A DNA stretch of 64,000 bases from an uncultured Schlesneria sp. Its GTDB lineage: Bacteria > Planctomycetota > Planctomycetia > Planctomycetales > Planctomycetaceae. Where the stretch lies: assembly GCA_903871875.1 (NCBI GenBank), contig CAIQIR010000106.1, positions 1 to 64,000 on the forward strand, written 5' to 3'. A program made the position numbers and the translations under genes. Positions 1 to 64,000 of the stretch are shown here, one piece after another. Each line of letters opens with the position of its first letter. The stretch's first letter is position 1. Below the pieces are notes generated by a model, which saw nothing but the letters and a program-made list of their open reading frames with translations, did no database searches and was not told the DNA's origin.

Positions 1-342
1 CTTGAAATCCATACGAATCTTCCCGACACTCTGTTTTCACGGGTTTGCCTCCGTTCGTCCGTCGATCTCCTTTTGGCGAAGGGTTTACGCACGACGAGGC
101 ACCCGTGTTTGCTTATACCCAGTGAGAAATGCGGGCTAAGAATGTGGCCTGCGAGAAAAGAACAAGCCTCCTCTTCCGTAATCGGAAAAGGAGGCTTGTT
201 GATCGTCGGATTTTACGGAAGGGTTTCAACCCTTAGAAACGCGTTCCCTGAAATGCTCGCTATTGAGAGATCTTTGGACGTTTACTCAAAATCACCGGAG
301 CTTTCACGGGTTTCGCAAAATACCAAGTGACGGCAAACGGGC
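1..342. other. Intergenic region downstream of nuoD
   Basis: No credible gene is seen here. The only open frame (73-330, plus) runs straight through the hairpin at 161-200 and resembles no family I know. Apart from that hairpin I see nothing. Confidence 0.6.
161..200 (-). terminator. Strong hairpin terminator after nuoD
   Basis: Bases 161-172 and 189-200 are perfect 12-base inverted complements. After one mismatch, an inner 5-bp stem (174-178 with 183-187) closes a TAAT loop. On the minus strand the stem is followed by CTTTTCTC, a T-rich run. This suits a factor-independent terminator for the minus-strand nuo genes ending at 343. No T run follows on the plus strand. Confidence 0.7.
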
Positions 343-1596
343 TCACCGATCGATTTCACCCATCACAATGTCGAGCGAACCGACGATCGAGGGAATATCG
401 GCGATCAGCACGCCCTGACACAGCGGGCCGGTGACGGACAGGTTGCAGAAACACGAGCTTTTGGCTCGTGTTCGGAACGGTTCGGCATCGCCATCGCCCA
501 CGACGTAGAAGCCCATCGAACCTTTGGGGCATTCGGTTTCGAGGTACACTTCGTCGGTCGGCAGCTTCTGATTCATCTTGAACGGCAGGCGGTATTCCCC
601 CTTGCACGAAGGGTAGCGATCGAGTGCCTGACGCACGATTTCGATCGATTGGGCGACTTCCATCATGCGGACGAAGAAGCGGCACCAGTTGTCGCCCAGT
701 GCGACTTCTTGAGGAATACGACCGAATGCCGGGTCGGTAAATGGGGCGACCGGGATCTTGAAGTTGTAGCCTTTGTACATCCGGGTATAGATCGGTTCGC
801 CGTCGCGACGCAGATCGAAATCAACACCACTGCCTCGCAGGACGGGGCCCGTGCAGCCGTAGCTCATTGCCATCTCGGGCGACAAGATGCCCAAGCCGGC
901 GGTACGTTTGACGAAAATGGCGTTGCGAGTCAGAAGGGTGTGATATTCCTTGATGCGCGGTGTCATCCAATCGAGGAACATGCGCAGGGCGTCAATCCAA
1001 CTCAATTGCGTATTCGGATTGCGTTCGGTCAATTGGGCCAGACCGGGAGGAATAGTGATCTGATCTGGCAGATCGTGCGTCGCACCACCGATGGTGATAT
1101 AGCTGTAGGTCAGGCGGGCTCCACAAACTTCCTCGAACAGATCGAGAATGATTTCGCGTTCGCGGAAGGCATAAAGGAACGGGCTGAAGGTTCCGAGGTC
1201 GAGACCATACGCTCCCATGCCCACAAGGTGGCTGGCAATCCGGTTCAGTTCCGAGATGATCACGCGCAGTGTCACCGCTTTTTCGGGAACTTCCATCCCG
1301 ATCAGCTTTTCGACCGCGAGGCTGAACCCCAGGTTCATGTTCATCGCCGCCAGGTAATCCATGCGGTCTGTGTAGGGGATCCATTGGGGCGGGGAAAGAT
1401 TCTCGCCAATTTTTTCCGCACAGCGGTGCAGATAACCGATATGGGGCGTGACTTCGTGGACGATTTCGCCGTCGGTTCGCAGCAACAGTCGCAACACCCC
1501 GTGGGTGCTGGGATGCTGTGGGCCCATGTTGACCAACATCTCGTCGGTACGAACATCAAACTCAACGATACGCGGGTCTTCGAGTGTCAGGCTCAT
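343..1596 (-). CDS. nuoD: NADH-quinone oxidoreductase subunit D (49 kDa subunit)
   Basis: This is the complex I peripheral-arm subunit that, with NuoB, forms the quinone-binding cavity next to cluster N2. The product is about 417 residues, normal for the family. It starts with the typical NMGPQHPSTHGVLR segment and contains the HIGYLHRCAEK and GEYRLPFK segments; it ends with the usual SLDIVMGEIDR. I start it at ATG 1596, which has GGAAGA about 8 bases upstream, rather than at the in-frame TTG 1611. It is the last gene of a minus-strand nuo group, 163 bases after nuoC, and a strong hairpin follows it. The family assignment is certain; the start is inferred. Confidence 0.97.
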   Translation of the reverse strand: MSLTLEDPRIVEFDVRTDEMLVNMGPQHPSTHGVLRLLLRTDGEIVHEVTPHIGYLHRCAEKIGENLSPPQWIPYTDRMDYLAAMNMNLGFSLAVEKLIGMEVPEKAVTLRVIISELNRIASHLVGMGAYGLDLGTFSPFLYAFREREIILDLFEEVCGARLTYSYITIGGATHDLPDQITIPPGLAQLTERNPNTQLSWIDALRMFLDWMTPRIKEYHTLLTRNAIFVKRTAGLGILSPEMAMSYGCTGPVLRGSGVDFDLRRDGEPIYTRMYKGYNFKIPVAPFTDPAFGRIPQEVALGDNWCRFFVRMMEVAQSIEIVRQALDRYPSCKGEYRLPFKMNQKLPTDEVYLETECPKGSMGFYVVGDGDAEPFRTRAKSSCFCNLSVTGPLCQGVLIADIPSIVGSLDIVMGEIDR

Positions 1597-1759
1597 GGTT
1601 TGTTCTTCCAACTGGCGGTCTGTCCCGAGTTCTTACGGGGCCTTCGCTGGTCCAGGCATTCTTAATCGTATTGTGGTTGCACAGACCTTACTGTCTGTGA
1701 TTTTGAAAATCGGCCGCACGTCACCATTGTCGGGCTGACAATCAAACGTTGATCAAGAC

Positions 1760-2284
1760 TTATTTGCCTCGAACACCGTGGTATTCGAGCGGGAATTCGT
1801 AGTCTTTTCGCAGCGGATGGCCTTCCCAGTCTTCCGGGCAAAGAATCCGCCTGAGGTTCGGATGATTCGTGAATTCAATGCCGACCAGATCGTAGGCTTC
1901 GCGTTCGTGCCAGTCAGCGATGGCCCAGACATGGGCGACCGACGGAACTTCGGGCAGTTCTCCGGCGACGCCGCCTTTCCAGCGAGGCGTCTTCACCTTC
2001 AGTTTGCACCAATGTTTGAGCGAATAGCTGTAGAGATGGTAGACGACTTCGACATGTGGTTCACAAGGCGTCTTCTTCTTGGGATCGGTTTCCAGCCAGT
2101 CCGATCCGGTCAAATCATTCAGCGATTCAAACTTCAGATCTGGTTCGGTTCGCAGAAATTCAGCGACATCGGCGATCGCCGGTGCGGCGACTTCGATCCA
2201 GGGATCCTTCACGCCGGTCTTCAATTCGCGGATCGAGTCTCCGAATCGGGACACCAGGCGCTGATGAATGGCTTCGATATTCAT
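1760..2284 (-). CDS. nuoC: NADH-quinone oxidoreductase subunit C (30 kDa subunit)
   Basis: This is the complex I connecting-fragment subunit that packs against NuoD. The product is 174 residues. The C-terminal half has the family signature: the region around [12 protein letters not shown], then [22 protein letters not shown] and a closing segment ending YHGVRGK. The ATG at 2284 is preceded by GAGAAG. It lies 118 bases downstream of nuoA and 163 upstream of nuoD. In most bacteria nuoB stands between nuoA and nuoC; here that place holds only a short spacer. NuoC is a separate protein here, not fused to NuoD as in Escherichia coli. Confidence 0.96.
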
Positions 2285-2402
2285 TGTTCTTCTCGCGGCC
2301 TTGGAGAATGCATCTTGGAAGGTCCGTCGGCACGGCCTGTCGGATCATCGGTTTTGCGGGAAATGTGATGCGAAATGGACAGGTGCCCTGCTGGCACCGA
2401 AA

Positions 2403-2978
2403 TCAACCCGCCGTGGCACGGACAGGTTTTTGAGCCGACGATTGAGACAACGGCAGCGTCGTTCCACCGAGTCGCAATTTTTGTTCGGCCATCGAGCGGA
2501 CCCAATCCAGGTCGCCGCGTTTCCAGACGTAGGCGAAGCCGACCAGCAGCACGCCGAAGAAAGCGAGGACGTCGACAAAGCTGGTCCAACCCAAGGTCAG
2601 CGCGGTGGCCGCATCGATGGATGTCTCGTTGGTCAGCGATCCCGCGGGCAGGGTCAACAGTTGCTCGCTCAGATGGCGACGGGCTTCCGGCGACAGCGCG
2701 GTATCCGCGAGTTGCATGACGTTTCCGAAGACGGCGGCCCAGGGAAAGAAGAACACCACTTCGACGTCGAAAATGATGAACAGCAGCGCGACGACATAAA
2801 ATCGCAGGTCGAATTGAATGTAACTGGTGCCGATTGTCGGCTCGCCACACTCGTAAGTGGCATCTTTTTCCAGGCCAGGCAGGCGGGGCCGGACCAGTTT
2901 GCCGATCAGCAGCGGTGCCAGCAGAAATCCAATAGCGGAGATCGTGAAGACCAGGAAATGTCCGACAACTTCTGTCAT
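2403..2978 (-). CDS. nuoA: NADH-quinone oxidoreductase subunit A, enlarged
   Basis: This is a small membrane subunit of complex I. The product is 191 residues, against about 120-140 usually. TM1 (about residues 5-25) is followed by the conserved loop with YECGEP and the FDLRFYVVALLFIIFDVE segment of TM2. A polar insertion of about 40 residues (roughly 90-130) then precedes TM3 and the KRGDLDWVR motif, and a tail of about 25 residues follows. It starts 7 bases after the stop of the DUF2203 gene, so translation is probably coupled. The core is unmistakable; I know no role for the insertion. Confidence 0.95.
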   Translation of the reverse strand: MTEVVGHFLVFTISAIGFLLAPLLIGKLVRPRLPGLEKDATYECGEPTIGTSYIQFDLRFYVVALLFIIFDVEVVFFFPWAAVFGNVMQLADTALSPEARRHLSEQLLTLPAGSLTNETSIDAATALTLGWTSFVDVLAFFGVLLVGFAYVWKRGDLDWVRSMAEQKLRLGGTTLPLSQSSAQKPVRATAG

Positions 2979-2985
2979 GGCTGTG

Positions 2986-3450
2986 TCACTCTTTCTGCTT
3001 GACTTGACTGTCGCTGTCGGTGTCGTCGCCGGTTAGTTTTTCTCGGCCCTGGAATCCATCTTCGACGGTATGCCAGAAGTCCACGGACGGTTCACCCAGT
3101 TTCCAACACAGGCAAACTTCTTTGCCATTTCGCTTGGCGGGAAAATCGACCAGGCCCATGACCGGATCTTTGAACTCGACGCCCAGTTCCTGCAGTTCGT
3201 CGATGAACCCCTGCAGACGTTCGACGTCGCGTTCCAGATCTTGCCGAATCTGTTCGACTTCTTCCGAGTAGGGATCGCCAGGCCGGGGATCTTTCGGACG
3301 TCCACGTGTAATGCGTGTCAACCGTTCTTCACGGTCACGCACCTCGGGATACAATTCCACAATGTCCGTGACGATGGCACGGACCAGCGGTAATGTTTGA
3401 TTGGCCGAGGCTACAGAAAAATACTGCCGAGGGGCCAGTTTGGCACTCAT
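2986..3450 (-). CDS. DUF2203 family protein
   Basis: The product has 154 residues and matches DUF2203. It has an N-terminal helix of the SVASANQTLPLVRAI type, a charged helical middle (RDREERL and ERDVERLQGFIDELQELG), then VKDPVMGLVDFP-like, VCLCWKLGEP and FWHTVEDGFQGRE motifs that define the family. No signal peptide or membrane segment is seen, so it should be cytoplasmic. The biochemical role is not known. It sits inside the nuo cluster, 81 bases after nuoI and only 7 before nuoA, which suggests co-transcription and possibly a role in complex I assembly or regulation; that is inference only. Confidence 0.88.
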   Translation of the reverse strand: MSAKLAPRQYFSVASANQTLPLVRAIVTDIVELYPEVRDREERLTRITRGRPKDPRPGDPYSEEVEQIRQDLERDVERLQGFIDELQELGVEFKDPVMGLVDFPAKRNGKEVCLCWKLGEPSVDFWHTVEDGFQGREKLTGDDTDSDSQVKQKE

Positions 3451-3531
3451 AGTAGCTCCGCCCTTTTTTGGCTACCGCTCCGCAGTAGCGGAAATCTCAT
3501 CAACGTAAACAAAAAACAAAAATTCAAGACC

Positions 3532-4101
3532 TCATTCACCCGACGGCGTAAACTGGAAGGGGCTTTGTTCGCCCTTGACCCAAACGGGTTCATACAACAC
3601 CTTGGATTCTGCCACGGCGGTCGGATTCAAGGTCGCCTGACCCCAAGCCACTTCCAACGGCACCTTGGCGTAATCCACGATACACCCATCACGGCTGAAA
3701 CAACTGAGATCGTGATTTGATCCCATGAAAATACAATCGACGGGGCAAGGTTCGACGCACAATGCACAGAACATGCACTTCGTGTAGTCGATGGTGAACC
3801 CATTGACGCGGAATCCTTTGCCGACCGGGCTTTTTTCTTTCTCGATATAGATGCAATCCACCGGACAGGCGACCGCGCACTTTTCACAACCGATGCATGT
3901 CGTCAGATCGAACCGGTGGAATCCCCGATAACGGGCTTTCACCGGAACGGGAACTTCTGGATATTCGAAGACTTCGGTGAAGGTCCGACGACGGTACGTC
4001 CAAACCATTGTTCGCATCGTGACCCACATGCCCTGAAGCAAGGTCGACACGGCAACATAGACGTTGCGGCACCATTCGCGAAAATTCTGAAATGCCTGCA
4101 T
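3532..4101 (-). CDS. nuoI: NADH-quinone oxidoreductase subunit I (8Fe-8S ferredoxin-type)
   Basis: This is the complex I subunit that carries clusters N6a and N6b and passes electrons toward NuoB. In the 189-residue product two CxxCxxCxxxCP motifs are intact: Cys69, 72, 75, 79 and Cys109, 112, 115, 119. The N-terminal 30 residues are amphipathic, as expected for membrane-surface docking. The C-terminal tail of about 50 residues after the second motif is longer than in the shortest homologues. It is the first gene of the local nuo group; a candidate promoter lies about 100 bases upstream. It is unusual for nuoI to precede nuoA. Confidence 0.96.
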
Positions 4102-4486
4102 GAAAGGTCTCGCTGAGTGAACGCCATGCGGGACGTTCGCCGTCGCGTCGATCGGAGAGCCCGAGCACGTCGCAAAGCCCCACCACGATGAAGACCGTTG
4201 AATTATAGGGTGCTAACCCCTCAACGCAAGCGACGTCAAACACCCTGTCCTCGCGATCTCTCACAAGTGAGAAGAGGATCGAGTCGCGGCCGACTTTTCG
4301 ACACCACTTACCCAGTTCACCCGGCCCACCGGACAGGCGGGCAAATCATCTCGCTGACGACCGGCTTGAGCCCACGCTTTGGCGAATGCCGCAGGTGCTT
4401 CGAAGAGGTTGGAATTGAAGACATCTTTGGCAGTTGGTCGGCACAAAATGGCCGCAAATCAGACTGCCGTCGGTGACCGAAAGGCG
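4102..4486. other. Intergenic region upstream of nuoI
   Basis: 385 bases between nuoI and the glycosyltransferase gene. It holds the candidate promoter at 4202-4229. A TTG-started minus frame at 4261-4446 (61 residues) has no clear ribosome-binding site and no family match I know, so I do not call it a gene. Confidence 0.5.
4202..4229 (-). promoter_or_regulatory. Candidate sigma-70 type promoter for the nuo group
   Basis: Read on the minus strand, TTGCGT (4229-4224) is separated by 16 bases from a consensus TATAAT (4207-4202), about 100 bases before the nuoI ATG. The -10 is perfect and the -35 matches at its first three bases. Planctomycete promoters are poorly defined, so this is a guess from the consensus. 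Confidence 0.4.
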
Positions 4487-5584
4487 TCATGCCACACGAT
4501 TCGATAGTCCATTCTTTTGCACCAACCGCTGCAGCGCCAACCAGGCACGTTCGACGTCCAGTTCCTTCAGGCAGGCAAGGTGCCCTTCGCCTCGATGCGG
4601 GCAGGTCTTGTGGTAACTGGCGGCGCACGCGACGGCAGTGGAGACCATTTCGTGTCGCTCGCCCGCTGGACCGGAACGAACGGCCGACGTGCAGGTGAAC
4701 AGGCCCATTGTCGGGGTGCCAAGGGCGGCAGCGAGATGCATCGGTCCCGAGTCGTTGCTGATCACGAAATCGACTTGTTTCAGCAGGACCGACAGCTGCT
4801 TTAATGTTGATTGTCCGGTCAAATTGACAACCCGCGCTGATCCGTTGACCCCGATCCGCTGGATCAAATCGCGTTCCACCAGTTCGGCGTCTGGACGTTC
4901 GGCCTTGCTGCCCAAAATCAGCACGCTGCCTGGCCAGGCTTGTTGGGCACGTGCCATCAATTCGGCGAACTTTGCCACCGGCCAGCGCTTGGTTTCCCAG
5001 CGAGCCCCGGGGTGCACTGCGAAAATCGGACGCGGCAGTCGATTCAATTGGTTTGCCACCCACGCGTGGTCTGCGTCGGAAGCCGCGACAAAAACTTCTC
5101 GCGACATGTCACCGAGTCCCAAGACGTCCGCCAGCTGCCAATAGCGAGCATGAGCGGGTCGCTGGCGAGCGGTGTCGGGAATTACGCAGTTCAAGGTGAA
5201 GCGAGATCCTTCTCGCGCCGTCTGCAGTCCCACGCGGACAGGCGCACCCGTGGCGGCCGTCATCACGCCGGTTCGCAGTAATCCCTGGAGATCGAATACC
5301 AAATCAAACCGGCGCTGTCGCAGTGTGCTGAGCAAACGAACCCAGGCTGACCAGCCGCCCCGTCGCTCGAAGGGAATTGATTCGTGAAGTGCCGGGTGAC
5401 CGTCGACCAGATCACGCAATTCGCGATTGATGACCCAGGAGATCGTCGCCTCAGGAAAACGACGTTTCAGCACGGGCAACAGCGGCAGCGTTTGCACGAC
5501 ATCTCCGAGGGCACTCGGTTTGATGAGACAAATCCGCTGTGGCTGAAGCTGATTGAGATCAGTGGCTGTACACCGCCGGAACAT
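4487..5584 (-). CDS. Glycosyltransferase family 9 (heptosyltransferase-like)
   Basis: The 365-residue product belongs to glycosyltransferase family 9, the ADP-heptose:LPS heptosyltransferase fold. The N-terminal motif ICLIKPSALGDVVQTLPLLP is the typical first beta strand and loop. The C-terminal half has FAVHPGARWETKRWP and ISNDSGPMHLAAALGTPTMGLF, which form the nucleotide-sugar site. No membrane segment is seen, so it should be cytoplasmic or peripheral. Members add heptose or a related sugar to the lipopolysaccharide core; the exact donor cannot be read from the sequence. It stands alone, 117 bases after the POT transporter and transcribed the same way. Confidence 0.88.
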   Translation of the reverse strand: MFRRCTATDLNQLQPQRICLIKPSALGDVVQTLPLLPVLKRRFPEATISWVINRELRDLVDGHPALHESIPFERRGGWSAWVRLLSTLRQRRFDLVFDLQGLLRTGVMTAATGAPVRVGLQTAREGSRFTLNCVIPDTARQRPAHARYWQLADVLGLGDMSREVFVAASDADHAWVANQLNRLPRPIFAVHPGARWETKRWPVAKFAELMARAQQAWPGSVLILGSKAERPDAELVERDLIQRIGVNGSARVVNLTGQSTLKQLSVLLKQVDFVISNDSGPMHLAAALGTPTMGLFTCTSAVRSGPAGERHEMVSTAVACAASYHKTCPHRGEGHLACLKELDVERAWLALQRLVQKNGLSNRVA

Positions 5585-5701
5585 CCGTTTTCCCGCGTCA
5601 TTGGTGAAGGAATAAGCGGGTCGATCTTAGTTCTGATACACGAAAACCAGCAAGGGGAAAGAAACGCTGTCATCAGATGACCCCATGCCGGCTGCACTGG
5701 G

Positions 5702-7063
5702 TCAGATCGCTGAGGCTGCCCCCGCTGACGATTCTGCGTCGCGATTCATGGTCAGCATGACGATTGTGGCACACAGGGCAAACAGACCGGACGCTCCGAA
5801 AAAGACCCCGGGCGAGAAGGAGAGCCCCGTTCCTGCGCCGTCCGTCAGCGAACCCCCGTAAAACTGAACCCAAAAGACATTGAAGAAATTGGCGAGGGTC
5901 GTTGTCAGCAGAAAACAGCCGGTCACAAAGCCTTTCATGCTGGCGGGTGCGGCGGAAAAGGCCAGATCCAACCCTGTTCCGTAAACCAGAATTTCGCCGA
6001 CCGTCAGCAGAATATAGGCCAAAACCAGCCAGGCGGGCGAAATCTTGGCATCGGCCGTCGCCAGAAATCCCGCGATCGTCATCACACCCGAGGCTGCCGT
6101 TCCGCAAATGAAACCCAACAGAATCTTCATCCGATCGGTGAACACCCGTGCCTCGGGATCAATCTTGGGAAACAACCAGCCGAACAGCGGCGCGAAGATC
6201 ATGACGCACAGTGGATTGAGAAACTGCAGTTGATCGGGTGCCAGCTTGAACGAGCCAGATCCCCAAGGAATTTCGAGATTAATATAGTCACGCGCAAAGA
6301 AGACCCAAATGCTGTCGTTGTGCTCGTAAGGAATCCAAAACAAGACCATCAATCCGAAGATCCCCAGCAACCGTCCCATGACGGCTCGACGTTCTTTTCG
6401 CTGTTCGGGGGTTGGAGTTTGGTAGGCGATCGATTCGGTCGCGTAGTGGCGTTTGCCCGACGCAAACACGGCCAGGGAGCCCACCATTAACCAGGCCGGA
6501 AATTGGAACGCGACGGCATAGCCGTAGTGGTCCCTGAGGTAGGGGAGTGACAATTGGGAAATGAGTGCCCCAACGTTGATCGCAAAGTAAAACCACAGGA
6601 AAGCGGACGAACGCAGTTGAGTCAGCCCGGGCCGCTGTTGGTCATAAGTTTCTCCCATCAGCGTTGAAATATTCGGCTTAATGACCCCGCTGCCGCCCGC
6701 GAGCAAGATCAGAGCGATCGCCGCCGCGATGGGGGTTTCGATTCCCAGGATGAAATGTCCCAGGACATAAGGGATCGAGAATCCGACGATGGTGCGATAC
6801 TTGCCGAAAAAGCGATCCGCCAGGTATCCGCCCAGTAGCGGCAGACCGTAGCAGGCCATTTTGAACCAGAAATAAGCGGCTCCGCCTGCGGCATCGGAGA
6901 AATGCAGCGCCGTGGTCAAATAGAGGGGAAGAATCGCCCGCATGCCGTAATACGAGGATCGTTCGGCGAATTCTCCCCAAAAGAAATAGCGAAAGGCAAC
7001 CGGATGTCCTTGTTCGACATATTCACCAGCGGCGTCGGAAGTCGGCGTGGATTGGGTTGTCAC
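5702..7063 (-). CDS. POT family proton-dependent oligopeptide transporter
   Basis: The 453-residue product is a major facilitator of the POT/PTR2 (SLC15) family, which imports di- and tripeptides with protons. The first helix carries the ERSSYYGMRAILPLYL motif (family signature E-x-x-x-Y-Y-G/S-M-R) and helix 5 the FYFAINVGALIS motif. About 12 hydrophobic segments span the protein. The start is GTG at 7063, with AAGGGGAG 5-6 bases upstream. It lies 56 bases after asnB, so the two may share a transcript. Substrate specificity is not visible. Confidence 0.9.
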   Translation of the reverse strand: MTTQSTPTSDAAGEYVEQGHPVAFRYFFWGEFAERSSYYGMRAILPLYLTTALHFSDAAGGAAYFWFKMACYGLPLLGGYLADRFFGKYRTIVGFSIPYVLGHFILGIETPIAAAIALILLAGGSGVIKPNISTLMGETYDQQRPGLTQLRSSAFLWFYFAINVGALISQLSLPYLRDHYGYAVAFQFPAWLMVGSLAVFASGKRHYATESIAYQTPTPEQRKERRAVMGRLLGIFGLMVLFWIPYEHNDSIWVFFARDYINLEIPWGSGSFKLAPDQLQFLNPLCVMIFAPLFGWLFPKIDPEARVFTDRMKILLGFICGTAASGVMTIAGFLATADAKISPAWLVLAYILLTVGEILVYGTGLDLAFSAAPASMKGFVTGCFLLTTTLANFFNVFWVQFYGGSLTDGAGTGLSFSPGVFFGASGLFALCATIVMLTMNRDAESSAGAASAI

Positions 7064-7119
7064 GAGCTCCCCTTAACTTTGAAATCGTACCAGCAAATCG
7101 TCTGCGGGTTCACTTAGTA

Positions 7120-9120
7120 TCACTTCGTGTCGTACTCCGCCAGCCATGCTTGAAACATCAACACGTCCCACAAATGAAAGTGCCAATTGGTCTTACCATC
7201 AAGATGTTCGGCCCACTTGCGTCGAATCGGTGCGGGGTGAAAAAATCCCTCGCGTTTCAAGCGATTTTCGTCGAGTAGATCTTCGGCCCAAGCTCGTAAC
7301 GGCCCGCGTAGCCAGGTGTCAATCGGAACTCCGAAGCCGACCTTCGGTCGTTCGAATAATTCTCGCGGGACATATCTCGCGAGCACGTCGCGAAGAATGC
7401 GCTTGCCGACGCCGTTTTGAACTTTGAATTCGTGCGGCAAGGTCCAGGCAAACTCGACGACGCGATGATCGAGCAGCGGTGTGCGTGCTTCGAGAGACAC
7501 GCCCATACTTGCCCGGTCGACCTTCGTCAAGATGTCGCCCGGCAGATAATTCAACGTATCGTAGGCTTGCCAGATTTGCTGATATTGGCCGGGTTTCGTT
7601 GGTGGATCATCCAGCCCGTGCATTAAATCCATGGCGGCCGATCGTGTATCAGAAATGGCCACGCCCAATTCCGCCGCATCTTCGGTTTGCCAATGAGACA
7701 GATTTCTCAGATAACGATAATGAGGGCCCCAGTCGCTGAAGAGGTCGGCGGCCACGGAAAATAATCGGGCGAATCGTCCGATTGGCCATCGACTTCCCCG
7801 TCTGGCCATCTCGGCGACGAGGCGTCGAACGGGGCCGGGCATGCAACGTGACAGAGCGGCCAGCCGTGACGTCGCACTCATGCGGCCGGTTTTGACCGCG
7901 CCGTGGAATGGAAAAAATCCTTCGAGCGCTTCGAAGTAACGGCGGTAACCACAGAACAGCTCGTCGCCGCCGTCGCCTGACAACGCGACGGTGACATGTT
8001 GCCGCGCGAGTTGACTGACCAAGTACGTCGGGATCTGGGACGAATCCGCAAAGGGTTCGTCAAACAGTTTCGGCAACAGCGGGATCACATCGCGAGCTGC
8101 TTTGGACGTCACGTACAGTTCGGTATGTTCGGTTTTCAGGTGATCCGCCACTCGTTTGGCAAAAGGGGCTTCGTTGAACGCCTCTTCATCAAAACCGATC
8201 GTGAAGGTTTTCACCGGTCGAGACGACTGCTTCTGCATCAGTGCGACGACCAACGACGAATCGATTCCTCCCGACAGAAACGCGCCCAGCGGTACGTCGG
8301 CCAGCATTCGACAACCGACCGCATCGGTCAGCAACTGGTCCAGGCGATCGACGGCTTGTTCGTAAGTTCCCCGGAAGGGAATGGTCATTCCCGTTTTCAT
8401 GACGGGACGAAAACTCCAAAAACGTTTTACGTCGGGAAACCGTTGGCCTGACCAGAATTCGTCATCGTCGAGGGGGACGACCGTCAGTGATCCCGGCAGT
8501 ACCGCTTTCACATCGCGATAAATTGAACCCGTGGGCAGATAAGAGTGCTTGAGAAACTCGCCAACCATTGCACGGTCGACCTTGGCTTCAAACGCGGGAT
8601 GCGCTCGCAGGGCCTTCGTTTCGGAGCCGAACAACACGATCGTGCCAGAATGCCAGAAGTAGAGCGGCTTTTTCCCCAAGCGGTCGCGACCCAATGTGAG
8701 GACACGTGTTTGAGTGTCCCACACGGCGAACGCGAACATGCCGATGCAACGTTGAATGGTTGTTTCGATCCCCCATTCGGCGAAACCTTCGATTAACGTT
8801 TCGGTGTCCGAGTGACCTCGAAACGGATGCCCCTTCGCGATCAGTTCGCTCCGCAGTTCTCGATGATTATAGATTTCGCCGTTGTAGGCCATCACAAATC
8901 GACCGCACGACGAGGTCATCGGCTGATGCCCGGCGGCGGAAAGATCGACGATACTCAATCGCTGGAAGCCCAATGCGATTCCCGTCGAGGGATCACACCA
9001 AGTGCCTCGATCATCGGGACCGCGATGGTGCAACGTGTCGGCCATCTGGCCGACCATCGTCAACATCTGTTCAGAACTCTGGTTCCGCGAAGCGTTCAAG
9101 AATCCGGTCAGACCGCACAT
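7120..9120 (-). CDS. asnB: Asparagine synthetase, glutamine-hydrolysing
   Basis: This enzyme makes asparagine from aspartate, ATP and glutamine-derived ammonia. The 666-residue product starts MCGLTGF, so Cys2 is the amidotransferase nucleophile once Met is removed. The N-terminal glutaminase domain covers about 1-220, including RLSIVDLSAAGHQPM and the YNGEIYNH region. The synthetase domain has its ATP-binding PP-loop SGGIDSS at about 283-289 and the ALSGDGGDELFCGY motif further on. Its length and features also occur in AsnB homologues placed in exopolysaccharide clusters, but no such cluster is seen around it, so a housekeeping role is likelier. Confidence 0.92.
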   Translation of the reverse strand: MCGLTGFLNASRNQSSEQMLTMVGQMADTLHHRGPDDRGTWCDPSTGIALGFQRLSIVDLSAAGHQPMTSSCGRFVMAYNGEIYNHRELRSELIAKGHPFRGHSDTETLIEGFAEWGIETTIQRCIGMFAFAVWDTQTRVLTLGRDRLGKKPLYFWHSGTIVLFGSETKALRAHPAFEAKVDRAMVGEFLKHSYLPTGSIYRDVKAVLPGSLTVVPLDDDEFWSGQRFPDVKRFWSFRPVMKTGMTIPFRGTYEQAVDRLDQLLTDAVGCRMLADVPLGAFLSGGIDSSLVVALMQKQSSRPVKTFTIGFDEEAFNEAPFAKRVADHLKTEHTELYVTSKAARDVIPLLPKLFDEPFADSSQIPTYLVSQLARQHVTVALSGDGGDELFCGYRRYFEALEGFFPFHGAVKTGRMSATSRLAALSRCMPGPVRRLVAEMARRGSRWPIGRFARLFSVAADLFSDWGPHYRYLRNLSHWQTEDAAELGVAISDTRSAAMDLMHGLDDPPTKPGQYQQIWQAYDTLNYLPGDILTKVDRASMGVSLEARTPLLDHRVVEFAWTLPHEFKVQNGVGKRILRDVLARYVPRELFERPKVGFGVPIDTWLRGPLRAWAEDLLDENRLKREGFFHPAPIRRKWAEHLDGKTNWHFHLWDVLMFQAWLAEYDTK

Positions 9121-9186
9121 GAATTAGCCAACGCGAGTGGATGAGGTAAAGCGATGACGCGCTAACGGACAGAAGGCAGCAGGCGG

Positions 9187-9657
9187 TCAGGCGAGCGGGA
9201 TCGGATCAAACTGAGCCACCAGTTTCTCAAGCGCGTCTTGGGGGTTCATGTTGAACAGGGCTTTGCCGCCTGTTCCCCAAGAACCGTCATGAAAGTGAAA
9301 CACCGCGACTGCGTCTCGAATGGTTCCGACCGCGGCGACGTCTTCCATATCTCCCCCTTCGATCGCTTCGAAGCGGATGTTGATCCCGACGAAGGCCGTC
9401 AACAGGCCAGAATTCTTATCGCGGGCAAACGTGACCTCGTTGAACCATTCGCAGTCCAGCCATCTCAAGCCTCGCGGTTTGCCTTGCGACTGAGCCATGT
9501 CGAAGAATTTGGCTTCGAGCATCTCGCGTCGTGTCTGGAACAATCGAATCGCGTGACGCGCATCACGGCGCTGCCACCACGCGGCAACGGGTATCGACGA
9601 CAGCGCGAGGCCCAGCAGCACGATTGCTCCGATTCCCAATCCCCAAAGCCATACCAT
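9187..9657 (-). CDS. Membrane-anchored protein of unknown function
   Basis: I do not recognise this 156-residue protein. One N-terminal membrane segment (about residues 3-28) is followed by a basic stretch, a helix with LFQTRREMLEAKFFDMA, and a soluble domain with paired beta segments (LTAFVGINIRFEAIEGG, DAVAVFHFHDGSWGTGG). The positive charges just after the membrane segment predict the bulk of the protein in the cytoplasm. It starts 13 bases after the hydrolase gene and ends 66 before asnB, so it is probably co-transcribed with the hydrolase. Confidence 0.75.
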   Translation of the reverse strand: MVWLWGLGIGAIVLLGLALSSIPVAAWWQRRDARHAIRLFQTRREMLEAKFFDMAQSQGKPRGLRWLDCEWFNEVTFARDKNSGLLTAFVGINIRFEAIEGGDMEDVAAVGTIRDAVAVFHFHDGSWGTGGKALFNMNPQDALEKLVAQFDPIPLA

Positions 9658-9670
9658 GATTTGATTCCAC

Positions 9671-12037
9671 TCAGGGATTCGGCCAATTCAGATGCCGATG
9701 TAAAAAACGAAACGTGGCTTGGCCATTAATCGTATGCGGCCCATCGAAGAATTCGATTTCGGTTTTGTCACCGAGCCCCAGTTTATCGTAGTGACGGCGA
9801 ACTTTCGCATACTCCCAGGCCACCCATTCATCGATTCCCACGCCATCATCGTGGCCACGTTCGACCATGAAGGGACGCGGCGTCATCAGCGTTGATAGTT
9901 CCGCATAGTTGGCGACGTGCCCCATGTTCCATTCGAAAATTTCGTACTCTGGCGTGAAAACGTAGGCGAATGGGACATCGACGTTGGCATTCTTTGCGAC
10001 CCATTCGTTGTAGTCGGCGGAACAGATCGACAGACAGTACCCGGGTTGCCCGTCTCGGGGCGGCAACATCGGTGGAACTCGTACTGCCGTTTTCCCGCCG
10101 TAAGAAAGTCCATAGAACCCGATTCGATTCGCATCGACATTCGGCAGCGAAGCCAGCCATTTCAACGTGACCTGATGCTGGGGAATGATATAGCTGAACA
10201 ACGAACGGCCGAGCGGGTTGGATTTCCGTTGCAGTGTGCGAAACTGATCGTGGCCGCGATAAGGGTTTTGGGGTGCGTACGTGATGAACCCGCGTTTCGC
10301 CAATTCTGCCGCAAAGCTTTTGTAATATTTGTAGCCATCTGAGGTGGGGCCGCTGATCGTGTCCATCGGAACACCTTCCAAACCATGCTGACAGACCACA
10401 ACCGGTCGCTTTTCGTCGGGCTTCATTCCAGTCGGCAGTAGCAGAATTCCGGCGGCGATCACGTCGGGATAGGTGTCCAATACGACCTCGTAGCCCGTGT
10501 ATTCCTTCTCTTCAAGAACCTTTCGGCTGCGAGGATTCGGTGGCATGGTCGGTTCGGCCAGCTTGCCGATCAGTTCTTGATAGACGAACTCGCGAAGTTT
10601 CTCGGCCGAGGCGATCCATTTTTCGACGGACGACCGATCGGCCTGGGCAAACAGCTTGTCGCGAGTCTTATAGGAATGACGCAGCAACTTCTGCGTGAAC
10701 TCGACTGCCTCATTCACCTGACGCTGCTGGATGGCGAGTTGATCGACGGGTTCTTTGAGACGAGCTGTGGGCTTTTCCCGCGGTGTATTGATGTTTTTCC
10801 AACCCAGGTCGACGAACGCTCGGACGGCGGCTTCCGATCCGCTGGGCCCGCGTCCGTCGGGACCACTAGTGACCAGCTTGATCCGCTCGCCCAGTTTGAG
10901 TTTTTCGTAGATCGTTTTGGCTTTTTGAAATTCTGATTTCACTGCGGCCAAATCGGCGGTCTTGATTTGACCGGGGGCCGCACTTCCCCGTCGTCCCGGT
11001 TTGACGGGCAGCGGTCCGGCAGTCTCTGGAGCGATACAGGCTTCGATGACCAGTGGACGTGGGGCAATCATCCCGGCCAGTTCGGCATCACCAAATTCGG
11101 TCAGTTGCCGCCAGATGTTCCGATCGATCGGTTCTTGCCAGACGGCCTCGCGAGGTTGGAAATAGCCGCTGACCAGGGCGGATTGGATGCGATTGTCGAG
11201 CGCCGCGCTATACAGGGCGATCTGACCGCCATCACCCACCCCAGCCACACAAATCGGCAGGGACTTTTTCGAATCGGTATTCATCTGCGTTAACAGGTCG
11301 ACCGCCGCGAGCACCTTTTGAACTTCATAACCAATGACATGGCGTCCCATTTCGAAGGCGGACCGGTAAACCCATTCGCGATTCGACTGATTGGTCAGCA
11401 CGACTTCCGGATTTCCCGCAAAGTCATCATCGCGACTGATGAGGGTCGGAATCAGAACGAGAAAGCCGTTTTCGGCCAATAGTTGTGGTAATCGTGATTC
11501 GGGCGGGGCTTCACCGGGTCGCGCGCCGGCGAAGTCTGCGGGCGACCAGCGAGAATCGGGAAGAGCAATGACCATCCCCTTCCAATTCGATTCGTCAGGA
11601 ATCAGGATCAAACCTTCGGCAGTGATTCCCGGCAGCGTCGGCCAGCGAGTCGTCTCGACCGAATAAGAGGGCTGTGTTTTGGACGGGGTAACGGTTCGCG
11701 GAGCCGCGCCATGCGGGGCCAAAGGCCTTTCCAGCCGAATCCGTTCCACCCGCGGATCAACGGCCCCGATGATTGTGCGAAGTTTATCCCGATACGGAAG
11801 CAGACTTTTCTCGTAGGCATCCGGGCTGCTAACGTCGCGGTTCCAGCGCGATTCCCGTTGTTCGCGAGCAGCTGAGATTTCATTCAGGCAGAAGCGATCG
11901 AGACCTTCGACCATTAAGACGTCGAGTGGCTTGTCCGCCACCAGCGGCAGCGTTCCCGGCAACGTGGGTGCCGCTTCTTGAGCGGCGATCATCAGCGGAC
12001 AAAGGCTGAGGGTCAAAGCCATCGCGAACGAACGCAT
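9671..12037 (-). CDS. Exported protein with two alpha/beta-hydrolase domains
   Basis: The 788-residue product has an N-terminal signal peptide (about 1-20, ending near MIAAQEA). Two alpha/beta-hydrolase-like halves follow. The C-terminal half resembles acetyl-xylan-esterase/dienelactone hydrolases: VVVCQHGLEG oxyanion region, nucleophile elbow GLSYGG with Ser645, and a late FDGPHTI His. The N-terminal half has the same layout, but its elbow reads GVGDGG, with Asp269 in the nucleophile position, so it is probably inactive. I chose ATG 12037 over the upstream 12064 because GGGAGA lies 6-7 bases before it and the signal peptide then starts properly. The substrate, perhaps an acylated polysaccharide, is a guess. 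Confidence 0.85.
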   Translation of the reverse strand: MRSFAMALTLSLCPLMIAAQEAAPTLPGTLPLVADKPLDVLMVEGLDRFCLNEISAAREQRESRWNRDVSSPDAYEKSLLPYRDKLRTIIGAVDPRVERIRLERPLAPHGAAPRTVTPSKTQPSYSVETTRWPTLPGITAEGLILIPDESNWKGMVIALPDSRWSPADFAGARPGEAPPESRLPQLLAENGFLVLIPTLISRDDDFAGNPEVVLTNQSNREWVYRSAFEMGRHVIGYEVQKVLAAVDLLTQMNTDSKKSLPICVAGVGDGGQIALYSAALDNRIQSALVSGYFQPREAVWQEPIDRNIWRQLTEFGDAELAGMIAPRPLVIEACIAPETAGPLPVKPGRRGSAAPGQIKTADLAAVKSEFQKAKTIYEKLKLGERIKLVTSGPDGRGPSGSEAAVRAFVDLGWKNINTPREKPTARLKEPVDQLAIQQRQVNEAVEFTQKLLRHSYKTRDKLFAQADRSSVEKWIASAEKLREFVYQELIGKLAEPTMPPNPRSRKVLEEKEYTGYEVVLDTYPDVIAAGILLLPTGMKPDEKRPVVVCQHGLEGVPMDTISGPTSDGYKYYKSFAAELAKRGFITYAPQNPYRGHDQFRTLQRKSNPLGRSLFSYIIPQHQVTLKWLASLPNVDANRIGFYGLSYGGKTAVRVPPMLPPRDGQPGYCLSICSADYNEWVAKNANVDVPFAYVFTPEYEIFEWNMGHVANYAELSTLMTPRPFMVERGHDDGVGIDEWVAWEYAKVRRHYDKLGLGDKTEIEFFDGPHTINGQATFRFLHRHLNWPNP

Positions 12038-12206
12038 CTCGGTCTCCCAGGAATCGGATGACAACGCGTCGAAAACAGGGACGACGTCGACGGATCGGTG
12101 ATCCTCCTCGCATCGACCAACTATGATGTTTTACTGCGCAATTTGACAAGGCTGGGCAAGTGAATTGCTCTCTTAGAACGCTGCCTCAGCAGGCGACCGT
12201 CCAGAT

Positions 12207-12539
12207 TCATTGCTGAATCAGCGACAGATTTCGAAGTTGCTGCTGGCAACCGGGCGGAAACCCCGACGAGAACGAGAGCTTGATTCGCATCTTTTGTTTC
12301 ACTCGATCGCCCCGAGTACTCGAAAACGTGACAAACGTCCCATAAATCGAGCCCTCGGTCACGCCCGAACTTCGGCAGACGTCTTCGACGTCGCGCAGGA
12401 AGGCCTCGGTGACTTTACCGCGACGACAATGCGGTTTTCCGGCATTGATGTGCACGATAAACACATAGCGAGGACGCAGCCACCACCAGCCCGCCAGAGC
12501 CACAGCCAGCAGCAGGATCAGATTCGACAGCGAACTCAT
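12207..12539 (-). CDS. DUF3634 family membrane-anchored protein
   Basis: The small product (110 residues) has one N-terminal membrane segment (about 4-22), then the DUF3634 pattern: a FIVHINAGKPHCRRGKV strand pair, an AFLRDVEDVCRSSGV helix, a glycine turn in EGSIYGT, and the family's C-terminal strand and helix ending SGFPPGCQQQLRNL. The function of the family is not known to me. It lies 169 bases upstream of the hydrolase and 144 downstream of trpC on the same strand, so it may or may not share their transcript. Confidence 0.8.
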   Translation of the reverse strand: MSSLSNLILLLAVALAGWWWLRPRYVFIVHINAGKPHCRRGKVTEAFLRDVEDVCRSSGVTEGSIYGTFVTFSSTRGDRVKQKMRIKLSFSSGFPPGCQQQLRNLSLIQQ

Positions 12540-12683
12540 GGGGACTGCCTCCTCATGGATGAGGCGTTTTACTTCGATCGCGTCCAGATTTCCGGCGCTG
12601 AATTTATACGCCGTAGGTAATTCTCCGCCAAACGACCATGCCGTGCGGATCTGGTCGAAAGGGGCTTTGTCACGACCCTATAA

Positions 12684-13493
12684 TTAGGAGGCAGACTTGC
12701 GTCCCATCAAGGTATCGACGGCGGGGCCAATTTCGGGTGATCGCATCAGCGTTTCTCCGACGAGGATCGCGCGAGCGCCGCCGGATTTGACGCGATCAAT
12801 ATCCGCACGCGTCTTGATGCCGCTTTCGCTGACCAGCAATGTGGTTGGAGGAATCTCTTTGGCCAGGCGAGACGTGCGTTCGAGATCGGTGACGAACGTT
12901 CGCAAATCCCGGTTGTTGATTCCCATGAGCGCGGGTTCCAACTTCAGCACGCGGTCGAGGTTTTCCGCATCATAGATTTCGATTAGCGATTCCATCCCCA
13001 ATTCGGAGGCATAGAAATAGAGATCGCGCAGTTGGCAGTCGTTCAGACATTCGGCGATCAAGAGGATGCAGTCGGCGCCGGCCGCCCGCGCTTCGACCAC
13101 CTGGTAACGGTCGATCATGAAGTCTTTTCGCAGGACCGGAATTTCGACGGCCTCGCGAACCGCGCGTAAATAGTCGAGATGTCCGAGGAAGAATTGCTCG
13201 TCGGTCAGGACGCTGAGGCAAGATGCGCCGTGTCGTTCATAGGTCAACGCGATCTGAACCGGATCAAAGTCCTGACGAATGATGCCCGCCGACGGAGACC
13301 CCTTTTTCACCTCGGCGATCAATCCAATATCTTGATTTGATCGCAACGCTCCGACGAAGTCTCGCACGGCAGGAGCGTTGGTGACTTGTTCCAGCAGCAT
13401 TTCGATCGGTCGACGTTGTTTCGCCTCGGCGACTTCGGCCCGCTTATGGTCGATGATTTTCGTGAGTACGTTTTGGTCGGATGTGTTTGTCAT
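12684..13493 (-). CDS. trpC: Indole-3-glycerol-phosphate synthase
   Basis: TrpC closes the indole ring in tryptophan synthesis: carboxyphenylamino-deoxyribulose phosphate becomes indole-3-glycerol phosphate with loss of CO2 and water. The 269-residue product is a single TIM barrel of normal length. Visible family motifs are LIAEVKKGSPSAGII with the catalytic Lys, VLRKDFMIDRYQV, DCILLIAECL, LMGINNRDLRTF and LVSESGIKT. It is not fused to TrpF. No other trp gene is adjacent, so it stands outside an operon, as is common in planctomycetes. Confidence 0.97.
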   Translation of the reverse strand: MTNTSDQNVLTKIIDHKRAEVAEAKQRRPIEMLLEQVTNAPAVRDFVGALRSNQDIGLIAEVKKGSPSAGIIRQDFDPVQIALTYERHGASCLSVLTDEQFFLGHLDYLRAVREAVEIPVLRKDFMIDRYQVVEARAAGADCILLIAECLNDCQLRDLYFYASELGMESLIEIYDAENLDRVLKLEPALMGINNRDLRTFVTDLERTSRLAKEIPPTTLLVSESGIKTRADIDRVKSGGARAILVGETLMRSPEIGPAVDTLMGRKSAS

Positions 13494-14148
13494 AGCAGGC
13501 AGAGCTTGTGTTCCTGGTGAGAGATGCCACCGATCTTATCGCTGATGTCGGGGCGAAGAAACCCGCAGATCACGGTTTGGGGCAGTTTGATTGTTGCGGA
13601 AAGGCTCGTGATGCTGATGAGGGAAGAATTGGTGATGAAATCCGAACGAGACGAAAATCACGTAAAAGCTCTTGATTCGATTCAATCGAAATTCGCCAAA
13701 CTCGGTTATCCGAAAGCCCGAGCAGCAAATCATCCAAGAGAACCGACGAATCTGGCGGCCGGAGATTCTTTGGGGATCGGTCCCCATTTCGAGGATTGAA
13801 CCCGTGAATTCAGCCAATTGCGGCATTAAAACGGTCGGACTGCTTGGTCGATCTTTTAGGGGCGATTTCGAATCGTCAGCAGTCGGGGCTGTTTCGGATT
13901 ACCCAACAGCGGTTTTCCGCTCTGATACGCCTGAATTCCAACTTCCTGACGAGTCCGCTAATCTTATTCCCTGCGCGTGTCGATTTCGGTTCCTCAAGCC
14001 GCATTTTTGCGGGCGTTTCGCCGGTTGCTTAAGAGCGGCTCGTCTCGTCAAAAACGCAGAACGTGTAGGGGGTTAGATCGTCGGCTCGCTGAGTGTGGGT
14101 CAAAGTCATCGTCGGCAAGTGGGTTTTCTAAGAGGCAGCGAAATTCAA
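13494..14148. other. Intergenic region between trpC and the phosphofructokinase gene
   Basis: This 655-base divergent spacer must hold the promoters of both flanking genes. It has a short hairpin at 13771-13786 (TGGGGA and TCCCCA around TCGG). Open frames on both strands (for example 13524-13799 plus) have no recognisable product. I see no known RNA or repeat. Confidence 0.5.
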
Positions 14149-15360
14149 ATGGCGCAGGGTAACGTGCTGGTTGGTCAATCAGGAGGACCGACTTCGGTCA
14201 TCAACTCGTCATTGGCGGGTGTGGTCGATGCATCGATCAAGTCCAAGGGTATTGGTCGCGTGTTTGGAATGAGATTTGGGATCGAAGGGGTTCTGAATGA
14301 CTTTCTGATCGATCTGGGCAGCGAGTCGACGGACGTGTTAAAGGGATTGCGATCCACGCCAGGAAGTGCGCTGGGGTCAAGCCGACTGAAGCTGAAAGAC
14401 GAACACTTTCCGGCAGTCCTGAAACAATTAAAGAAATACAACATCCGCTACTATTTCATGATTGGCGGCAATGACACGATGGATACGATTCATCGTGTGA
14501 CGAAATATGCCAACGAAAACGGCCACGAAATGCTCGGGGTCGGCGTGCCGAAGACGGTCGACAACGATCTGCACGGAACGGACCACACGCCAGGCTATCC
14601 CAGTGCGGCTCGTTATGTGGCACTGAGCGTTTTGCAGGCGGGAGTTCTGGCTCGTGACATGCAAAAAGTCGATCAGTTCGTGATCTTTCAATCGATCGGT
14701 CGTAGCGCGGGTTGGCTCCCCGCCGCCGCGGCGTATGGTCGTCAGGCGAGTGATTCGGCGCCGCATCTATTGCTCTTACCCGAACGGTCGTTTGATCGAG
14801 ACGCGTTCCTGACGGCGGTTGCCAAAGCCCATAAAAACCATGGGTTCGTGAGCATCGTGTGTGGTGAAGGAATTACGAACGCGGATGGGACGCCGGTCAG
14901 TGTGTCAGAGACCCGAGACAAGTTCGGCAATATCGAGTTCGGGGCGATGGGCGGGACCAGTGCGGCGATGATGCTGCATCGTCTGATCTCGGACGAATTC
15001 GGTTGGCGCGGCGAATTCCAGGTCACGGAATCGTTGCCGATGTGTGCGGCCGATCGTGGAGTGAAGCTGGACTTCGACGAAGCATTTGCCTGCGGTCAAC
15101 AAGCCGTCAAGCTGGCCACCAAGGGGCATGGCGGCGTGATGGTTACCATGAATCGATTGAACAAGCCGGGCGAAAAATATCAGATGGCTTTCGGTACGAT
15201 CTCACTGAGTGAAGTCGCAAATCACGAGCGACCGATGCCGAATCATTTTATCAGCAAGGATGGATTTGGAGTGACCAAGGCATTTCTCGACTATCTTCAG
15301 CCGTTGGTCGGTCCTTTGCCGACCTACGCGAGATTGGCCGCCAAGCGGGCGAAGGCCTAA
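14149..15360 (+). CDS. 6-phosphofructokinase, PPi-dependent type
   Basis: This enzyme phosphorylates fructose-6-phosphate in glycolysis, and the PPi type works reversibly. The 403-residue product has the usual Rossmann start (NVLVGQSGGPTSVINSS). Two specificity positions point to pyrophosphate as the phosphoryl donor: the loop reads GGNDT, with Asp109 where ATP enzymes have Gly, and PKTVDND has Lys135 where ATP enzymes have Gly. The catalytic TVDND Asp is present. I use ATG 14149, preceded by AGAGGCAG, not the upstream 14095. The SIS-domain gene follows after 65 bases, so the two are probably one operon for sugar-phosphate metabolism. The donor is inferred from these residues only. Confidence 0.9.
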   Translation: MAQGNVLVGQSGGPTSVINSSLAGVVDASIKSKGIGRVFGMRFGIEGVLNDFLIDLGSESTDVLKGLRSTPGSALGSSRLKLKDEHFPAVLKQLKKYNIRYYFMIGGNDTMDTIHRVTKYANENGHEMLGVGVPKTVDNDLHGTDHTPGYPSAARYVALSVLQAGVLARDMQKVDQFVIFQSIGRSAGWLPAAAAYGRQASDSAPHLLLLPERSFDRDAFLTAVAKAHKNHGFVSIVCGEGITNADGTPVSVSETRDKFGNIEFGAMGGTSAAMMLHRLISDEFGWRGEFQVTESLPMCAADRGVKLDFDEAFACGQQAVKLATKGHGGVMVTMNRLNKPGEKYQMAFGTISLSEVANHERPMPNHFISKDGFGVTKAFLDYLQPLVGPLPTYARLAAKRAKA

Positions 15361-15425
15361 GTCGACGAGACACTTTGACAAGTTTTAACAAACATCCCCT
15401 TTGACGATCATTAAGGAATGCCGAC

Positions 15426-16445
15426 GTGATTGCAGACCGTACTCCGTATTCGAAATACAACCTGATCGGTGACATGGTCACCGCTGCGAATGTCATTCGC
15501 ACATTTGATCCGTCGGTGGTGAACGGCGCCGCTGCCGAGATTGCGAGCGTCGGCAAACTGTTGCTGACGGGCGAAGGTTCCAGTCGCATGTTTCCCGCGA
15601 AGAGCGTGATCGCCCATTCGCGACGACAAGGCTGGCCTTGCACCATCGCCACGGAAGCAGGTCGACAATCCCAGGAGTACGCTCTGAAGGATTGGGCCGT
15701 GCTGGGGATGTCGAATTCCGGCCGTACCGCCGAAGTAATCCGACTGTTCCACGATCTGAAATCCGCTGGCACGAATCATCGATACAGTGTCACTGCGATG
15801 CCAAACTCGACACTGGAATCGCTGGCGACGAGCGGACATGTCTTGAAGTGCGGCAAAGAAGGAGCCGTTGCCGCCACGAAAAGCGTCGTGGAACAGGCCC
15901 TGTACTGCCGGGCTCTCGTGGAAGGTATTGCCGGGAAACCGACGCTGGCGGGGCAACTGTCATCGTTGGCCGACAAGTTTCTGGCGGCACTTGCCTTGCC
16001 GATCGATGCGGAAATCTCCCAGAAGTTGTCGCGTGCCAGTTCGATTTACTTCGCCGGACGCAACGATGGAGTCGCCGAAGAATTGACACTGAAAACCAAT
16101 GAGATCACTCGCAAACGAGGCGATTTCCTGGAAGGAACTTATGCCGTTCACGGAATCGAAGAATCGATGCAGGCGGACGACGTCGTCGTCTGGATTGATC
16201 CTTTTCAAGAATCCGAGCAGAAGTTTTACGATGTGCTTGTGAAGGGGGTTGGAATGACGGTGATCGCGGTCTCATCGCGGCCAACCTTGTTCCCCACGAT
16301 CCAAATCCCCGATGCAGGGGATTTGTCTTGCTTCGTGCAGCTCGCCGCTGGCTGGAATTTGCTGGTCGAAGCCGGCTTGCAACTCGACATTAATATCGAC
16401 AAACCGGAACGAGCTCGAAAGGTGGGGAACGAATTCGTCGGGTAA
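15426..16445 (+). CDS. SIS-domain sugar-phosphate isomerase (GlmS-like isomerase half)
   Basis: The 339-residue product has two SIS (sugar isomerase) domains like the C-terminal isomerase part of glucosamine-6-phosphate synthase, but lacks the glutaminase domain. The first domain has LLTGEGSSRMFPAKS, with the Ser-rich phosphate loop, then VLGMSNSGRTAEVIRL. The second has IYFAGRNDG followed by the ELTLKTNEITRKRGDFLEGTYAVHG segment, which aligns with the ELKEI/HGP region of GlmS and AgaS types. It starts with GTG at 15426. It follows the phosphofructokinase gene by 65 bases. Deaminase/isomerase activity on an amino-sugar phosphate is the likely role; the exact substrate is unknown. Confidence 0.82.
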   Translation: MIADRTPYSKYNLIGDMVTAANVIRTFDPSVVNGAAAEIASVGKLLLTGEGSSRMFPAKSVIAHSRRQGWPCTIATEAGRQSQEYALKDWAVLGMSNSGRTAEVIRLFHDLKSAGTNHRYSVTAMPNSTLESLATSGHVLKCGKEGAVAATKSVVEQALYCRALVEGIAGKPTLAGQLSSLADKFLAALALPIDAEISQKLSRASSIYFAGRNDGVAEELTLKTNEITRKRGDFLEGTYAVHGIEESMQADDVVVWIDPFQESEQKFYDVLVKGVGMTVIAVSSRPTLFPTIQIPDAGDLSCFVQLAAGWNLLVEAGLQLDINIDKPERARKVGNEFVG

Positions 16446-16498
16446 GCTGACAGATCGTGCCTGACTGGAAATAGAGCGGACTTCGTTTGGAGCGAGGA

Positions 16499-16966
16499 TT
16501 ATTCGCTTTTCAATTCGAAGACGGCTTCGACTTCGACAGCAATGTTGGCAGGAAGTGAACCCATGCCGACTGCGCTGCGTGCACCTTTTCCTTTAACTTC
16601 ACCCCAGATTTCCACCATCAGGTTACTGAAACCGTTGATGACTTGAGGGTGGTTCCCAAAATCGGGGGTCGCATTCACCATGCCGAGCGTCTTCACCAGT
16701 CGTTCGATTCGATCGAGACTTCCCAATTCCCGACGCAGGGTCGACAGCATTGTCAGTCCCACTTGTCGGGCGGCTCGATAAGCGTCGGCCTCGGTCATCG
16801 TATCGCCGACCTTACCGGTGATCATCGTTCCATCCGGTCTGACAGGTCCGTGCCCCGAAACATATGCCGTATTTCCCTGAATCAGCACGGGGTGATAGAC
16901 GCCTCCGGGCTTCGGAGCCGGGGGAAGTTCCAGCAGCAATTCAGCAAGGCGGGCTTCGGCACTCAT
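16499..16966 (-). CDS. RidA family protein (YjgF/YER057c/UK114)
   Basis: RidA-type proteins hydrolyse reactive enamine/imine intermediates released by PLP enzymes. The product is about 155 residues if started at ATG 16966 (MSAEARLAELLLELP). The longer upstream ATG adds 14 residues not expected in the family. The pattern GNTAYVSGHGPV, the TMTEADAYRAARQ helix and the ending GARSAVGMGSLPANIAVEVEAVFE follow the subfamily with GxG in the loop and the late SLPANIAVEVE strand. It is read divergently from the flotillin gene, with 182 bases between the two starts. The cytoplasmic location is inferred from the absence of a signal. Confidence 0.88.
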   Translation of the reverse strand: MSAEARLAELLLELPPAPKPGGVYHPVLIQGNTAYVSGHGPVRPDGTMITGKVGDTMTEADAYRAARQVGLTMLSTLRRELGSLDRIERLVKTLGMVNATPDFGNHPQVINGFSNLMVEIWGEVKGKGARSAVGMGSLPANIAVEVEAVFELKSE

Positions 16967-17148
16967 GAACAACCTTTCCATGAAGATCGAGGTGACGGCG
17001 ATCATCATAACTGCGACGGTTCGACCAAGAAACTGATGACGAGCCGATCGCCGGTAACAGCCGATCTTTGGTAGTCGCTCGACCGCGGGCGCAAGGCTTC
17101 ATAGAATGATTGGGTCACTTCCAGACACAACTCCGGGGAATTGCTTCG

Positions 17149-18111
17149 ATGCCCAAAGATGATATATGGAAAGTTTTTGTGATTGTCGGGGTCGGAATTC
17201 TGGTCCTGCTGATCGTTGTGGTGCTCGCGGTGTGCGCTGCCTATTTCAAGCTGTGGTTGCGAGCCTTCGTGACCCGCGCACGCATCGGTCCGTTTTCACT
17301 ATTCTTTATGTCGCTGCGCAAGGTTAATCCGACCGCCATCGTCGATTCCAAAATCATGGCGGTGCAGGCTGGACTGCGTGATATTACCACTGAACGACTC
17401 GAGGCCCATTATCTGGCGGGTGGCAACATCAAAACGGTCGTGCGTGCGCTGATTGTTGCGCATCGTGCGAATATCGAACTGGACTGGAACACCGCGTCAG
17501 CCATTGATCTGGCCGGGCGTAACGTTTTGGAAGCCGTGCAGACCAGTGTGGATCCCAAGGTAATTGACTGCCCCGATCCGAAATCGTTCGGTCGCACAAC
17601 ACTCGACGGCGTGGCAAAAAATGGGATTCAATTGAAAGCTCGCGCCCGTGTGACCGTGAGGACCAATCTGGCCCAGTTGGTGGGTGGAGCGACCGAGGAC
17701 ACCATTGTGGCTCGTGTCGGCGAAGGGATCGTGTCGGCCATCGGTTCTTGTAATACTCACAACGAAGTGCTGGCGAATCCGATGCTGATCGCCAAGACGG
17801 TGCTGGCCAAGGGGCTCGATTCTCAGACGGCTTATGCCATCGTTTCGATCGATATTGCCGACATCGACGTCGGTGACAATATTGGCGCACGGCTGCAGGC
17901 CGATCAGGCCGAAGCCGACATGCGTATCGCTCGTGCGAAAGCCGAAGAACGCCGAGCACGCGCTGTGGCGGCCGAACAGGAAATGAAGGCTCTGACGGTC
18001 GAGAATCAAGCGAAGGTCGTGTTGGCCGAAGCCGAGATTCCGTTGGCGATGGCCGATGCTTACCGAGCAGGTTGTCTGCGGGCTGCTGACCGACGTAACG
18101 GCTCTGTTTGA
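17149..18111 (+). CDS. floA: Flotillin-like protein FloA (UPF0365)
   Basis: FloA organises membrane microdomains. This 320-residue product has one N-terminal hairpin or membrane segment (about 8-30), a conserved [21 protein letters not shown] stretch, the prohibitin-like domain with [14 protein letters not shown] and [22 protein letters not shown], and an Ala/Glu-rich coiled region (about 245-305) with [28 protein letters not shown] 17149 was chosen because GGGGAA stands 9-10 bases before it. The C-terminus is odd: after AMADAYRAG it reads [12 protein letters not shown] and stops, about 15-20 residues short of the usual ending. I found no frame downstream that restores the normal end. Confidence 0.9.
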
Positions 18112-18261
18112 GCGACCGGCATTCGCTGCTCGTTTGCCGCCCTTGAGTCGCAGCGGATTACTTCGTAAGTTCCTTAAAACAGACACGGATTCTGTCGGTG
18201 CGGCGACCGGCGGTAGATCGTTTCCGATGCGCCGTTTTGGATCGATTCAGGGATAGAAAAC

Positions 18262-18711
18262 ATGAATTTTGTAAAGCACGCGGCAACAACGGGCGTAGTG
18301 GGTTTGGTCTGCCTCGTGGGAATTGCCTGCGATAACGCACCTCCTGCCGTGAAGAAGGCGGAAGAAGCCGCCATGAAGAAGGGTGAAGAGGCGCTCGAAA
18401 AAGGGAAAGAACTGGTCAAGGAAGGTGAAGAGGCTGTTAAGAAGGGCGTCGTTGCGGCCGAACACTTGACCGAAGAAGCGATCGCCAAAGCCAAGGAAGA
18501 ATTCGCCAAGCTGTCGGACGTCGACTTCGGAGCCATCGAGCAGAAAATCAAAGAGCTGAGTGGCGATGCGCAAGCCGAAGCACAGGCGTTGTACGCGAAA
18601 GCCAAAGAAAAGGCAGAAGCCATCAAGGAAGCCGCTCCCGAGAAATTCCATGAATTGAAAAAGGAAGCGAGCGACCTGTTGGCGGAACTCAAATCCAAAT
18701 TGGGTCTCTGA
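18262..18711 (+). CDS. Helical, highly charged putative lipoprotein
   Basis: I do not recognise this family. The 149-residue product has a hydrophobic leader with a near-lipobox VGIAC, giving a possible acylated Cys at about residue 23. The rest is an uninterrupted charged helix of Lys, Glu and Ala (for example EEAMKKGEEALEKGKELVKE), predicted as a coiled coil or amphipathic helix throughout. Lys and Glu are nearly balanced. It follows floA by 150 bases on the same strand, and a perfect terminator hairpin lies 61 bases after its stop, so it is a discrete transcript end. Confidence 0.75.
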   Translation: MNFVKHAATTGVVGLVCLVGIACDNAPPAVKKAEEAAMKKGEEALEKGKELVKEGEEAVKKGVVAAEHLTEEAIAKAKEEFAKLSDVDFGAIEQKIKELSGDAQAEAQALYAKAKEKAEAIKEAAPEKFHELKKEASDLLAELKSKLGL

Positions 18712-18772
18712 CGAGCAGGGCTGGGACCATGATTGGGATCCCGCGCTGGCGAATTTCCTTCGAATCGTTTTG

Positions 18773-18799
18773 CGGGGTACCCAAAGGGTACCCCGTTTC
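18773..18799 (+). terminator. Intrinsic terminator after the helical lipoprotein gene
   Basis: A perfect 10-bp stem (18773-18782 with 18786-18795) closes a three-base AAA loop and is followed by TTTCTGTT. It stands 61 bases after the stop at 18711 on the same strand. Confidence 0.75.
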
Positions 18800-18968
18800 T
18801 GTTCTGGTACAGAACGTCGATTGACGTGATTTCGGCTTGCGGCGAGACTCTGAAAGTGTGCGAGGTTGAAGTTTTCGCCCGGTGGATCCAGGAAGAACTT
18901 TCTGCAGACGAATTCATTCGTGGGCGAGGACTGTTTGACGATCGTCGGTCAAGGGAGTGACACGACTC

Positions 18969-19928
18969 ATGTTGAAATTGCGTCATCGAATCGAGTTTGT
19001 CATCTTTCAGACACTCGTCTGCATTGTTGATTGTTTGTCTCCACGGACGTCTGCCTGGCTGGCAAAATGTCTGGCGTCATTCATTCATTTCGGATTACCG
19101 AGAAAGTGGACGCGGTATCAGGTCTCGCACGGAAATCTGCGACGCGCCTTCGGCGACAAATACACCGACGCCGAAATCGAAATGATTGTCTACGGGATGT
19201 GGGTTCATCTCTTTCGGACGGTGACTGAAATCGTGCAAGGAGCTCGCAAGATTCATTTGCACAGCTACCGAAGGGTCATCGAGTTCGCCGATTTTACTCG
19301 CACCAACGAAGCCATCTGTTCGGGGCGACGTGTGTTGATGTTGGGCGGACATTTTGGCAATTGGGAGATCGGTACGTCGTTGTTTGGACTATGGGGCTTT
19401 CCGATGGGGATCGTCGCGCGCGAGATGGATAATCCCTATTTGCACGACTGGTTCCGCAAGCAGCGAGAATTGACGGGACACCGCATGCTGCTGAAATCGG
19501 GTGATTACGACGAGATGATCCACCTCTTGGAAAAAGGGGGAAATCTGGGCTTACTTTGCGATCAGGACGCAGGCCCGAGAGGTGTTTTCGTGGATTTCTT
19601 CGGTAACCCTGCTTCGACCTTTAAGTCGATCGCTCTATTAGCCTTGGAATATGATGCTTTGATCATGGTCGGTTATTCGATCCGAAAGCCTGACGAAACC
19701 GGTGACATGTTCTGGCCTCGATTTGAGGTGGGATGTGAAGCCGTCATCGATCCGCGAGAGCTGAAAAGCGTTGACCCTGTCGGTGAAATCACGCAGCAAT
19801 ACACTGCGGCACTTGAACGAGCGATCCGTCGCGCGCCCGAGCAATATTTCTGGATCCACCGACGCTGGAAAAGCGAACCTCGCAAACGAAAGAATACCGA
19901 ACCGAACGAACAACGTCTGGCCGGGTAA
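18969..19928 (+). CDS. Lysophospholipid/lipid A acyltransferase family protein (LpxL/HtrB-like)
   Basis: The 319-residue product belongs to the LpxL/HtrB family of acyltransferases that add the late fatty acids to lipid A or a related glycolipid at the inner membrane. The catalytic H-x4-E is present in GGHFGNWE. A basic N-terminus with a hydrophobic segment (about 8-30) anchors it. Later segments DQDAGPRGVFVDFFG and the EYDALIMVGYSIR strand match the family. I start it at ATG 18969, with AGGGAG 11 bases upstream; the longer GTG at 18957 is possible. Acyl donor and acceptor cannot be read from sequence. Confidence 0.88.
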   Translation: MLKLRHRIEFVIFQTLVCIVDCLSPRTSAWLAKCLASFIHFGLPRKWTRYQVSHGNLRRAFGDKYTDAEIEMIVYGMWVHLFRTVTEIVQGARKIHLHSYRRVIEFADFTRTNEAICSGRRVLMLGGHFGNWEIGTSLFGLWGFPMGIVAREMDNPYLHDWFRKQRELTGHRMLLKSGDYDEMIHLLEKGGNLGLLCDQDAGPRGVFVDFFGNPASTFKSIALLALEYDALIMVGYSIRKPDETGDMFWPRFEVGCEAVIDPRELKSVDPVGEITQQYTAALERAIRRAPEQYFWIHRRWKSEPRKRKNTEPNEQRLAG

Positions 19929-20219
19929 GTTCTTCGAACATGCTCGATCGGCCATGTCGTGATGAGCACCGAACAGGGCTATCATCAATGCCGTTGTTGG
20001 TCAGATTCAGGCGTCGAGGTTTATGCTGAATCGAAAATGTTCCCGCGGAAAATGCGAGCTCGTCTAATGAGCCGTCCCCGCGGTCGAGCAGGGTGGGCCA
20101 CGGCGACGTGAACACACGTCGATTGATTTTCCCTTGCCAAAACGTCATTCTCAGACCTGATTTCCACAGAATCAGGCTCACCTCTGATGTACCAAATTTA
20201 GCGAAACAGGGCCTCCATA

Positions 20220-21638
20220 ATGCGATCTGACGTGTTGATGATAGCGGTGTCGTTTGTCGGAATTCTGGCTGCCGGTGCGAGCGCTGCCGATCCTGTGGCG
20301 TGGCTGCCGAGGGACATTAACGCCGTGGCGCGAGTCAATGTGGCGGAGGTTTATAAGTCGCCGCTGGCCCAAAAAGAGGGGTGGATGAAAAAGGCGGCCG
20401 AGTCTTTCGTTCAGCAGGAAGCCTTTATTCCGCCGGGGACAACCCAAATTCTGGTCGGTGCCGAACTTGATCTGGCAGACAACTTGTCCTCGAAGCGAAA
20501 GTTCTCAGTTTTGGTACCGGATGCACAATTGAGTTTGGAGAAACTTTCGGCCTGGCTGCCGGGCGAATTGGAATCGGTCTCCGGAAATACGTTGGGCCAT
20601 TTCGGCAATGACGGGTTCGTGGCCGACGCGGGTGATGGATGCTGGTTGACCACTGGATCGTCAAACCGCCAAACGATTGTTCGATGGTTGCGGAACGGCC
20701 CGAATTCGGCTGGAAACCAGTTATCGCAGTATTTGACGACGGCGTTAGGAGCCAAGGACAACACTGCACAGGTTCTGCTCGCCGTCGATTTGCAGGACTG
20801 CTTGTCAGGACAAAACATCGTTGGAAAATTGAAATCCACCGATTGGTTCAAGACGGAATCCACAGCTGACGCGGCTGCGAAGGTTCTGGAATCGGTTCAG
20901 GGAATTACCATCGGAATCAGAGTCGACAACGATCGAACTGGGAAAGCGACATTGGAGTTTGGGAAAGACGCCGGCATTCTTAAACCGGTGGTTACCAAAC
21001 TGGTGGATGCCGTCATGCAACACGTGGGTGTCTCGACTGACGATCTTCAGAATTGGAAGTGGGACGTGAAAGGGACCCGCGTGATTGGCGAAGGGCCAGT
21101 TTCGCCTGGTGGTGCCCGTCGCCTGATCTCGATTTTGGATCCACCTGCAATCACGCTCGCCATTTCGGCGAGTTCGGCGGCGACAGAAGAAAATCCCGTG
21201 GCCAAGACATCGCTGAAGTTCAGTAAGTCGGTGGAAGTGTTGCTGCATGACTTGCGGCAAGAACTGAAGAGCGCGACGTACAACTACGCACTCTATTTTG
21301 AGCGATATGCTCGCAAGATCGATGATTTGCCAACGCTGCATGTTGATGGTGCGCTGCTTGATTTTTCTGGCAGGGTTAGCAGCTCTCTGCGTTATCAGGC
21401 GCAAACGCAGCGGATGAGTAACATCAATGCGGGGACTCGGACGGCGGAAGCCTATTCTTCCGGATACGTAGGACCCTACGGCTGGAGCGCTCCGGCTGGT
21501 GTCGGTACGGGGATCGCAATCAATGCCGAAGGCAATCAGGCTGCCAAGAGCGTCCGTTTTTCAGAATGGAAGCAAATTGAAGATGGCCTGGTCAAAATTC
21601 GCCGTGAGATGACAGAGAAGTATCAAATCCAATTCTGA
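20220..21638 (+). CDS. Exported protein of unknown function
   Basis: I do not recognise this 472-residue protein. The signal peptide is clear (about residues 1-22, ending AGASAAD). The mature part is predicted alpha/beta with repeated strands; the middle contains GDGCWLTTGSSNRQTIVRWL and VLLAVDLQDCL, reminiscent of proteins that measure several similar quantities, but no catalytic motif is evident. A tail of mixed Tyr/Ser/Gly (YSSGYVGPYGWSAPAGVG) is followed by a charged helix ending QIQF. Neighbours: 291 bases downstream of the acyltransferase; convergent with the aldo/keto reductase. Confidence 0.8.
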   Translation: MRSDVLMIAVSFVGILAAGASAADPVAWLPRDINAVARVNVAEVYKSPLAQKEGWMKKAAESFVQQEAFIPPGTTQILVGAELDLADNLSSKRKFSVLVPDAQLSLEKLSAWLPGELESVSGNTLGHFGNDGFVADAGDGCWLTTGSSNRQTIVRWLRNGPNSAGNQLSQYLTTALGAKDNTAQVLLAVDLQDCLSGQNIVGKLKSTDWFKTESTADAAAKVLESVQGITIGIRVDNDRTGKATLEFGKDAGILKPVVTKLVDAVMQHVGVSTDDLQNWKWDVKGTRVIGEGPVSPGGARRLISILDPPAITLAISASSAATEENPVAKTSLKFSKSVEVLLHDLRQELKSATYNYALYFERYARKIDDLPTLHVDGALLDFSGRVSSSLRYQAQTQRMSNINAGTRTAEAYSSGYVGPYGWSAPAGVGTGIAINAEGNQAAKSVRFSEWKQIEDGLVKIRREMTEKYQIQF

Positions 21639-21701
21639 TTCGTCGAGACACTGGGGTTGCGACGATTACAACGTGATTGGAAGGACGGGCCATTGTGGAA
21701 A

Positions 21702-22601
21702 TCATTTTTCCCCGGTGGCCTCCGCGATTCGTTGGTGAATCTCACTGATCAGATTTTCTGGTAATGGTCCCGCCTGAACGGCTGCCAGATTGTCGGCAAA
21801 ATGCTGTTGGTTGCATGTTCCGACAATCGTTGTATGACAATGGGGATGGCTGAGCGTGTAACGCAGCACCAGTTCGGCACGTGGCATTCCTGGCGGTAAG
21901 ATCTCATCCAGTTTTGCGCGGATCCAGATGTCGTTTAGTGCCGGCCGTTGGATCTCGGCATCGGGACCGCCTTGGGCGATGCCTCCGCGGATGATGATCC
22001 CGGCGCCCGATTCGGCTGCACGAGCGATCAAATCGTGATGCTGTGGTGCGAGGCAGGAATACGGAATTTGAAAGGTATCGAATACGCTCAGTTTGATCAG
22101 AGCAGGCAAGTACGGAAGGCTGCTGGAGACGCCGATGAAGCGGATCAGACCTTGAGATCGAAAGTCCAGCAGCAGGTCGATCAATCCTTCTCGTTGTAAC
22201 GTGGCAGCATCGCCGCCATGAAACTGAAAGAGATCGATCTGATTTGTTCGCAACCGAGAGAGACTGGTTTCGAGATTGCGTGTGATCACCTCTTTCGTCC
22301 AAACGTGTTGCGTTTCCAAGTGATCCACGTGCTGAATCGGATCACATCCGCATTTAGTGGCCAGATAAAACTCATCACGTCGAGAACTGATGAACTGTCC
22401 GATTCGCTGCTCGGAAATGCCGTAGTCCGGTGCCGTATCGATCAGATTTATGCCGGAATCGAGTACGAGATTCAGGAATCGATCAGCGTCTTCGTCGCTG
22501 ACGACGCGTTGGCCCCAGGTCCTGGGCCCCCGCAAACCCATGCTGCCATAGCCGAGCTGGCTGACTTCGAGACCTGTCCGGCCGAGTCGATTCTTTAACA
22601 T
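21702..22601 (-). CDS. Aldo/keto reductase family protein
   Basis: The 299-residue product is an NAD(P)H-dependent oxidoreductase of the aldo/keto reductase TIM-barrel superfamily. The catalytic tetrad is visible: Asp55 and Tyr60 in NLIDTAPDYG, Lys83 in LATKCG, and His128 in DLFQFHGG. I use ATG 22601 because the mature pattern MLKNRLGRTGLEVSQLG starts there; the upstream frame to 22670 adds 23 residues outside the family. The substrate is unknown. It is convergent with the gene ending at 21638 and divergent from the large PQQ gene, which begins 360 bases away. Confidence 0.9.
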   Translation of the reverse strand: MLKNRLGRTGLEVSQLGYGSMGLRGPRTWGQRVVSDEDADRFLNLVLDSGINLIDTAPDYGISEQRIGQFISSRRDEFYLATKCGCDPIQHVDHLETQHVWTKEVITRNLETSLSRLRTNQIDLFQFHGGDAATLQREGLIDLLLDFRSQGLIRFIGVSSSLPYLPALIKLSVFDTFQIPYSCLAPQHHDLIARAAESGAGIIIRGGIAQGGPDAEIQRPALNDIWIRAKLDEILPPGMPRAELVLRYTLSHPHCHTTIVGTCNQQHFADNLAAVQAGPLPENLISEIHQRIAEATGEK

Positions 22602-22961
22602 GTTTTTGTCGTTCCTGATCTCAGGCGAAGTGACATCGAGTCGATCGGTTCGCTCAGGAACGATCAACATGTTTTGGCGAGCCGTCGTATGAGATTCACG
22701 TTGGAAATGTGTTTCTGATTCTAACCCCTTCGCTGAGAAAAGCCGCAGATCGCACGACGGAATGTCCCGAATTTATTCCATTCCACCAGTCATAATCGCA
22801 TGCGCGGCATTTCCGTTTGGAAATTTGCCCACGTTTCGATGAGAGGCCGGTTATCGGAGAAAACGGCGAGCATCGTGTTCCCGAAGTTCTTTGCCGCAGC
22901 AATCCGTTGATTCTTCGAGTATTATTCCAATGACTCGGTAGGTCGTTCGAGGAGAACGAGA
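22602..22961. other. Divergent promoter region
   Basis: 360 bases between the aldo/keto reductase (minus) and the PQQ-type gene (plus). It must contain two promoters. A GAGGAGAAC ribosome-binding site precedes the ATG at 22962. I see no other structure. Confidence 0.4.
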
Positions 22962-25900
22962 ATGCGATATGCGGTAATGGTGGTTTTTTTGATTGTGGCG
23001 ATAACGGGGACCGTTTCGCCGGTGTGGGCACAGCGTGGCTCGAGTCGCATCTTCAATGGCGATCAGCAACAGACCCCTAAAATCGATCGTGGTGTTCTTC
23101 AGGCGATGAACGACGGGCAAAAGCTGATCAAACAGCGTCAGTTCGTTCAGGGCGTCACGCTGCTACAGTCAGTACTCGATCACCCCGAAGATTATTTCAT
23201 CGGTAAGAATTTCCAGACCAATCAAGTTCTTCATCCTGGCGTGAAGGCGCAGACTCAACAGATTCTGGCCGAACTGCCCACCGAGGGGCGCGCGGCCTAC
23301 GAACTGCACTTTGGAACGACGGCCCGAGCGCTGCTCACGGAAGCTTTGTCCACGAATAACCGGGAGCTGCTGGACGAGGTTGTGGGCAAATACCAAATGA
23401 CTGCCGCGGGATTTGATGCCATGCAAGCGCTCGCCGCTTCGGCGTTCGATCACGAGAAACCCATTGAAGCGGCTATCCTGTGCGAAGCCATCGCCGTGCA
23501 TCCACGGGCGAAAGCCGATCCGGATTTGGTCGGACGACTGTTGTTGCGAACCGCCTTCGCGTGGCATCTCGCGGGACAAACGGAGCGCCGTCAAACGGCA
23601 TTGAATGCACTCAAAAAGAAAGACGATCCAGCCGCCTGGCGAATGGGTGGACGACCAGTCCCCCCACTACAGAATGAAGGTGACGATTCCCAGTGGCTGG
23701 CAGCAAATTTTGGCCCGCCTGGCCAACAGCACACGTCCACTGTGCGTGATTGGAGCCTGCCCCGTGGCGGTTTGACCGGTAATGAATCGGCCACTGCCGC
23801 GTGCCCGGTGGGTGGCGGAGATTGGTCGATTTCACCTCTCAAGTACACTCGTGTTTTGCTGGATGACGAGTCCAATCAGAAGTTGCAAGAGGTGTTCGAT
23901 CAATTGGCAAAGCGGATCGAACATCTCTTGCGCGACGACAATCGACTGACGCAGCCCGCGGCAATTCCCATCATCGTCGGTGACGTCGTTGTCTATCGAA
24001 CCTTGAACGATGTGACAGCGGTCAATCTGCAAACCGGCCAGCTACTGTGGCGATCGTCTGTGACGGACGGCATGCTGACCTGGCTGTTGCAAAACACGAT
24101 TTCTGATTCAGATACCGCGTACAGTTCCTCACCAGGAACGTTGCCGGGGTACCTGCGGCATAAACTGTTCCGCGATCAGCGATCGGGATCGCTAACCAGC
24201 GATGGAAAATATGTCTATGCCGTGGAAGAGTCTGATTCGCAATTCAACCCGCTACGGCCCAAAGCTCGACAGCCCTTTATCACTGACCCGACTAACAAGC
24301 TGGTTGCGTACGAGTTAGAGGGAGGGCGCATGTCGTGGGAGGTTGGCGGTCTACGCGGGACTCCACCGGCCGACTTGTCGGGTATCTTTTTCCTCGGACC
24401 GCCGCTGCCGTATGAGGGGCATCTTTATTGTCTGGCGGAGGTAAAAAACGAATTGTGGCTACTGGCATTGATCGCCGAAAACAATGCGGTTCGGCTGGAC
24501 TGGTCGCAGTCTCTGGTCGCATTAAACGTGGCGGACTCGATGACGTCGCCTCGTCGACAGGCGGGCCTGATCCCGGTCATTGCCGAAGGGATGATGATCT
24601 GTCCCACAGCCAGCGGATCTGTCGTTGCATTCGATCTGCTGCAGCGTCAATTGAAATGGGGTTATGCGTATGAACCCAAAGGGAACCGCCATTTTCACGA
24701 TGGTTTCGAATTTGGGATTCCGACTCAGGTCTACGAAGAAGAGGGACGGTGGTTGGACTGCGGTCCGATCCTGGTCGGTGGCCGGGTGATCCTGACTCCG
24801 CGTGATTCGGCCGAACTGCATTGTGTGAACCTGGTCGACGGGACGACGGTTTGGAAGCGGCTGCGGAACCAGGGGCTTTATGTGGCCTGCGTAGATGAGG
24901 AGTCGGTGATCGTTGTCGGCCGGACACAAGTCGTGGCGTATTCGCTCGCCGACGCGAGCGAGAAGTGGTTGGAACCGCTGGAGATCCCCGAGCCCAGTGG
25001 GCGTGGGGTCCGAATTGGCTCCCGATATTTGTTGCCGTTGTCAACTGGCGAGATTGCGACACTCGATTTGTCGTCGGGCCGCATTCTGGGGCGGTCGCGG
25101 CTGCCCGACGGAAGCGTTCCCGGAAATCTGGCGGTGGGAACGGGCGCGCTGGTGTCGGTTGGTATTCATGACGTCATTGGGTTTAAGTCGCTGTCGGAAG
25201 TCGAACGGCAGATCGCCAAGCTGATGGCCGACTCCAAGAATGCCGAGGCGTTGGCGCTGCGAGGTGAATTGCGGATTCATAACGGTGATGAAGAAGGGGC
25301 CATTGACGATTTGCGGGAGTCATTTCGTCAGGAACCGCGACAACGAGTGAAGCGCGTCTTGGCTGGGACTATGCTGACCGTTTTGAAGCGGGATTTGCCG
25401 CGCCTTCTTCGCGCAGCGTCGGAACTGGAAACGCTGGCGGATGAGCCTCGTCAACGAATCGAATTCTTGCATTTGTACGCTCAGGCGTTGAATGACGGCG
25501 GAGACCGGGTGGGGGCAGTGAAACAATTGTTCCGTCTCGCCGAGATGCCACAATTGACTGATGACATGAATGAAAGCGGTCCTGGATATTCCATTTCCGT
25601 TCGACAGAGTATTCGATCGCAATTGCAGACGACGTATGAAACGGCGAGTTCCGACGAACGTCTCGCGATCACGCATGCTTTCGAAGGCGAGTTTGAATCC
25701 GCGATGAAGGCCGAGGATCGTGATACGCGACTGCCCCGATTTGTGAAACTGACGCTTGGGCATTCGGCAGCGGCCGTGTTACTGAAGCAACTAGCGGAAT
25801 CGAATGACAAGACGTTCGATCGGGCCGCTCGAATCAGGCTGCTGGAACATTTGACGGATTCGCAAAACAAATCGGTGGCGGGGTTCGCTACCGCGACATT

Positions 25901-27476
25901 GGCACAGATGACTCTGGCTTCGAATCTGCCGCGTGAAGCACGACCTTGGATTGAAGAATTGGGCCAGAAGTTTCCCACGGAAATCTGCCTGGAAGGAAAG
26001 ACCGGCCGTCAACTGAGCGACGAATGGCTGGCTCGCGAAGACGTTCAGCAAGCTAAGGTCGTGTCCGCTGTCTGGCCCGATCGACCGATTGCGGCCGAGC
26101 AGATTCGCCGACGGCTGAATCAATTCTCCTTCCCGGTGGATGTAGTGACTCAGGTCGGTTGTCATTTTGTCGGCTGGTCCTTTGAAATCGATTCGAGCAG
26201 CGCCTTGCTGACTGCTCGTGATGCTTCGTTGAAAGTAGCCTGGCAACTGCAGTTAGCACTATTCGCCGAAATTTCCCCAGGACAGACGACTCAACTGCAT
26301 ATTCGTGGTCGCCAATTGGCTTTGTCGTCGGGTCAGTGGTTAGTCGTGATGGAATCAACCGATTCGTATAGCGCGCCAGCGATCTTGTTTGAAAAATCTC
26401 TTCGATCAACCTCACCGATGAGTCCCCGACCGCGCGATGTGGTCTGGGAGCGGCATTTGCTTCCCAGTGGGCGACGGTTCCAGTCGGCATTCGAAGCGCG
26501 GGGAATGGTCGGCTTTTTGATCGGACTGTCTGACGAATCGGTGTTCTATCAATTGGACAATCGTCTGTTCGCCGCCGATGCGGAGACGGGGCGGGTTCAG
26601 TGGTCACGGATCGGAGCTGAATTTGCCAAATCAGATGCCACCGTCGATACGACGTTGATCCTGCATACGGCCGACAACGATGCGCTCTTGCTGCGACCAT
26701 TGGATGGAACGATCCGCCAGCGCCACAAAGGCAGTCGCGGCGAAAAGCCACTCTGGTTTCGCGGCACACGAAGGCTGAGTCAGCGCACAGAGGGCGCTGA
26801 TTTGCGAATCCTTGAGATGCGAGATTTCGACGGGGATCAGGTGGTCTGGTATAGCCAACACCCGGCGGGAACGGTCAGGGCGCTTGTGAATGGCGAGGAG
26901 TTGGCGGTCCTTGAGCCGTCGGGCAAACTGAGCATCCTGAAATTGGAGACGGGTGAGATTCGCTTGACGACCGAGCTGCCTGTTATCCGGCCTCACGGAT
27001 CGGACGGAGTCCTGGCCGTGCAGCGATGCGATGACCGCTATGTGATCGTGGCGGGAATTTCGCCGGTGAGAACTGACGCACGGATCGTCACGCCATTGGA
27101 AATCGCGCCGTCGTCAGAAACGACGTTCACCGTGGATGGTATCGCCTGTGCCATCGAGCAAAATGGCGGAAAGGTTGTGTGGTCAGCGCCATTGGAGAAG
27201 TTGGCTTTTGACACAACCCAGCCGTCGAATCTGCCAGTTTTAGTTCTGGCATCACGACAAAGTGTGCTGGACGATCTGACCCGTAGTGCTCGCGAGTCAC
27301 GGCTGTCGGTGTTGATTCTCGACAAACGCAACGGCCAATCGGTGTTCAAGGATCAAGTGTTGCACTCGCTGTACAACCGCGGGGTTCAGTACATCCCGCT
27401 GGTCGACGAGCAAAAATTGGTCGTCGACTTCCAGGCATGGAACCTGGAACTGACCTTTCCTGAACTCCCCAAATAG
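22962..27476 (+). CDS. Very large exported PQQ-like beta-propeller/TPR protein
   Basis: The 1504-residue product has a signal peptide (about 1-27, ending VWAQR). After an N-terminal helical region, PQQ-enzyme-like propeller repeats cover about 330-750 (TAVNLQTGQLLWRSS, GSVVAFDLLQRQLKWGYAY, HCVNLVDGTTVWKRL, ATLDLSSGRILGRS). A helical TPR-like segment follows (about 760-1040, including ALALRGELRIHNGDEEGAIDDLRES). A second set of propeller-like strands fills about 1080-1500 (LFAADAETGRVQWSRI, SILKLETGEIRL). It resembles BamB-type or scaffolding proteins rather than a PQQ dehydrogenase. The function is unknown. It is convergent with the histidine kinase, only 9 bases apart. Confidence 0.82.
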   Translation: MRYAVMVVFLIVAITGTVSPVWAQRGSSRIFNGDQQQTPKIDRGVLQAMNDGQKLIKQRQFVQGVTLLQSVLDHPEDYFIGKNFQTNQVLHPGVKAQTQQILAELPTEGRAAYELHFGTTARALLTEALSTNNRELLDEVVGKYQMTAAGFDAMQALAASAFDHEKPIEAAILCEAIAVHPRAKADPDLVGRLLLRTAFAWHLAGQTERRQTALNALKKKDDPAAWRMGGRPVPPLQNEGDDSQWLAANFGPPGQQHTSTVRDWSLPRGGLTGNESATAACPVGGGDWSISPLKYTRVLLDDESNQKLQEVFDQLAKRIEHLLRDDNRLTQPAAIPIIVGDVVVYRTLNDVTAVNLQTGQLLWRSSVTDGMLTWLLQNTISDSDTAYSSSPGTLPGYLRHKLFRDQRSGSLTSDGKYVYAVEESDSQFNPLRPKARQPFITDPTNKLVAYELEGGRMSWEVGGLRGTPPADLSGIFFLGPPLPYEGHLYCLAEVKNELWLLALIAENNAVRLDWSQSLVALNVADSMTSPRRQAGLIPVIAEGMMICPTASGSVVAFDLLQRQLKWGYAYEPKGNRHFHDGFEFGIPTQVYEEEGRWLDCGPILVGGRVILTPRDSAELHCVNLVDGTTVWKRLRNQGLYVACVDEESVIVVGRTQVVAYSLADASEKWLEPLEIPEPSGRGVRIGSRYLLPLSTGEIATLDLSSGRILGRSRLPDGSVPGNLAVGTGALVSVGIHDVIGFKSLSEVERQIAKLMADSKNAEALALRGELRIHNGDEEGAIDDLRESFRQEPRQRVKRVLAGTMLTVLKRDLPRLLRAASELETLADEPRQRIEFLHLYAQALNDGGDRVGAVKQLFRLAEMPQLTDDMNESGPGYSISVRQSIRSQLQTTYETASSDERLAITHAFEGEFESAMKAEDRDTRLPRFVKLTLGHSAAAVLLKQLAESNDKTFDRAARIRLLEHLTDSQNKSVAGFATATLAQMTLASNLPREARPWIEELGQKFPTEICLEGKTGRQLSDEWLAREDVQQAKVVSAVWPDRPIAAEQIRRRLNQFSFPVDVVTQVGCHFVGWSFEIDSSSALLTARDASLKVAWQLQLALFAEISPGQTTQLHIRGRQLALSSGQWLVVMESTDSYSAPAILFEKSLRSTSPMSPRPRDVVWERHLLPSGRRFQSAFEARGMVGFLIGLSDESVFYQLDNRLFAADAETGRVQWSRIGAEFAKSDATVDTTLILHTADNDALLLRPLDGTIRQRHKGSRGEKPLWFRGTRRLSQRTEGADLRILEMRDFDGDQVVWYSQHPAGTVRALVNGEELAVLEPSGKLSILKLETGEIRLTTELPVIRPHGSDGVLAVQRCDDRYVIVAGISPVRTDARIVTPLEIAPSSETTFTVDGIACAIEQNGGKVVWSAPLEKLAFDTTQPSNLPVLVLASRQSVLDDLTRSARESRLSVLILDKRNGQSVFKDQVLHSLYNRGVQYIPLVDEQKLVVDFQAWNLELTFPELPK

Positions 27477-27485
27477 GAACCGGCA

Positions 27486-28313
27486 TTATCCCATTTTGTG
27501 CACGGTGGCAGGACGTACTGCGGCCGGAACAAGCGGGAATTTGAGCGTGAATGTCGTTCCGGCGCCGACCGCACTTTCGACACGAATTCGGCCGCCGTGG
27601 GCTTCCATGACGTCGCGAGCCAATGAAAGTCCCAATCCCGTCCCGCCCTGCCCTTGCTCGTCTGCGGTCTTCGTGGTGAAGAACGGTTCGAAGATGCGTC
27701 GCAGTTTTTCGGGTGGAATTCCACAGCCCGAATCGCGAATACTGATCTCGGCTTGACCCAGTTCGCTATTGGCGCGAACTGCCACCACCAGATTACCACC
27801 CTGCTCCATCGCTTGGCGGGCATTGATGATCAAGTTGAGCAGCACTTGCTGGACCTGACCCGAATTCACGGCCGCGAATGGATGGGCCTCGAATTGAGTG
27901 GTCAGCCGAATGCGATAACGTTGCAAATCTTTTTCGACCAACACCAGCACATCTTCGACCAGCGGTACCAGGTCCATCGAATCCCGACGGTCACCTTGTT
28001 GTTTCGCGTAGGACAACATGCCGGTTGTAATCTTCGAGGCTCGGTGACCGGCGGCCAGGATCTTATCGAAGGCTTTGTCTCGTGTCGCAGCATCCTTGTG
28101 GCGAACACCCATCTTCGCGTAGTTGATCACGGTCATGAGGATGTTGTTGAATTCGTGAGTAATCGAAGAGGCAAGTGCCCCAACGGAACTCATTTTCTGC
28201 GCCTGAAGTAATTGCTGCTGAAGAGATTGAATTTGCTGCTGAAGCTCGATGATGCGTGCCGTGGTCGGCATTTCGTCGAACTCTGACAATGTGGCCTTCA
28301 TGTCCGACACCAC
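27486..28313 (-). CDS. Sensor-less histidine kinase
   Basis: The 275-residue product is a cytoplasmic histidine kinase. An N-terminal coiled coil (about 18-42, Gln-rich) leads directly into the dimerisation box with phospho-acceptor His53 (SSITHEFNNIL). The ATPase domain has its N box (LLNLIINARQAM), G1 (RDSGCGIPP), F (IFEPFFTTK) and G2 (GGTGLGLSLARDVMEAHGG). No PAS, HAMP or membrane segment is present, so its input must come through the coiled coil or a partner. No response regulator is adjacent, so it is an orphan. It ends 9 bases from the convergent PQQ gene. Confidence 0.92.
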   Translation of the reverse strand: MVSDMKATLSEFDEMPTTARIIELQQQIQSLQQQLLQAQKMSSVGALASSITHEFNNILMTVINYAKMGVRHKDAATRDKAFDKILAAGHRASKITTGMLSYAKQQGDRRDSMDLVPLVEDVLVLVEKDLQRYRIRLTTQFEAHPFAAVNSGQVQQVLLNLIINARQAMEQGGNLVVAVRANSELGQAEISIRDSGCGIPPEKLRRIFEPFFTTKTADEQGQGGTGLGLSLARDVMEAHGGRIRVESAVGAGTTFTLKFPLVPAAVRPATVHKMG

Positions 28314-28763
28314 CTTGAATATGCGAGCGATTAAACGTGGTTTTCCGCCGTCAACCTGACTTCCCCGTTACCTCGCGAGAAGTCGATTGAGGTCTGATTC
28401 TGATCCTTGTGGTCTATCGGTAGGTCAAGAGATTTGACTCCAGCGCAAGACGTACCGGTTCTTCGGAGAATGCGGACCGCGTCCAATCACTTCCATGTAC
28501 TGGAACTGCGATAAGCAGGTATTTTGGGTGGTCTTTGTCGACGCGATGCAGGATTACCCGAACGCGTCAAAAGTCACCAAACGAGCCAGCCCGGTTGTCA
28601 TGACAACCGGGCTGTACTTCGGCAGATTCTGCCGGAATTCTGTTTGCAGCGCCTGGCGGGCAAGGACCTGCATGATTGTTCGGTCAACAGCTATTTTCAG
28701 GCAATTTGTCGTAACAATCCCAAAGTGTCGCGGGACGAACTTTAGGGGACTTCGATTCCGGAA
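28314..28763. other. Intergenic region with palindrome
   Basis: 450 bases between two minus-strand genes. It holds the 28-base palindrome at 28587-28614 and should contain the kinase promoter. I see no gene. Confidence 0.45.
28587..28614. repeat. Perfect 28-base palindrome
   Basis: The sequence reads the same on both strands: CAGCCCGGTTGTCA followed by its exact complement. It lies 149 bases downstream of the His-rich lipoprotein stop. It may be a bidirectional terminator stem (no T run on either side) or a binding site; the sequence cannot decide. Confidence 0.7.
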
Positions 28764-29315
28764 TTATTTCTTCTCAGGTTCGGCGGGCTGTTTTTCGGTG
28801 TGATCATGGTCATGATCTGAACCGTCGAGGTGATAATCGATGTGACCCAAATAGGGCTTGTCGCCGATTGTGATTCGCAAATCGCCATGCAGGAATCCGG
28901 CGTCCAACAGGGTGTGCACGAGGGCATCATCGACGAGTTCAAACTTGGTGGTTTTTCCTTCGGCATCGCCGGTTTGCGGCGCGGCTTTCAGGGTGAGAGC
29001 GTCTTTGCCTTCGGGTGTGATCGTGACTTCGGTCGCTACGACAGGTTCTGGAGTTTTCGCGTCTTTGCCCAGGACATAGAGTGTGATCGCGTGTGAATCG
29101 TGATCAACCACAATCTCGGCGTGGTATTCTTCTTCACCGAGTTCGACCAGACCACCGCCGTGTGGTCCCTTCTCGCCGTGTTCGTGATCATGTTCGGTGA
29201 CAGGTTCTGCTTTTTTCAATTGGTTTACAGGGGCATATTCAGATGTCTTGCCGCAACCAATTGATCCACAAGCCACACCGATGGCGACGCTGACGATCAA
29301 ACTGAACCGAGCCAT
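28764..29315 (-). CDS. His-rich putative lipoprotein (metal-binding)
   Basis: The 183-residue product starts at ATG 29315, which has AAGGAA 9 bases upstream; the 29417 start adds 34 residues that hide the leader. The leader ends at a lipobox-like GSIGC (Cys about residue 18), followed by a spacer and a His-rich stretch EHDHEHGEKGPHGGG. The centre (about 60-150) is a compact beta domain with EYHAEIVVDHDSHAITLYVLG. The tail carries DHDHDHTEKQ. His clusters at both ends suggest binding of a divalent metal such as zinc, copper or nickel, but the metal is not known. Confidence 0.8.
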   Translation of the reverse strand: MARFSLIVSVAIGVACGSIGCGKTSEYAPVNQLKKAEPVTEHDHEHGEKGPHGGGLVELGEEEYHAEIVVDHDSHAITLYVLGKDAKTPEPVVATEVTITPEGKDALTLKAAPQTGDAEGKTTKFELVDDALVHTLLDAGFLHGDLRITIGDKPYLGHIDYHLDGSDHDHDHTEKQPAEPEKK

Positions 29316-29939
29316 TTCAGATATTCCTTGAGAATTGAATGAGGAGAATAGATTCTTCTCGCAAGTATGAATCAGCGCATTTCGAAAAGCGATTTCCTTG
29401 GCTGCTCTTGAAGTCATTCGGACGACCCGAAAACCAATTGATATCTCGTGTTCGCCAACGTTTCATTCCGACAGGTGTTGAGGAAACAAACTTCCGGTGC
29501 CAATCATCCGACGATTCGCGAATTTGTGCCTGAAAAACAGCATTATTTTTGTCGCTAACACGGGTGGGATTATACTGACTTCTGTAGGATTTGACAGGAA
29601 TTACTCGCCAGAATCCGCAATCCGGAACCGCCCGTCTGCGGTGTGAATTTCTCGTGAACCCGCTGCCAACGCGATCACGAATCGATCTGCCTTCCCTGAA
29701 CGGCCCACGCGGTAAGTCAGGGCTGCAATCGCTCGGATCTTTGCAAACGAATCACTCTTCCCAGTTTTTTGTTGTTCTCGGAAGCATTGGTTAGACCTCG
29801 ATCCGTCAGCTTGTTTGGGTTCTGGCCACTCCCCCCTAGCCCAGTTCAGGGTTCCTCAGCGATCCCAAACTTCGTTCTTGTCGTTCGGTTCGTTATGCTT
29901 CCCGGCTGCAAGGAAGGGATTTTTTAAGAAGGATGCAGC
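29316..29939. other. Divergent intergenic region
   Basis: 624 bases between the His-rich lipoprotein (minus) and the parvulin gene (plus). A TATACT at 29571-29576 could be a -10 box, but its -35 region is poor. An AAGGA ribosome-binding site precedes ATG 29940. Nothing else is seen. Confidence 0.4.
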
Positions 29940-30830
29940 ATGGCTCTCAGAACGCTGGGATTACTGATCCCGTTCGTCGCGATTTTTTCTTTGGATCCGA
30001 AGGCGATCACGGTCGTTCGTGTGAATGGGACGGCGATTACTGCAGGGGATGTCGACTTCGCGGTGATGCAACAAGGGATCTCTGCAGAGGAGCGATCACA
30101 GGCAGAGCCAAAGGTGGTTGATCAATTGATTGACCGACAACTGATTCGGGCGTTCCTGGCGTCGCGGAAAATCGAACCGATCGCAGAAGAGCTGCAGTAT
30201 CAGATCGCGCGGGCGGAAGATTTGATCCGCAAGCGTGGCGAAGATCCGCCCAAGCTGCTGGCGAAACTTGGTTACACGCCCGAACGATTGAAAAGTGAAC
30301 TGGGACTGCCTCTGGCTTGGCAAGTTTATGTGCGTCAAACCATTACGCCGGTGCAAATCACGGACTATTTCGAACAACATCGCCAGGAATTGGACGGGAC
30401 TCAGTTGCGTGGCCGCCAGATTTTTCTAAAACGTCCTCAGCCACCGAGTGATACGGAAGTGGCCGAAAAAAAAGAGAAGCTGGCCGATTTGCGCCGCCAA
30501 ATTCTGGCCAACACGATCTCGTTTGCCGAGACCGCACGACGAGAATCAGACGCCCCGACCCGAGAAAATGGCGGTGATTTGGGACTGTTCGGCTGGCGAG
30601 GGAAGTTGCCCGCTGCGGTGTCTCAAGCGGCATTTCAACTCAAAGTAAACGAAATCAGCGAACCGATCGTCTCGCCGTTTGGTGTCCACTTGATTCAAGT
30701 CACCGAACGACATCCTGGCGACTTCAGTCTTGAAGATGTCCGTCCTGTGATTGTCGAGCGGCTGTCACAACAGCTTTGGAAAACCACTGTCGAGACGGCG
30801 CGAGCCAGCGCCAAGATCCAGCGGGAATAG
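29940..30830 (+). CDS. Parvulin-type peptidyl-prolyl isomerase (SurA/PpiC-like)
   Basis: The 296-residue product has an N-terminal hydrophobic leader (about 1-20; export is likely but the cleavage site is weak), a SurA-type chaperone helix bundle (about 25-140) and a parvulin (PPIC) rotamase domain (about 150-265). The rotamase motif is clear: LRGRQIFLKRP at the start and ENGGDLGLFGWRGKLP followed by LKVNEISEPIVSPFGVHLIQVTER at the end. It would fold exported or outer membrane proteins. It has its own ribosome-binding site and stands between divergent and same-strand neighbours without an obvious operon. Confidence 0.88.
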   Translation: MALRTLGLLIPFVAIFSLDPKAITVVRVNGTAITAGDVDFAVMQQGISAEERSQAEPKVVDQLIDRQLIRAFLASRKIEPIAEELQYQIARAEDLIRKRGEDPPKLLAKLGYTPERLKSELGLPLAWQVYVRQTITPVQITDYFEQHRQELDGTQLRGRQIFLKRPQPPSDTEVAEKKEKLADLRRQILANTISFAETARRESDAPTRENGGDLGLFGWRGKLPAAVSQAAFQLKVNEISEPIVSPFGVHLIQVTERHPGDFSLEDVRPVIVERLSQQLWKTTVETARASAKIQRE

Positions 30831-31165
30831 CCTTCGTCAATCCCCTTTTGCATTGGGGCGATGGTGACGATCGGGAACGTGACTCCTTCTTTTGCGGAGC
30901 ATTGGTTCACCAGCTGGCATGATCGGTGGAATCGGACATTCGATAAAGCCCTCATTTCTTCGGAGCGATCCGCAAAAAACGCGTGAAAATCAGGCTTGTC
31001 AGGCCTTCAGGTCTATGACAGACTTAGTGGCCCGTTGAAAATCGGGGGCAGGTTCCTGGCATGTACGAGATCCGCTGGGAACCTGGAGGTTTCGTTCGGT
31101 TGAGCCTGTGCCAGTTTTCCTTGGCGAGGTTCTGAATGGCTTGTCATCTCGAAAGGGTGTGCTTC
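30831..31165 (+). other. Intergenic spacer
   Basis: 335 bases between two plus-strand genes. No gene, RNA or convincing terminator is visible. Confidence 0.4.
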
Positions 31166-31975
31166 ATGTGGCGATTTCTCACGATGATCATTGCGGGAAT
31201 CGCCTGCCAGCTGGGGAGCATTGCTTCGGGACAGGGAGTTGTCTGCCAACTGCCCGAAGATGGTACCTGGGTTCGATACGAAGGAACCTACGCCCAAGTC
31301 GAGATTCGTCCAGAAACGGCCGCCGGGAAAGTTGCCATCGATCCCTGGAATGAGCACGTCACGATTAAATCCGTCGGCAAAGAGACTGCGGAATACCGCG
31401 GTGAGGAGACCGCTTGCCGATGGATCGAGATCAAGATTGAGCGAGGTCGCGTTCGAGACGGCAAGATCGATACCGGTTTGACGGGCCTGGAAATCTACAA
31501 GGTCTTGATCCCCGAAACGGCCGTGATCAAGGACAATGTCGACGCCGAGGGAGTGCCCGTCAGCTTTCTGCCGCTGGTGAAAGGGTATCGGAAGGTCGGA
31601 AGAACCGAGCCGAAACTTTTGACGGAACCCGCACTGCAGTTATATCCCCTGGGAATATTGGTCGGGTACTACCGCGAATTGGAACTCGTTGAAGACGATG
31701 TCGATCCGCAGGTGGGCCTGGGTGCCGTGAAAGCCAGCCAATGGAAGGGTGACATTACGATCGAGCGGCCGAATAGCCGTACGGTTCAAGAATCAACGAT
31801 CTGGAAAAGCGCGGATGTCGCTTTTGGTGTTGCCCGTTGGACCGCCAAGCTGGTACGCGAGACCAAGGATGATCAGTCGCCACGCGATGACTTTAAACCG
31901 GTCTCTGAAGTGACCATCGAAATGGTCGCGCAGGAAACGGGTGACGACGCCAAGAGCGAGTTGACAGAGCCCTGA
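31166..31975 (+). CDS. Exported protein of unknown function
   Basis: I do not recognise this 269-residue protein. ATG 31166 gives a signal peptide (MWRFLTMIIAGIACQLGSIA, about 1-22); the earlier ATG at 31136 would place ten polar residues before it. The mature part has paired beta segments: GTWVRYEGTYAQVEI, then ETACRWIEIKIERGRV, then EIYKVLIPETAVIKD, and a Thr/Val-rich C-terminus ending KSELTEP. No catalytic motif is obvious. It may be a secreted or periplasmic beta-rich domain. It is convergent with larC. Confidence 0.75.
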   Translation: MWRFLTMIIAGIACQLGSIASGQGVVCQLPEDGTWVRYEGTYAQVEIRPETAAGKVAIDPWNEHVTIKSVGKETAEYRGEETACRWIEIKIERGRVRDGKIDTGLTGLEIYKVLIPETAVIKDNVDAEGVPVSFLPLVKGYRKVGRTEPKLLTEPALQLYPLGILVGYYRELELVEDDVDPQVGLGAVKASQWKGDITIERPNSRTVQESTIWKSADVAFGVARWTAKLVRETKDDQSPRDDFKPVSEVTIEMVAQETGDDAKSELTEP

Positions 31976-32198
31976 GTTGGCGAAGTGATCCGCGTCGAAC
32001 GGTCCCGGCGATCAGGACGTGTGGCGAAGAGTTCGCTGCCGCGGTTCAATCGTTTTGTCGTTTTGCCAAGTCTATCACGTTTGTGCGGCAATTCTGTCGT
32101 CACATCACGCAGGACTACCTGGCCCTGCCTCGATTGAGGCAGGTGTGTGAATTCTCAGTGGTTCGATATCAAGCAATGATGTGCTCGGTCGCGACTTG

Positions 32199-33515
32199 TC
32201 AGTGATCGTGCCGGTGGTCGTGATCATGGTCGTGATCATGGTCGTGATCATGGTCGTGATCATGGTCGTGATCATGGGCACAATCATGATCGTGATCGTG
32301 TTCATGCTCACATTCGTCGCCGTCTTCGTCGTCCTCTTCCTGTTCGACGATAAAGGCGATTTGCGCGGCCATGTAGACGTCGCGTAGCGGCAGGCCGTGG
32401 GCTTTTGCGATTTCGACACAGTCGTCGTATTCGGGTGTAAAAATCACCGGCTCGTCACCGCGCCAGCCGACCTTGCCTTTAATCGATCCAAAGTCCGTTT
32501 CCACGGTATAAGCCATTCGTTCACGGACGGAACGTTGAATGCGTTGACGGCGGATCCCGAACGTCTGCGTTTCGCGGAACAAGATGGCTTCCAGCTTGCT
32601 GACATCGTCCAGCGAACTGATCACGCTTAACATGACTGCGGGACGATCCTTCTTCATTTGAATGGGTGTCGTATAGACGTCCAGCGCTCCCGCCGCCATC
32701 AACAACCGCTTCGTATAGCCCAGAACTTCTCCCGTGACATCATCGAGGTTCGTTTCGAGCAGAATCACGCTGTCCCCCGAGGTTTCGACGCCCGCGGTTT
32801 CCCCAATGATCAGCCGCAACACATTGGCTCGATCGTCGAACTCGCGAGTTCCCGCGCCGTAGCCGATCGTTTCGATCGTCATTTCGGGCAGTGAATCGGT
32901 GAATTGGCTAACCAAAGTTTTCACGATGGCTGCTCCCGTGGGAGTGGTCAGTTCCGCATTGACGGGAACATCAGCCAGAGGAATCCCTTTCAGCAATTCA
33001 GCCGTACCCGGGGTGGGAATCGCGCAGGTTCCATGAGCGATTTTCACCTGTCCGCGGCCCGTGGGAACGCGACTACAGAGCAATTCTTCGACATCCAGCC
33101 AGTCCATTCCGATTGCGACGGCAACGATATCGACGATCGAATCGATGGCACCCACTTCGTGGAAATGGACTTGATCGACGGTCGATCCATGCACCTTGGC
33201 CTCGGCTTCGGCCACCGCGTGGAAGATTCGCAGCGCGAGATCACGTTGATTGTCGTTCAATCCTTCCGACTTGTTGATGATCTGCCGGATGTCACTCAGA
33301 TGACGATGGGCGTGCTGTTCGGGATGTTCCACGCGAAAATGTTTGGCGCGAAATCCGCCTCGGTCCACTTCTTCCAGGTGCAGTTTGACACCAGGCAAAT
33401 TCAGCGATTCGATGCCGGCCCGAACGATCTCTAGATCAAGTCCCGCATCGACAAGGGCAGCGACCGTCATGTCGCCGCTGATTCCCGAGGCACAGTCCAA
33501 ATAAGCGATTCGCAT
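32199..33515 (-). CDS. larC: LarC nickel-pincer cofactor chelatase with His-Asp tail
   Basis: LarC inserts nickel into the pincer cofactor (pyridinium-3,5-bisthiocarboxylic acid mononucleotide) used by lactate racemase and related enzymes. The 438-residue product begins with the family start MRIAYLDCASGISGDM and has VHFHEVGAIDSIVDIV, HGTCAIPTPGTAELL and LLETNLDDVTGEVLGY. The last 40 residues are almost wholly His and Asp, with the alternating part encoded by a 12-base tandem repeat. That tail suits nickel storage or delivery. No larA, larB or larE is nearby, so the client enzyme is elsewhere. malQ lies upstream on the same strand, 119 bases away. Confidence 0.92.
   Translation of the reverse strand: MRIAYLDCASGISGDMTVAALVDAGLDLEIVRAGIESLNLPGVKLHLEEVDRGGFRAKHFRVEHPEQHAHRHLSDIRQIINKSEGLNDNQRDLALRIFHAVAEAEAKVHGSTVDQVHFHEVGAIDSIVDIVAVAIGMDWLDVEELLCSRVPTGRGQVKIAHGTCAIPTPGTAELLKGIPLADVPVNAELTTPTGAAIVKTLVSQFTDSLPEMTIETIGYGAGTREFDDRANVLRLIIGETAGVETSGDSVILLETNLDDVTGEVLGYTKRLLMAAGALDVYTTPIQMKKDRPAVMLSVISSLDDVSKLEAILFRETQTFGIRRQRIQRSVRERMAYTVETDFGSIKGKVGWRGDEPVIFTPEYDDCVEIAKAHGLPLRDVYMAAQIAFIVEQEEDDEDGDECEHEHDHDHDCAHDHDHDHDHDHDHDHDHDHDHRHDH
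32217..32276 (-). repeat. 12-base tandem repeat encoding His-Asp
   Basis: Five exact copies of GTCGTGATCATG stand head to tail at 32217-32276; imperfect relatives continue to about 32304. On the minus strand each copy encodes His-Asp-His-Asp at the C-terminus of LarC. Such a perfect short tandem repeat is prone to change in copy number by slippage. Confidence 0.9.
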
Positions 33516-33587
33516 GCTGAGGCTTTCTGAATAGTCGATGAACGGCCGCTGTCGGCGTTTGTTCTCAAGGTGCGGTATGAATCTGGA

Positions 33588-33625
33588 GTGGTTTCAGCGA
33601 GGGAACATACCCTCGGGTGAACCAC
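33588..33625 (-). terminator. Candidate hairpin after malQ
   Basis: Bases 33588-33603 and 33610-33625 pair at 12 of 16 positions around an AACATA loop, 10 bases after the malQ stop on the minus strand. There is no T run, so a factor-independent role is doubtful. Confidence 0.35.
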
Positions 33626-33634
33626 CAATTCAAT

Positions 33635-35191
33635 CTAACGCGAACGGTTTGCTTCCCGAGTCAGATTGGCCAGGCGCTGCTGCACTTCCGCAGTCAGCAT
33701 TCCAGGCACGTATTTCCATCGCCAGTTGGTGATTTCCGGACCGCAGGTTCCTGGCGTGTTCATCCGAGCTTCAGATCCGAGTGACAATATATCCTGCAGC
33801 GGGGCCACTGCGAGATTTGACCCAGATTTCCAAGCGATTTCGATGAATTCCCACGCGATGTTGGCTTCGTCACATTTGGTGTACTGCTTCAGCCGCTCCA
33901 ATTGATCTGGATGCGTCAGCATATTCGACCGAAACCAACCCAGAGTCGTGTCGTTGTCGTGTGTTCCGGTATACGCGACCGAATTCGCCTCGAATTCTTC
34001 AGGGCGATGGTGATCCCACGGCTCACCGGGCAGCATGAACTGCAGGACTTTCATGCCTGGTAAATTAAACTCTTTCCGCAGTGCATGGACTTCTTCAGTG
34101 ATCATTCCCAGGTCTTCGGCGATGATGGGAACGGTCGTCGAAGGGTCTGTGGCACTGTTGTCGCCGGAAACAGACGGCGGTCGTTTTGCCTGACACAGCG
34201 CCCGCAATAATTTCTGACGTGGACCGGGGATCCACTGGCCATTAATGGCCGTTGTCTCGCCTGCCGGAATGGACCAATAGGCTTCAAATCCCCGGAAATG
34301 GTCCAGCCGAACCAGATCCACAAACTGCAGCGACGCTTCCAGCCGATGAATCCACCAGCGGTAGCCGTCTCGCTCCATCGCGTCCCAGTCATACAGCGGG
34401 TTGTTCCATAATTGGCCTGTCGCGGCAAAATAGTCGGGAGGGACTCCCGCCACGTTCGTGGTATTGCCTTGTGCGTCGAGCTGAAAGAGTGAGCGATTGG
34501 CCCAGACATCGGCACTGTCGTGAGACACATAGATCGGAATGTCTCCGATGATTTTGATGCCGTAGCGTTGGGCATGTTCCCGCAGGCGTTGCCACTGTCT
34601 GACAAAAAAGAATTGCAACAACACTGCGGCCACGAATCGTTCACCCAGTTCAGGCTTCACGGCGCGTTCTGGTTCGGTGACGTATTCCGTCCATTGTTGC
34701 CAAGGGCGATTCTGATTGGCATCGCGCTGCGCCATGAACTTGGCATGGTTTTCGACCCAATCCACGTGCAGGCCACAGAATGCGGCGAATTCTTGTTGCA
34801 ACGGATGGCTGACAGGTAGGTTCCGCATGGCGGCAATCGCCGCTCGCAGCAACTGATGTTTTCGTTGGATCACGGCCGGAAAATCGACGCGGGACGCGTT
34901 TTCGACCTCGGGCAAGGCCGCATTTGACAGGTCCCCCTCGGTCAATAGTCCATCAGCTGCCAGCAGGTCGGGACTGATCAACAGCGGGTTTCCGGCGAAT
35001 GACGACGGCGACTGGTAAGGCGAATCGCCCGCGTCTGTCGGACACAACGGAAGCACCTGCCAGTATTTTTGCCCGGCACCCGCCAGCCAATCGATGAATT
35101 CGTCAGCGCGTGGTCCCAAATCGCCGATGCCGTATCGCGTCGGAATCGATGTGGGGTGAAGCAGAATTCCGCTAGCTCGTTCCTCTAACAT
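33635..35191 (-). CDS. malQ: 4-alpha-glucanotransferase (amylomaltase, GH77)
   Basis: MalQ transfers maltodextrin segments between glucans. The 518-residue product is a family 77 glycoside hydrolase of normal length. It begins with the typical RASGILLHPTSIPTRYGIGDLG and has WQVLPLCPTD, IGDIPIYVSHDSADVW, VRLDHFRGFEAYW containing the nucleophile Asp, IAEDLGMIT with the acid/base Glu, and YTGTHDNDTTLGW. No signal is seen, so it is cytoplasmic and acts in glycogen or maltodextrin turnover. It has an ATG at 35191 and is divergent from RNase D. larC follows it on the same strand. Confidence 0.96.
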   Translation of the reverse strand: MLEERASGILLHPTSIPTRYGIGDLGPRADEFIDWLAGAGQKYWQVLPLCPTDAGDSPYQSPSSFAGNPLLISPDLLAADGLLTEGDLSNAALPEVENASRVDFPAVIQRKHQLLRAAIAAMRNLPVSHPLQQEFAAFCGLHVDWVENHAKFMAQRDANQNRPWQQWTEYVTEPERAVKPELGERFVAAVLLQFFFVRQWQRLREHAQRYGIKIIGDIPIYVSHDSADVWANRSLFQLDAQGNTTNVAGVPPDYFAATGQLWNNPLYDWDAMERDGYRWWIHRLEASLQFVDLVRLDHFRGFEAYWSIPAGETTAINGQWIPGPRQKLLRALCQAKRPPSVSGDNSATDPSTTVPIIAEDLGMITEEVHALRKEFNLPGMKVLQFMLPGEPWDHHRPEEFEANSVAYTGTHDNDTTLGWFRSNMLTHPDQLERLKQYTKCDEANIAWEFIEIAWKSGSNLAVAPLQDILSLGSEARMNTPGTCGPEITNWRWKYVPGMLTAEVQQRLANLTREANRSR

Positions 35192-35567
35192 GTCTCGTCG
35201 TCCGTGATGATCATCGCTGAATGAATCTGTTGGGCTCGAGCGTGTCGCTCACACGACGAGTTCTAATTTTCCGACCGTAAAACGGCTGGATGGTGGCTTC
35301 AAGCGGAACATCGTCGAATCTCGACTGTTGCGAACGTTGACAAGCGAGCGGTCGATGGGAATCGTGACATCGGAACGGCTGAAAAGGAAGAGCAGCCGGA
35401 AACTTGTTCGATTCGGTTGTCCGAAAAGCCCAAAACCCCCTTGTTTTTCGCTGGCTTGCCACATATTCGAAAGGTTGCCACCATAGTGCCCTTCCCTGGG
35501 GGAGACAGTGTTTTTGTCTCACAGCCCTCCTGATTTCCCAAGTCCTTCCAGCCAGGGCACTTCGTCC

Positions 35568-36794
35568 ATGACGTCGTCCTTGATTACGAAACAATCCGCA
35601 TTCGACGAGCTTTGCGATCATATTCACAAGGCCGGCCTTGTCGCGTTTGATACCGAATTCGTCTCGGAACACACTTACCGTCCCGAATTGTGCCTCCTTC
35701 AATTCGCCACGAAAGAACGTTGCGTTGCCGTCGATCCCTACGAGGTCGATTATCGGCGGTGGTGGGAGTTGATGGCGGACGAAAAAACGACCGTGATTAT
35801 TCACGGTGGGCGGGAAGAGGTTCGTTTCTGCTTTACTCACGTCGACCTGCCACCGAAACGTTTATGGGATGTGCAGATTGCCGAAGGACTTCGTTCGCGT
35901 AGCTTTCCCCTGGGGTACGAAGCGCTGGTCAAACGAATTCTTGGCCGCACTGCCCAAGGGCGAGAAACGCGGACTGACTGGCGACGGCGGCCGTTGTCGG
36001 CGACGCAACTCGAATATGCCCTGGACGATGTGCAGCATGTGCTGGAAATCTATGAGCGCCAACGAACTTCGCTGCAGAAAATGAAACGCCTGTCGTGGGC
36101 GGAAGCCGAAATTCAGCGCATGATCGACGAAATCGCCGCCGAGCGATCGCCCGACAGTTGGCAGCGTTTGCCGGGGCTGCATCGTCTGACGCCGCGTGAA
36201 CTGGCGGTGGCGCGCGAAGTCTATCGCTGGCGTGAAGCCGAAGCGGCCGCCAAGGATCGTCCCATGCGGAAAATGCTTCGCGACGATCTGGTGATCGAAT
36301 TGGCCAAGCGACGACCGACCACGGAATCGGACCTGTTGGCGGTCCGAGATATGAACCGTCCCGAATACAAGCGTGCGGCGGCGACTCTGTTGGATTGCGT
36401 TGCCGCGGGAATGGCACTTCCGAAAGAAGATCTGCCGCAGCTGCCGAAATCGCTGGACGAAGACAAGGCTCACGATGAACAGGTGGTAGGCCAACTGTTG
36501 GGGTTGGCTCTCGCCAATCGGTGTGCGGAACTGAATGTGGCGATGGGATTGGTGGGAAAAACGGCCGACCTGCGACATTTGGTTCGTTGGCATGTCTATG
36601 GTGAGCGTGAGGGCGATCCCCCGCGATTGACGCAAGGCTGGCGTGCAGAAGTTTGCGGTGACCTGCTGACGGACGTTTTGGCTGGTAAGATCGCCCTGCG
36701 AGTCGCCGACCCTCAATCGGATCATCCCTTGGTTTTCGAACGCCGGAATGAAACCCCAGCGGCTCCCAAAACCGAGCCTGCCAAGACGAAGTGA
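35568..36794 (+). CDS. rnd: Ribonuclease D
   Basis: RNase D trims 3' ends of tRNA and other stable RNAs. The 408-residue product has the DEDDy exonuclease domain: VAFDTEF with Asp28 and Glu30, IIHGGREEVRFCF with the ExoII region, and LEYALDDVQHVL with the ExoIII Tyr and Asp. HRDC-type helical domains follow (LPGLHRLTPRELAVAREVYRWREAEAAAKDRP and the later helices). I use ATG 35568 because the exonuclease fold starts just after it; the 35508 frame adds 20 residues without similarity. The C-terminal tail is Pro/Lys-rich. Confidence 0.92.
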   Translation: MTSSLITKQSAFDELCDHIHKAGLVAFDTEFVSEHTYRPELCLLQFATKERCVAVDPYEVDYRRWWELMADEKTTVIIHGGREEVRFCFTHVDLPPKRLWDVQIAEGLRSRSFPLGYEALVKRILGRTAQGRETRTDWRRRPLSATQLEYALDDVQHVLEIYERQRTSLQKMKRLSWAEAEIQRMIDEIAAERSPDSWQRLPGLHRLTPRELAVAREVYRWREAEAAAKDRPMRKMLRDDLVIELAKRRPTTESDLLAVRDMNRPEYKRAAATLLDCVAAGMALPKEDLPQLPKSLDEDKAHDEQVVGQLLGLALANRCAELNVAMGLVGKTADLRHLVRWHVYGEREGDPPRLTQGWRAEVCGDLLTDVLAGKIALRVADPQSDHPLVFERRNETPAAPKTEPAKTK

Positions 36795-36938
36795 GGATCC
36801 TTACGCTTCGCCGATGCCGCCAAATATCACGTCAGGCATTCGGTGGGTGGTGCTGCATCAGCGGAACTCGCTGAACCTAAAAGACCATGCCTCTTCAGGT
36901 TCGGGGCCACCTGATACGAGACTATCGTCAACTGTTGT

Positions 36939-37697
36939 TCACCGATAGATCCACTGGGTGTCGCCGTCGAGAACGATTTCCGCTTCGCGCTGATCGAAGC
37001 GATCACCGCGGCGCCAGTATTTTTGCATGATGGTTTTTGCTTGTCTGATCGGTGTGCCGTCGGGACCGTTCAGTTGGCGAATACTGTTCGAGAATCCAGT
37101 CAAATAGACCGTGTACCGGTTGGCATCTGGATTGATTCCGCGCCACATGAACACGCCTTCGAGGGCCACTTCGCCTGGGGCACCGGGAGTGGATTGTTCG
37201 GGAATCGGACCGACAACGCTGACGGAACTTTTGTAGTTTCCTTTTTCACGTTTATTGATCGCGGCGAGAGCTTCCGGAATCACCTGATCTGAATAGACCT
37301 GGTTTCGATCGTTGTCCGTGACCATCAGGACTGCTTCCGGAATGAACTGTTGCGGAGCGACCGGTCGGTCCAGTGTGTTGACCGGCGGATTTTCTTTCGC
37401 TTTCGTGTCCAGCTTGTGATGGAACGCGCGGTAGACGATGTACCAGACGAATTCGGGCTTCTTTTCGCCCGTTTTCGGATCGGTCAGTTCGACCGGGATC
37501 ATTCGCATCGGCTTAAAATAGACATCCAGCACCCACAGATCGCTTTGAGATCCCTGTTCTTCGACGGAAGCAAACGCGGGAAAACGAATCTCGCCACCTC
37601 GCGGCGTTTGAGCATGGGCATCGGTTCGGCTACCAAGACCGATGGCGGCAATAAGTCCCAGCAAAAAGCGGAATCGAATCACGAAGATCCCCGTCAT
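36939..37697 (-). CDS. Exported protein of unknown function
   Basis: I do not recognise this 252-residue protein. A signal peptide is likely (about 1-29, ending DAHAQ). The mature part contains WVLDVYFKPMRMIPVELTDPKTGEKKP, a WYIVYRAFHHK segment, AVLMVTDNDRNQVYSDQVIPEA and FMWRGINPDANRYTVYLTGFSN: mixed beta strands typical of a compact secreted domain. The last 40 residues hold the basic segment MQKYWRRGDRFDQRE. No catalytic motif is visible. It is convergent with the RNase D gene and 113 bases downstream of the Ser/Thr kinase on the same strand. Confidence 0.78.
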   Translation of the reverse strand: MTGIFVIRFRFLLGLIAAIGLGSRTDAHAQTPRGGEIRFPAFASVEEQGSQSDLWVLDVYFKPMRMIPVELTDPKTGEKKPEFVWYIVYRAFHHKLDTKAKENPPVNTLDRPVAPQQFIPEAVLMVTDNDRNQVYSDQVIPEALAAINKREKGNYKSSVSVVGPIPEQSTPGAPGEVALEGVFMWRGINPDANRYTVYLTGFSNSIRQLNGPDGTPIRQAKTIMQKYWRRGDRFDQREAEIVLDGDTQWIYR

Positions 37698-37810
37698 GTG
37701 TATGTCCTGGTGAAAAGGACCGCGGTTTTCGACAAATTTTCGCCGGCGTAAGCTGCCCTTACCCGCCCATTCTCACGATAGAAACGTTTCAAGGGCACGG
37801 TCAAGAGGAT

Positions 37811-39277
37811 TCAGTGCAGATCTAATCCCGTCAACAGTTTCTCGATGGCATCCGCTCGATGAGCGACTTCCAGGACGCTACGGCGGATTTCTTCGGGGTC
37901 GACTGTCGACAACGGATAATTGTCCACCATGACAAACACCGCTTCTCCTTCGATTTCGGCGATTGCCAAAGCTCCGTGCAGGATTTCAGAGTTCAGCCTC
38001 AAGGCCGGTTCAAAATAAACCGAAAGTGCCGGACAACACACGCTGGAAATTCTCAACAGTCGATCGGCGGCTGCATGATCGCTGGGTTCGACGAACGCCG
38101 TCTGATGGCGCCCCCCGGAAAACGTCAGATCAATCCGATAACGGTGACCTTGCCGCTTCCAACGAATATCCGGGTGATTCGCGAACGCTTTCTGCAGCAA
38201 GCTCTCGAGATCCTCGAATTGTCCCAAGACTGCTTCCAGTAATTGGACGGCTTCAATCCCAGATTGAGGACGGTTTTGGACTGCCTTGGCGAGCAACATC
38301 GTCGCACACTCCGCCATTTCCATGGGGATCGCGCTTTGAAACGAACGGAAGCTGGGTAGCGGGTCATGTACCACGCTTTGAATCAATTCGTTCAATGAAT
38401 CTCCTGCAAAGGGCAATTGGCCGGTCAGCAAGTAAAAATAACAGACGCCCAGCGCGTAAACGTCACTGGCCGTCGTCGTCGGATGATGTTCAAACAATTC
38501 CGGAGCCATAAAGGGCGGCGTGCCGACGAATTCCCATGCTTGATCGTCCTTTGAATTGACGACCACCCGTTTTGCCAGTCCAAAGTCGGTGATTTTGGGC
38601 ACGCCCTGATGCGTTAGCATGACGTTGTCCGGCTTCAAATCGCGATGCAGGATTCCCGCCGTGTGGGCGGCCGCCAAACCCTCGGCGATTCGCAACGTGA
38701 GCGCCGTGGCCCGCACGGGCGTCTGCGGACCTTCATCGTCCACCAACTCTCTGAGTGACCGACCGGCAACAAATTCCATCTCCAGGAAGTGATAGTGTCG
38801 TTCCTCGCCGATCGCATGAATTGTCACAATATTGGGATGATTCAAAGCGGCGGCCGCTTGCCCTTCATTCATGAAACGAGCCACATAGGCGGGATCGCGA
38901 GCGGCGAGCGATGGGGGCAGGATTTTGAGCGCGCATTTGCGATGCAGATCTCGATGTCTTGCGAGATAAACGCGGCCCATCGCACCTGCACCCAACAGAG
39001 CGTCGCACGTATAAACACCCAGTTGTTGCCCAATCAGCTCGTCGACTTCGTTCGCCATCGATGCCTTGGGACCGTCGCTCGTCAACGGTACGTCTGATGC
39101 CGCCGGTTGCCGGAACTCTGTTTCACCGTTGTGGTCGGCCGAGACTTTGATCGAATGACCACAGCTCGGACAGGTTGCGACCGGCCGCTCGGGGACGAAC
39201 GAAAACTGACATTGGGGGCAAAACGCCGCCGTAAATAGTCGCGTGTTTCGGCCAGGATGACAGGTCTCGTCGCTCAT
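37811..39277 (-). CDS. Soluble serine/threonine protein kinase with zinc ribbon
   Basis: The 488-residue product has an N-terminal four-Cys zinc ribbon (Cys20, 23, 36, 39), then a Hanks-type kinase domain (about 88-350): glycine loop GAGAMGRVY at 97-105, Lys118, HRDLKPDN with Asp213, DFGLAK at 231-236 and GTPPFMAPE. The remaining 125 residues form an alpha/beta domain (IRWKRQGHRYRIDLTFSGG, ALAIAEIEGEAVFVMVDNYPL) that looks like the YbjN or type III secretion chaperone fold; that resemblance is inference. No membrane segment is seen, unlike many bacterial kinases of this class, so it is cytoplasmic. Targets are unknown. Confidence 0.92.
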   Translation of the reverse strand: MSDETCHPGRNTRLFTAAFCPQCQFSFVPERPVATCPSCGHSIKVSADHNGETEFRQPAASDVPLTSDGPKASMANEVDELIGQQLGVYTCDALLGAGAMGRVYLARHRDLHRKCALKILPPSLAARDPAYVARFMNEGQAAAALNHPNIVTIHAIGEERHYHFLEMEFVAGRSLRELVDDEGPQTPVRATALTLRIAEGLAAAHTAGILHRDLKPDNVMLTHQGVPKITDFGLAKRVVVNSKDDQAWEFVGTPPFMAPELFEHHPTTTASDVYALGVCYFYLLTGQLPFAGDSLNELIQSVVHDPLPSFRSFQSAIPMEMAECATMLLAKAVQNRPQSGIEAVQLLEAVLGQFEDLESLLQKAFANHPDIRWKRQGHRYRIDLTFSGGRHQTAFVEPSDHAAADRLLRISSVCCPALSVYFEPALRLNSEILHGALAIAEIEGEAVFVMVDNYPLSTVDPEEIRRSVLEVAHRADAIEKLLTGLDLH

Positions 39278-39542
39278 GATGTTCTGATTCGTGAAAGAAG
39301 GCTTTTACTGCTTTGTTTCATTGTGGCATGACTGGCGGGGGTTTGGCCACTTCGACCCCGACGAATAAAAAGACAATTCGTCTTTACAGCAGACGATATG
39401 ACTCTGTAAGATCGGGTCGTCAGACAACGGTTTCTCACATCGGGCCCGGACGACTTCACACGTCATCATTCGACGACATTGGCAAATCACTGGCGTCGAT
39501 TCCGATTTCTCAATTCGGCCAACAAGAATTGGAGGAAACGCC

Positions 39543-40844
39543 ATGTCGACGTTCAAGATCGCATCGATTGCCCTGTTTGTGGTCACCGCGATTCCCACCA
39601 TGACGGCGCTTTGGTGGTATCGTTCGCAGCCTCGCAACGGGATGGGGGCGCTCTTCTGTGCCCTGACCCTATTTTCCGCATTTGTGTCTTTGATCGCGAT
39701 GGCTATTTTGCCCCCGCTGTTGTTGATCCCCCTGATCTTGGCCGTCGTGTTTCTCTTCTGCCGGGCTCGTGGCATCGCGTCGAGAAAAGCCCGGTCGTTG
39801 ATTGTCTCTGCGGCGTTCGCGATGGATTTGGGATTTCTGAGCTGGTGGGGCGGGATTGCCTGGGGGTTGAACGAACAGCTCAGGAAATATCCTTTGATTT
39901 CGTTGTCGGATCGTCTGGAGTATGAACGCGACGTTCGTGCGACACTCGATTTCAGCCCGTTTCAATACGCTCCAGGGTTTCTCGCGAGTCCCGATCGGAT
40001 CAACCAATCGAGCCTCCCAATTGCTAAGAATGTCTCACTGACCAACCTGCATCGTTTGGAAGAAGAGATCTATGACGCAGCCCAACGCGACGCGGCGTTT
40101 CGTCGTTATCGAACGTTGAGTTCGTTGCTGCACGCCCATCACAACACCGAATTGCAATTCATCATGTCGGCCGGTTTCGGCAGAATGCGAACGTTCGACA
40201 TGCCCTACCGATATTGGCGATTGGATCTTCCCGAATCGCCGCTGTTGCCGTCGGAGCATCCCCAAGACCGTCCTTCAATCACCGCTCCCGATGAGTGGCT
40301 GCTGACGCAGGGAAAACAATATCAGCCTTGGCATGAACAAAACTTGATCCTCTTTCTTAGTCCCCGGACACTGGGGCTTGTGGGATTTGAAAACATGCAA
40401 AACCGTCCAGATCTGTCGCAGGTGGTCGGGTTTCAGGAGCATGCATTTCGTTCCAAGATTGAGCCGCCATCACGGATCGCGGAAACTGACGGTCACTGGA
40501 AATTCGACGTTGTCTCGTTGGTCAGTCTGCTGAAGCATCGGCCGGCAGCAGTTTATCTCAGCGACAATCTGCCGAATATGAAAGAGCTTGCGACGGCACA
40601 AACGCGACGACTCGATGATTTCGAAACCTCCGCTCTTGAACAGCTGGATCGCGGTGAAGAACTGATCGCCTGTGGTGGGACCGATCAGATTCGGATGGTC
40701 GGTGCCATCCGTGCCGCTTTCCAGTGTCTCGAATGCCATCAAGTCCCGCGCGGTACCCTTCTCGGAGCGTTTTCCTATCGACTCAGCCGGTCGTCGGACG
40801 ATTCCTCGGAACGATCCGAGCCGATTATTCTTTCGGGGCACTAA
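39543..40844 (+). CDS. Membrane protein with C-terminal CxxCH motif
   Basis: I do not recognise this 433-residue protein. Four hydrophobic segments occupy about 5-24, 35-54, 55-73 and 80-106. The basic loops suggest that the long C-terminal part lies outside the cytoplasmic membrane. Near the end there is a single CLECH motif (Cys395, Cys398, His399), the pattern for covalent heme c attachment, within AFQCLECHQVPRGTLLGAFSYRL. Another soluble stretch includes LSPRTLGLVGFENMQNRPDL. A GGAGG lies 6-7 bases before the ATG, and a terminator follows 10 bases after the stop. Whether the motif holds heme needs chemistry. Confidence 0.78.
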   Translation: MSTFKIASIALFVVTAIPTMTALWWYRSQPRNGMGALFCALTLFSAFVSLIAMAILPPLLLIPLILAVVFLFCRARGIASRKARSLIVSAAFAMDLGFLSWWGGIAWGLNEQLRKYPLISLSDRLEYERDVRATLDFSPFQYAPGFLASPDRINQSSLPIAKNVSLTNLHRLEEEIYDAAQRDAAFRRYRTLSSLLHAHHNTELQFIMSAGFGRMRTFDMPYRYWRLDLPESPLLPSEHPQDRPSITAPDEWLLTQGKQYQPWHEQNLILFLSPRTLGLVGFENMQNRPDLSQVVGFQEHAFRSKIEPPSRIAETDGHWKFDVVSLVSLLKHRPAAVYLSDNLPNMKELATAQTRRLDDFETSALEQLDRGEELIACGGTDQIRMVGAIRAAFQCLECHQVPRGTLLGAFSYRLSRSSDDSSERSEPIILSGH

Positions 40845-41349
40845 ACGCCGTTCAAAAATCCGCTACTGCGGATTTTTCCGATTCGGCACAAGGATCCGAA
40901 TGCAAGCACTTTTTTGAGCGCCGTGCGCGACGCGTCGGCCGAAAGAGGTGATCGCGGTCTGGCACACGACTTCTTTTCCCGCGGTAACTGCGTCAACTCA
41001 AGTTGGCAGAGCCGTCATGCGGATTTGCCTCGGTGGGCGATTTGCGTACCTCGTGCAGATCGTCGCCGGGGCGGTGCAGCCCGTTCGTAGATAGGTTCGC
41101 ATGGCCAGCGACCACACCGCCAGCCGCTTTAACTCTGGCGTTCGAGGGATTTGTAGCGGTATTCTGTACGGCCCGCACCGAGACAGATGTCCGCTTTGAT
41201 TTCAGGTGAGATGAGCCTGAATGGCTGACTGCCCCGACATGATCACGCCTTGATTCCACTCTGGTATGGTTTGCACCTGATTCAAGTGGCTCATTCACCA
41301 GTGACATCAAGACCACGCTCACCTGCCCAAACTCTGTGAGAACTTTCGA
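40845..41349. other. Intergenic region with terminator and long minus-strand open frame
   Basis: 505 bases. The terminator at 40854-40877 lies at the left. The minus strand is open for 366 bases (40993-41358), but the product looks like no protein family and its DNA has features of a structured RNA, discussed in the findings. I do not call a gene. Confidence 0.5.
40854..40877 (+). terminator. Intrinsic terminator
   Basis: Ten-base perfect stem AAAAATCCGC with GCGGATTTTT around the loop TACT, starting 10 bases after the stop at 40844. The right arm ends in five T bases, and its reverse also has a T run, so it can work on both strands. Confidence 0.75.
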
Positions 41350-44300
41350 ATGCGACATTGCTGGGTCACTGCAGTCTTGTTGAGTCTGCTTGCGTCATCG
41401 TCGTGGGCTCAGTCGCCGAACGAGGACGGATTGGCATTCTTCGAGCAGAAAATTCGGCCGGTGCTTGTGCAGCACTGTTACAGCTGTCATTCGGTCCAAG
41501 CTCAAGATGCGAAGAAGTTGCAAGGCGGCCTGTTTCTCGATTCGTCGGAAGGAACTCTCACAGGTGGCGAAAATGGCCCGGCACTGATCAAAGGAAATTC
41601 CGTCGACAGTCGGCTGCTGAAGGCGCTTAAGTACGACGGCATGGAGATGCCCCCGTCCGGAAAATTGTCGGACGAGATCATCGCCGACTTTGCGAAGTGG
41701 ATCGAGATGGGCGCTCCCGATCCTCGACACGGGGCGACACCGATCAAACCGAAGCGAGAGATTAATCTCGAAGAAGGGCGGAAATGGTGGTCATTCCAGC
41801 CCCTGCGAATTGTCGTACCTCCGTCGGGTGCAGATGGCTTGCGTCGACAGACGCCCGTCGACAATTTCATCGTGGCTGCACAGACACAACAGCAGCTGCA
41901 GCCGAATGGTCCGGCATCCAAAGAGAAACTGATCCGTCGCGCCTATTTTGATTTGATCGGCCTGCCGCCAACGCCGGAACAGATCGATGCGTTTATCCAA
42001 GAGGCCTCACCGCGCGCCTTTGAAAAAGTGATCGATGGCCTGTTGGAAAGTCCTCACTATGGCGAGAAATGGGCACGCCATTGGTTGGATGTGGCCAGGT
42101 TCGCCGAGAGTGGTGGCTACGAGTTCGACGGGTTCCGTCCCGGTGCTTACCACTATCGCGACTGGGTCATTCGGGCGATCAACAACGACTTGCCCTACGA
42201 CCAGTTCGTTCGGATGCAACTGGCCGGAGACCAACTTCAACCCGACGACTATCTCGCCGCGTCGGCCAGCGGCTTTCTTGTTGCCGGACCGTATCCCGGT
42301 CAAACCACGGTCAAGACCATCGAAGGGATTCGTTACGATCAGCTGGACGACATGCTGATGACCGTGGGCGGATCGATGCTTGGCCTGACGCTGGGTTGCG
42401 TCCGTTGTCACGATCACAAATATGATCCGCTGCAGCAAAAAGATTATTACGCCCTGGCGGCATCTTTGGCAAAAACCGAACATGGTCCACGGATGATTGA
42501 CCCCGATCCAGCGGCTACTCGGCAAGCCTGGGATCGTTATCAGCAGGCACACCAGCCTTTGGTTGCGGCCTTACAGAAATTCTCTGTCGAACAACTCCCC
42601 CAGCGGTTCGCTGCCTGGCAGTCATCGGAGCTGGCCCGACAGCCTGATGCGTCGCGGTGGCAGATCATGGAACCGGTCGCTTTGGATGCCGAACGGGCGT
42701 TCCTGAAATGGCTGCCGGGCGGTCTTGTGGTTTATGACGGCCATTTCAATCCTGGCTCGAATCTGTTCCGACGCGGTCAGCGTCGAAACGTGGGTAGTGC
42801 GGATCGCTATACGATCACGCTGAATACCTTTCAAAAGGCGATCACTTCGTTTCGCCTCGATACGTTGGCCGACAAATCTTTGCCGCAGCGGGGCCCCGGC
42901 GTGAACGGCGACGGCAGTTTTCAACTGACTGAGTTGAAAGTGATGGCACGGCCTCTCGACGGCAATCCGGCGGAGACGCCTCAGGAATTAAAACTGAAGC
43001 CCGTTTTTGCCGCCTTCGAAGACAAGGATCAACCGCTGAGCCATGCGGTGGACGGAAATCCCGAAACCGCCTGGGTCGTGCGTTCCACCGCGAAGAAAGA
43101 CAATGCCGCTGTTTTCGAGCTGGAAACACCGCTGGCTGGTTTTGCGGGTGGAACCGAATTGACGTTTGAACTGAAGTTCCGCGATCTTGGCATCGGTCGC
43201 ATGCGATTCTCGTTCAGTACAGAGCCTAACCCTGCCACATGGGCCGGTGACCTTACCCCCCAGCATGTCGGAGAGATGCGTGCGATTCTTGCCGCGAACG
43301 CCAACAAACTTCCTGATCATCAACGTGAAGCGATGGTCCGGTGGTTTAGTCCGTTCGATGTGGAAACGGCTAAGATTTATCAAGCCGTTCGCGATCAGAT
43401 CATGGCCGAACCACGTGCGGCACTGACCGAGGTCTATACGACGGTGGCTGGTGGTCAAGACGTCTATCTGCTGCGCCGCGGTGAAGTCGACAACAAGCAA
43501 GGTAAGGCAGAACCCGGATTTGTGCAGGTTCTGTTACCCACTAACGCAGCCGTTCAGCCGGCGAATGGTCAACCGGCATCATCTCCGACCGATCCTCGAA
43601 TCGCATTGTCCGACTGGATGACCAGCGTCGACCGCGGTGCCGGGCCGCTGCTGGCACGTGTCATGGTCAATCGACTGTGGCAGCATCACTTCGGCGAAGG
43701 AATCGTGGGAACGCCCAATGATTTCGGAGCGCAGGGAGAACGGCCCACTCACCCGGAACTGCTCGAATGGCTCGCGGCCCAATTCGTCAGCGGGGGTTGG
43801 AAGCTGAAGCCTCTGCACAAACAGATCATGCTGAGCGCCGTCTATCAACAGTCGCATGAAGTCTCGGCGGACAATCTGCAACGAGATCCGACCAACCGCT
43901 ATCTGTGGCACTTCCAGACCCGGCGCCTCGATGCCGAATTGATTCGCGATTCACTACTGGCGGTTGGTGGAAATCTTGATTCCAGCTTGTATGGCCCCAG
44001 TATTCTAGATCAGACACCGCGACGTAGCGTCTATCTGCGGGTCAAGCGGAGTGAACTGATTCCGATGATGACGATGTTCGACGCGCCGGAACCGACACAA
44101 AGCGTCGGCGAACGGATCAGTACCACGGTTCCCACACAATCACTGGCGATGATGAACTCTCCTTTCGTTCGTCAACAGGCCGAGAAGCTGGCCTTGCGGA
44201 TTCGTCCTGCCAAAGAGACACCATTGGCCCAGGCGGTCGATTCGGCTTATCGAATTGCCTTTGCTCGTATTCCCTCGGAAGCGGAACGAGTTCAAATGCT

Positions 44301-44421
44301 GGCCTTCATTAATGCACAGAATTCGATCATTGCGGGCGATCCCGAGACGAAGACCACACAGGCTCTTGTCGAATTCTGTCAGGTGCTGTTGTGTTTGAAC
44401 GAATTTGTTTACATCGATTGA
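41350..44421 (+). CDS. Planctomycete cytochrome-c-type protein with DUF1549 and DUF1553
   Basis: The 1023-residue product has a signal peptide (about 1-21, ending SSSWAQS). A PSCyt1 cytochrome-like domain carries CYSCH (Cys43, Cys46, His47). DUF1549 (PSCyt2) follows at about 170-380, with LIRRAYFDLIGLPPTPEQID and a second heme-type motif CVRCH (Cys350, Cys353, His354). The middle has beta-rich sequence (about 500-640) resembling a carbohydrate-binding or F5/8-type domain, and DUF1553 (PSD1) fills about 750-1010 with HPELLEWLAAQFV and HFQTRRLDAELIRDSLLAVGG. Biochemical function unknown. The next gene starts 40 bases after its stop, so they are surely one transcript. Confidence 0.92.
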   Translation: MRHCWVTAVLLSLLASSSWAQSPNEDGLAFFEQKIRPVLVQHCYSCHSVQAQDAKKLQGGLFLDSSEGTLTGGENGPALIKGNSVDSRLLKALKYDGMEMPPSGKLSDEIIADFAKWIEMGAPDPRHGATPIKPKREINLEEGRKWWSFQPLRIVVPPSGADGLRRQTPVDNFIVAAQTQQQLQPNGPASKEKLIRRAYFDLIGLPPTPEQIDAFIQEASPRAFEKVIDGLLESPHYGEKWARHWLDVARFAESGGYEFDGFRPGAYHYRDWVIRAINNDLPYDQFVRMQLAGDQLQPDDYLAASASGFLVAGPYPGQTTVKTIEGIRYDQLDDMLMTVGGSMLGLTLGCVRCHDHKYDPLQQKDYYALAASLAKTEHGPRMIDPDPAATRQAWDRYQQAHQPLVAALQKFSVEQLPQRFAAWQSSELARQPDASRWQIMEPVALDAERAFLKWLPGGLVVYDGHFNPGSNLFRRGQRRNVGSADRYTITLNTFQKAITSFRLDTLADKSLPQRGPGVNGDGSFQLTELKVMARPLDGNPAETPQELKLKPVFAAFEDKDQPLSHAVDGNPETAWVVRSTAKKDNAAVFELETPLAGFAGGTELTFELKFRDLGIGRMRFSFSTEPNPATWAGDLTPQHVGEMRAILAANANKLPDHQREAMVRWFSPFDVETAKIYQAVRDQIMAEPRAALTEVYTTVAGGQDVYLLRRGEVDNKQGKAEPGFVQVLLPTNAAVQPANGQPASSPTDPRIALSDWMTSVDRGAGPLLARVMVNRLWQHHFGEGIVGTPNDFGAQGERPTHPELLEWLAAQFVSGGWKLKPLHKQIMLSAVYQQSHEVSADNLQRDPTNRYLWHFQTRRLDAELIRDSLLAVGGNLDSSLYGPSILDQTPRRSVYLRVKRSELIPMMTMFDAPEPTQSVGERISTTVPTQSLAMMNSPFVRQQAEKLALRIRPAKETPLAQAVDSAYRIAFARIPSEAERVQMLAFINAQNSIIAGDPETKTTQALVEFCQVLLCLNEFVYID

Positions 44422-44461
44422 GCGACGTCGTCGTCATCTCACTCTTGCAGGATCCGTTGTT

Positions 44462-45916
44462 ATGGCTCACGAGAATTCAATGAATGGAATTGCCTTGCCG
44501 GCACGACGTCAGTTCCTGCAGCGCGCGGGACTCGGCTTCGGCTCGCTGGCCTTGGCGAGCATGCTCCATCAAGAATCGAACGCCGCACCGAGCGTCGGTG
44601 GTGACCCGCTGGCACTGCGTTCACCGCACTTTCCGGCGAAGGTGAAGTCGATCATCTGGTTGTTCATGACGGGTGGCCCGTCCCAAGTCGATACTTGGGA
44701 CTACAAACCGGAATTGCAAAAGCGGGACGGCCAGGATCTGGCCGGGTCCGATCCGAAAACCGGCTTTTTCACGACTAGCGGCAAATGTCTGAAGTCGCCG
44801 TTTGAATGGAAACAACATGGTGAATCGGGATCGTGGGTCTCGGGAATCTTTCCCCATCTGTCTCAACACACCGACAAGATGTGCTTCCTGCACTCGATGC
44901 ACCTGAAACAGAACAATCACGCGCCAGCCTCGATCGAGTTGATGTGTGGCACGAACCGACCTGGTCTGCCGGCCTTAGGGGCCTGGATGACGTACGGCCT
45001 GGGTTCGATGAATGAAGATCTGCCGTCCTATGTGGTGCTGCACGATACTCGTCCACGCGGCGATGACCAGATCTGGTCGGCCGGTTTTCTGCCCAAGACC
45101 TATCAGGCACTGTCGCTCGACGCGCGCCGCAAAGAGGCGGTCGATAATTTGTTGCGGGATAGTAAGCACAGCGACGCGCAGCAACGGGCACAACTCGATT
45201 TGATCCGTCAGTTCAACAATGAGCATGCGGCCAGTCGGCCTTCTCAAGTTGATCTGGCGGCGCGGATCAACTCGTATGAATTGGCCTATCGCATGCAAAT
45301 GGCCGCCCCTGATGCCTTGGATCTGTCCAAGGAGTCCGAGGCCACGCACAAGATGTATGGGCTCGATAATCCCGATTGCGGCACGTTTGCCAGGCAGTGT
45401 CTGCTCTCGCGGCGGCTGGTCGAACGCGGTGTTCGCTTTGTACAGATTTTCGCTGGCAAAGGAGTGAACGGAGACGGCAGCGTTAACGACGTGCCGTGGG
45501 ACTGTCACTCCGATCTGGAAACAAATCACCGTTCCTGTGGACTTTACACGGACCAGCCTGCGGCGGCCTTGCTCGCCGATCTCGACGCGCGGGGTCTGCT
45601 CGAATCCACGCTGGTGATTTGGGGCGGCGAGTTCGGACGCACGTCTGACTCTCAGGGCTCGAAAGGCCGCGACCATAATCCGAACGGTTTTACGATTTGG
45701 ATGGCCGGTGCTGGCGTCAAAGGGGGCTTTCATTACGGAGCCACCGATGAGTTCGGTTACAAAGCCGTGACGAACAAAGTCCACGTCAACGACTTGCATG
45801 CAACGCTGTTGCATCTGTTGGGACTCGAACACACCAAGCTGACCTATCGGTTCAATGGTCGCGACTACCGACTGACGGATGTGGCGGGTAACGTCATTTC
45901 GGATATTTTGGTCTAA
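44462..45916 (+). CDS. DUF1501 family Tat-exported protein
   Basis: The 484-residue product is a DUF1501 protein, distantly related to sulfatase/phosphatase folds. A twin-arginine signal is visible near the start: ARRQFLQRAGLGFGSLALA. The mature part has IIWLFMTGGPSQVDTWDYKP, CFLHSMHLKQNNHAPASIELM, then LVIWGGEFGRTSD and GRDHNPNGFTIWMAGAGVKGG, which are family motifs. ATG 44462 fits the Tat signal; a longer frame from 44405 overlaps the previous gene. It is paired with the preceding PSD1 gene, a usual arrangement in planctomycetes. No catalytic role has been shown to my knowledge. Confidence 0.92.
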   Translation: MAHENSMNGIALPARRQFLQRAGLGFGSLALASMLHQESNAAPSVGGDPLALRSPHFPAKVKSIIWLFMTGGPSQVDTWDYKPELQKRDGQDLAGSDPKTGFFTTSGKCLKSPFEWKQHGESGSWVSGIFPHLSQHTDKMCFLHSMHLKQNNHAPASIELMCGTNRPGLPALGAWMTYGLGSMNEDLPSYVVLHDTRPRGDDQIWSAGFLPKTYQALSLDARRKEAVDNLLRDSKHSDAQQRAQLDLIRQFNNEHAASRPSQVDLAARINSYELAYRMQMAAPDALDLSKESEATHKMYGLDNPDCGTFARQCLLSRRLVERGVRFVQIFAGKGVNGDGSVNDVPWDCHSDLETNHRSCGLYTDQPAAALLADLDARGLLESTLVIWGGEFGRTSDSQGSKGRDHNPNGFTIWMAGAGVKGGFHYGATDEFGYKAVTNKVHVNDLHATLLHLLGLEHTKLTYRFNGRDYRLTDVAGNVISDILV

Positions 45917-46461
45917 ATGGGATGCCGAAATTCGTCCGCAACAAAATTTGAGGAAGAGTGTTTCAATACGAAGAACGTCGAACGTGACGAATCCGACGAC
46001 GGGAGCGGGGCGACTTTTGTTCGCGACGTGGGATTCTGACGGATGTTGGTGCGATCGCCGTCAAAATCTGAATTTCTTCTCGCAATTTTTTGGCCTGAGT
46101 GGAGGGGATTTTTTTTGCGTTTCACCCCGTACAGATTGTGCGACCTGAATCGGTTCCCTGAAAGTTATTGTCGTTGCGACGTGTAAGCGTCGACATACTT
46201 GACTTTACTGATGCGTTGTGGCTAGCCTGACTGCAGCGATTTCAGAAACCTTAACGCCGCCGATGATTGCCTGCCTTTGCCCTGCCGATGACTGACGGAA
46301 TTTGCTTAGCCGCGAATTTCCCCACCCGAGTTTGTGTTACCCCACGAAGTCTCCGCGCCGCAGAGTTCTTGGAAAAGATCTTTTATGCGCTGATTGTCCC
46401 TCTATCCCTGGATGACGGTCTGACTCAAACCTGATCCTCGTTAGTCCCTTGGAGATTCGAG
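45917..46461 (+). other. Intergenic region between the two DUF1501 genes
   Basis: 545 bases on the plus-strand side of the block. An eight-T run near 46109-46116 and a TTGACT at 46199-46204 are present, but no convincing -10 follows. A GGAGA lies 7-9 bases before ATG 46462. No gene is seen. The gap implies that the second DUF1501 gene has its own promoter. Confidence 0.4.
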
Positions 46462-47784
46462 ATGCCTCAAAACTGCAATCCCCAACATTTTGGTCGCCTG
46501 AACCGTCGAGGATTCCTCTCTGTGGGCATGCTCGCGGGAGCGGGTTTGACGTTGCCCCAATTGCTGCGCTGCCAATCGGCATATGGAGAGCTAAAGGACT
46601 ACAAGAACTTCGAAGGCACCGCCAAGTCGATCATTCATATCTTCATGCCGGGGGGCATGGCTCATCAGGAATCTTTCGATCCCAAGCCCCATGCTCCGAT
46701 TGAATACCGTGGTGAGATGGGTCAGGTCGCCACAAAGATCAGCGGAGAATTTTTTGGCGACACTTTGGCGAAGACCGCCCAAGTGGCCGACAAGTTGACG
46801 GTCATCCGTTCGATGACGCACGGTGAAGCGGCGCATGAACGCGGTACGCACAATATGTTCACGGGATATCGACCCAGTCCGGCGTTAGTTTATCCTTGCA
46901 TCGGATCAGTGATCAGCCACGAGTACGGTCCGCGTAACAATTTGCCGCCCTACGTCTGCATTCCCAGTGTGTCGAATGAGTTTGCCGGCAGCGGATATCT
47001 GAGTTCTGCATTCGCTCCGTTCAGCCTGGGCAGTGATCCGGCGACAAAGGGTTTCAAGGTCCGAGATCTGGATCTTCCCGGTGGTGTGGACGAAAGTCGC
47101 TTTGCCACACGACGATCGGCTCTGTCCGCAGTGAATTCCCATTTCCAGAAGAAAGAGAAATCGGACGATCTGACGGCGATGGATACTTTCTATGAACGGG
47201 CCTATAGCCTGATCAGTTCACCCGCGGCGCGCGAAGCGTTCGATATCGAAAAAGAACCAGTGGCGATTCGCGATGAATATGGTCAAAACGCTGCGGGATC
47301 TCGCATGCTGTTGGCCCGGCGACTGGTGCAAGCCGGCGTCCGGCTGGTCAATCTGACCTATGGTGGCTGGGACATGCACACCGGCATCGTGGCCGGTTTC
47401 CGCAACCAGATGCCGGCCTTCGATCAGGCCTTCTCGACTCTGATTACCGACCTCGATCGGACCGGATTGTTGAAAGAGACATTGGTCATGGTGTCGTCTG
47501 AATTCGGCCGAACCCCGAAGATCAATGCCCAGGCTGGACGTGATCACTATCCCAAGGTGTTCAGCGTTGTATTGGCGGGAGGCGGCGTCAAGGGCGGATA
47601 CATTCACGGATCGTCCAATTCGACCGCGTCTGAGCCCGAAGAATTGGCGATGGGTCCAGAAGATCTGTTTACCACCGCCTATCACTGCATGGGGATCGTC
47701 GCCGACAAAGAATTGATGGCGCCTGGCGATCGCCCAATTGAAATCGTCGATGGTGGCAAGGTCATTAAAGAACTGTTGGCCTGA
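46462..47784 (+). CDS. DUF1501 family Tat-exported protein (second copy)
   Basis: A second DUF1501 protein, 440 residues. The Tat signal reads LNRRGFLSVGMLAGAGLTLP at about 13-32. The family pattern IIHIFMPGGMAHQESFDPKP, the TVIRSMTHGEAAHERGTHN segment, MVSSEFGRTPKIN and GRDHYPKVFSVVLAGGGVKGG is intact. It is clearly diverged from the first copy, so this is not a recent duplication. The next gene starts 8 bases after its stop, which indicates coupling to the PPC-domain gene rather than to a PSD1 gene. Confidence 0.92.
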   Translation: MPQNCNPQHFGRLNRRGFLSVGMLAGAGLTLPQLLRCQSAYGELKDYKNFEGTAKSIIHIFMPGGMAHQESFDPKPHAPIEYRGEMGQVATKISGEFFGDTLAKTAQVADKLTVIRSMTHGEAAHERGTHNMFTGYRPSPALVYPCIGSVISHEYGPRNNLPPYVCIPSVSNEFAGSGYLSSAFAPFSLGSDPATKGFKVRDLDLPGGVDESRFATRRSALSAVNSHFQKKEKSDDLTAMDTFYERAYSLISSPAAREAFDIEKEPVAIRDEYGQNAAGSRMLLARRLVQAGVRLVNLTYGGWDMHTGIVAGFRNQMPAFDQAFSTLITDLDRTGLLKETLVMVSSEFGRTPKINAQAGRDHYPKVFSVVLAGGGVKGGYIHGSSNSTASEPEELAMGPEDLFTTAYHCMGIVADKELMAPGDRPIEIVDGGKVIKELLA

Positions 47785-47792
47785 ACCTTTTC

Positions 47793-50267
47793 ATGAAGGC
47801 GATCGCGATGTTTCGAAGTTTCGTTGTGATTCTGGCCTGCGCAACCGCTCCGGCGTTCGCCGCCAGTCCGGTGCTGACAAACGTTCTGCCTCGGGGTGGC
47901 CAGCGCGGTATTGAAACCGAAGTGGTGCTGAACGGGCAGCGGCTAGAAGATGCGCAGGAATTGATGATTTACGAACCGGGGATTGAAGTCCTCGAGTTTG
48001 CGGTCGTCAACGGAACGCAGGTGAAGGCCAAATTGAAAGTGGCGCCCGATTGTGTGCTCGGAACGAAACACATTCGAATCCGGACCGCGAGTGGTTTGTC
48101 CGACTTACAAAATTTTCGTGTCGGGGCGCTGCCCACCGTTATGGAAGTCGAACCCAACAGCGATTTCAAGCTTCCGCAAGCGGTGTCCAACAATGTGACC
48201 GTTGAAGGCGTGATTGCGAACGAAGATGTCGATTATTTTGTGATCGAAGCGAAGAAGGGAGAACGGATCAGTGCCGAAGTTGAAGGCATCCGACTCGGTA
48301 ACACGAAGTTTGATCCATATCTCGCAATTTTGAATGAAGCCCGTTTCGAATTGGCGACCAGCGACGATGCGGCATTGATCTGGCAGGACAGCGTTGTTTC
48401 GATCATCGCGCCCGCTGATGGTAAATACACGATTCAAATTCGTGAAAGCAGCTATGCCGGAAGCGCAAACTCCCACTATCGTTGCCACATCGGTAGTTAT
48501 CCGCGTCCATTGGCCGTCGTTCCCGCGGGGGGCAAACCGGGACAAAAAGTGACCGTCAAGTTTTTGGGTGATGTGTCGGGAGAATTCGCTCGTGAAGTCG
48601 ATTTGCCGGCTGACGCGGGACCCGAATTCGCTGTGTTCGCTCAGGACGATCGAGGTATTTCGCCGTCAGGCAATCGGTTCCGCGTCGTTGATCTGGAAAA
48701 TTCGATTGAGCAGGAACCCAACGAATCGATCCAGCAGGCTACAAAAGCTGCCGCTCCGGTGGCGTTCAACGGCGTGCTGTCGTCGAAAACCGATGCCGAT
48801 TTCTTCGGTTTTACAGCGACCAAGGGACAGACGCTCGATCTGCATGTCTGGGCCCGACGACTGCGATCGGAACTGGATCCAGTACTCATTCTCTACAATG
48901 CGCAGGGCGGAGCCATCGCTAGCAATGACGATACTGGCGGTCCAGATAGTTTTATCCGCTTCGCAGTACCAGCCGATGGCGAATACTTCTTGGAAGTCCG
49001 CGACCATTTGCATCGCGGCGGCGATGCGTACCATTATCGAATCGAAGTTGCTCCGCTGGTGGCCGAGTCGATTTTGGGTGTCAACGAATTTGTGCAATAC
49101 GTCGAGCCAAAGATCGCGATCCCTCAAGGGAATCGCTTTCCCTTGATTATCAATGCCAACCGAATCGCTTTCGGTGGAGCGCTGGACTTCAAGGGTCTGA
49201 ATCTGCCGGCGGGTGTGACTGTCGAATCATTTGGAATGGCCGCCGATACGAATTTGGCTCAGCTCATTTTGGCCGCGGCACCCGATGCACCTCCCGCAGG
49301 CAAATTTTCCCAGATCGCCGGTACGTTGGCTGAACCCAATAACCCCAATCCACCCAAAGGTGAAGTTCGGTTGCCCACTGTCTTGGTCCGCGGTCGAAAT
49401 CAGATTCCCTTTTGGACCGAATCTAACTATTCGCTCGCCATGGCCGTGACACAGAAGGTGCCTTTCACACTGGAAATTGTCGAGCCGAAGGTGCCGCTGG
49501 TGCAAGGCGGACAGATGTCGCTGAAGGTTGTGGCGAAGCGAGAAGGTGAGTTCAAAGCACCGATCAAGATCGAATTGATCTTAAATCCCAACGGTGTGAA
49601 CTCCAGCCGTGAAATGTCGATTGCCGAGGGACAAAACGAAGCACTGATTACGGTCAACGCCGCCGGCAACGCCCAGGTGAAAGAGCACATGATCACCGTC
49701 CGTGGTGAGGCGACCGTCGGTGACGGACCGGTGATGGTCTGTTCGCCATTTGTCAAACTGCGAGTTGCAGAACCCTATTTGAAGTTCACGTACGAAGCCG
49801 CTGCCGTGGAACAAGGGGCGGAAACCGAATTGGTGGTGAAGCTCGAAACGCCAACGCCATTCGAAGGAAACGCCGCCGTTCAATTGCTGGGCCTGCCGAA
49901 TAAAGTCACCACATCTCCCGCCGAAATCAACAAGGATGCGAAGGAACTGATCTTCAAGGTTAAAGCAGAAGCGGATGCTCCTCCCGGCGTCAATAAAAGC
50001 TTGTTCTGTCAGGTCATTGTTACGGCGAACGGTGAACCGATCGTACACAATATCGGTACCGGTCAAATCCGTGTTGATAAGCCGTTGCCGCCCAAGGTCG
50101 CGCCCGCGGCCGCTCCGGCGACACCTGCGCCAATGCCAGTTGCCGAAGCGGCTCCGGCCAAACGGTTGACGCGACTTGAGCAACTAAGACTGGAACAAGA
50201 GCAACGAGTGAAAGCGTTGAACTCGGCTGCTCCCGCGGCGGAAGCCAAGCCCGCCGGGGGACAATAG
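47793..50267 (+). CDS. Exported pre-peptidase C-terminal (PPC) domain protein
   Basis: The 824-residue product has a signal peptide (about 1-24, ending PAFAAS). Its N-terminus resembles an IPT/TIG-type beta domain (LTNVLPRGGQRGIETEVVLNGQRL). Two PPC-type domains follow: one starts EVEPNSDFKLPQAV and the other EQEPNESIQQATKA, each with the D-x-D-F/Y-F pattern (NEDVDYFVIEA, KTDADFFGFTA). More beta domains come later, and the C-terminus is Ala/Pro-rich with a charged helix (TRLEQLRLEQEQRV). Such modules are extracellular adhesive or ligand-binding units. It follows the DUF1501 gene by 8 bases. Confidence 0.88.
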   Translation: MKAIAMFRSFVVILACATAPAFAASPVLTNVLPRGGQRGIETEVVLNGQRLEDAQELMIYEPGIEVLEFAVVNGTQVKAKLKVAPDCVLGTKHIRIRTASGLSDLQNFRVGALPTVMEVEPNSDFKLPQAVSNNVTVEGVIANEDVDYFVIEAKKGERISAEVEGIRLGNTKFDPYLAILNEARFELATSDDAALIWQDSVVSIIAPADGKYTIQIRESSYAGSANSHYRCHIGSYPRPLAVVPAGGKPGQKVTVKFLGDVSGEFAREVDLPADAGPEFAVFAQDDRGISPSGNRFRVVDLENSIEQEPNESIQQATKAAAPVAFNGVLSSKTDADFFGFTATKGQTLDLHVWARRLRSELDPVLILYNAQGGAIASNDDTGGPDSFIRFAVPADGEYFLEVRDHLHRGGDAYHYRIEVAPLVAESILGVNEFVQYVEPKIAIPQGNRFPLIINANRIAFGGALDFKGLNLPAGVTVESFGMAADTNLAQLILAAAPDAPPAGKFSQIAGTLAEPNNPNPPKGEVRLPTVLVRGRNQIPFWTESNYSLAMAVTQKVPFTLEIVEPKVPLVQGGQMSLKVVAKREGEFKAPIKIELILNPNGVNSSREMSIAEGQNEALITVNAAGNAQVKEHMITVRGEATVGDGPVMVCSPFVKLRVAEPYLKFTYEAAAVEQGAETELVVKLETPTPFEGNAAVQLLGLPNKVTTSPAEINKDAKELIFKVKAEADAPPGVNKSLFCQVIVTANGEPIVHNIGTGQIRVDKPLPPKVAPAAAPATPAPMPVAEAAPAKRLTRLEQLRLEQEQRVKALNSAAPAAEAKPAGGQ

Positions 50268-50388
50268 GTTGGTGTACCCGGTTTGAATTGAATATTTCCC
50301 ACAGCCCTCACCCGTCATTGCGGGGCGAGAAATTTGAATAAAGATTGAGATCGTTTCGGAAGACACGAAGCGGTAGAGGAACCACGAA

Positions 50389-52824
50389 ATGCCTCGGACG
50401 TCATTGTTGGCCGCGACTTTCGCACTGACTGCAACGCTCGTGTTCGGTACAAACGCCTGGGCCGAATCACCTTTGGTCCAGCTGAATGTCTATCCGCCCG
50501 ACATCAATCTAACGACCTCCAAAGATCGGCAACTGGTTGTCGTTCAGGCCGTTCAGGCGGATGGGATCACGCGCGACGTCAGTAAAGAAGCAAGTTTCAC
50601 GCTGGCTAATCCCGCCTTGTGTCGTCGCGAGGGAACCACGTTTCACCCCATGGCCGATGGGCAGACGGAATTGAAGATTGAATTTGGCGGCAAAATGTTG
50701 ACGGTGCCCGTAAAAGTCGAACGGGCGGCCGAACCACGACCAATCAGCTTCAAACTGGATGTCATGCCGGTCTGGATGAAATCTGGCTGTAATACTGGAA
50801 GCTGTCACGGAGCGGCTCGTGGTAAAGATGGGTTCCGCCTCTCGCTGTTCGGTTTTGATCCCGATGGTGATTATTTGAGGATCACCCGCGAATTGCCGGG
50901 TCGCCGAATCGATCTGGCCGTTCCCGATGCGAGCTTGTTAATCGAGAAATCGATTGGCGTCGTACCTCATACCGGCGGCAAACGATTTGAGCGTGATTCG
51001 GAACTATGCACGACCGTCGTCGACTGGATTGCCGCCGGTTGCCCTCATGATCCCGCCGACGTGGCGACTTGCATCGGCTTGGAAATTTTTCCGCGCGAAG
51101 GAGTACTCGACGGTCAGGGGACAACTCAGGCCGTAACCACGCGGGCGAAGTATTCGGATGGAACCGATCGCGACGTGACTTCGCTGGCCCTTTATCTTTC
51201 GAACAATGACACGTCGGCATCGATTTCGCCTGATGGCGCGGTGACGGCGGGAGCACGTGGCGAAGCCTTCATCATGGCGCGGTTCGGCACGTTCACCGTC
51301 GGATCGCACTATGTAGTGTTGCCAAAAGGCCTGGTCTACGAAGACACGCCCAAACCACAGGTCAACTACATTGACGAACTGGTCAATTTGAAACTGAAAA
51401 AGCTGCGGATCGTCCCGTCGGGACGCGCCAATGACGAAGCGTTTCTTCGCCGGGTCTCGATTGATCTGATTGGCCAGGTGCCGACCGAAGAGGAATATCT
51501 GCGCTTCATATCCAGTACTGAACCGGACAAGCGAGACAAACTGATTGATGAATTGCTGGGCCGCAAAGAGTTCACTGAAGTCTGGGTCAGTAAGTGGGCC
51601 GAATGGCTGATGATGCGATCGTCGCAGCAAACCAGCGTCAAATCGATCACGTTGTATTACACCTGGCTCAGCGAACAGATTGCCCAGAATGTGCCGCTCG
51701 ACAAGATGGTTCGCAACATCCTCGGGGCCAGTGGCGGGACATTCAAAAGCCCTGCGACCAATTTCTATCAGATCGAACCGGACGTCCTGAAGGTCAGCGA
51801 AAACGTCGCTCAAATCTTCATGGGCATGCGTATTCAATGTGCCCAGTGCCACAACCATCCGTTCGATCGTTGGACGATGGATGACTATTATTCGTTCGCG
51901 TCTTTCTTCAAGCAGGTGGGACGAAAATCGGGCGAAGACTATCGTGAGACGGTCGTCTTTAATGCCGGTGGTGGAGAAGTGAATCATCCCATCGGTGGTC
52001 GAGTGATGCCTCCCGTATTTCTGGGCGGCGGTCCAGCGGATGTCGCTGGGAAAGATCGTCGTGAGGTGCTGGCCGACTGGCTGGCTTCGTCGAAGAATCC
52101 CTACTTCGCACAGAACTTTGTGAACCGCATTTGGCATCACTTCTTCAATATCGGCATCGTGGAGCCAGTGGATGACGTTCGCGTCAGTAACCCGGCCTCG
52201 AACAATGCATTGCTGATCGAATTGGCCAAGCGATTTACGGAATCGAACTACGATTTCAAAGCCCTTGTGCGCGACATTTGTCGATCGGAAGCCTATCAGC
52301 GATCGACCGAGAAGAACGCCAGCAACGAAACCGACGAACGAAATTTCGCTTCGCAAATTCTTCGCCGGATCAAAGCCGAATCGATGCTCGACATTATCAG
52401 CCAGGTGACCAGCACCAAAGACAAGTTTCCCCGCCTGCCGTTGGGGGCTCGAGCCGTTCAAATTGCGGACGGGGCGACGGGAACCTACTTCCTGACAACA
52501 TTTGGCCGGGCGACACGCGAAACCGCCTGCTCATGCGAAGTGAAGATGGAACCCACGCTGTCGCAAGCGCTGCATCTTTTGAACGGGGATACCTCGAATC
52601 AGAAAATCCAGCAGGGAGGAGTGATTGCCGCCCTGCAAAAAGAATCGCTCACACCGGAACAAATCGTCGAGAAGCTTTACGTGCGATGTCTGAGCCGTAA
52701 GCCATTGCCCGACGAAATCGAATCCTTGAAGCCGCTGTTCGCTGAAGGTAACGACGTGAAACGGTCGCTGGACGATGTGTTCTGGGCGTTACTGAATAGC
52801 CGTGAGTTCCTGTTTAACCATTGA
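50389..52824 (+). CDS. Planctomycete DUF1549/DUF1553 protein with BIG2-like domain
   Basis: The 811-residue product has a signal peptide (about 1-25, ending NAWAES). The N-terminal part looks like a BIG2-type immunoglobulin fold (LVQLNVYPPDINLTTSKDRQ). A segment carries CNTGSCH (Cys134, Cys139, His140), a CX4CH variant of a heme-attachment motif, within KSGCNTGSCHGAARGKDGFR. A second immunoglobulin-like domain follows. DUF1549 (about 325-530) contains CAQCH (Cys484, Cys487, His488), and DUF1553 fills the C-terminus (YFAQNFVNRIWHHFFNIGIVEP, ALHLLNGDT). It lies 121 bases after the PPC gene and 166 before the WD40 gene. Confidence 0.92.
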   Translation: MPRTSLLAATFALTATLVFGTNAWAESPLVQLNVYPPDINLTTSKDRQLVVVQAVQADGITRDVSKEASFTLANPALCRREGTTFHPMADGQTELKIEFGGKMLTVPVKVERAAEPRPISFKLDVMPVWMKSGCNTGSCHGAARGKDGFRLSLFGFDPDGDYLRITRELPGRRIDLAVPDASLLIEKSIGVVPHTGGKRFERDSELCTTVVDWIAAGCPHDPADVATCIGLEIFPREGVLDGQGTTQAVTTRAKYSDGTDRDVTSLALYLSNNDTSASISPDGAVTAGARGEAFIMARFGTFTVGSHYVVLPKGLVYEDTPKPQVNYIDELVNLKLKKLRIVPSGRANDEAFLRRVSIDLIGQVPTEEEYLRFISSTEPDKRDKLIDELLGRKEFTEVWVSKWAEWLMMRSSQQTSVKSITLYYTWLSEQIAQNVPLDKMVRNILGASGGTFKSPATNFYQIEPDVLKVSENVAQIFMGMRIQCAQCHNHPFDRWTMDDYYSFASFFKQVGRKSGEDYRETVVFNAGGGEVNHPIGGRVMPPVFLGGGPADVAGKDRREVLADWLASSKNPYFAQNFVNRIWHHFFNIGIVEPVDDVRVSNPASNNALLIELAKRFTESNYDFKALVRDICRSEAYQRSTEKNASNETDERNFASQILRRIKAESMLDIISQVTSTKDKFPRLPLGARAVQIADGATGTYFLTTFGRATRETACSCEVKMEPTLSQALHLLNGDTSNQKIQQGGVIAALQKESLTPEQIVEKLYVRCLSRKPLPDEIESLKPLFAEGNDVKRSLDDVFWALLNSREFLFNH

Positions 52825-52833
52825 CGAATTGTT

Positions 52834-52924
52834 GACTGGGAGGGCGAGGCTTCTGCCGAGCCGCGAAACACCTGAGAGCTACTTCCTGAAATCGGCTCGG
52901 CAGGAGCCTCGCCTTCCCTCCGTC
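52834..52924. repeat. REP-like inverted repeat element
   Basis: Arms 52834-52863 and 52893-52924 are near-complements, with a 20-base core (GGCGAGGCT..CTGCCGAGCCG) that has one mismatch. The 29-base loop lies at 52864-52892. The intervening frame is open, which is why a long upstream extension of the next gene seems possible. It resembles dispersed repeats of the REP/MITE kind; I saw no second copy in this window. Confidence 0.7.
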
Positions 52925-52990
52925 AGATTTGTTGTTCAACCTGAAAATCCACCGCAGCCTGAGTTGATTGAGTTTGTGGAGTTGCTTGTC

Positions 52991-55249
52991 ATGCGATCTT
53001 TCGCCGCCGCCGTTTTGGTGATCAATCTTGTTGCCGGCTTCGCTTTCGCAGAAGAGAAAGCCGCTGTGACGAAAGACGAAAAGATCACGTTCGATCAACA
53101 CATTCTGCCAATCTTTCGTGAGAAGTGCGGCTCGTGCCACAACTCGAACGATAAGAAGGGAGACCTGGTACTCGACAACTACGGACTCGCCATGCAAGGT
53201 GGTGCCTCCGGGGAAGTTGTACGGACCGACGGCGATGCTTCGCAGAGTCAGCTGTATCTGGTGGTCTCGCATCTGGCCGAACCGAAGATGCCCCCACAAC
53301 AGCCAAAGCTTCCGGACGAGCAATTGGCGTTGATTCGTCGCTGGATCGAAGGCGGCTCGTTAGAAAATGCGGGCAGCAAGGCCAAGCCGAAGAAAAATGC
53401 GGCGGTTGCCATGGTCACCGTTTCGAATCAGCGGCCGGCCGGCCCTGCTCCGATGCCCGAAAATCTTCCGCTCGATCCTGTGACCGTCGCCAGTCGCGGC
53501 AACGGAGTCACCGCGTTGGCGACTAATCCTTGGTCGCCGCTGGTCGCTGTGGCGGGACACAAGCAAGTCGTGCTGTATGACACACGGACACTCGAGGTCA
53601 CCGGTGTCTTGCCCTTCCCGGAAGGCGTTGCCCATGTCTTGAAATTCAGTCGCAACGGCCAATGGCTATTAGCTGGCGGAGGACGCGGTGGTCATTCCGG
53701 CAAGGTCGTTTTGTGGGAAGTGAAAACCGGCCGACGTGTGGCCGAAGTGGGCAGCGAATACGACATCGTTCTAGCGGCTGACATCAGTCCCGATCATACG
53801 CAGGTGGCTTTGGGGGGACCAAAGAAGATGGTCCGTGTGTATGACACGGCAACCGGCGAATTGCTCTACGAAAAAAACAAACACACCGATTGGATCACCG
53901 CGATTGAATTCAGTCCGGACGGCGTCTTGCTGGCATCAGCCGACCGCAGCAATGGTCTGGTCGTCTGGGAAGCGTTCACCGGCCGAGAATTCTACGTTCT
54001 TACCGGGCACACCAGTGCGATCACCGACGTCAGTTGGTCGCCCGACAGCAATGTGCTGGCAACCGGCAGCGAAGACACGACAATTCGTCTGTGGGAAATG
54101 CAGAATGGCGGTCAGATCAAAAATTGGGGCGCTCATGGTGGCGGGGTCATGGCCGTCGAGTTCAGTCGCGACAATCGAATTGTTTCGACCGGGCGAGACA
54201 ACGTGGCCAAGTTGTGGGACATCAATGGCGCTGCGATTCGAACATTTGCCGGACTGGGCGACGTTGGTATGGAAGTGGCTTTCGATTCCGAAACCGACTG
54301 TGCACTGGCCGGTGATTTGACGGGAACCGTCCAGATCTGGAACGCCAAAGACGGCGCTGTGGTGGGACAGATCAATACGAATCCACCGGTGCTCGCCCGG
54401 CAGATTGAAGTGACAACGCAAAATCTGGTCGGTACCGAAGCGGCGGCGACACAGACAGTCGCTGCTTTGGCCGCGATGACAAAGACATTTGCCGATCGCA
54501 AAGCGACGGCTGATGCTGCTGTGAAAGTGGCGGCGGAAACGGCGACCGAATTTGAATTTGCCTCCAAAGTGAAGGCTTTGGCCGATACTGATGTCGCCAC
54601 GAAGACGCAGTCGCTGCAAGCGGCAGACACGGTCTTAGCCAATGCGCAAGCGGTGCACACCAAAGCGGTCGCCGAACGCGATGCGGTAAATAAGGCGCTG
54701 TCCGATTTGCGAGCCAAGTTGAAACCGGCGACGGATGCGGTGACGGTCGCGGAAGTCGACGCGACGCAGGCTCTGGCAGCGTTTGAGGCCAAACCGGATG
54801 ATGCGAATCTGAAGGCTGCCAATATCGCGGCCACCAAAAAACTGACCGACGCACTCGGAGCGTTATCGGAATTGACCAAGCAGTCTGTGGCGGTAATTCA
54901 AGATCAGGCAGGTAAAATCGAAGTTGTTGCGACATCCTCGATTGCGTTCAATACCGCCAAGGCGGCACGAGACAAGACGGCCGGTGAGAAAGCTTTGGCC
55001 GACGATACCGCGGCCAAAGTCGCGATCCGGTTCAAAGTGGCGATGGACTCGGCCGTCACCGCCAAGGCCACCGCCGATAAGGCCGTGGCGGAAGCCGTGG
55101 TGACACCGGAACAACAAAAACAACTTGCCGATGCCGATGCGGCGGCCAAGAAGAATGCCGAAAAGGCCGCTTCGCTGAAGGCGACGTTGGAACGGTTGAA
55201 CGCCGCAAAAGGTCGTACGCTGCAAACGTTGGAAGTGTCGGTGAAATGA
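52991..55249 (+). CDS. Cytochrome c-WD40 repeat protein with C-terminal coiled coil
   Basis: The 752-residue product has a signal peptide (about 1-20, ending AGFAFAEE). A cytochrome-c-like domain has CGSCH (Cys46, Cys49, His50). WD40 repeats fill about 155-470, with strands of the type LWEMQNG, LWDINGA and IWNAKDG. The last 280 residues are Ala-, Lys- and Thr-rich and helical (FADRKATADAAVKVAAETATE, AERDAVNKALSDLRAKL), probably a long coiled coil. ATG 52991 gives the signal; an extension to 52802 is an artefact of the inverted repeat. It is the last gene of the plus-strand block. Confidence 0.92.
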   Translation: MRSFAAAVLVINLVAGFAFAEEKAAVTKDEKITFDQHILPIFREKCGSCHNSNDKKGDLVLDNYGLAMQGGASGEVVRTDGDASQSQLYLVVSHLAEPKMPPQQPKLPDEQLALIRRWIEGGSLENAGSKAKPKKNAAVAMVTVSNQRPAGPAPMPENLPLDPVTVASRGNGVTALATNPWSPLVAVAGHKQVVLYDTRTLEVTGVLPFPEGVAHVLKFSRNGQWLLAGGGRGGHSGKVVLWEVKTGRRVAEVGSEYDIVLAADISPDHTQVALGGPKKMVRVYDTATGELLYEKNKHTDWITAIEFSPDGVLLASADRSNGLVVWEAFTGREFYVLTGHTSAITDVSWSPDSNVLATGSEDTTIRLWEMQNGGQIKNWGAHGGGVMAVEFSRDNRIVSTGRDNVAKLWDINGAAIRTFAGLGDVGMEVAFDSETDCALAGDLTGTVQIWNAKDGAVVGQINTNPPVLARQIEVTTQNLVGTEAAATQTVAALAAMTKTFADRKATADAAVKVAAETATEFEFASKVKALADTDVATKTQSLQAADTVLANAQAVHTKAVAERDAVNKALSDLRAKLKPATDAVTVAEVDATQALAAFEAKPDDANLKAANIAATKKLTDALGALSELTKQSVAVIQDQAGKIEVVATSSIAFNTAKAARDKTAGEKALADDTAAKVAIRFKVAMDSAVTAKATADKAVAEAVVTPEQQKQLADADAAAKKNAEKAASLKATLERLNAAKGRTLQTLEVSVK

Positions 55250-55334
55250 CCCGCAGACTTTTGTCAGTTGTGCGCGGTGCCAGAGTGCGAGCAGACCGAA
55301 TCCACTCGGTCCATTAGCCTCGAGCCGATCGCGA

Positions 55335-56144
55335 TTACGCGACCTCAGCGATTTCGCTGGCAGTGATAGTCTCGATTGCGGGAGCTTGTTCGGTTGGCGC
55401 GATGACCCCCGGTTCGACCAGCGGGGGAAGTACGAAGATCTCGTGATATTCATACGGCTGCTCGGCTCGATAGCCGTGGTGTCGCAGTAGTTCGAGAATC
55501 GCCAGAAAGATACCGACGATCTTGCTGCGAAGGTTGCTGCCTTCGAAGAATTCACTGAAGGGGACTCGTCCCGATTCGCGAACGCGAGTTCCAATGCGAT
55601 CGACGTAGACGGCGATGGGTGTTTCGTCGTAACGGATGCTGGAAGTTTCCTCGACGACTTTCTTTTGGATCACGCGCGACAAGGCGCTGACCAAGTCCCA
55701 CAGTTCGACTTCCTTGATCGAATCGGTGGAGGGGTCTTTGCCAACTGTAGGCCGTTCGTCACTGAGTCGGGGATATCGTTCTTGCCATTCTGCTGCGTGA
55801 TGTTCCAAAGCCAGGGCCGCGTCTTTGTATCGCTTATATTCGAGCAGTTGTTGAATCAACTCGCCGCAAGGATCTTCGGCTAGTGGCAGTTCGTCGGGAG
55901 TTTCTTCTTCGGCTCGCGGCAGAACTTGCCGACTTTTGATTTCGATCAGGGAACTGGCCAGAACGACAAAATCGCCGATCAGATCGAGATCGAGAAGGTG
56001 TAGCACTTCCAGAAACTGCAGAAATTGCCCCGTGATCTTGGCGATCGGCAAACGAGTGATGTCGACTTCGTTCCTTCTGACAAGGTACAGCAGCAGGTCC
56101 ATGGGACCACTGAAGGAGTCGAGTTGCACACGGTAGTCCGCCAT
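55335..56144 (-). CDS. scpA: Segregation and condensation protein A
   Basis: ScpA is the kleisin that binds SMC and ScpB in the bacterial condensin. The 269-residue product has the N-terminal SMC-binding region (YRVQLDSFSGPMDLLLYLVRRNEVDITRLPIAKIT), a helical middle (LDLIGDFVVLASSLIEIKSRQVLP) and a C-terminal winged-helix part. No scpB is adjacent, although the two are often neighbours. The last 35 residues are rich in Pro, Ala and Glu, longer than in typical ScpA. It is convergent with the WD40 gene (85 bases between stops). Confidence 0.93.
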   Translation of the reverse strand: MADYRVQLDSFSGPMDLLLYLVRRNEVDITRLPIAKITGQFLQFLEVLHLLDLDLIGDFVVLASSLIEIKSRQVLPRAEEETPDELPLAEDPCGELIQQLLEYKRYKDAALALEHHAAEWQERYPRLSDERPTVGKDPSTDSIKEVELWDLVSALSRVIQKKVVEETSSIRYDETPIAVYVDRIGTRVRESGRVPFSEFFEGSNLRSKIVGIFLAILELLRHHGYRAEQPYEYHEIFVLPPLVEPGVIAPTEQAPAIETITASEIAEVA

Positions 56145-56276
56145 TTCCCGCCAATTTCAGCAAGTTTGCGTCAATCGATTGGCGGAGCCGAGACCATTCT
56201 TCCGACGCCGCTTCAATCGTTATCGACAGAAGTAACGACCGGCGACCGCCTCGACGGATCAACACGCAGAGGTTGA

Positions 56277-58022
56277 CTATTTTACCTGACCGTCAACGCT
56301 TTCTGGCATTGCTGGTTCCTCTGGCTGATTGGCTAATGGTTTGGCTACGGGTGGATTCTGTCTCAAATGGGATACTTTTAATTTGGACATGACCTGGTCG
56401 ATTTCGACGTGGACGGCAGGCGGTTGGTTAATCAACAGCGAAGTTCCTGCTCGCAGGATTGAGCCATGTTGTTTCCATTGCGCTTCAATTAGCTGTGGCA
56501 GGACTTGTTCTAAATCGCGTGCCGTTTCAGCATCGGTGGTTGTGTAAGCGCGAAGTTCCAGTTCGTCGTTGACGGCGTCCAGTGGAAACGTCAATTGTCT
56601 GCTCGTCAGGTCGTCCACGAAGAGGGCGATTTCGGCGTGGATTTGCTGCGTTTGACGCACGACCAGATATTTTTCCGAGACAAAGGAAAGGGATCCCCCT
56701 TCTCCGTCAATCTGGCCCCATTTGCCTCGGGTTGCTTGGCAGATAACGGTCATTGCTCCCGCCAGCTGTTCTTTGCTGTCGATCTTGGATGTCTGACCCA
56801 GATTGTAGAATCGAACCGTCATCAGTTGTTCGGCCGTTGTCTGAGTGGTCACGACCAGTTTTCCTTCGTCGACAACGTAAGTGAGCAGTAACGGTTCGAG
56901 AATCTTTTTCAGGCAGATACCCAGCGGCAACTTTTGCATGCGTCGCCGGGGGCTCACGATCTGATCGGTGCTGATCCCTTCGTCATCGAGCGCACTTTGG
57001 TCGATCCAAATCCGAAAGCCCGCTTCGTCAGCCATCTCATCAAGAAATTCCATCAACGGACCTTCGTCGACTTCGAGAGTTTGCCGTGTGGCCAGGGCTT
57101 TGAAAATCGCGGCATCCTCCTCGACAGGATATCCGGGTCGTTGAGCGGCAATTGAGCTGCCGGTCGAATTCACGCTAAGCAGACGTTTCAATGCTTCCAG
57201 GATTCCGGCAACCTCGAACTGGCCTTGATAAGTTTGTGAGACAATCAGGCAGCCTTGTCCGAGCGAGATTGTCCCTCCTTCACCATCGACGATTTGCCAG
57301 GTCAGCGACGAATGGTGGCAAATCAATCGAGCCAGCATCGATTCGACGGATCTTCGATTGACCGTGCTTTTCGCCTGGGCCTCGTTTTTCTCGGTAGTGG
57401 CCCAGACGCCATGGGCCATCGTTGAAATGGGTACGGACGGCACGCTGAACATGCCGCCTCCCATCCCCCCGCCCCCCGCGCCACCCATCCCTCCGTCGCC
57501 ACCGAGAGCGTTTAAAAGAGCCGGTCGTTCGGGGATAAACATTTCATACGGAAGCGATTCCAGCTGCTGGCAAAGCAGACGCACGTCGTAAATGCGTGTG
57601 ACAAACACCGCCGAGGCATGGCTCTCGGTGGTGATCTCCAACACGCCATCGTTTGCCACCCAGGCGAGACTCAACGGCTTCAGCAAAAAGTAAAGTGTTT
57701 GCCAAGCGGTCGATTCCCCCAGCTTCAAGCTGACGGATTGGTCGATCGAGATCCCCTCGTCGCTCAGCGATTTTCCATCAAATAAAATGTTGAGGTCGAT
57801 CAATTGTCCGAGTTGCTGGACCGCTTCGTCCAAAGGGAGATCTTCGATCTCCAATGTCACCTTGCGCGACAGCGCTTCGAGCACTTGTGTTGCTGATTCC
57901 CGAGCGACTCGGCCCGTATCCGCCGACGAGGCCGAGGAAGGAGATTGGGCCTCATCGGCATGAACACAAATGCCACCAAGAGTTGCAAATAGGAAAATTA
58001 CCGGCCAAGCCAGTTGTCGCAT
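56277..58022 (-). CDS. Exported protein with two STN/secretin-N-like repeats
   Basis: I do not recognise the whole protein (581 residues from ATG 58022; the longer frame from 58121 hides the signal). A signal peptide covers about 1-22 (GICVHADEA). Two related segments look like STN (secretin and TonB short N-terminal) domains: one at about 53-130 (LPLDEAVQQLGQLIDLNILFDG, then LVWVAN-like strands) and one at about 310-400 (GPLMEFLDEMADEAGFRIWID, then LLTYVVDEGKLVVTT). A Gly/Met linker (GGDGGMGGAGGGGMGGGMF) separates them. No secretin barrel follows, so it is not a secretin itself. It may bind a secretin or sense peptidoglycan; that is inference. Confidence 0.8.
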   Translation of the reverse strand: MRQLAWPVIFLFATLGGICVHADEAQSPSSASSADTGRVARESATQVLEALSRKVTLEIEDLPLDEAVQQLGQLIDLNILFDGKSLSDEGISIDQSVSLKLGESTAWQTLYFLLKPLSLAWVANDGVLEITTESHASAVFVTRIYDVRLLCQQLESLPYEMFIPERPALLNALGGDGGMGGAGGGGMGGGMFSVPSVPISTMAHGVWATTEKNEAQAKSTVNRRSVESMLARLICHHSSLTWQIVDGEGGTISLGQGCLIVSQTYQGQFEVAGILEALKRLLSVNSTGSSIAAQRPGYPVEEDAAIFKALATRQTLEVDEGPLMEFLDEMADEAGFRIWIDQSALDDEGISTDQIVSPRRRMQKLPLGICLKKILEPLLLTYVVDEGKLVVTTQTTAEQLMTVRFYNLGQTSKIDSKEQLAGAMTVICQATRGKWGQIDGEGGSLSFVSEKYLVVRQTQQIHAEIALFVDDLTSRQLTFPLDAVNDELELRAYTTTDAETARDLEQVLPQLIEAQWKQHGSILRAGTSLLINQPPAVHVEIDQVMSKLKVSHLRQNPPVAKPLANQPEEPAMPESVDGQVK

Positions 58023-58243
58023 GCGTTTCTCCTCGAAGCTCGAGATGACACCATGTCTGAAATCGGGTGCGTAAGACGGGAGAAAAGATCGTAACGTCGA
58101 CGTCGTCACTTTAACCAGCAAAATCGGCGCAAGGACCGCTCGTTCACACGAGTTGTGCTTCAGACTGACTTTGGCGCGGCGGAGAAAATCGCTGTGTCAC
58201 GGGCGAATCGCCAGCCGATACGAAGTCGGGCGAATGCAAGAAT

Positions 58244-58316
58244 TACCCCCAACGGGATTCGAACCCGTGTATCAGGACTGAGAATCCTGCATCCTAGGCC
58301 TCTAGACGATGGGGGC
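58244..58316 (-). tRNA. tRNA-Glu (anticodon CUC)
   Basis: On the minus strand the 73-base sequence folds as a standard cloverleaf: acceptor GCCCCCA with TGGGGGT (the first pair is G-U), a D arm CGTCTAGAGGCCTAGGA, anticodon stem CAGGA/TCCTG with loop TTCTCAG, and a T arm with the TTCGAAT loop. The anticodon CTC reads GAG glutamate codons, and the body matches tRNA-Glu. CCA is not encoded. It lies alone between an exported-protein gene and a sulfotransferase gene. Confidence 0.93.
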
Positions 58317-58514
58317 GGCGGAGATTCATAATGGTATTCCGCCCGGGATTGTCAAGGACGGCCGGGTTTTGAACGGCATCGTATAGTTCGTGCTCTGTTG
58401 CTTTTTGCTGGACCTGATTGGCAAACTGGATAGGACAGTCAATCCTCAAGGCTCGCATGCGTAGGCGTGTCGTGCTACTTTACGTCGAACTCTAAGACCC
58501 CAGTCATCGTTAAG

Positions 58515-59732
58515 ATGGAATTCTGTCGAGTGACACCGCCGACAAAACAGCAGTTCTCTTCGCCATCAGCTTCCAAAACTGGCAGCGGCGGTGCGAAATT
58601 TGAGCCGCAAGGCTTTTTCTGCATCTGGCACGGTTCCTCGTTCGGTAACTGGTTGCGATTGCTGGCGACCAAACCGCCGATTCATTGGAGCCGGTTTCAC
58701 AAACTGGCGTCGATCACGGCGCTTAGCGTCGTCAATTCCGGCAGTAATCTTCTTGAATCCGCCATCTATGGTCGAAAGATTGCCCAAACGAAAGTCGAGC
58801 ATCCACCGGTTTTCATTTTAGGTCATTGGCGAAGTGGAACCACGCTGCTTCACAACTTGATGACGCTCGATCCGCAGTTCACGTTTCCCAATCTGTACGA
58901 AGTTCTGTTTCCCGCAAACTTCCTGCTGACCGAGCGGTTGGTGACCGCAATGACCAGTTGGGCGATTCCTAAAACTCGTCCAATGGACAATGTGGAAGCC
59001 GGCTTTCACATGCCTCAAGAAGACGAGGTCGCTCTGTTGTTGTTATCGGGCCTGTCGCCCTATCTGATGTTGGCTCATCCGACGGATCCTTCGAAATATG
59101 AACGGTATCTCGAACTGACCGGAATCCCGCCCGTCGAACTGAATCGATGGAAAGAGCGATTCCTGTACTTCGTCAAAAAGCTGACAATCAAGCACAACAA
59201 GCCGATTGTGTTCAAGTCTCCGACGCACACGTTCCGGATTCCCGTGTTGCTCGAAATGTTTCCGAACGCAAAGTTCGTATACATCTATCGCGATCCCTAT
59301 GCCGTCTACAGTTCCAGTTTGCATTTGCGACGAACCCTGTTTGCCGAAAACGGTTTGTCGCGAATCGTCATGGACGAAAAGATGCAAGAAGACACGATGG
59401 AAATGTATTCGCACTGCATGGAAACCTACGAGCGAACACGCAGTCTGATTCCGCCCGGAAATCTGCATGAGATGCGCTTCGAAGATCTGGAAGTCGATCC
59501 CTTGGGCGAAATGCATCGCGTCTATCAGAACTTGAATCTCGACGGGTGGGAAACGCCTGAAGCCGCCATTACCAAGATGCTTCCTGAACTGACACGCTAT
59601 CGAAAGAACTCGTTCAATATGGACGAGAATCTGATGCGTAAAGTTTATAACAGTTGGAGGCCCGCATTCGAGCGCTACGGCTATCCCAGCCGCTTGCCCG
59701 AACACAAGGTTGCCGCCGTCAACGTCGGCTAA
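58515..59732 (+). CDS. Sulfotransferase family protein
   Basis: The 405-residue product is a PAPS-dependent sulfotransferase-type protein. The 5'-phosphosulfate loop reads GHWRSGTTLLHNLM, and the 3'-phosphate region is VYIYRDPYAVYSSSLHLRRT, as in family members. A conserved Lys-Pro-Ile-Val-Phe-Lys-Ser-Pro segment lies between them. It has no clear signal. I start it at ATG 58515; a GTG at 58467 would add 16 residues of unclear value. Acceptors in bacteria include lipids, sugars and peptides; nothing here says which. No sulfatase or other sulfur gene is adjacent. Confidence 0.85.
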   Translation: MEFCRVTPPTKQQFSSPSASKTGSGGAKFEPQGFFCIWHGSSFGNWLRLLATKPPIHWSRFHKLASITALSVVNSGSNLLESAIYGRKIAQTKVEHPPVFILGHWRSGTTLLHNLMTLDPQFTFPNLYEVLFPANFLLTERLVTAMTSWAIPKTRPMDNVEAGFHMPQEDEVALLLLSGLSPYLMLAHPTDPSKYERYLELTGIPPVELNRWKERFLYFVKKLTIKHNKPIVFKSPTHTFRIPVLLEMFPNAKFVYIYRDPYAVYSSSLHLRRTLFAENGLSRIVMDEKMQEDTMEMYSHCMETYERTRSLIPPGNLHEMRFEDLEVDPLGEMHRVYQNLNLDGWETPEAAITKMLPELTRYRKNSFNMDENLMRKVYNSWRPAFERYGYPSRLPEHKVAAVNVG

Positions 59733-59879
59733 TCAATGACGTTAACGGCTTCGTGTCGACCGATTTTTGAGCGGCACCGTGGCCGTTTGACTCGTCGAGT
59801 GCGGCCGGTAGAGCTCCGATCGTCGACTTCACGGTCGCACCTGATTGAGTCACAAAGAGCTGTTGGAGCTGTTGAACAC

Positions 59880-60725
59880 TCAAATCTGCAGGTGCTCGAG
59901 TGCCTCCGCTGGCGGCTTGATGTAGCTGACATAGAACGGGCCGAATTCGGCGTAGCGCGCCGAAGCCGTGTCGAACCGCATGGTGTAAACGATATCTTTG
60001 ATGTACTGCGGATTGCGGCCCCACAGCGTCACACCCCATTCCCAGTCATCCAGCCCCGCCGATGCGGTGATTAGTTGACTGACCCGTCCCGCGAACTTGA
60101 TGCCGCTGGTGGCATGCTCGGACATCATCGCCGAACGGCTGCTGAATGGTTCCATAAACCAGTTCGCAGACGGGTGACGAATCTTGTTCATCGGGTAGAA
60201 GCAAGTCACCGGCCAATTGGGAAAGTCGGGGCACAGCCGTTGTTGATTCATCATCGGCAGCCGTTGTCCATAAGCAGCGATCTTGGCGAGATAAGCCGGG
60301 TCATCTGGCTTCAGCCCTTCGTCGCGACGCAGTTTCTCGCCATATTGCTCCAGCGTGGGCACATATTCCGAAATCTCGGTAATTGAGACGAACGAGTAGG
60401 TCGGTTGCAAGACGCGGCCCAGCTTTGAAGCGCGAATCGCTTGACGAACGCCATCGATCAACAGCGGATCAGGGTCCATGATCATCAGGCCCAAATCGGC
60501 TTTGTGTCCCGAAACGACAGAAGTCTGTAGGCGCCGCGGAGCGCCGGGACGTTCGGGATCCAGCAGATGAACGAGCGCCTCGCGTCCTTCGGCAAGGTCC
60601 GTCGGCGAAAGCTGGCTGAGGATTGATTGGTCGACGCGATAATAAAGATGCAGGCAATGCCAGCCTTCCGCGAGTTTCGTGGAAGGTTCTGGTAGCGCAA
60701 CGTGTGTATGGGAAGGACGGTTCAC
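59880..60725 (-). CDS. hemQ: Coproheme decarboxylase, HemQ/chlorite dismutase family
   Basis: HemQ converts coproheme to heme b in the coproporphyrin-dependent route. The product is about 281 residues if GTG 60725 is the start; the longer TTG at 60767 is possible. Visible motifs are WHCLHLYYRVD near the N-terminus, GHKADLGLMIMDPD, CFYPMNKIRHPSANWFMEP, WEWGVTLWGRNPQYIKDIVY and MRFDTASARYAEFGPFYVSY, which are typical of HemQ. The Gln or Arg residues that mark true chlorite dismutases were not checked, so I favour HemQ from these segments. It is divergent from the ABC exporter. Confidence 0.88.
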   Translation of the reverse strand: MNRPSHTHVALPEPSTKLAEGWHCLHLYYRVDQSILSQLSPTDLAEGREALVHLLDPERPGAPRRLQTSVVSGHKADLGLMIMDPDPLLIDGVRQAIRASKLGRVLQPTYSFVSITEISEYVPTLEQYGEKLRRDEGLKPDDPAYLAKIAAYGQRLPMMNQQRLCPDFPNWPVTCFYPMNKIRHPSANWFMEPFSSRSAMMSEHATSGIKFAGRVSQLITASAGLDDWEWGVTLWGRNPQYIKDIVYTMRFDTASARYAEFGPFYVSYIKPPAEALEHLQI

Positions 60726-61184
60726 AGACAGCTTTCTTGCACGAAGAGTGATAATCCACAAGCACAATCAGCAGCATCGAGGAACGAAATCGCGGTACTC
60801 GCCTTCGGCAAAGCCCCGTTTCTTTCGCGTCAAAATTTCCCGTCGCCTCCGGCGACACAGAGTAAGACCGGTCGTGAACTTCGCGGCTTCGATGGCGAAT
60901 CATCTCTTGATTCTTCTCGTGACCGGTTCTCTCGACGTCCCTGCTGAAATGACTTTGTACCACGAGGTTCACAACTTCGCCACGAACGAGCATCGTCAGA
61001 ATGAAAGCCGAGGCCTGGTCTGACGTGGGAAAGTGACAAGCCGCTCTGACGGACTTGTCGTCGGAGTTGACGGCCAGCGAAGTGGCAACAACGACAACTT
61101 GCAACTGGTTTCACGTTCCGTCTACAACTGGGTTGGCCCAATCGTCGCGATGGCTCGAATTCGTCTCTCTCGGTAAATGTTTTC
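60726..61184. other. Divergent promoter region
   Basis: 459 bases between hemQ (minus) and the ABC exporter (plus). It must hold both promoters. No gene, RNA or repeat is evident. Confidence 0.4.
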
Positions 61185-63062
61185 ATGAGCCAGTCCGCTT
61201 CGACCGATCGTCCCCGGCCCACCGCGCAGGCTTCGGCGGACAGATCAACGAATGCTTCGCCCGTTCGCGCCGAATTGACCCGACTGGGCCGCCGCGATGA
61301 CGACTATCTCGAAACGCGTCCGTTGGATTTTCGGCTGATCTCGCGGTTGATGGGATTCATGCGGCCGTACGCTCGACAGCGAAACTGGTTGTTGCTGGCG
61401 GCCATGCTGCGTGCGTTTCAATTGCCGGGACTCACCTGGGTGTTAGCCGCGGTAATTCATGGGCCGATTGAACGCGGTGACACGCAGGGCGTCCTCTGGG
61501 GGGCCATCGGGTTCGGGCTGCTGGCGATCTTTACTCAGGTGACGATGCACTTTCGACAACGGTTGGCTTTGGAGCTGGGTGAGGTTGTTGTCTTTGATCT
61601 GCGGAATGCCATTTTCGCCCATCTGCAACGCATGCCGATGAGTTATTTTCATAAGACAAAAGTGGGGCGGATTATCAGCCGCATGGTGTCGGACATCGAA
61701 GATGTTCGCGTCGGTGTACAGGAAGTCATGTTCGTCAGCCTGGTCGCGCTGGGTCAGATGCTGGTGGCCGCTGCCTGTATGCTGTGGTTTGACTGGATCC
61801 TCTTTCTGATTGTGCTGGGGCTCGCTCCTGTCTTGTGGGGCATCAATCGTTACTTTCACCACAAACTGAGCGCCGAATTGCGGCAGATGCGCGAATCGTT
61901 CAGCCGGGTCACTGCGACTCTGGCGGAATCGGTCATTGGCATTCGCGTGACGCAAGGATTTGTCCGGCAGAAAGAAAATGCGAGGCTGTTTGGCGAACTG
62001 GTGACGGATCATTCACGCTACAACACCGCGGTGCAACACACGCACGGCCTGTTTCTGCCATTGCTGGAATTGAATACGCAGGTCTTTATCTCGCTGTTGC
62101 TTGTGATCGGCGGTTGGCGTGTGCTGCACGGAAGCAGTCAAACGAATGTCGGCGAACTGGTCGGTTTCTTTTTCATGGCGAACGTGTTTTTCTCGCCGCT
62201 GACGATTCTTGGCAATCAATACAATCAGGCCATGACGGCCATGGCGGGCGCAGAACGACTGTTTGCGCTGCTGGATCTGGAACCGGAATGGAAGGATACC
62301 GACGACGCCGTCGCGGTATCGGACATCGCGGGGCGGGTTGAGTTCGAGAGTGTGACGTTTGGTTATGACCCCGAACGGCCGGTCCTGCGAGAAATCAACT
62401 TTGTTGCTGAACCAGGACAGACGGTCGCGCTCGTCGGTCACACTGGCAGTGGGAAAACGTCGATCATCAATTTGCTGGCCAAATTCTACCTGCCTCAAAG
62501 CGGACGAATTCTGATCGACGGTCGCAACATCCAGCAGATCCAAAGCGAGTCCCTGCATCATCGTTTCGGGCTCGTGTTGCAGCAAAACTTTCTATTCCAG
62601 GGGACCGTTGCTCAAAACATCCGCTTCTCGCAGCCATCGGCGACCGACGATGATTTGCGAGCGGTGTGTCGCCAACTCGATTGCCTCGACCTGATCGAAG
62701 CATTGCCGCAGGGATTGGAAACCGAAGTCGGCGAACGCGGCAACCATCTGTCCCTGGGTCAGCGACAGATGATCTGTTTCGCGAGAGCCCTGTTAGCCGA
62801 TCCGAAGCTGTTGATTCTCGACGAAGCGACCAGCAGTATCGACGTCAAGACCGAGCAGCGATTGCAGGCCGCTCTCTCGGTGCTTTTGAAAGGGCGGACC
62901 AGCTTCGTCGTGGCGCACCGGCTCAGCACAATCCGCAATGCCGACCTGGTTCTGGTATTGGATCACGGTCGAATCATCGAACGGGGACGTCACGAGCAAC
63001 TTCTCGAGCAAAAAGGGGCCTATGCTCGCTTGTTCGAACGGTTTTCCCGGGCGGCTGGCTGA
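61185..63062 (+). CDS. MsbA-type ABC exporter (fused membrane and ATPase domains)
   Basis: The 625-residue product is a homodimeric half-transporter. The membrane domain (about 55-350) has six predicted helices, and the ATPase domain follows: Walker A GHTGSGKT at 418-425, Q-loop in LVLQQNFLFQG, signature LSLGQRQ, Walker B LLILDEATS and His switch in AHRLST. The first 50 residues are a polar extension. Possible cargo includes lipid A precursors, other lipids or drugs; the sequence cannot tell. ATG 61185 gives the reported reading frame. It is followed after 64 bases by the convergent methyltransferase. Confidence 0.93.
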   Translation: MSQSASTDRPRPTAQASADRSTNASPVRAELTRLGRRDDDYLETRPLDFRLISRLMGFMRPYARQRNWLLLAAMLRAFQLPGLTWVLAAVIHGPIERGDTQGVLWGAIGFGLLAIFTQVTMHFRQRLALELGEVVVFDLRNAIFAHLQRMPMSYFHKTKVGRIISRMVSDIEDVRVGVQEVMFVSLVALGQMLVAAACMLWFDWILFLIVLGLAPVLWGINRYFHHKLSAELRQMRESFSRVTATLAESVIGIRVTQGFVRQKENARLFGELVTDHSRYNTAVQHTHGLFLPLLELNTQVFISLLLVIGGWRVLHGSSQTNVGELVGFFFMANVFFSPLTILGNQYNQAMTAMAGAERLFALLDLEPEWKDTDDAVAVSDIAGRVEFESVTFGYDPERPVLREINFVAEPGQTVALVGHTGSGKTSIINLLAKFYLPQSGRILIDGRNIQQIQSESLHHRFGLVLQQNFLFQGTVAQNIRFSQPSATDDDLRAVCRQLDCLDLIEALPQGLETEVGERGNHLSLGQRQMICFARALLADPKLLILDEATSSIDVKTEQRLQAALSVLLKGRTSFVVAHRLSTIRNADLVLVLDHGRIIERGRHEQLLEQKGAYARLFERFSRAAG

Positions 63063-63126
63063 GCCAAATCAGTTCGTGTGGCCTGCTGTCGAATCGCTTA
63101 CACCTTTGGGGAACAATGGACGACTT

Positions 63127-64000
63127 TCAGGCTGGGACACCGCTGTCCACTCGCTTGGTTCCGGTGACGTTGACGCCGCTGCCGATCAACAGATTGTGTT
63201 CGTAGACCCAGCGATAAAGTGGCCCCGTTTTTTCGGGAGGAAGTTCTTGCATGTCGACGAATCCCGCTGCTTGGAACCAGTCACGCAGTTCCGCCACGGT
63301 GTGATGGTATTGGTATTGAGGGGCGAACCAATCGAATGTGTCGCAGACACGGTTTTCACGATTCGGATGAGCGCTGAAATTGACGACTTTGTTGGCCGTT
63401 TTGTTGATCATTGGCAAGCCGCCTAACCAGGCACCCCACTCGCACCAGCGTTCCAGTTGTTCGGGCGCCATTTGGGTGGTGCGATTCCTCAGGGCGTCAT
63501 TGATCGATTCCTGCCACCATTGATTTCGGCGATAAAGCCACACGGAATAGCGACCGCCGGGTTTCACCATCTGGGCGACGGCATCGAAAACGGATTTGGT
63601 ATCGGCGTCGTGGTGCATCACTCCGATGGAAAACACGAAATCGAACGACGCCGGCTCAAGCGGTAATCGTTTCAGATCGGCTTGTACAAAACTGACCTCG
63701 GGCAAGTGCGAGCACAACTGCCTGGCTTTGGCAACCGCCGCACTGTGATCGGCTCCGGTCACAATGGCACCCGCTTCTCCGCAGACCTTGCTGTATCGGC
63801 CGCCGCCGCAGCCTGCGTCCAGTACCCGCAGTCCCTTCAGCGAGTCCAGGGGCATGCCGGTCTTGGCTTGAAACGTGGCTCGGTCCTCGTCGTCGTGAGC
63901 CACTTCGTATTTATTCCATTGCCGACCGAAGCTGGCCAGATGCTGATCACCGGTCAATCGGGGAATCTCGTCGACGATGGGATATGACGCGTGGCACGAC
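63127..64000 (-). CDS. SAM-dependent methyltransferase, 5' end beyond window
   Basis: Class I methyltransferase with the SAM loop VLDAGCGGGRYS, acidic residues in GADHSAA, and the post-I motif FVFSIGVMHHDADTK. The frame stays open past the TTG at 63957 to the window edge, where codons read SCHASYPIVDEIPRLTGD. That is a Trm112-like zinc/ribbon N-terminus common to this type, so the true start lies upstream of base 64000. The C-terminus is intact. At least 290 residues are in view. The acceptor is unknown. It is convergent with the ABC exporter. Confidence 0.85.
   Translation of the reverse strand, partial: SCHASYPIVDEIPRLTGDQHLASFGRQWNKYEVAHDDEDRATFQAKTGMPLDSLKGLRVLDAGCGGGRYSKVCGEAGAIVTGADHSAAVAKARQLCSHLPEVSFVQADLKRLPLEPASFDFVFSIGVMHHDADTKSVFDAVAQMVKPGGRYSVWLYRRNQWWQESINDALRNRTTQMAPEQLERWCEWGAWLGGLPMINKTANKVVNFSAHPNRENRVCDTFDWFAPQYQYHHTVAELRDWFQAAGFVDMQELPPEKTGPLYRWVYEHNLLIGSGVNVTGTKRVDSGVPA

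What the first reader, a model, noticed from the sequence alone, without database searches (positions are those of the whole stretch)
32199..33515. LarC with a His-Asp tail built by a 12-base tandem repeat
The last 40 or so residues are almost only His and Asp, and five exact 12-base copies show recent expansion. Tail length probably varies between strains. The tail suits nickel storage next to the cofactor-loading site.
Basis: partly seen in the sequence, partly recalled or inferred. Interest (0 to 1): 0.55.

Follow-up and report, generated by a model that had tools for sequence, protein, structure and literature searches.

The report
Nickel-loading enzyme with histidine-rich tail
A bacterial enzyme that puts nickel into a cofactor ends in a floppy tail of alternating histidine and aspartate, grown from a short DNA repeat; relatives keep such a tail, or a similar insert elsewhere in the protein, so it probably helps to hold the metal.

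Summary
Window 32199-33515(-) encodes a full-length 438-aa LarC, nickel insertase of the nickel-pincer nucleotide (NPN) pathway. Its last 35 residues hold 17 His and 14 Asp; five exact tandem copies of a 12-base unit lie at 32217-32276.

All 36 own-family genomes (of 37) whose C-terminus could be read carry a His-rich tail, six single-contig genomes among them. Length, repeat unit and spacer residue differ between species while H-x-H-x persists; tails of 15 genus members are 35-67 aa. His-codon comparisons give 591 synonymous against 83 single-base nonsynonymous differences. AlphaFold predicts disorder from residue 398.

Wider result: among 239 distinct LarC proteins, every 20-aa stretch with at least 8 His lies at one of two sites, the C-terminal tail (83) or a loop at residues ~50-80 before the HRxL motif (40), never both. 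Exclusivity is not significant after correction for descent.

Best explanation: an attached metal reservoir, probably for nickel, feeding LarC, like the His-rich ends of HypB, UreE and SlyD. Metal binding, specificity and closeness to the insertion site are inferred, though a His-rich Haloferax LarC is reported to co-purify on Ni-NTA. A ZIP transporter in this genome shares the peptide HDCAHDH, so zinc stays open.

The parts
32199..33515 (-). larC, 438 aa, nickel insertase of the NPN pathway, LarC1 and LarC2 in one frame
32202..32339 (-). C-terminal extension, residues 393-438: acidic linker then His/Asp array with two Cys; predicted disordered from residue 398
32215..32297 (-). 12-base tandem array, 6.9 copies by TRF
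32217..32276 (-). five exact tandem copies of CATGATCACGAC (HDHD)
32268..32288 (-). HDCAHDH peptide shared with the cytosolic-loop region of a ZIP transporter of the same genome
33300..33326 (-). residues 64-72 (HPEQHAHRH): the short loop where other lineages carry a long His-rich insert instead of a tail

Best explanation
The tail is a disordered His/Asp metal-binding reservoir fused to the nickel insertase LarC. It captures and buffers divalent metal, most likely Ni(II), close to the enzyme that puts one Ni into each cofactor. The array grows and shrinks in frame, by 6-, 12-, 18- or 24-base units, probably by replication slippage. Selection keeps the H-x-H-x character rather than an exact sequence or length. 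In other lineages a His-rich insert in the residue ~62-72 loop probably serves the same end. Shown: sequence, family-wide presence, rough protein-level constraint, predicted disorder, two alternative sites. Inferred: metal binding by this tail, preference for nickel, handover to the active site, slippage as the mechanism.
For: Tail in 36 of 36 readable own-family genomes, six of them single-contig assemblies; units and lengths differ; 591 synonymous against 83 single-base nonsynonymous His-codon differences; all His-rich windows of 239 distinct LarC fall at two sites; at least 6 changes of state for the tail and 20 for the loop on the tree; disorder from residue 398; LarA-, LarB- and LarE-type genes present in the own genome. 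Literature: a His-rich LarC of Haloferax volcanii co-purifies on Ni-NTA and had to be deleted (PMC12853182, passages); HypB with 24 His binds 9 Ni per monomer (PMC7055735, passages); UreE loses Ni capacity when its His-rich tail is cut (PMC13044922, passages).
Against: No metal binding was measured here. 54 of 96 readable LarC of other families in the phylum sample have neither segment, and L111 lacks a tail inside the group, so it is dispensable for LarC as such. LarA, LarB and LarE occur in tailed and untailed relatives alike. The same peptide sits in a ZIP transporter, which points to metals other than nickel. Ni-NTA retention shows only that His-rich protein binds nickel resin.
Confidence: 0.62

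Rival explanations
1. The tail is a general metal sponge: it buffers zinc or other metals, or protects LarC from wrong metals, and does not feed nickel insertion.
For: His-rich HypB regions also bind Zn, Cu, Co and others (PMC7055735, passages). The peptide HDC[AG]HDH recurs in ZIP transporters of the genus. 33 of 80 distinct tails contain Cys.
Against: The segments were studied here only on LarC; it is an insertase that needs nickel, and in the own genome the (Hx)4H pattern was found, besides LarC, only at two other loci, both in frames that look non-coding.
Confidence: 0.22
2. The tail is neutral or nearly so: slippage makes it, nothing removes it.
For: Repeat unit and length turn over quickly; many LarC do without it.
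Against: His codons differ mostly at the silent site (591 against 83); the segment is in 36 of 36 readable family members; His-rich segments recur at a second site on the same enzyme.
Confidence: 0.08
3. The tail is a charged docking or solubility element for partner proteins, and metal is incidental.
For: Acidic linker before the array in the genus; five loci of one group end their tails in a Lys run followed by His (L113, L115, L116, L117, L121).
Against: Strict alternation of His with D, S or G (808, 214 and 79 of 1,217 HxH triplets) fits metal ligation better; the spacer changes while His stays.
Confidence: 0.08

Closest known systems
LarC nickel insertase (PF01969; PDB 6bwo LarC2, 12bi full length)
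   Same: Same family over the whole body; both LarC models over cut-off; LarC2 fold
   Different: Carries a 46-aa His/Asp tail; the L. plantarum plasmid LarC read here has a short 5-aa end and a 34-aa loop region with 5 His, L. paracasei 41 aa with 11 His
His-rich LarC of Haloferax volcanii (HVO_2381)
   Same: A LarC called histidine-rich, co-purifying on Ni-NTA (PMC12853182, passages)
   Different: Its His-rich site was not read here; the papers seen treat it as a contaminant
HypB with His-rich N-terminal region
   Same: His-rich region on a nickel maturation protein, binding several Ni, role still debated (PMC7055735, passages)
   Different: GTPase for hydrogenase; N-terminal; no LarC homology in the Pfam scan
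UreE His-rich C-terminal tail
   Same: Variable, unstructured His-rich C-terminus adding Ni capacity (PMC13044922, passages)
   Different: Urease chaperone of another family
SlyD His/Cys-rich C-terminal tail
   Same: His- and Cys-containing tail binding several metals (PMC7055735, passages)
   Different: Peptidyl-prolyl isomerase of another family
RcnA with enlarged His-rich loop in cable bacteria
   Same: Lineage-specific growth of a His-rich segment in a nickel protein (PMC11247825, passages)
   Different: Membrane exporter, not a cofactor insertase

Membership tests
LarC nickel insertase | Full-length Ni_insertion domain, LarC1 plus LarC2 | tested here: met
LarC nickel insertase | LarC2 fold | tested here: met
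   Foldseek 6bwo_A, TM 0.93 by target length
LarC nickel insertase | NPN pathway partners (LarA, LarB, LarE) in the genome | tested here: met
   over cut-off in the own genome
LarC nickel insertase | CTP-dependent nickel insertion | not testable with these tools
   needs biochemistry
His-rich nickel-binding maturation proteins (HypB, UreE, SlyD type) | Disordered His-rich extension on a nickel maturation protein | tested here: met
His-rich nickel-binding maturation proteins (HypB, UreE, SlyD type) | The extension binds several Ni(II) | not testable with these tools
   inferred by analogy only
HypB, UreE or SlyD by descent | Domain homology | tested here: not met
   Ni_insertion is the only Pfam family at E 0.001
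Phase-variable contingency repeat | Unit not a multiple of three, switching frame | tested here: not met
   12-base unit in frame
Phase-variable contingency repeat | Length differs between strains of one species | not testable with these tools
   one genome per species held

The most novel reading that the evidence does not exclude
LarC carries an evolvable built-in nickel reservoir that can sit at either of two places, the C-terminus or the loop before the HRxL motif, but not both. Both would deliver metal to the same insertion site, and repeat slippage would tune the size of the reservoir to nickel supply, so that tail length becomes a readable record of a lineage's nickel budget.
Probability: 0.25. 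Interest if true: 0.62.

Novelty: new variant of a known kind. Interest (0 to 1): 0.45.

Why it matters
His-rich extensions are known on carriers of nickel for urease and hydrogenase. Here they recur on the insertase of the nickel-pincer cofactor, at two alternative positions and with repeated changes of state. That gives natural with/without pairs for testing what such segments do, a question still open for HypB (PMC7055735, passages). It also bears on how LarC obtains its nickel.

Tried and rejected
Rejected: assembly artefact (six single-contig genomes, G003, G015, G018, G021, G027 and G032, also carry tails). A second LarC copy (one match). A frame-shifted tail (the separate tail pieces of G002, G005 and G006 read in frame). 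A conserved larC-malQ operon (malQ was found only in the window's own locus and L002 among 110 loci, many with short flanks). Nickel supply to urease (no urease match in the own genome; [NiFe]-hydrogenase-like large subunits are present). Sod_Ni gave nothing, but its control did not ring either, so that is no evidence.

Mutual exclusivity of tail and loop (0 of 218 with both; 0 under each of nine threshold pairs) did not survive correction for descent: the independent-pairs test had too few informative pairs (median p 1). Rows dropped before that count: 261 loci scanned, 259 with LarC, 239 distinct, 21 of them not readable at one of the two ends.

Literature: searches, judged by listing, with passages read of PMC11796402, PMC11770544, PMC7118094, PMC7583248, PMC12853182 and PMC12366361. 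I found no paper on this tail or on the two alternative sites. The two founding LarC papers are not held, so absence is weak evidence.

Full report
WHAT IS THERE. The ORF at 32199-33515 on the minus strand encodes 438 aa. Residues 4-381 match Pfam Ni_insertion (479 bits, cut-off 22) and both NCBIfam LarC models are over cut-off. The nearest solved chains are full-length LarC (12bi and three more entries) and the LarC2 domain (6bwo). Residues 393-438 are an extension: an acidic linker, then His and Asp alternating, with two Cys. TRF reports a 12-base repeat of 6.9 copies at 32215-32297; five exact tandem copies lie at 32217-32276, against at most 3 copies of any 12-mer in 50 simulated windows.

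THE TAIL IN RELATIVES. LarC was found in 57 of 59 genomes searched, own genome included. In the own family all 37 have LarC; the C-terminus is readable in 36 (one contig ends at residue 292), and all 36 have a His-rich tail, one of them running into its contig end. In a second family 4 of 7 have one; in the remaining 13, from five families, none does. Records of the closest named relatives are Schlesneria, Planctomycetaceae. Of 80 named loci, 59 have a tail; the 21 without include two cut by their contig (L140, L157), L111, which is otherwise like the tailed group (63% identity), and mostly more distant LarC. One Myxococcales MAG (L151) has a tail. Within the 15 genus members tails are 35-67 aa with 12-27 His and longest (HD)n runs of 2 to 21. 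Over 80 distinct tails the range is 29-111 aa and 5-48 His; 33 contain Cys; the residue between two His is D 808, S 214, G 79 and others 116 times.

THE REPEAT. The longest tandem has different periods in congeners: 12 in the window, L006 and L007; 24 in L003, L005 and L008; 18 in L004 and L015; 6 in L009 and L010 (that scan tried multiples of 3 only). So arrays change repeatedly. Against pure neutrality, a His codon compared with the codon two further on was identical 626 times, synonymous 591 times and a single-base nonsynonymous change 83 times. The count leaves out multi-base differences, and slippage copies whole units, so it shows constraint only roughly.

A SECOND SITE. In a sample of 149 genomes of the phylum, drawn evenly by the tool, 117 had a LarC match. 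I hold 117 loci from 116 of these genomes (and three held before; one genome gave two loci; G143, a weak match without a listed place, was not fetched). Of the loci, 103 can be read at both sites: own family 7 of 7 with tail; of the 96 others 41 have a His-rich loop, 1 a tail, 54 neither; 14 could not be read at both. The rule for a loop was residues 56-76 grown to 29 aa or more with 6 His or more. The loop lies between predicted strand 55-63 and helix 73-81, just before the HRxL motif; the region reaches 142 aa in one protein and 40 His in another. It is also His-rich in plasmid LarC of L. paracasei and Rhizobium and in a split Paenibacillus LarC; the L. plantarum one (34 aa, 5 His) falls below the rule. 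Over all 239 distinct LarC, every 20-aa window with 8 or more His is at the tail (83 proteins) or at residues 50-80 (40), none elsewhere and no protein with both. By the looser rule, 218 readable proteins divide into 82 tail, 45 loop, 91 neither, 0 both; this set is rich in the own family and is no random sample. On a FastTree of the core columns the fewest changes of state are 6 for the tail and 20 for the loop, but exclusivity is not significant once descent is counted.

PATHWAY AND SETTING. The own genome has three LarA-type matches, one of them on the window's contig outside the window, and one LarB and one LarE over cut-off on other contigs. Among the 59 genomes LarA-type genes occur in 59, LarE over cut-off in 58 and LarB over cut-off in 57, tailed or not, so the tail does not track presence of the pathway. 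malQ is upstream of larC here and in L002 only. No urease was found; [NiFe]-hydrogenase-like large subunits were.

STRUCTURE. AlphaFold on 22 sequences gives mean pLDDT 83.7, pTM 0.57, and pLDDT under 50 for residues 398-438. Foldseek finds LarC2 first.

SHARED PEPTIDE. HDC[AG]HDH, sought as DNA in 15 genus genomes, occurs at 21 places in 13 genomes, with no hit for the reversed pattern. I assign 13 places to LarC, 7 to a ZIP-like transporter and 1 to a small protein; 12 of the 21 were translated, the other 9 lie in LarC positions. Pfam was run only on the own-genome ZIP (PF02535). In the own genome the LarC and ZIP copies share 24 identical bases in the same frame. Convergence and exchange cannot be told apart. 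This weakens a nickel-only reading.

MECHANISM. Most likely the tail loads several metal ions and raises the local nickel supply of an insertase. By the HypB figure (24 His, 9 Ni per monomer) 17 His might hold about 4-7 Ni; that is inference. Direct but thin support comes from Haloferax volcanii, where native LarC, called His-rich, co-purified on Ni-NTA and was deleted for that reason (PMC12853182, passages). Rivals are a general metal sponge, neutral slippage and a docking element.

LITERATURE. Searches listed nothing on this tail or on two alternative sites. Passages were seen of PMC11796402, PMC11770544, PMC13044922, PMC11247825, PMC7118094, PMC7055735, PMC12853182, PMC7583248 and PMC12366361; no paper was read whole. 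The two founding LarC papers are not held.

Noticed in passing
window 32268-32288 (-) and G000:C158:53537-53557 (L317): LarC tail and a ZIP transporter share HDCAHDH and 24 identical bases in frame; the peptide recurs in both gene families across the genus.
   Followed up: partly
window 28764-29417 (-): ORF of 217 aa with a signal-like start and His-rich stretches (DHEHGEKGPHGG, DGSDHDHDH), no Pfam family; perhaps a metal-binding lipoprotein.
   Followed up: partly
G049 and G057 (same class, group f5, genus g35): LarA-, LarB- and LarE-type matches but no LarC match in either genome.
   Followed up: no
L113, L115, L116, L117, L121: These tails end in a run of seven Lys followed by His.
   Followed up: no
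L294 166-1618: Paenibacillus plasmid LarC annotated as two genes, the first with a 95-aa loop region holding 36 His.
   Followed up: no
L111 1296-1361: LarC 63% identical to the window's with a 22-aa end without any His: a natural control for tail loss.
   Followed up: partly
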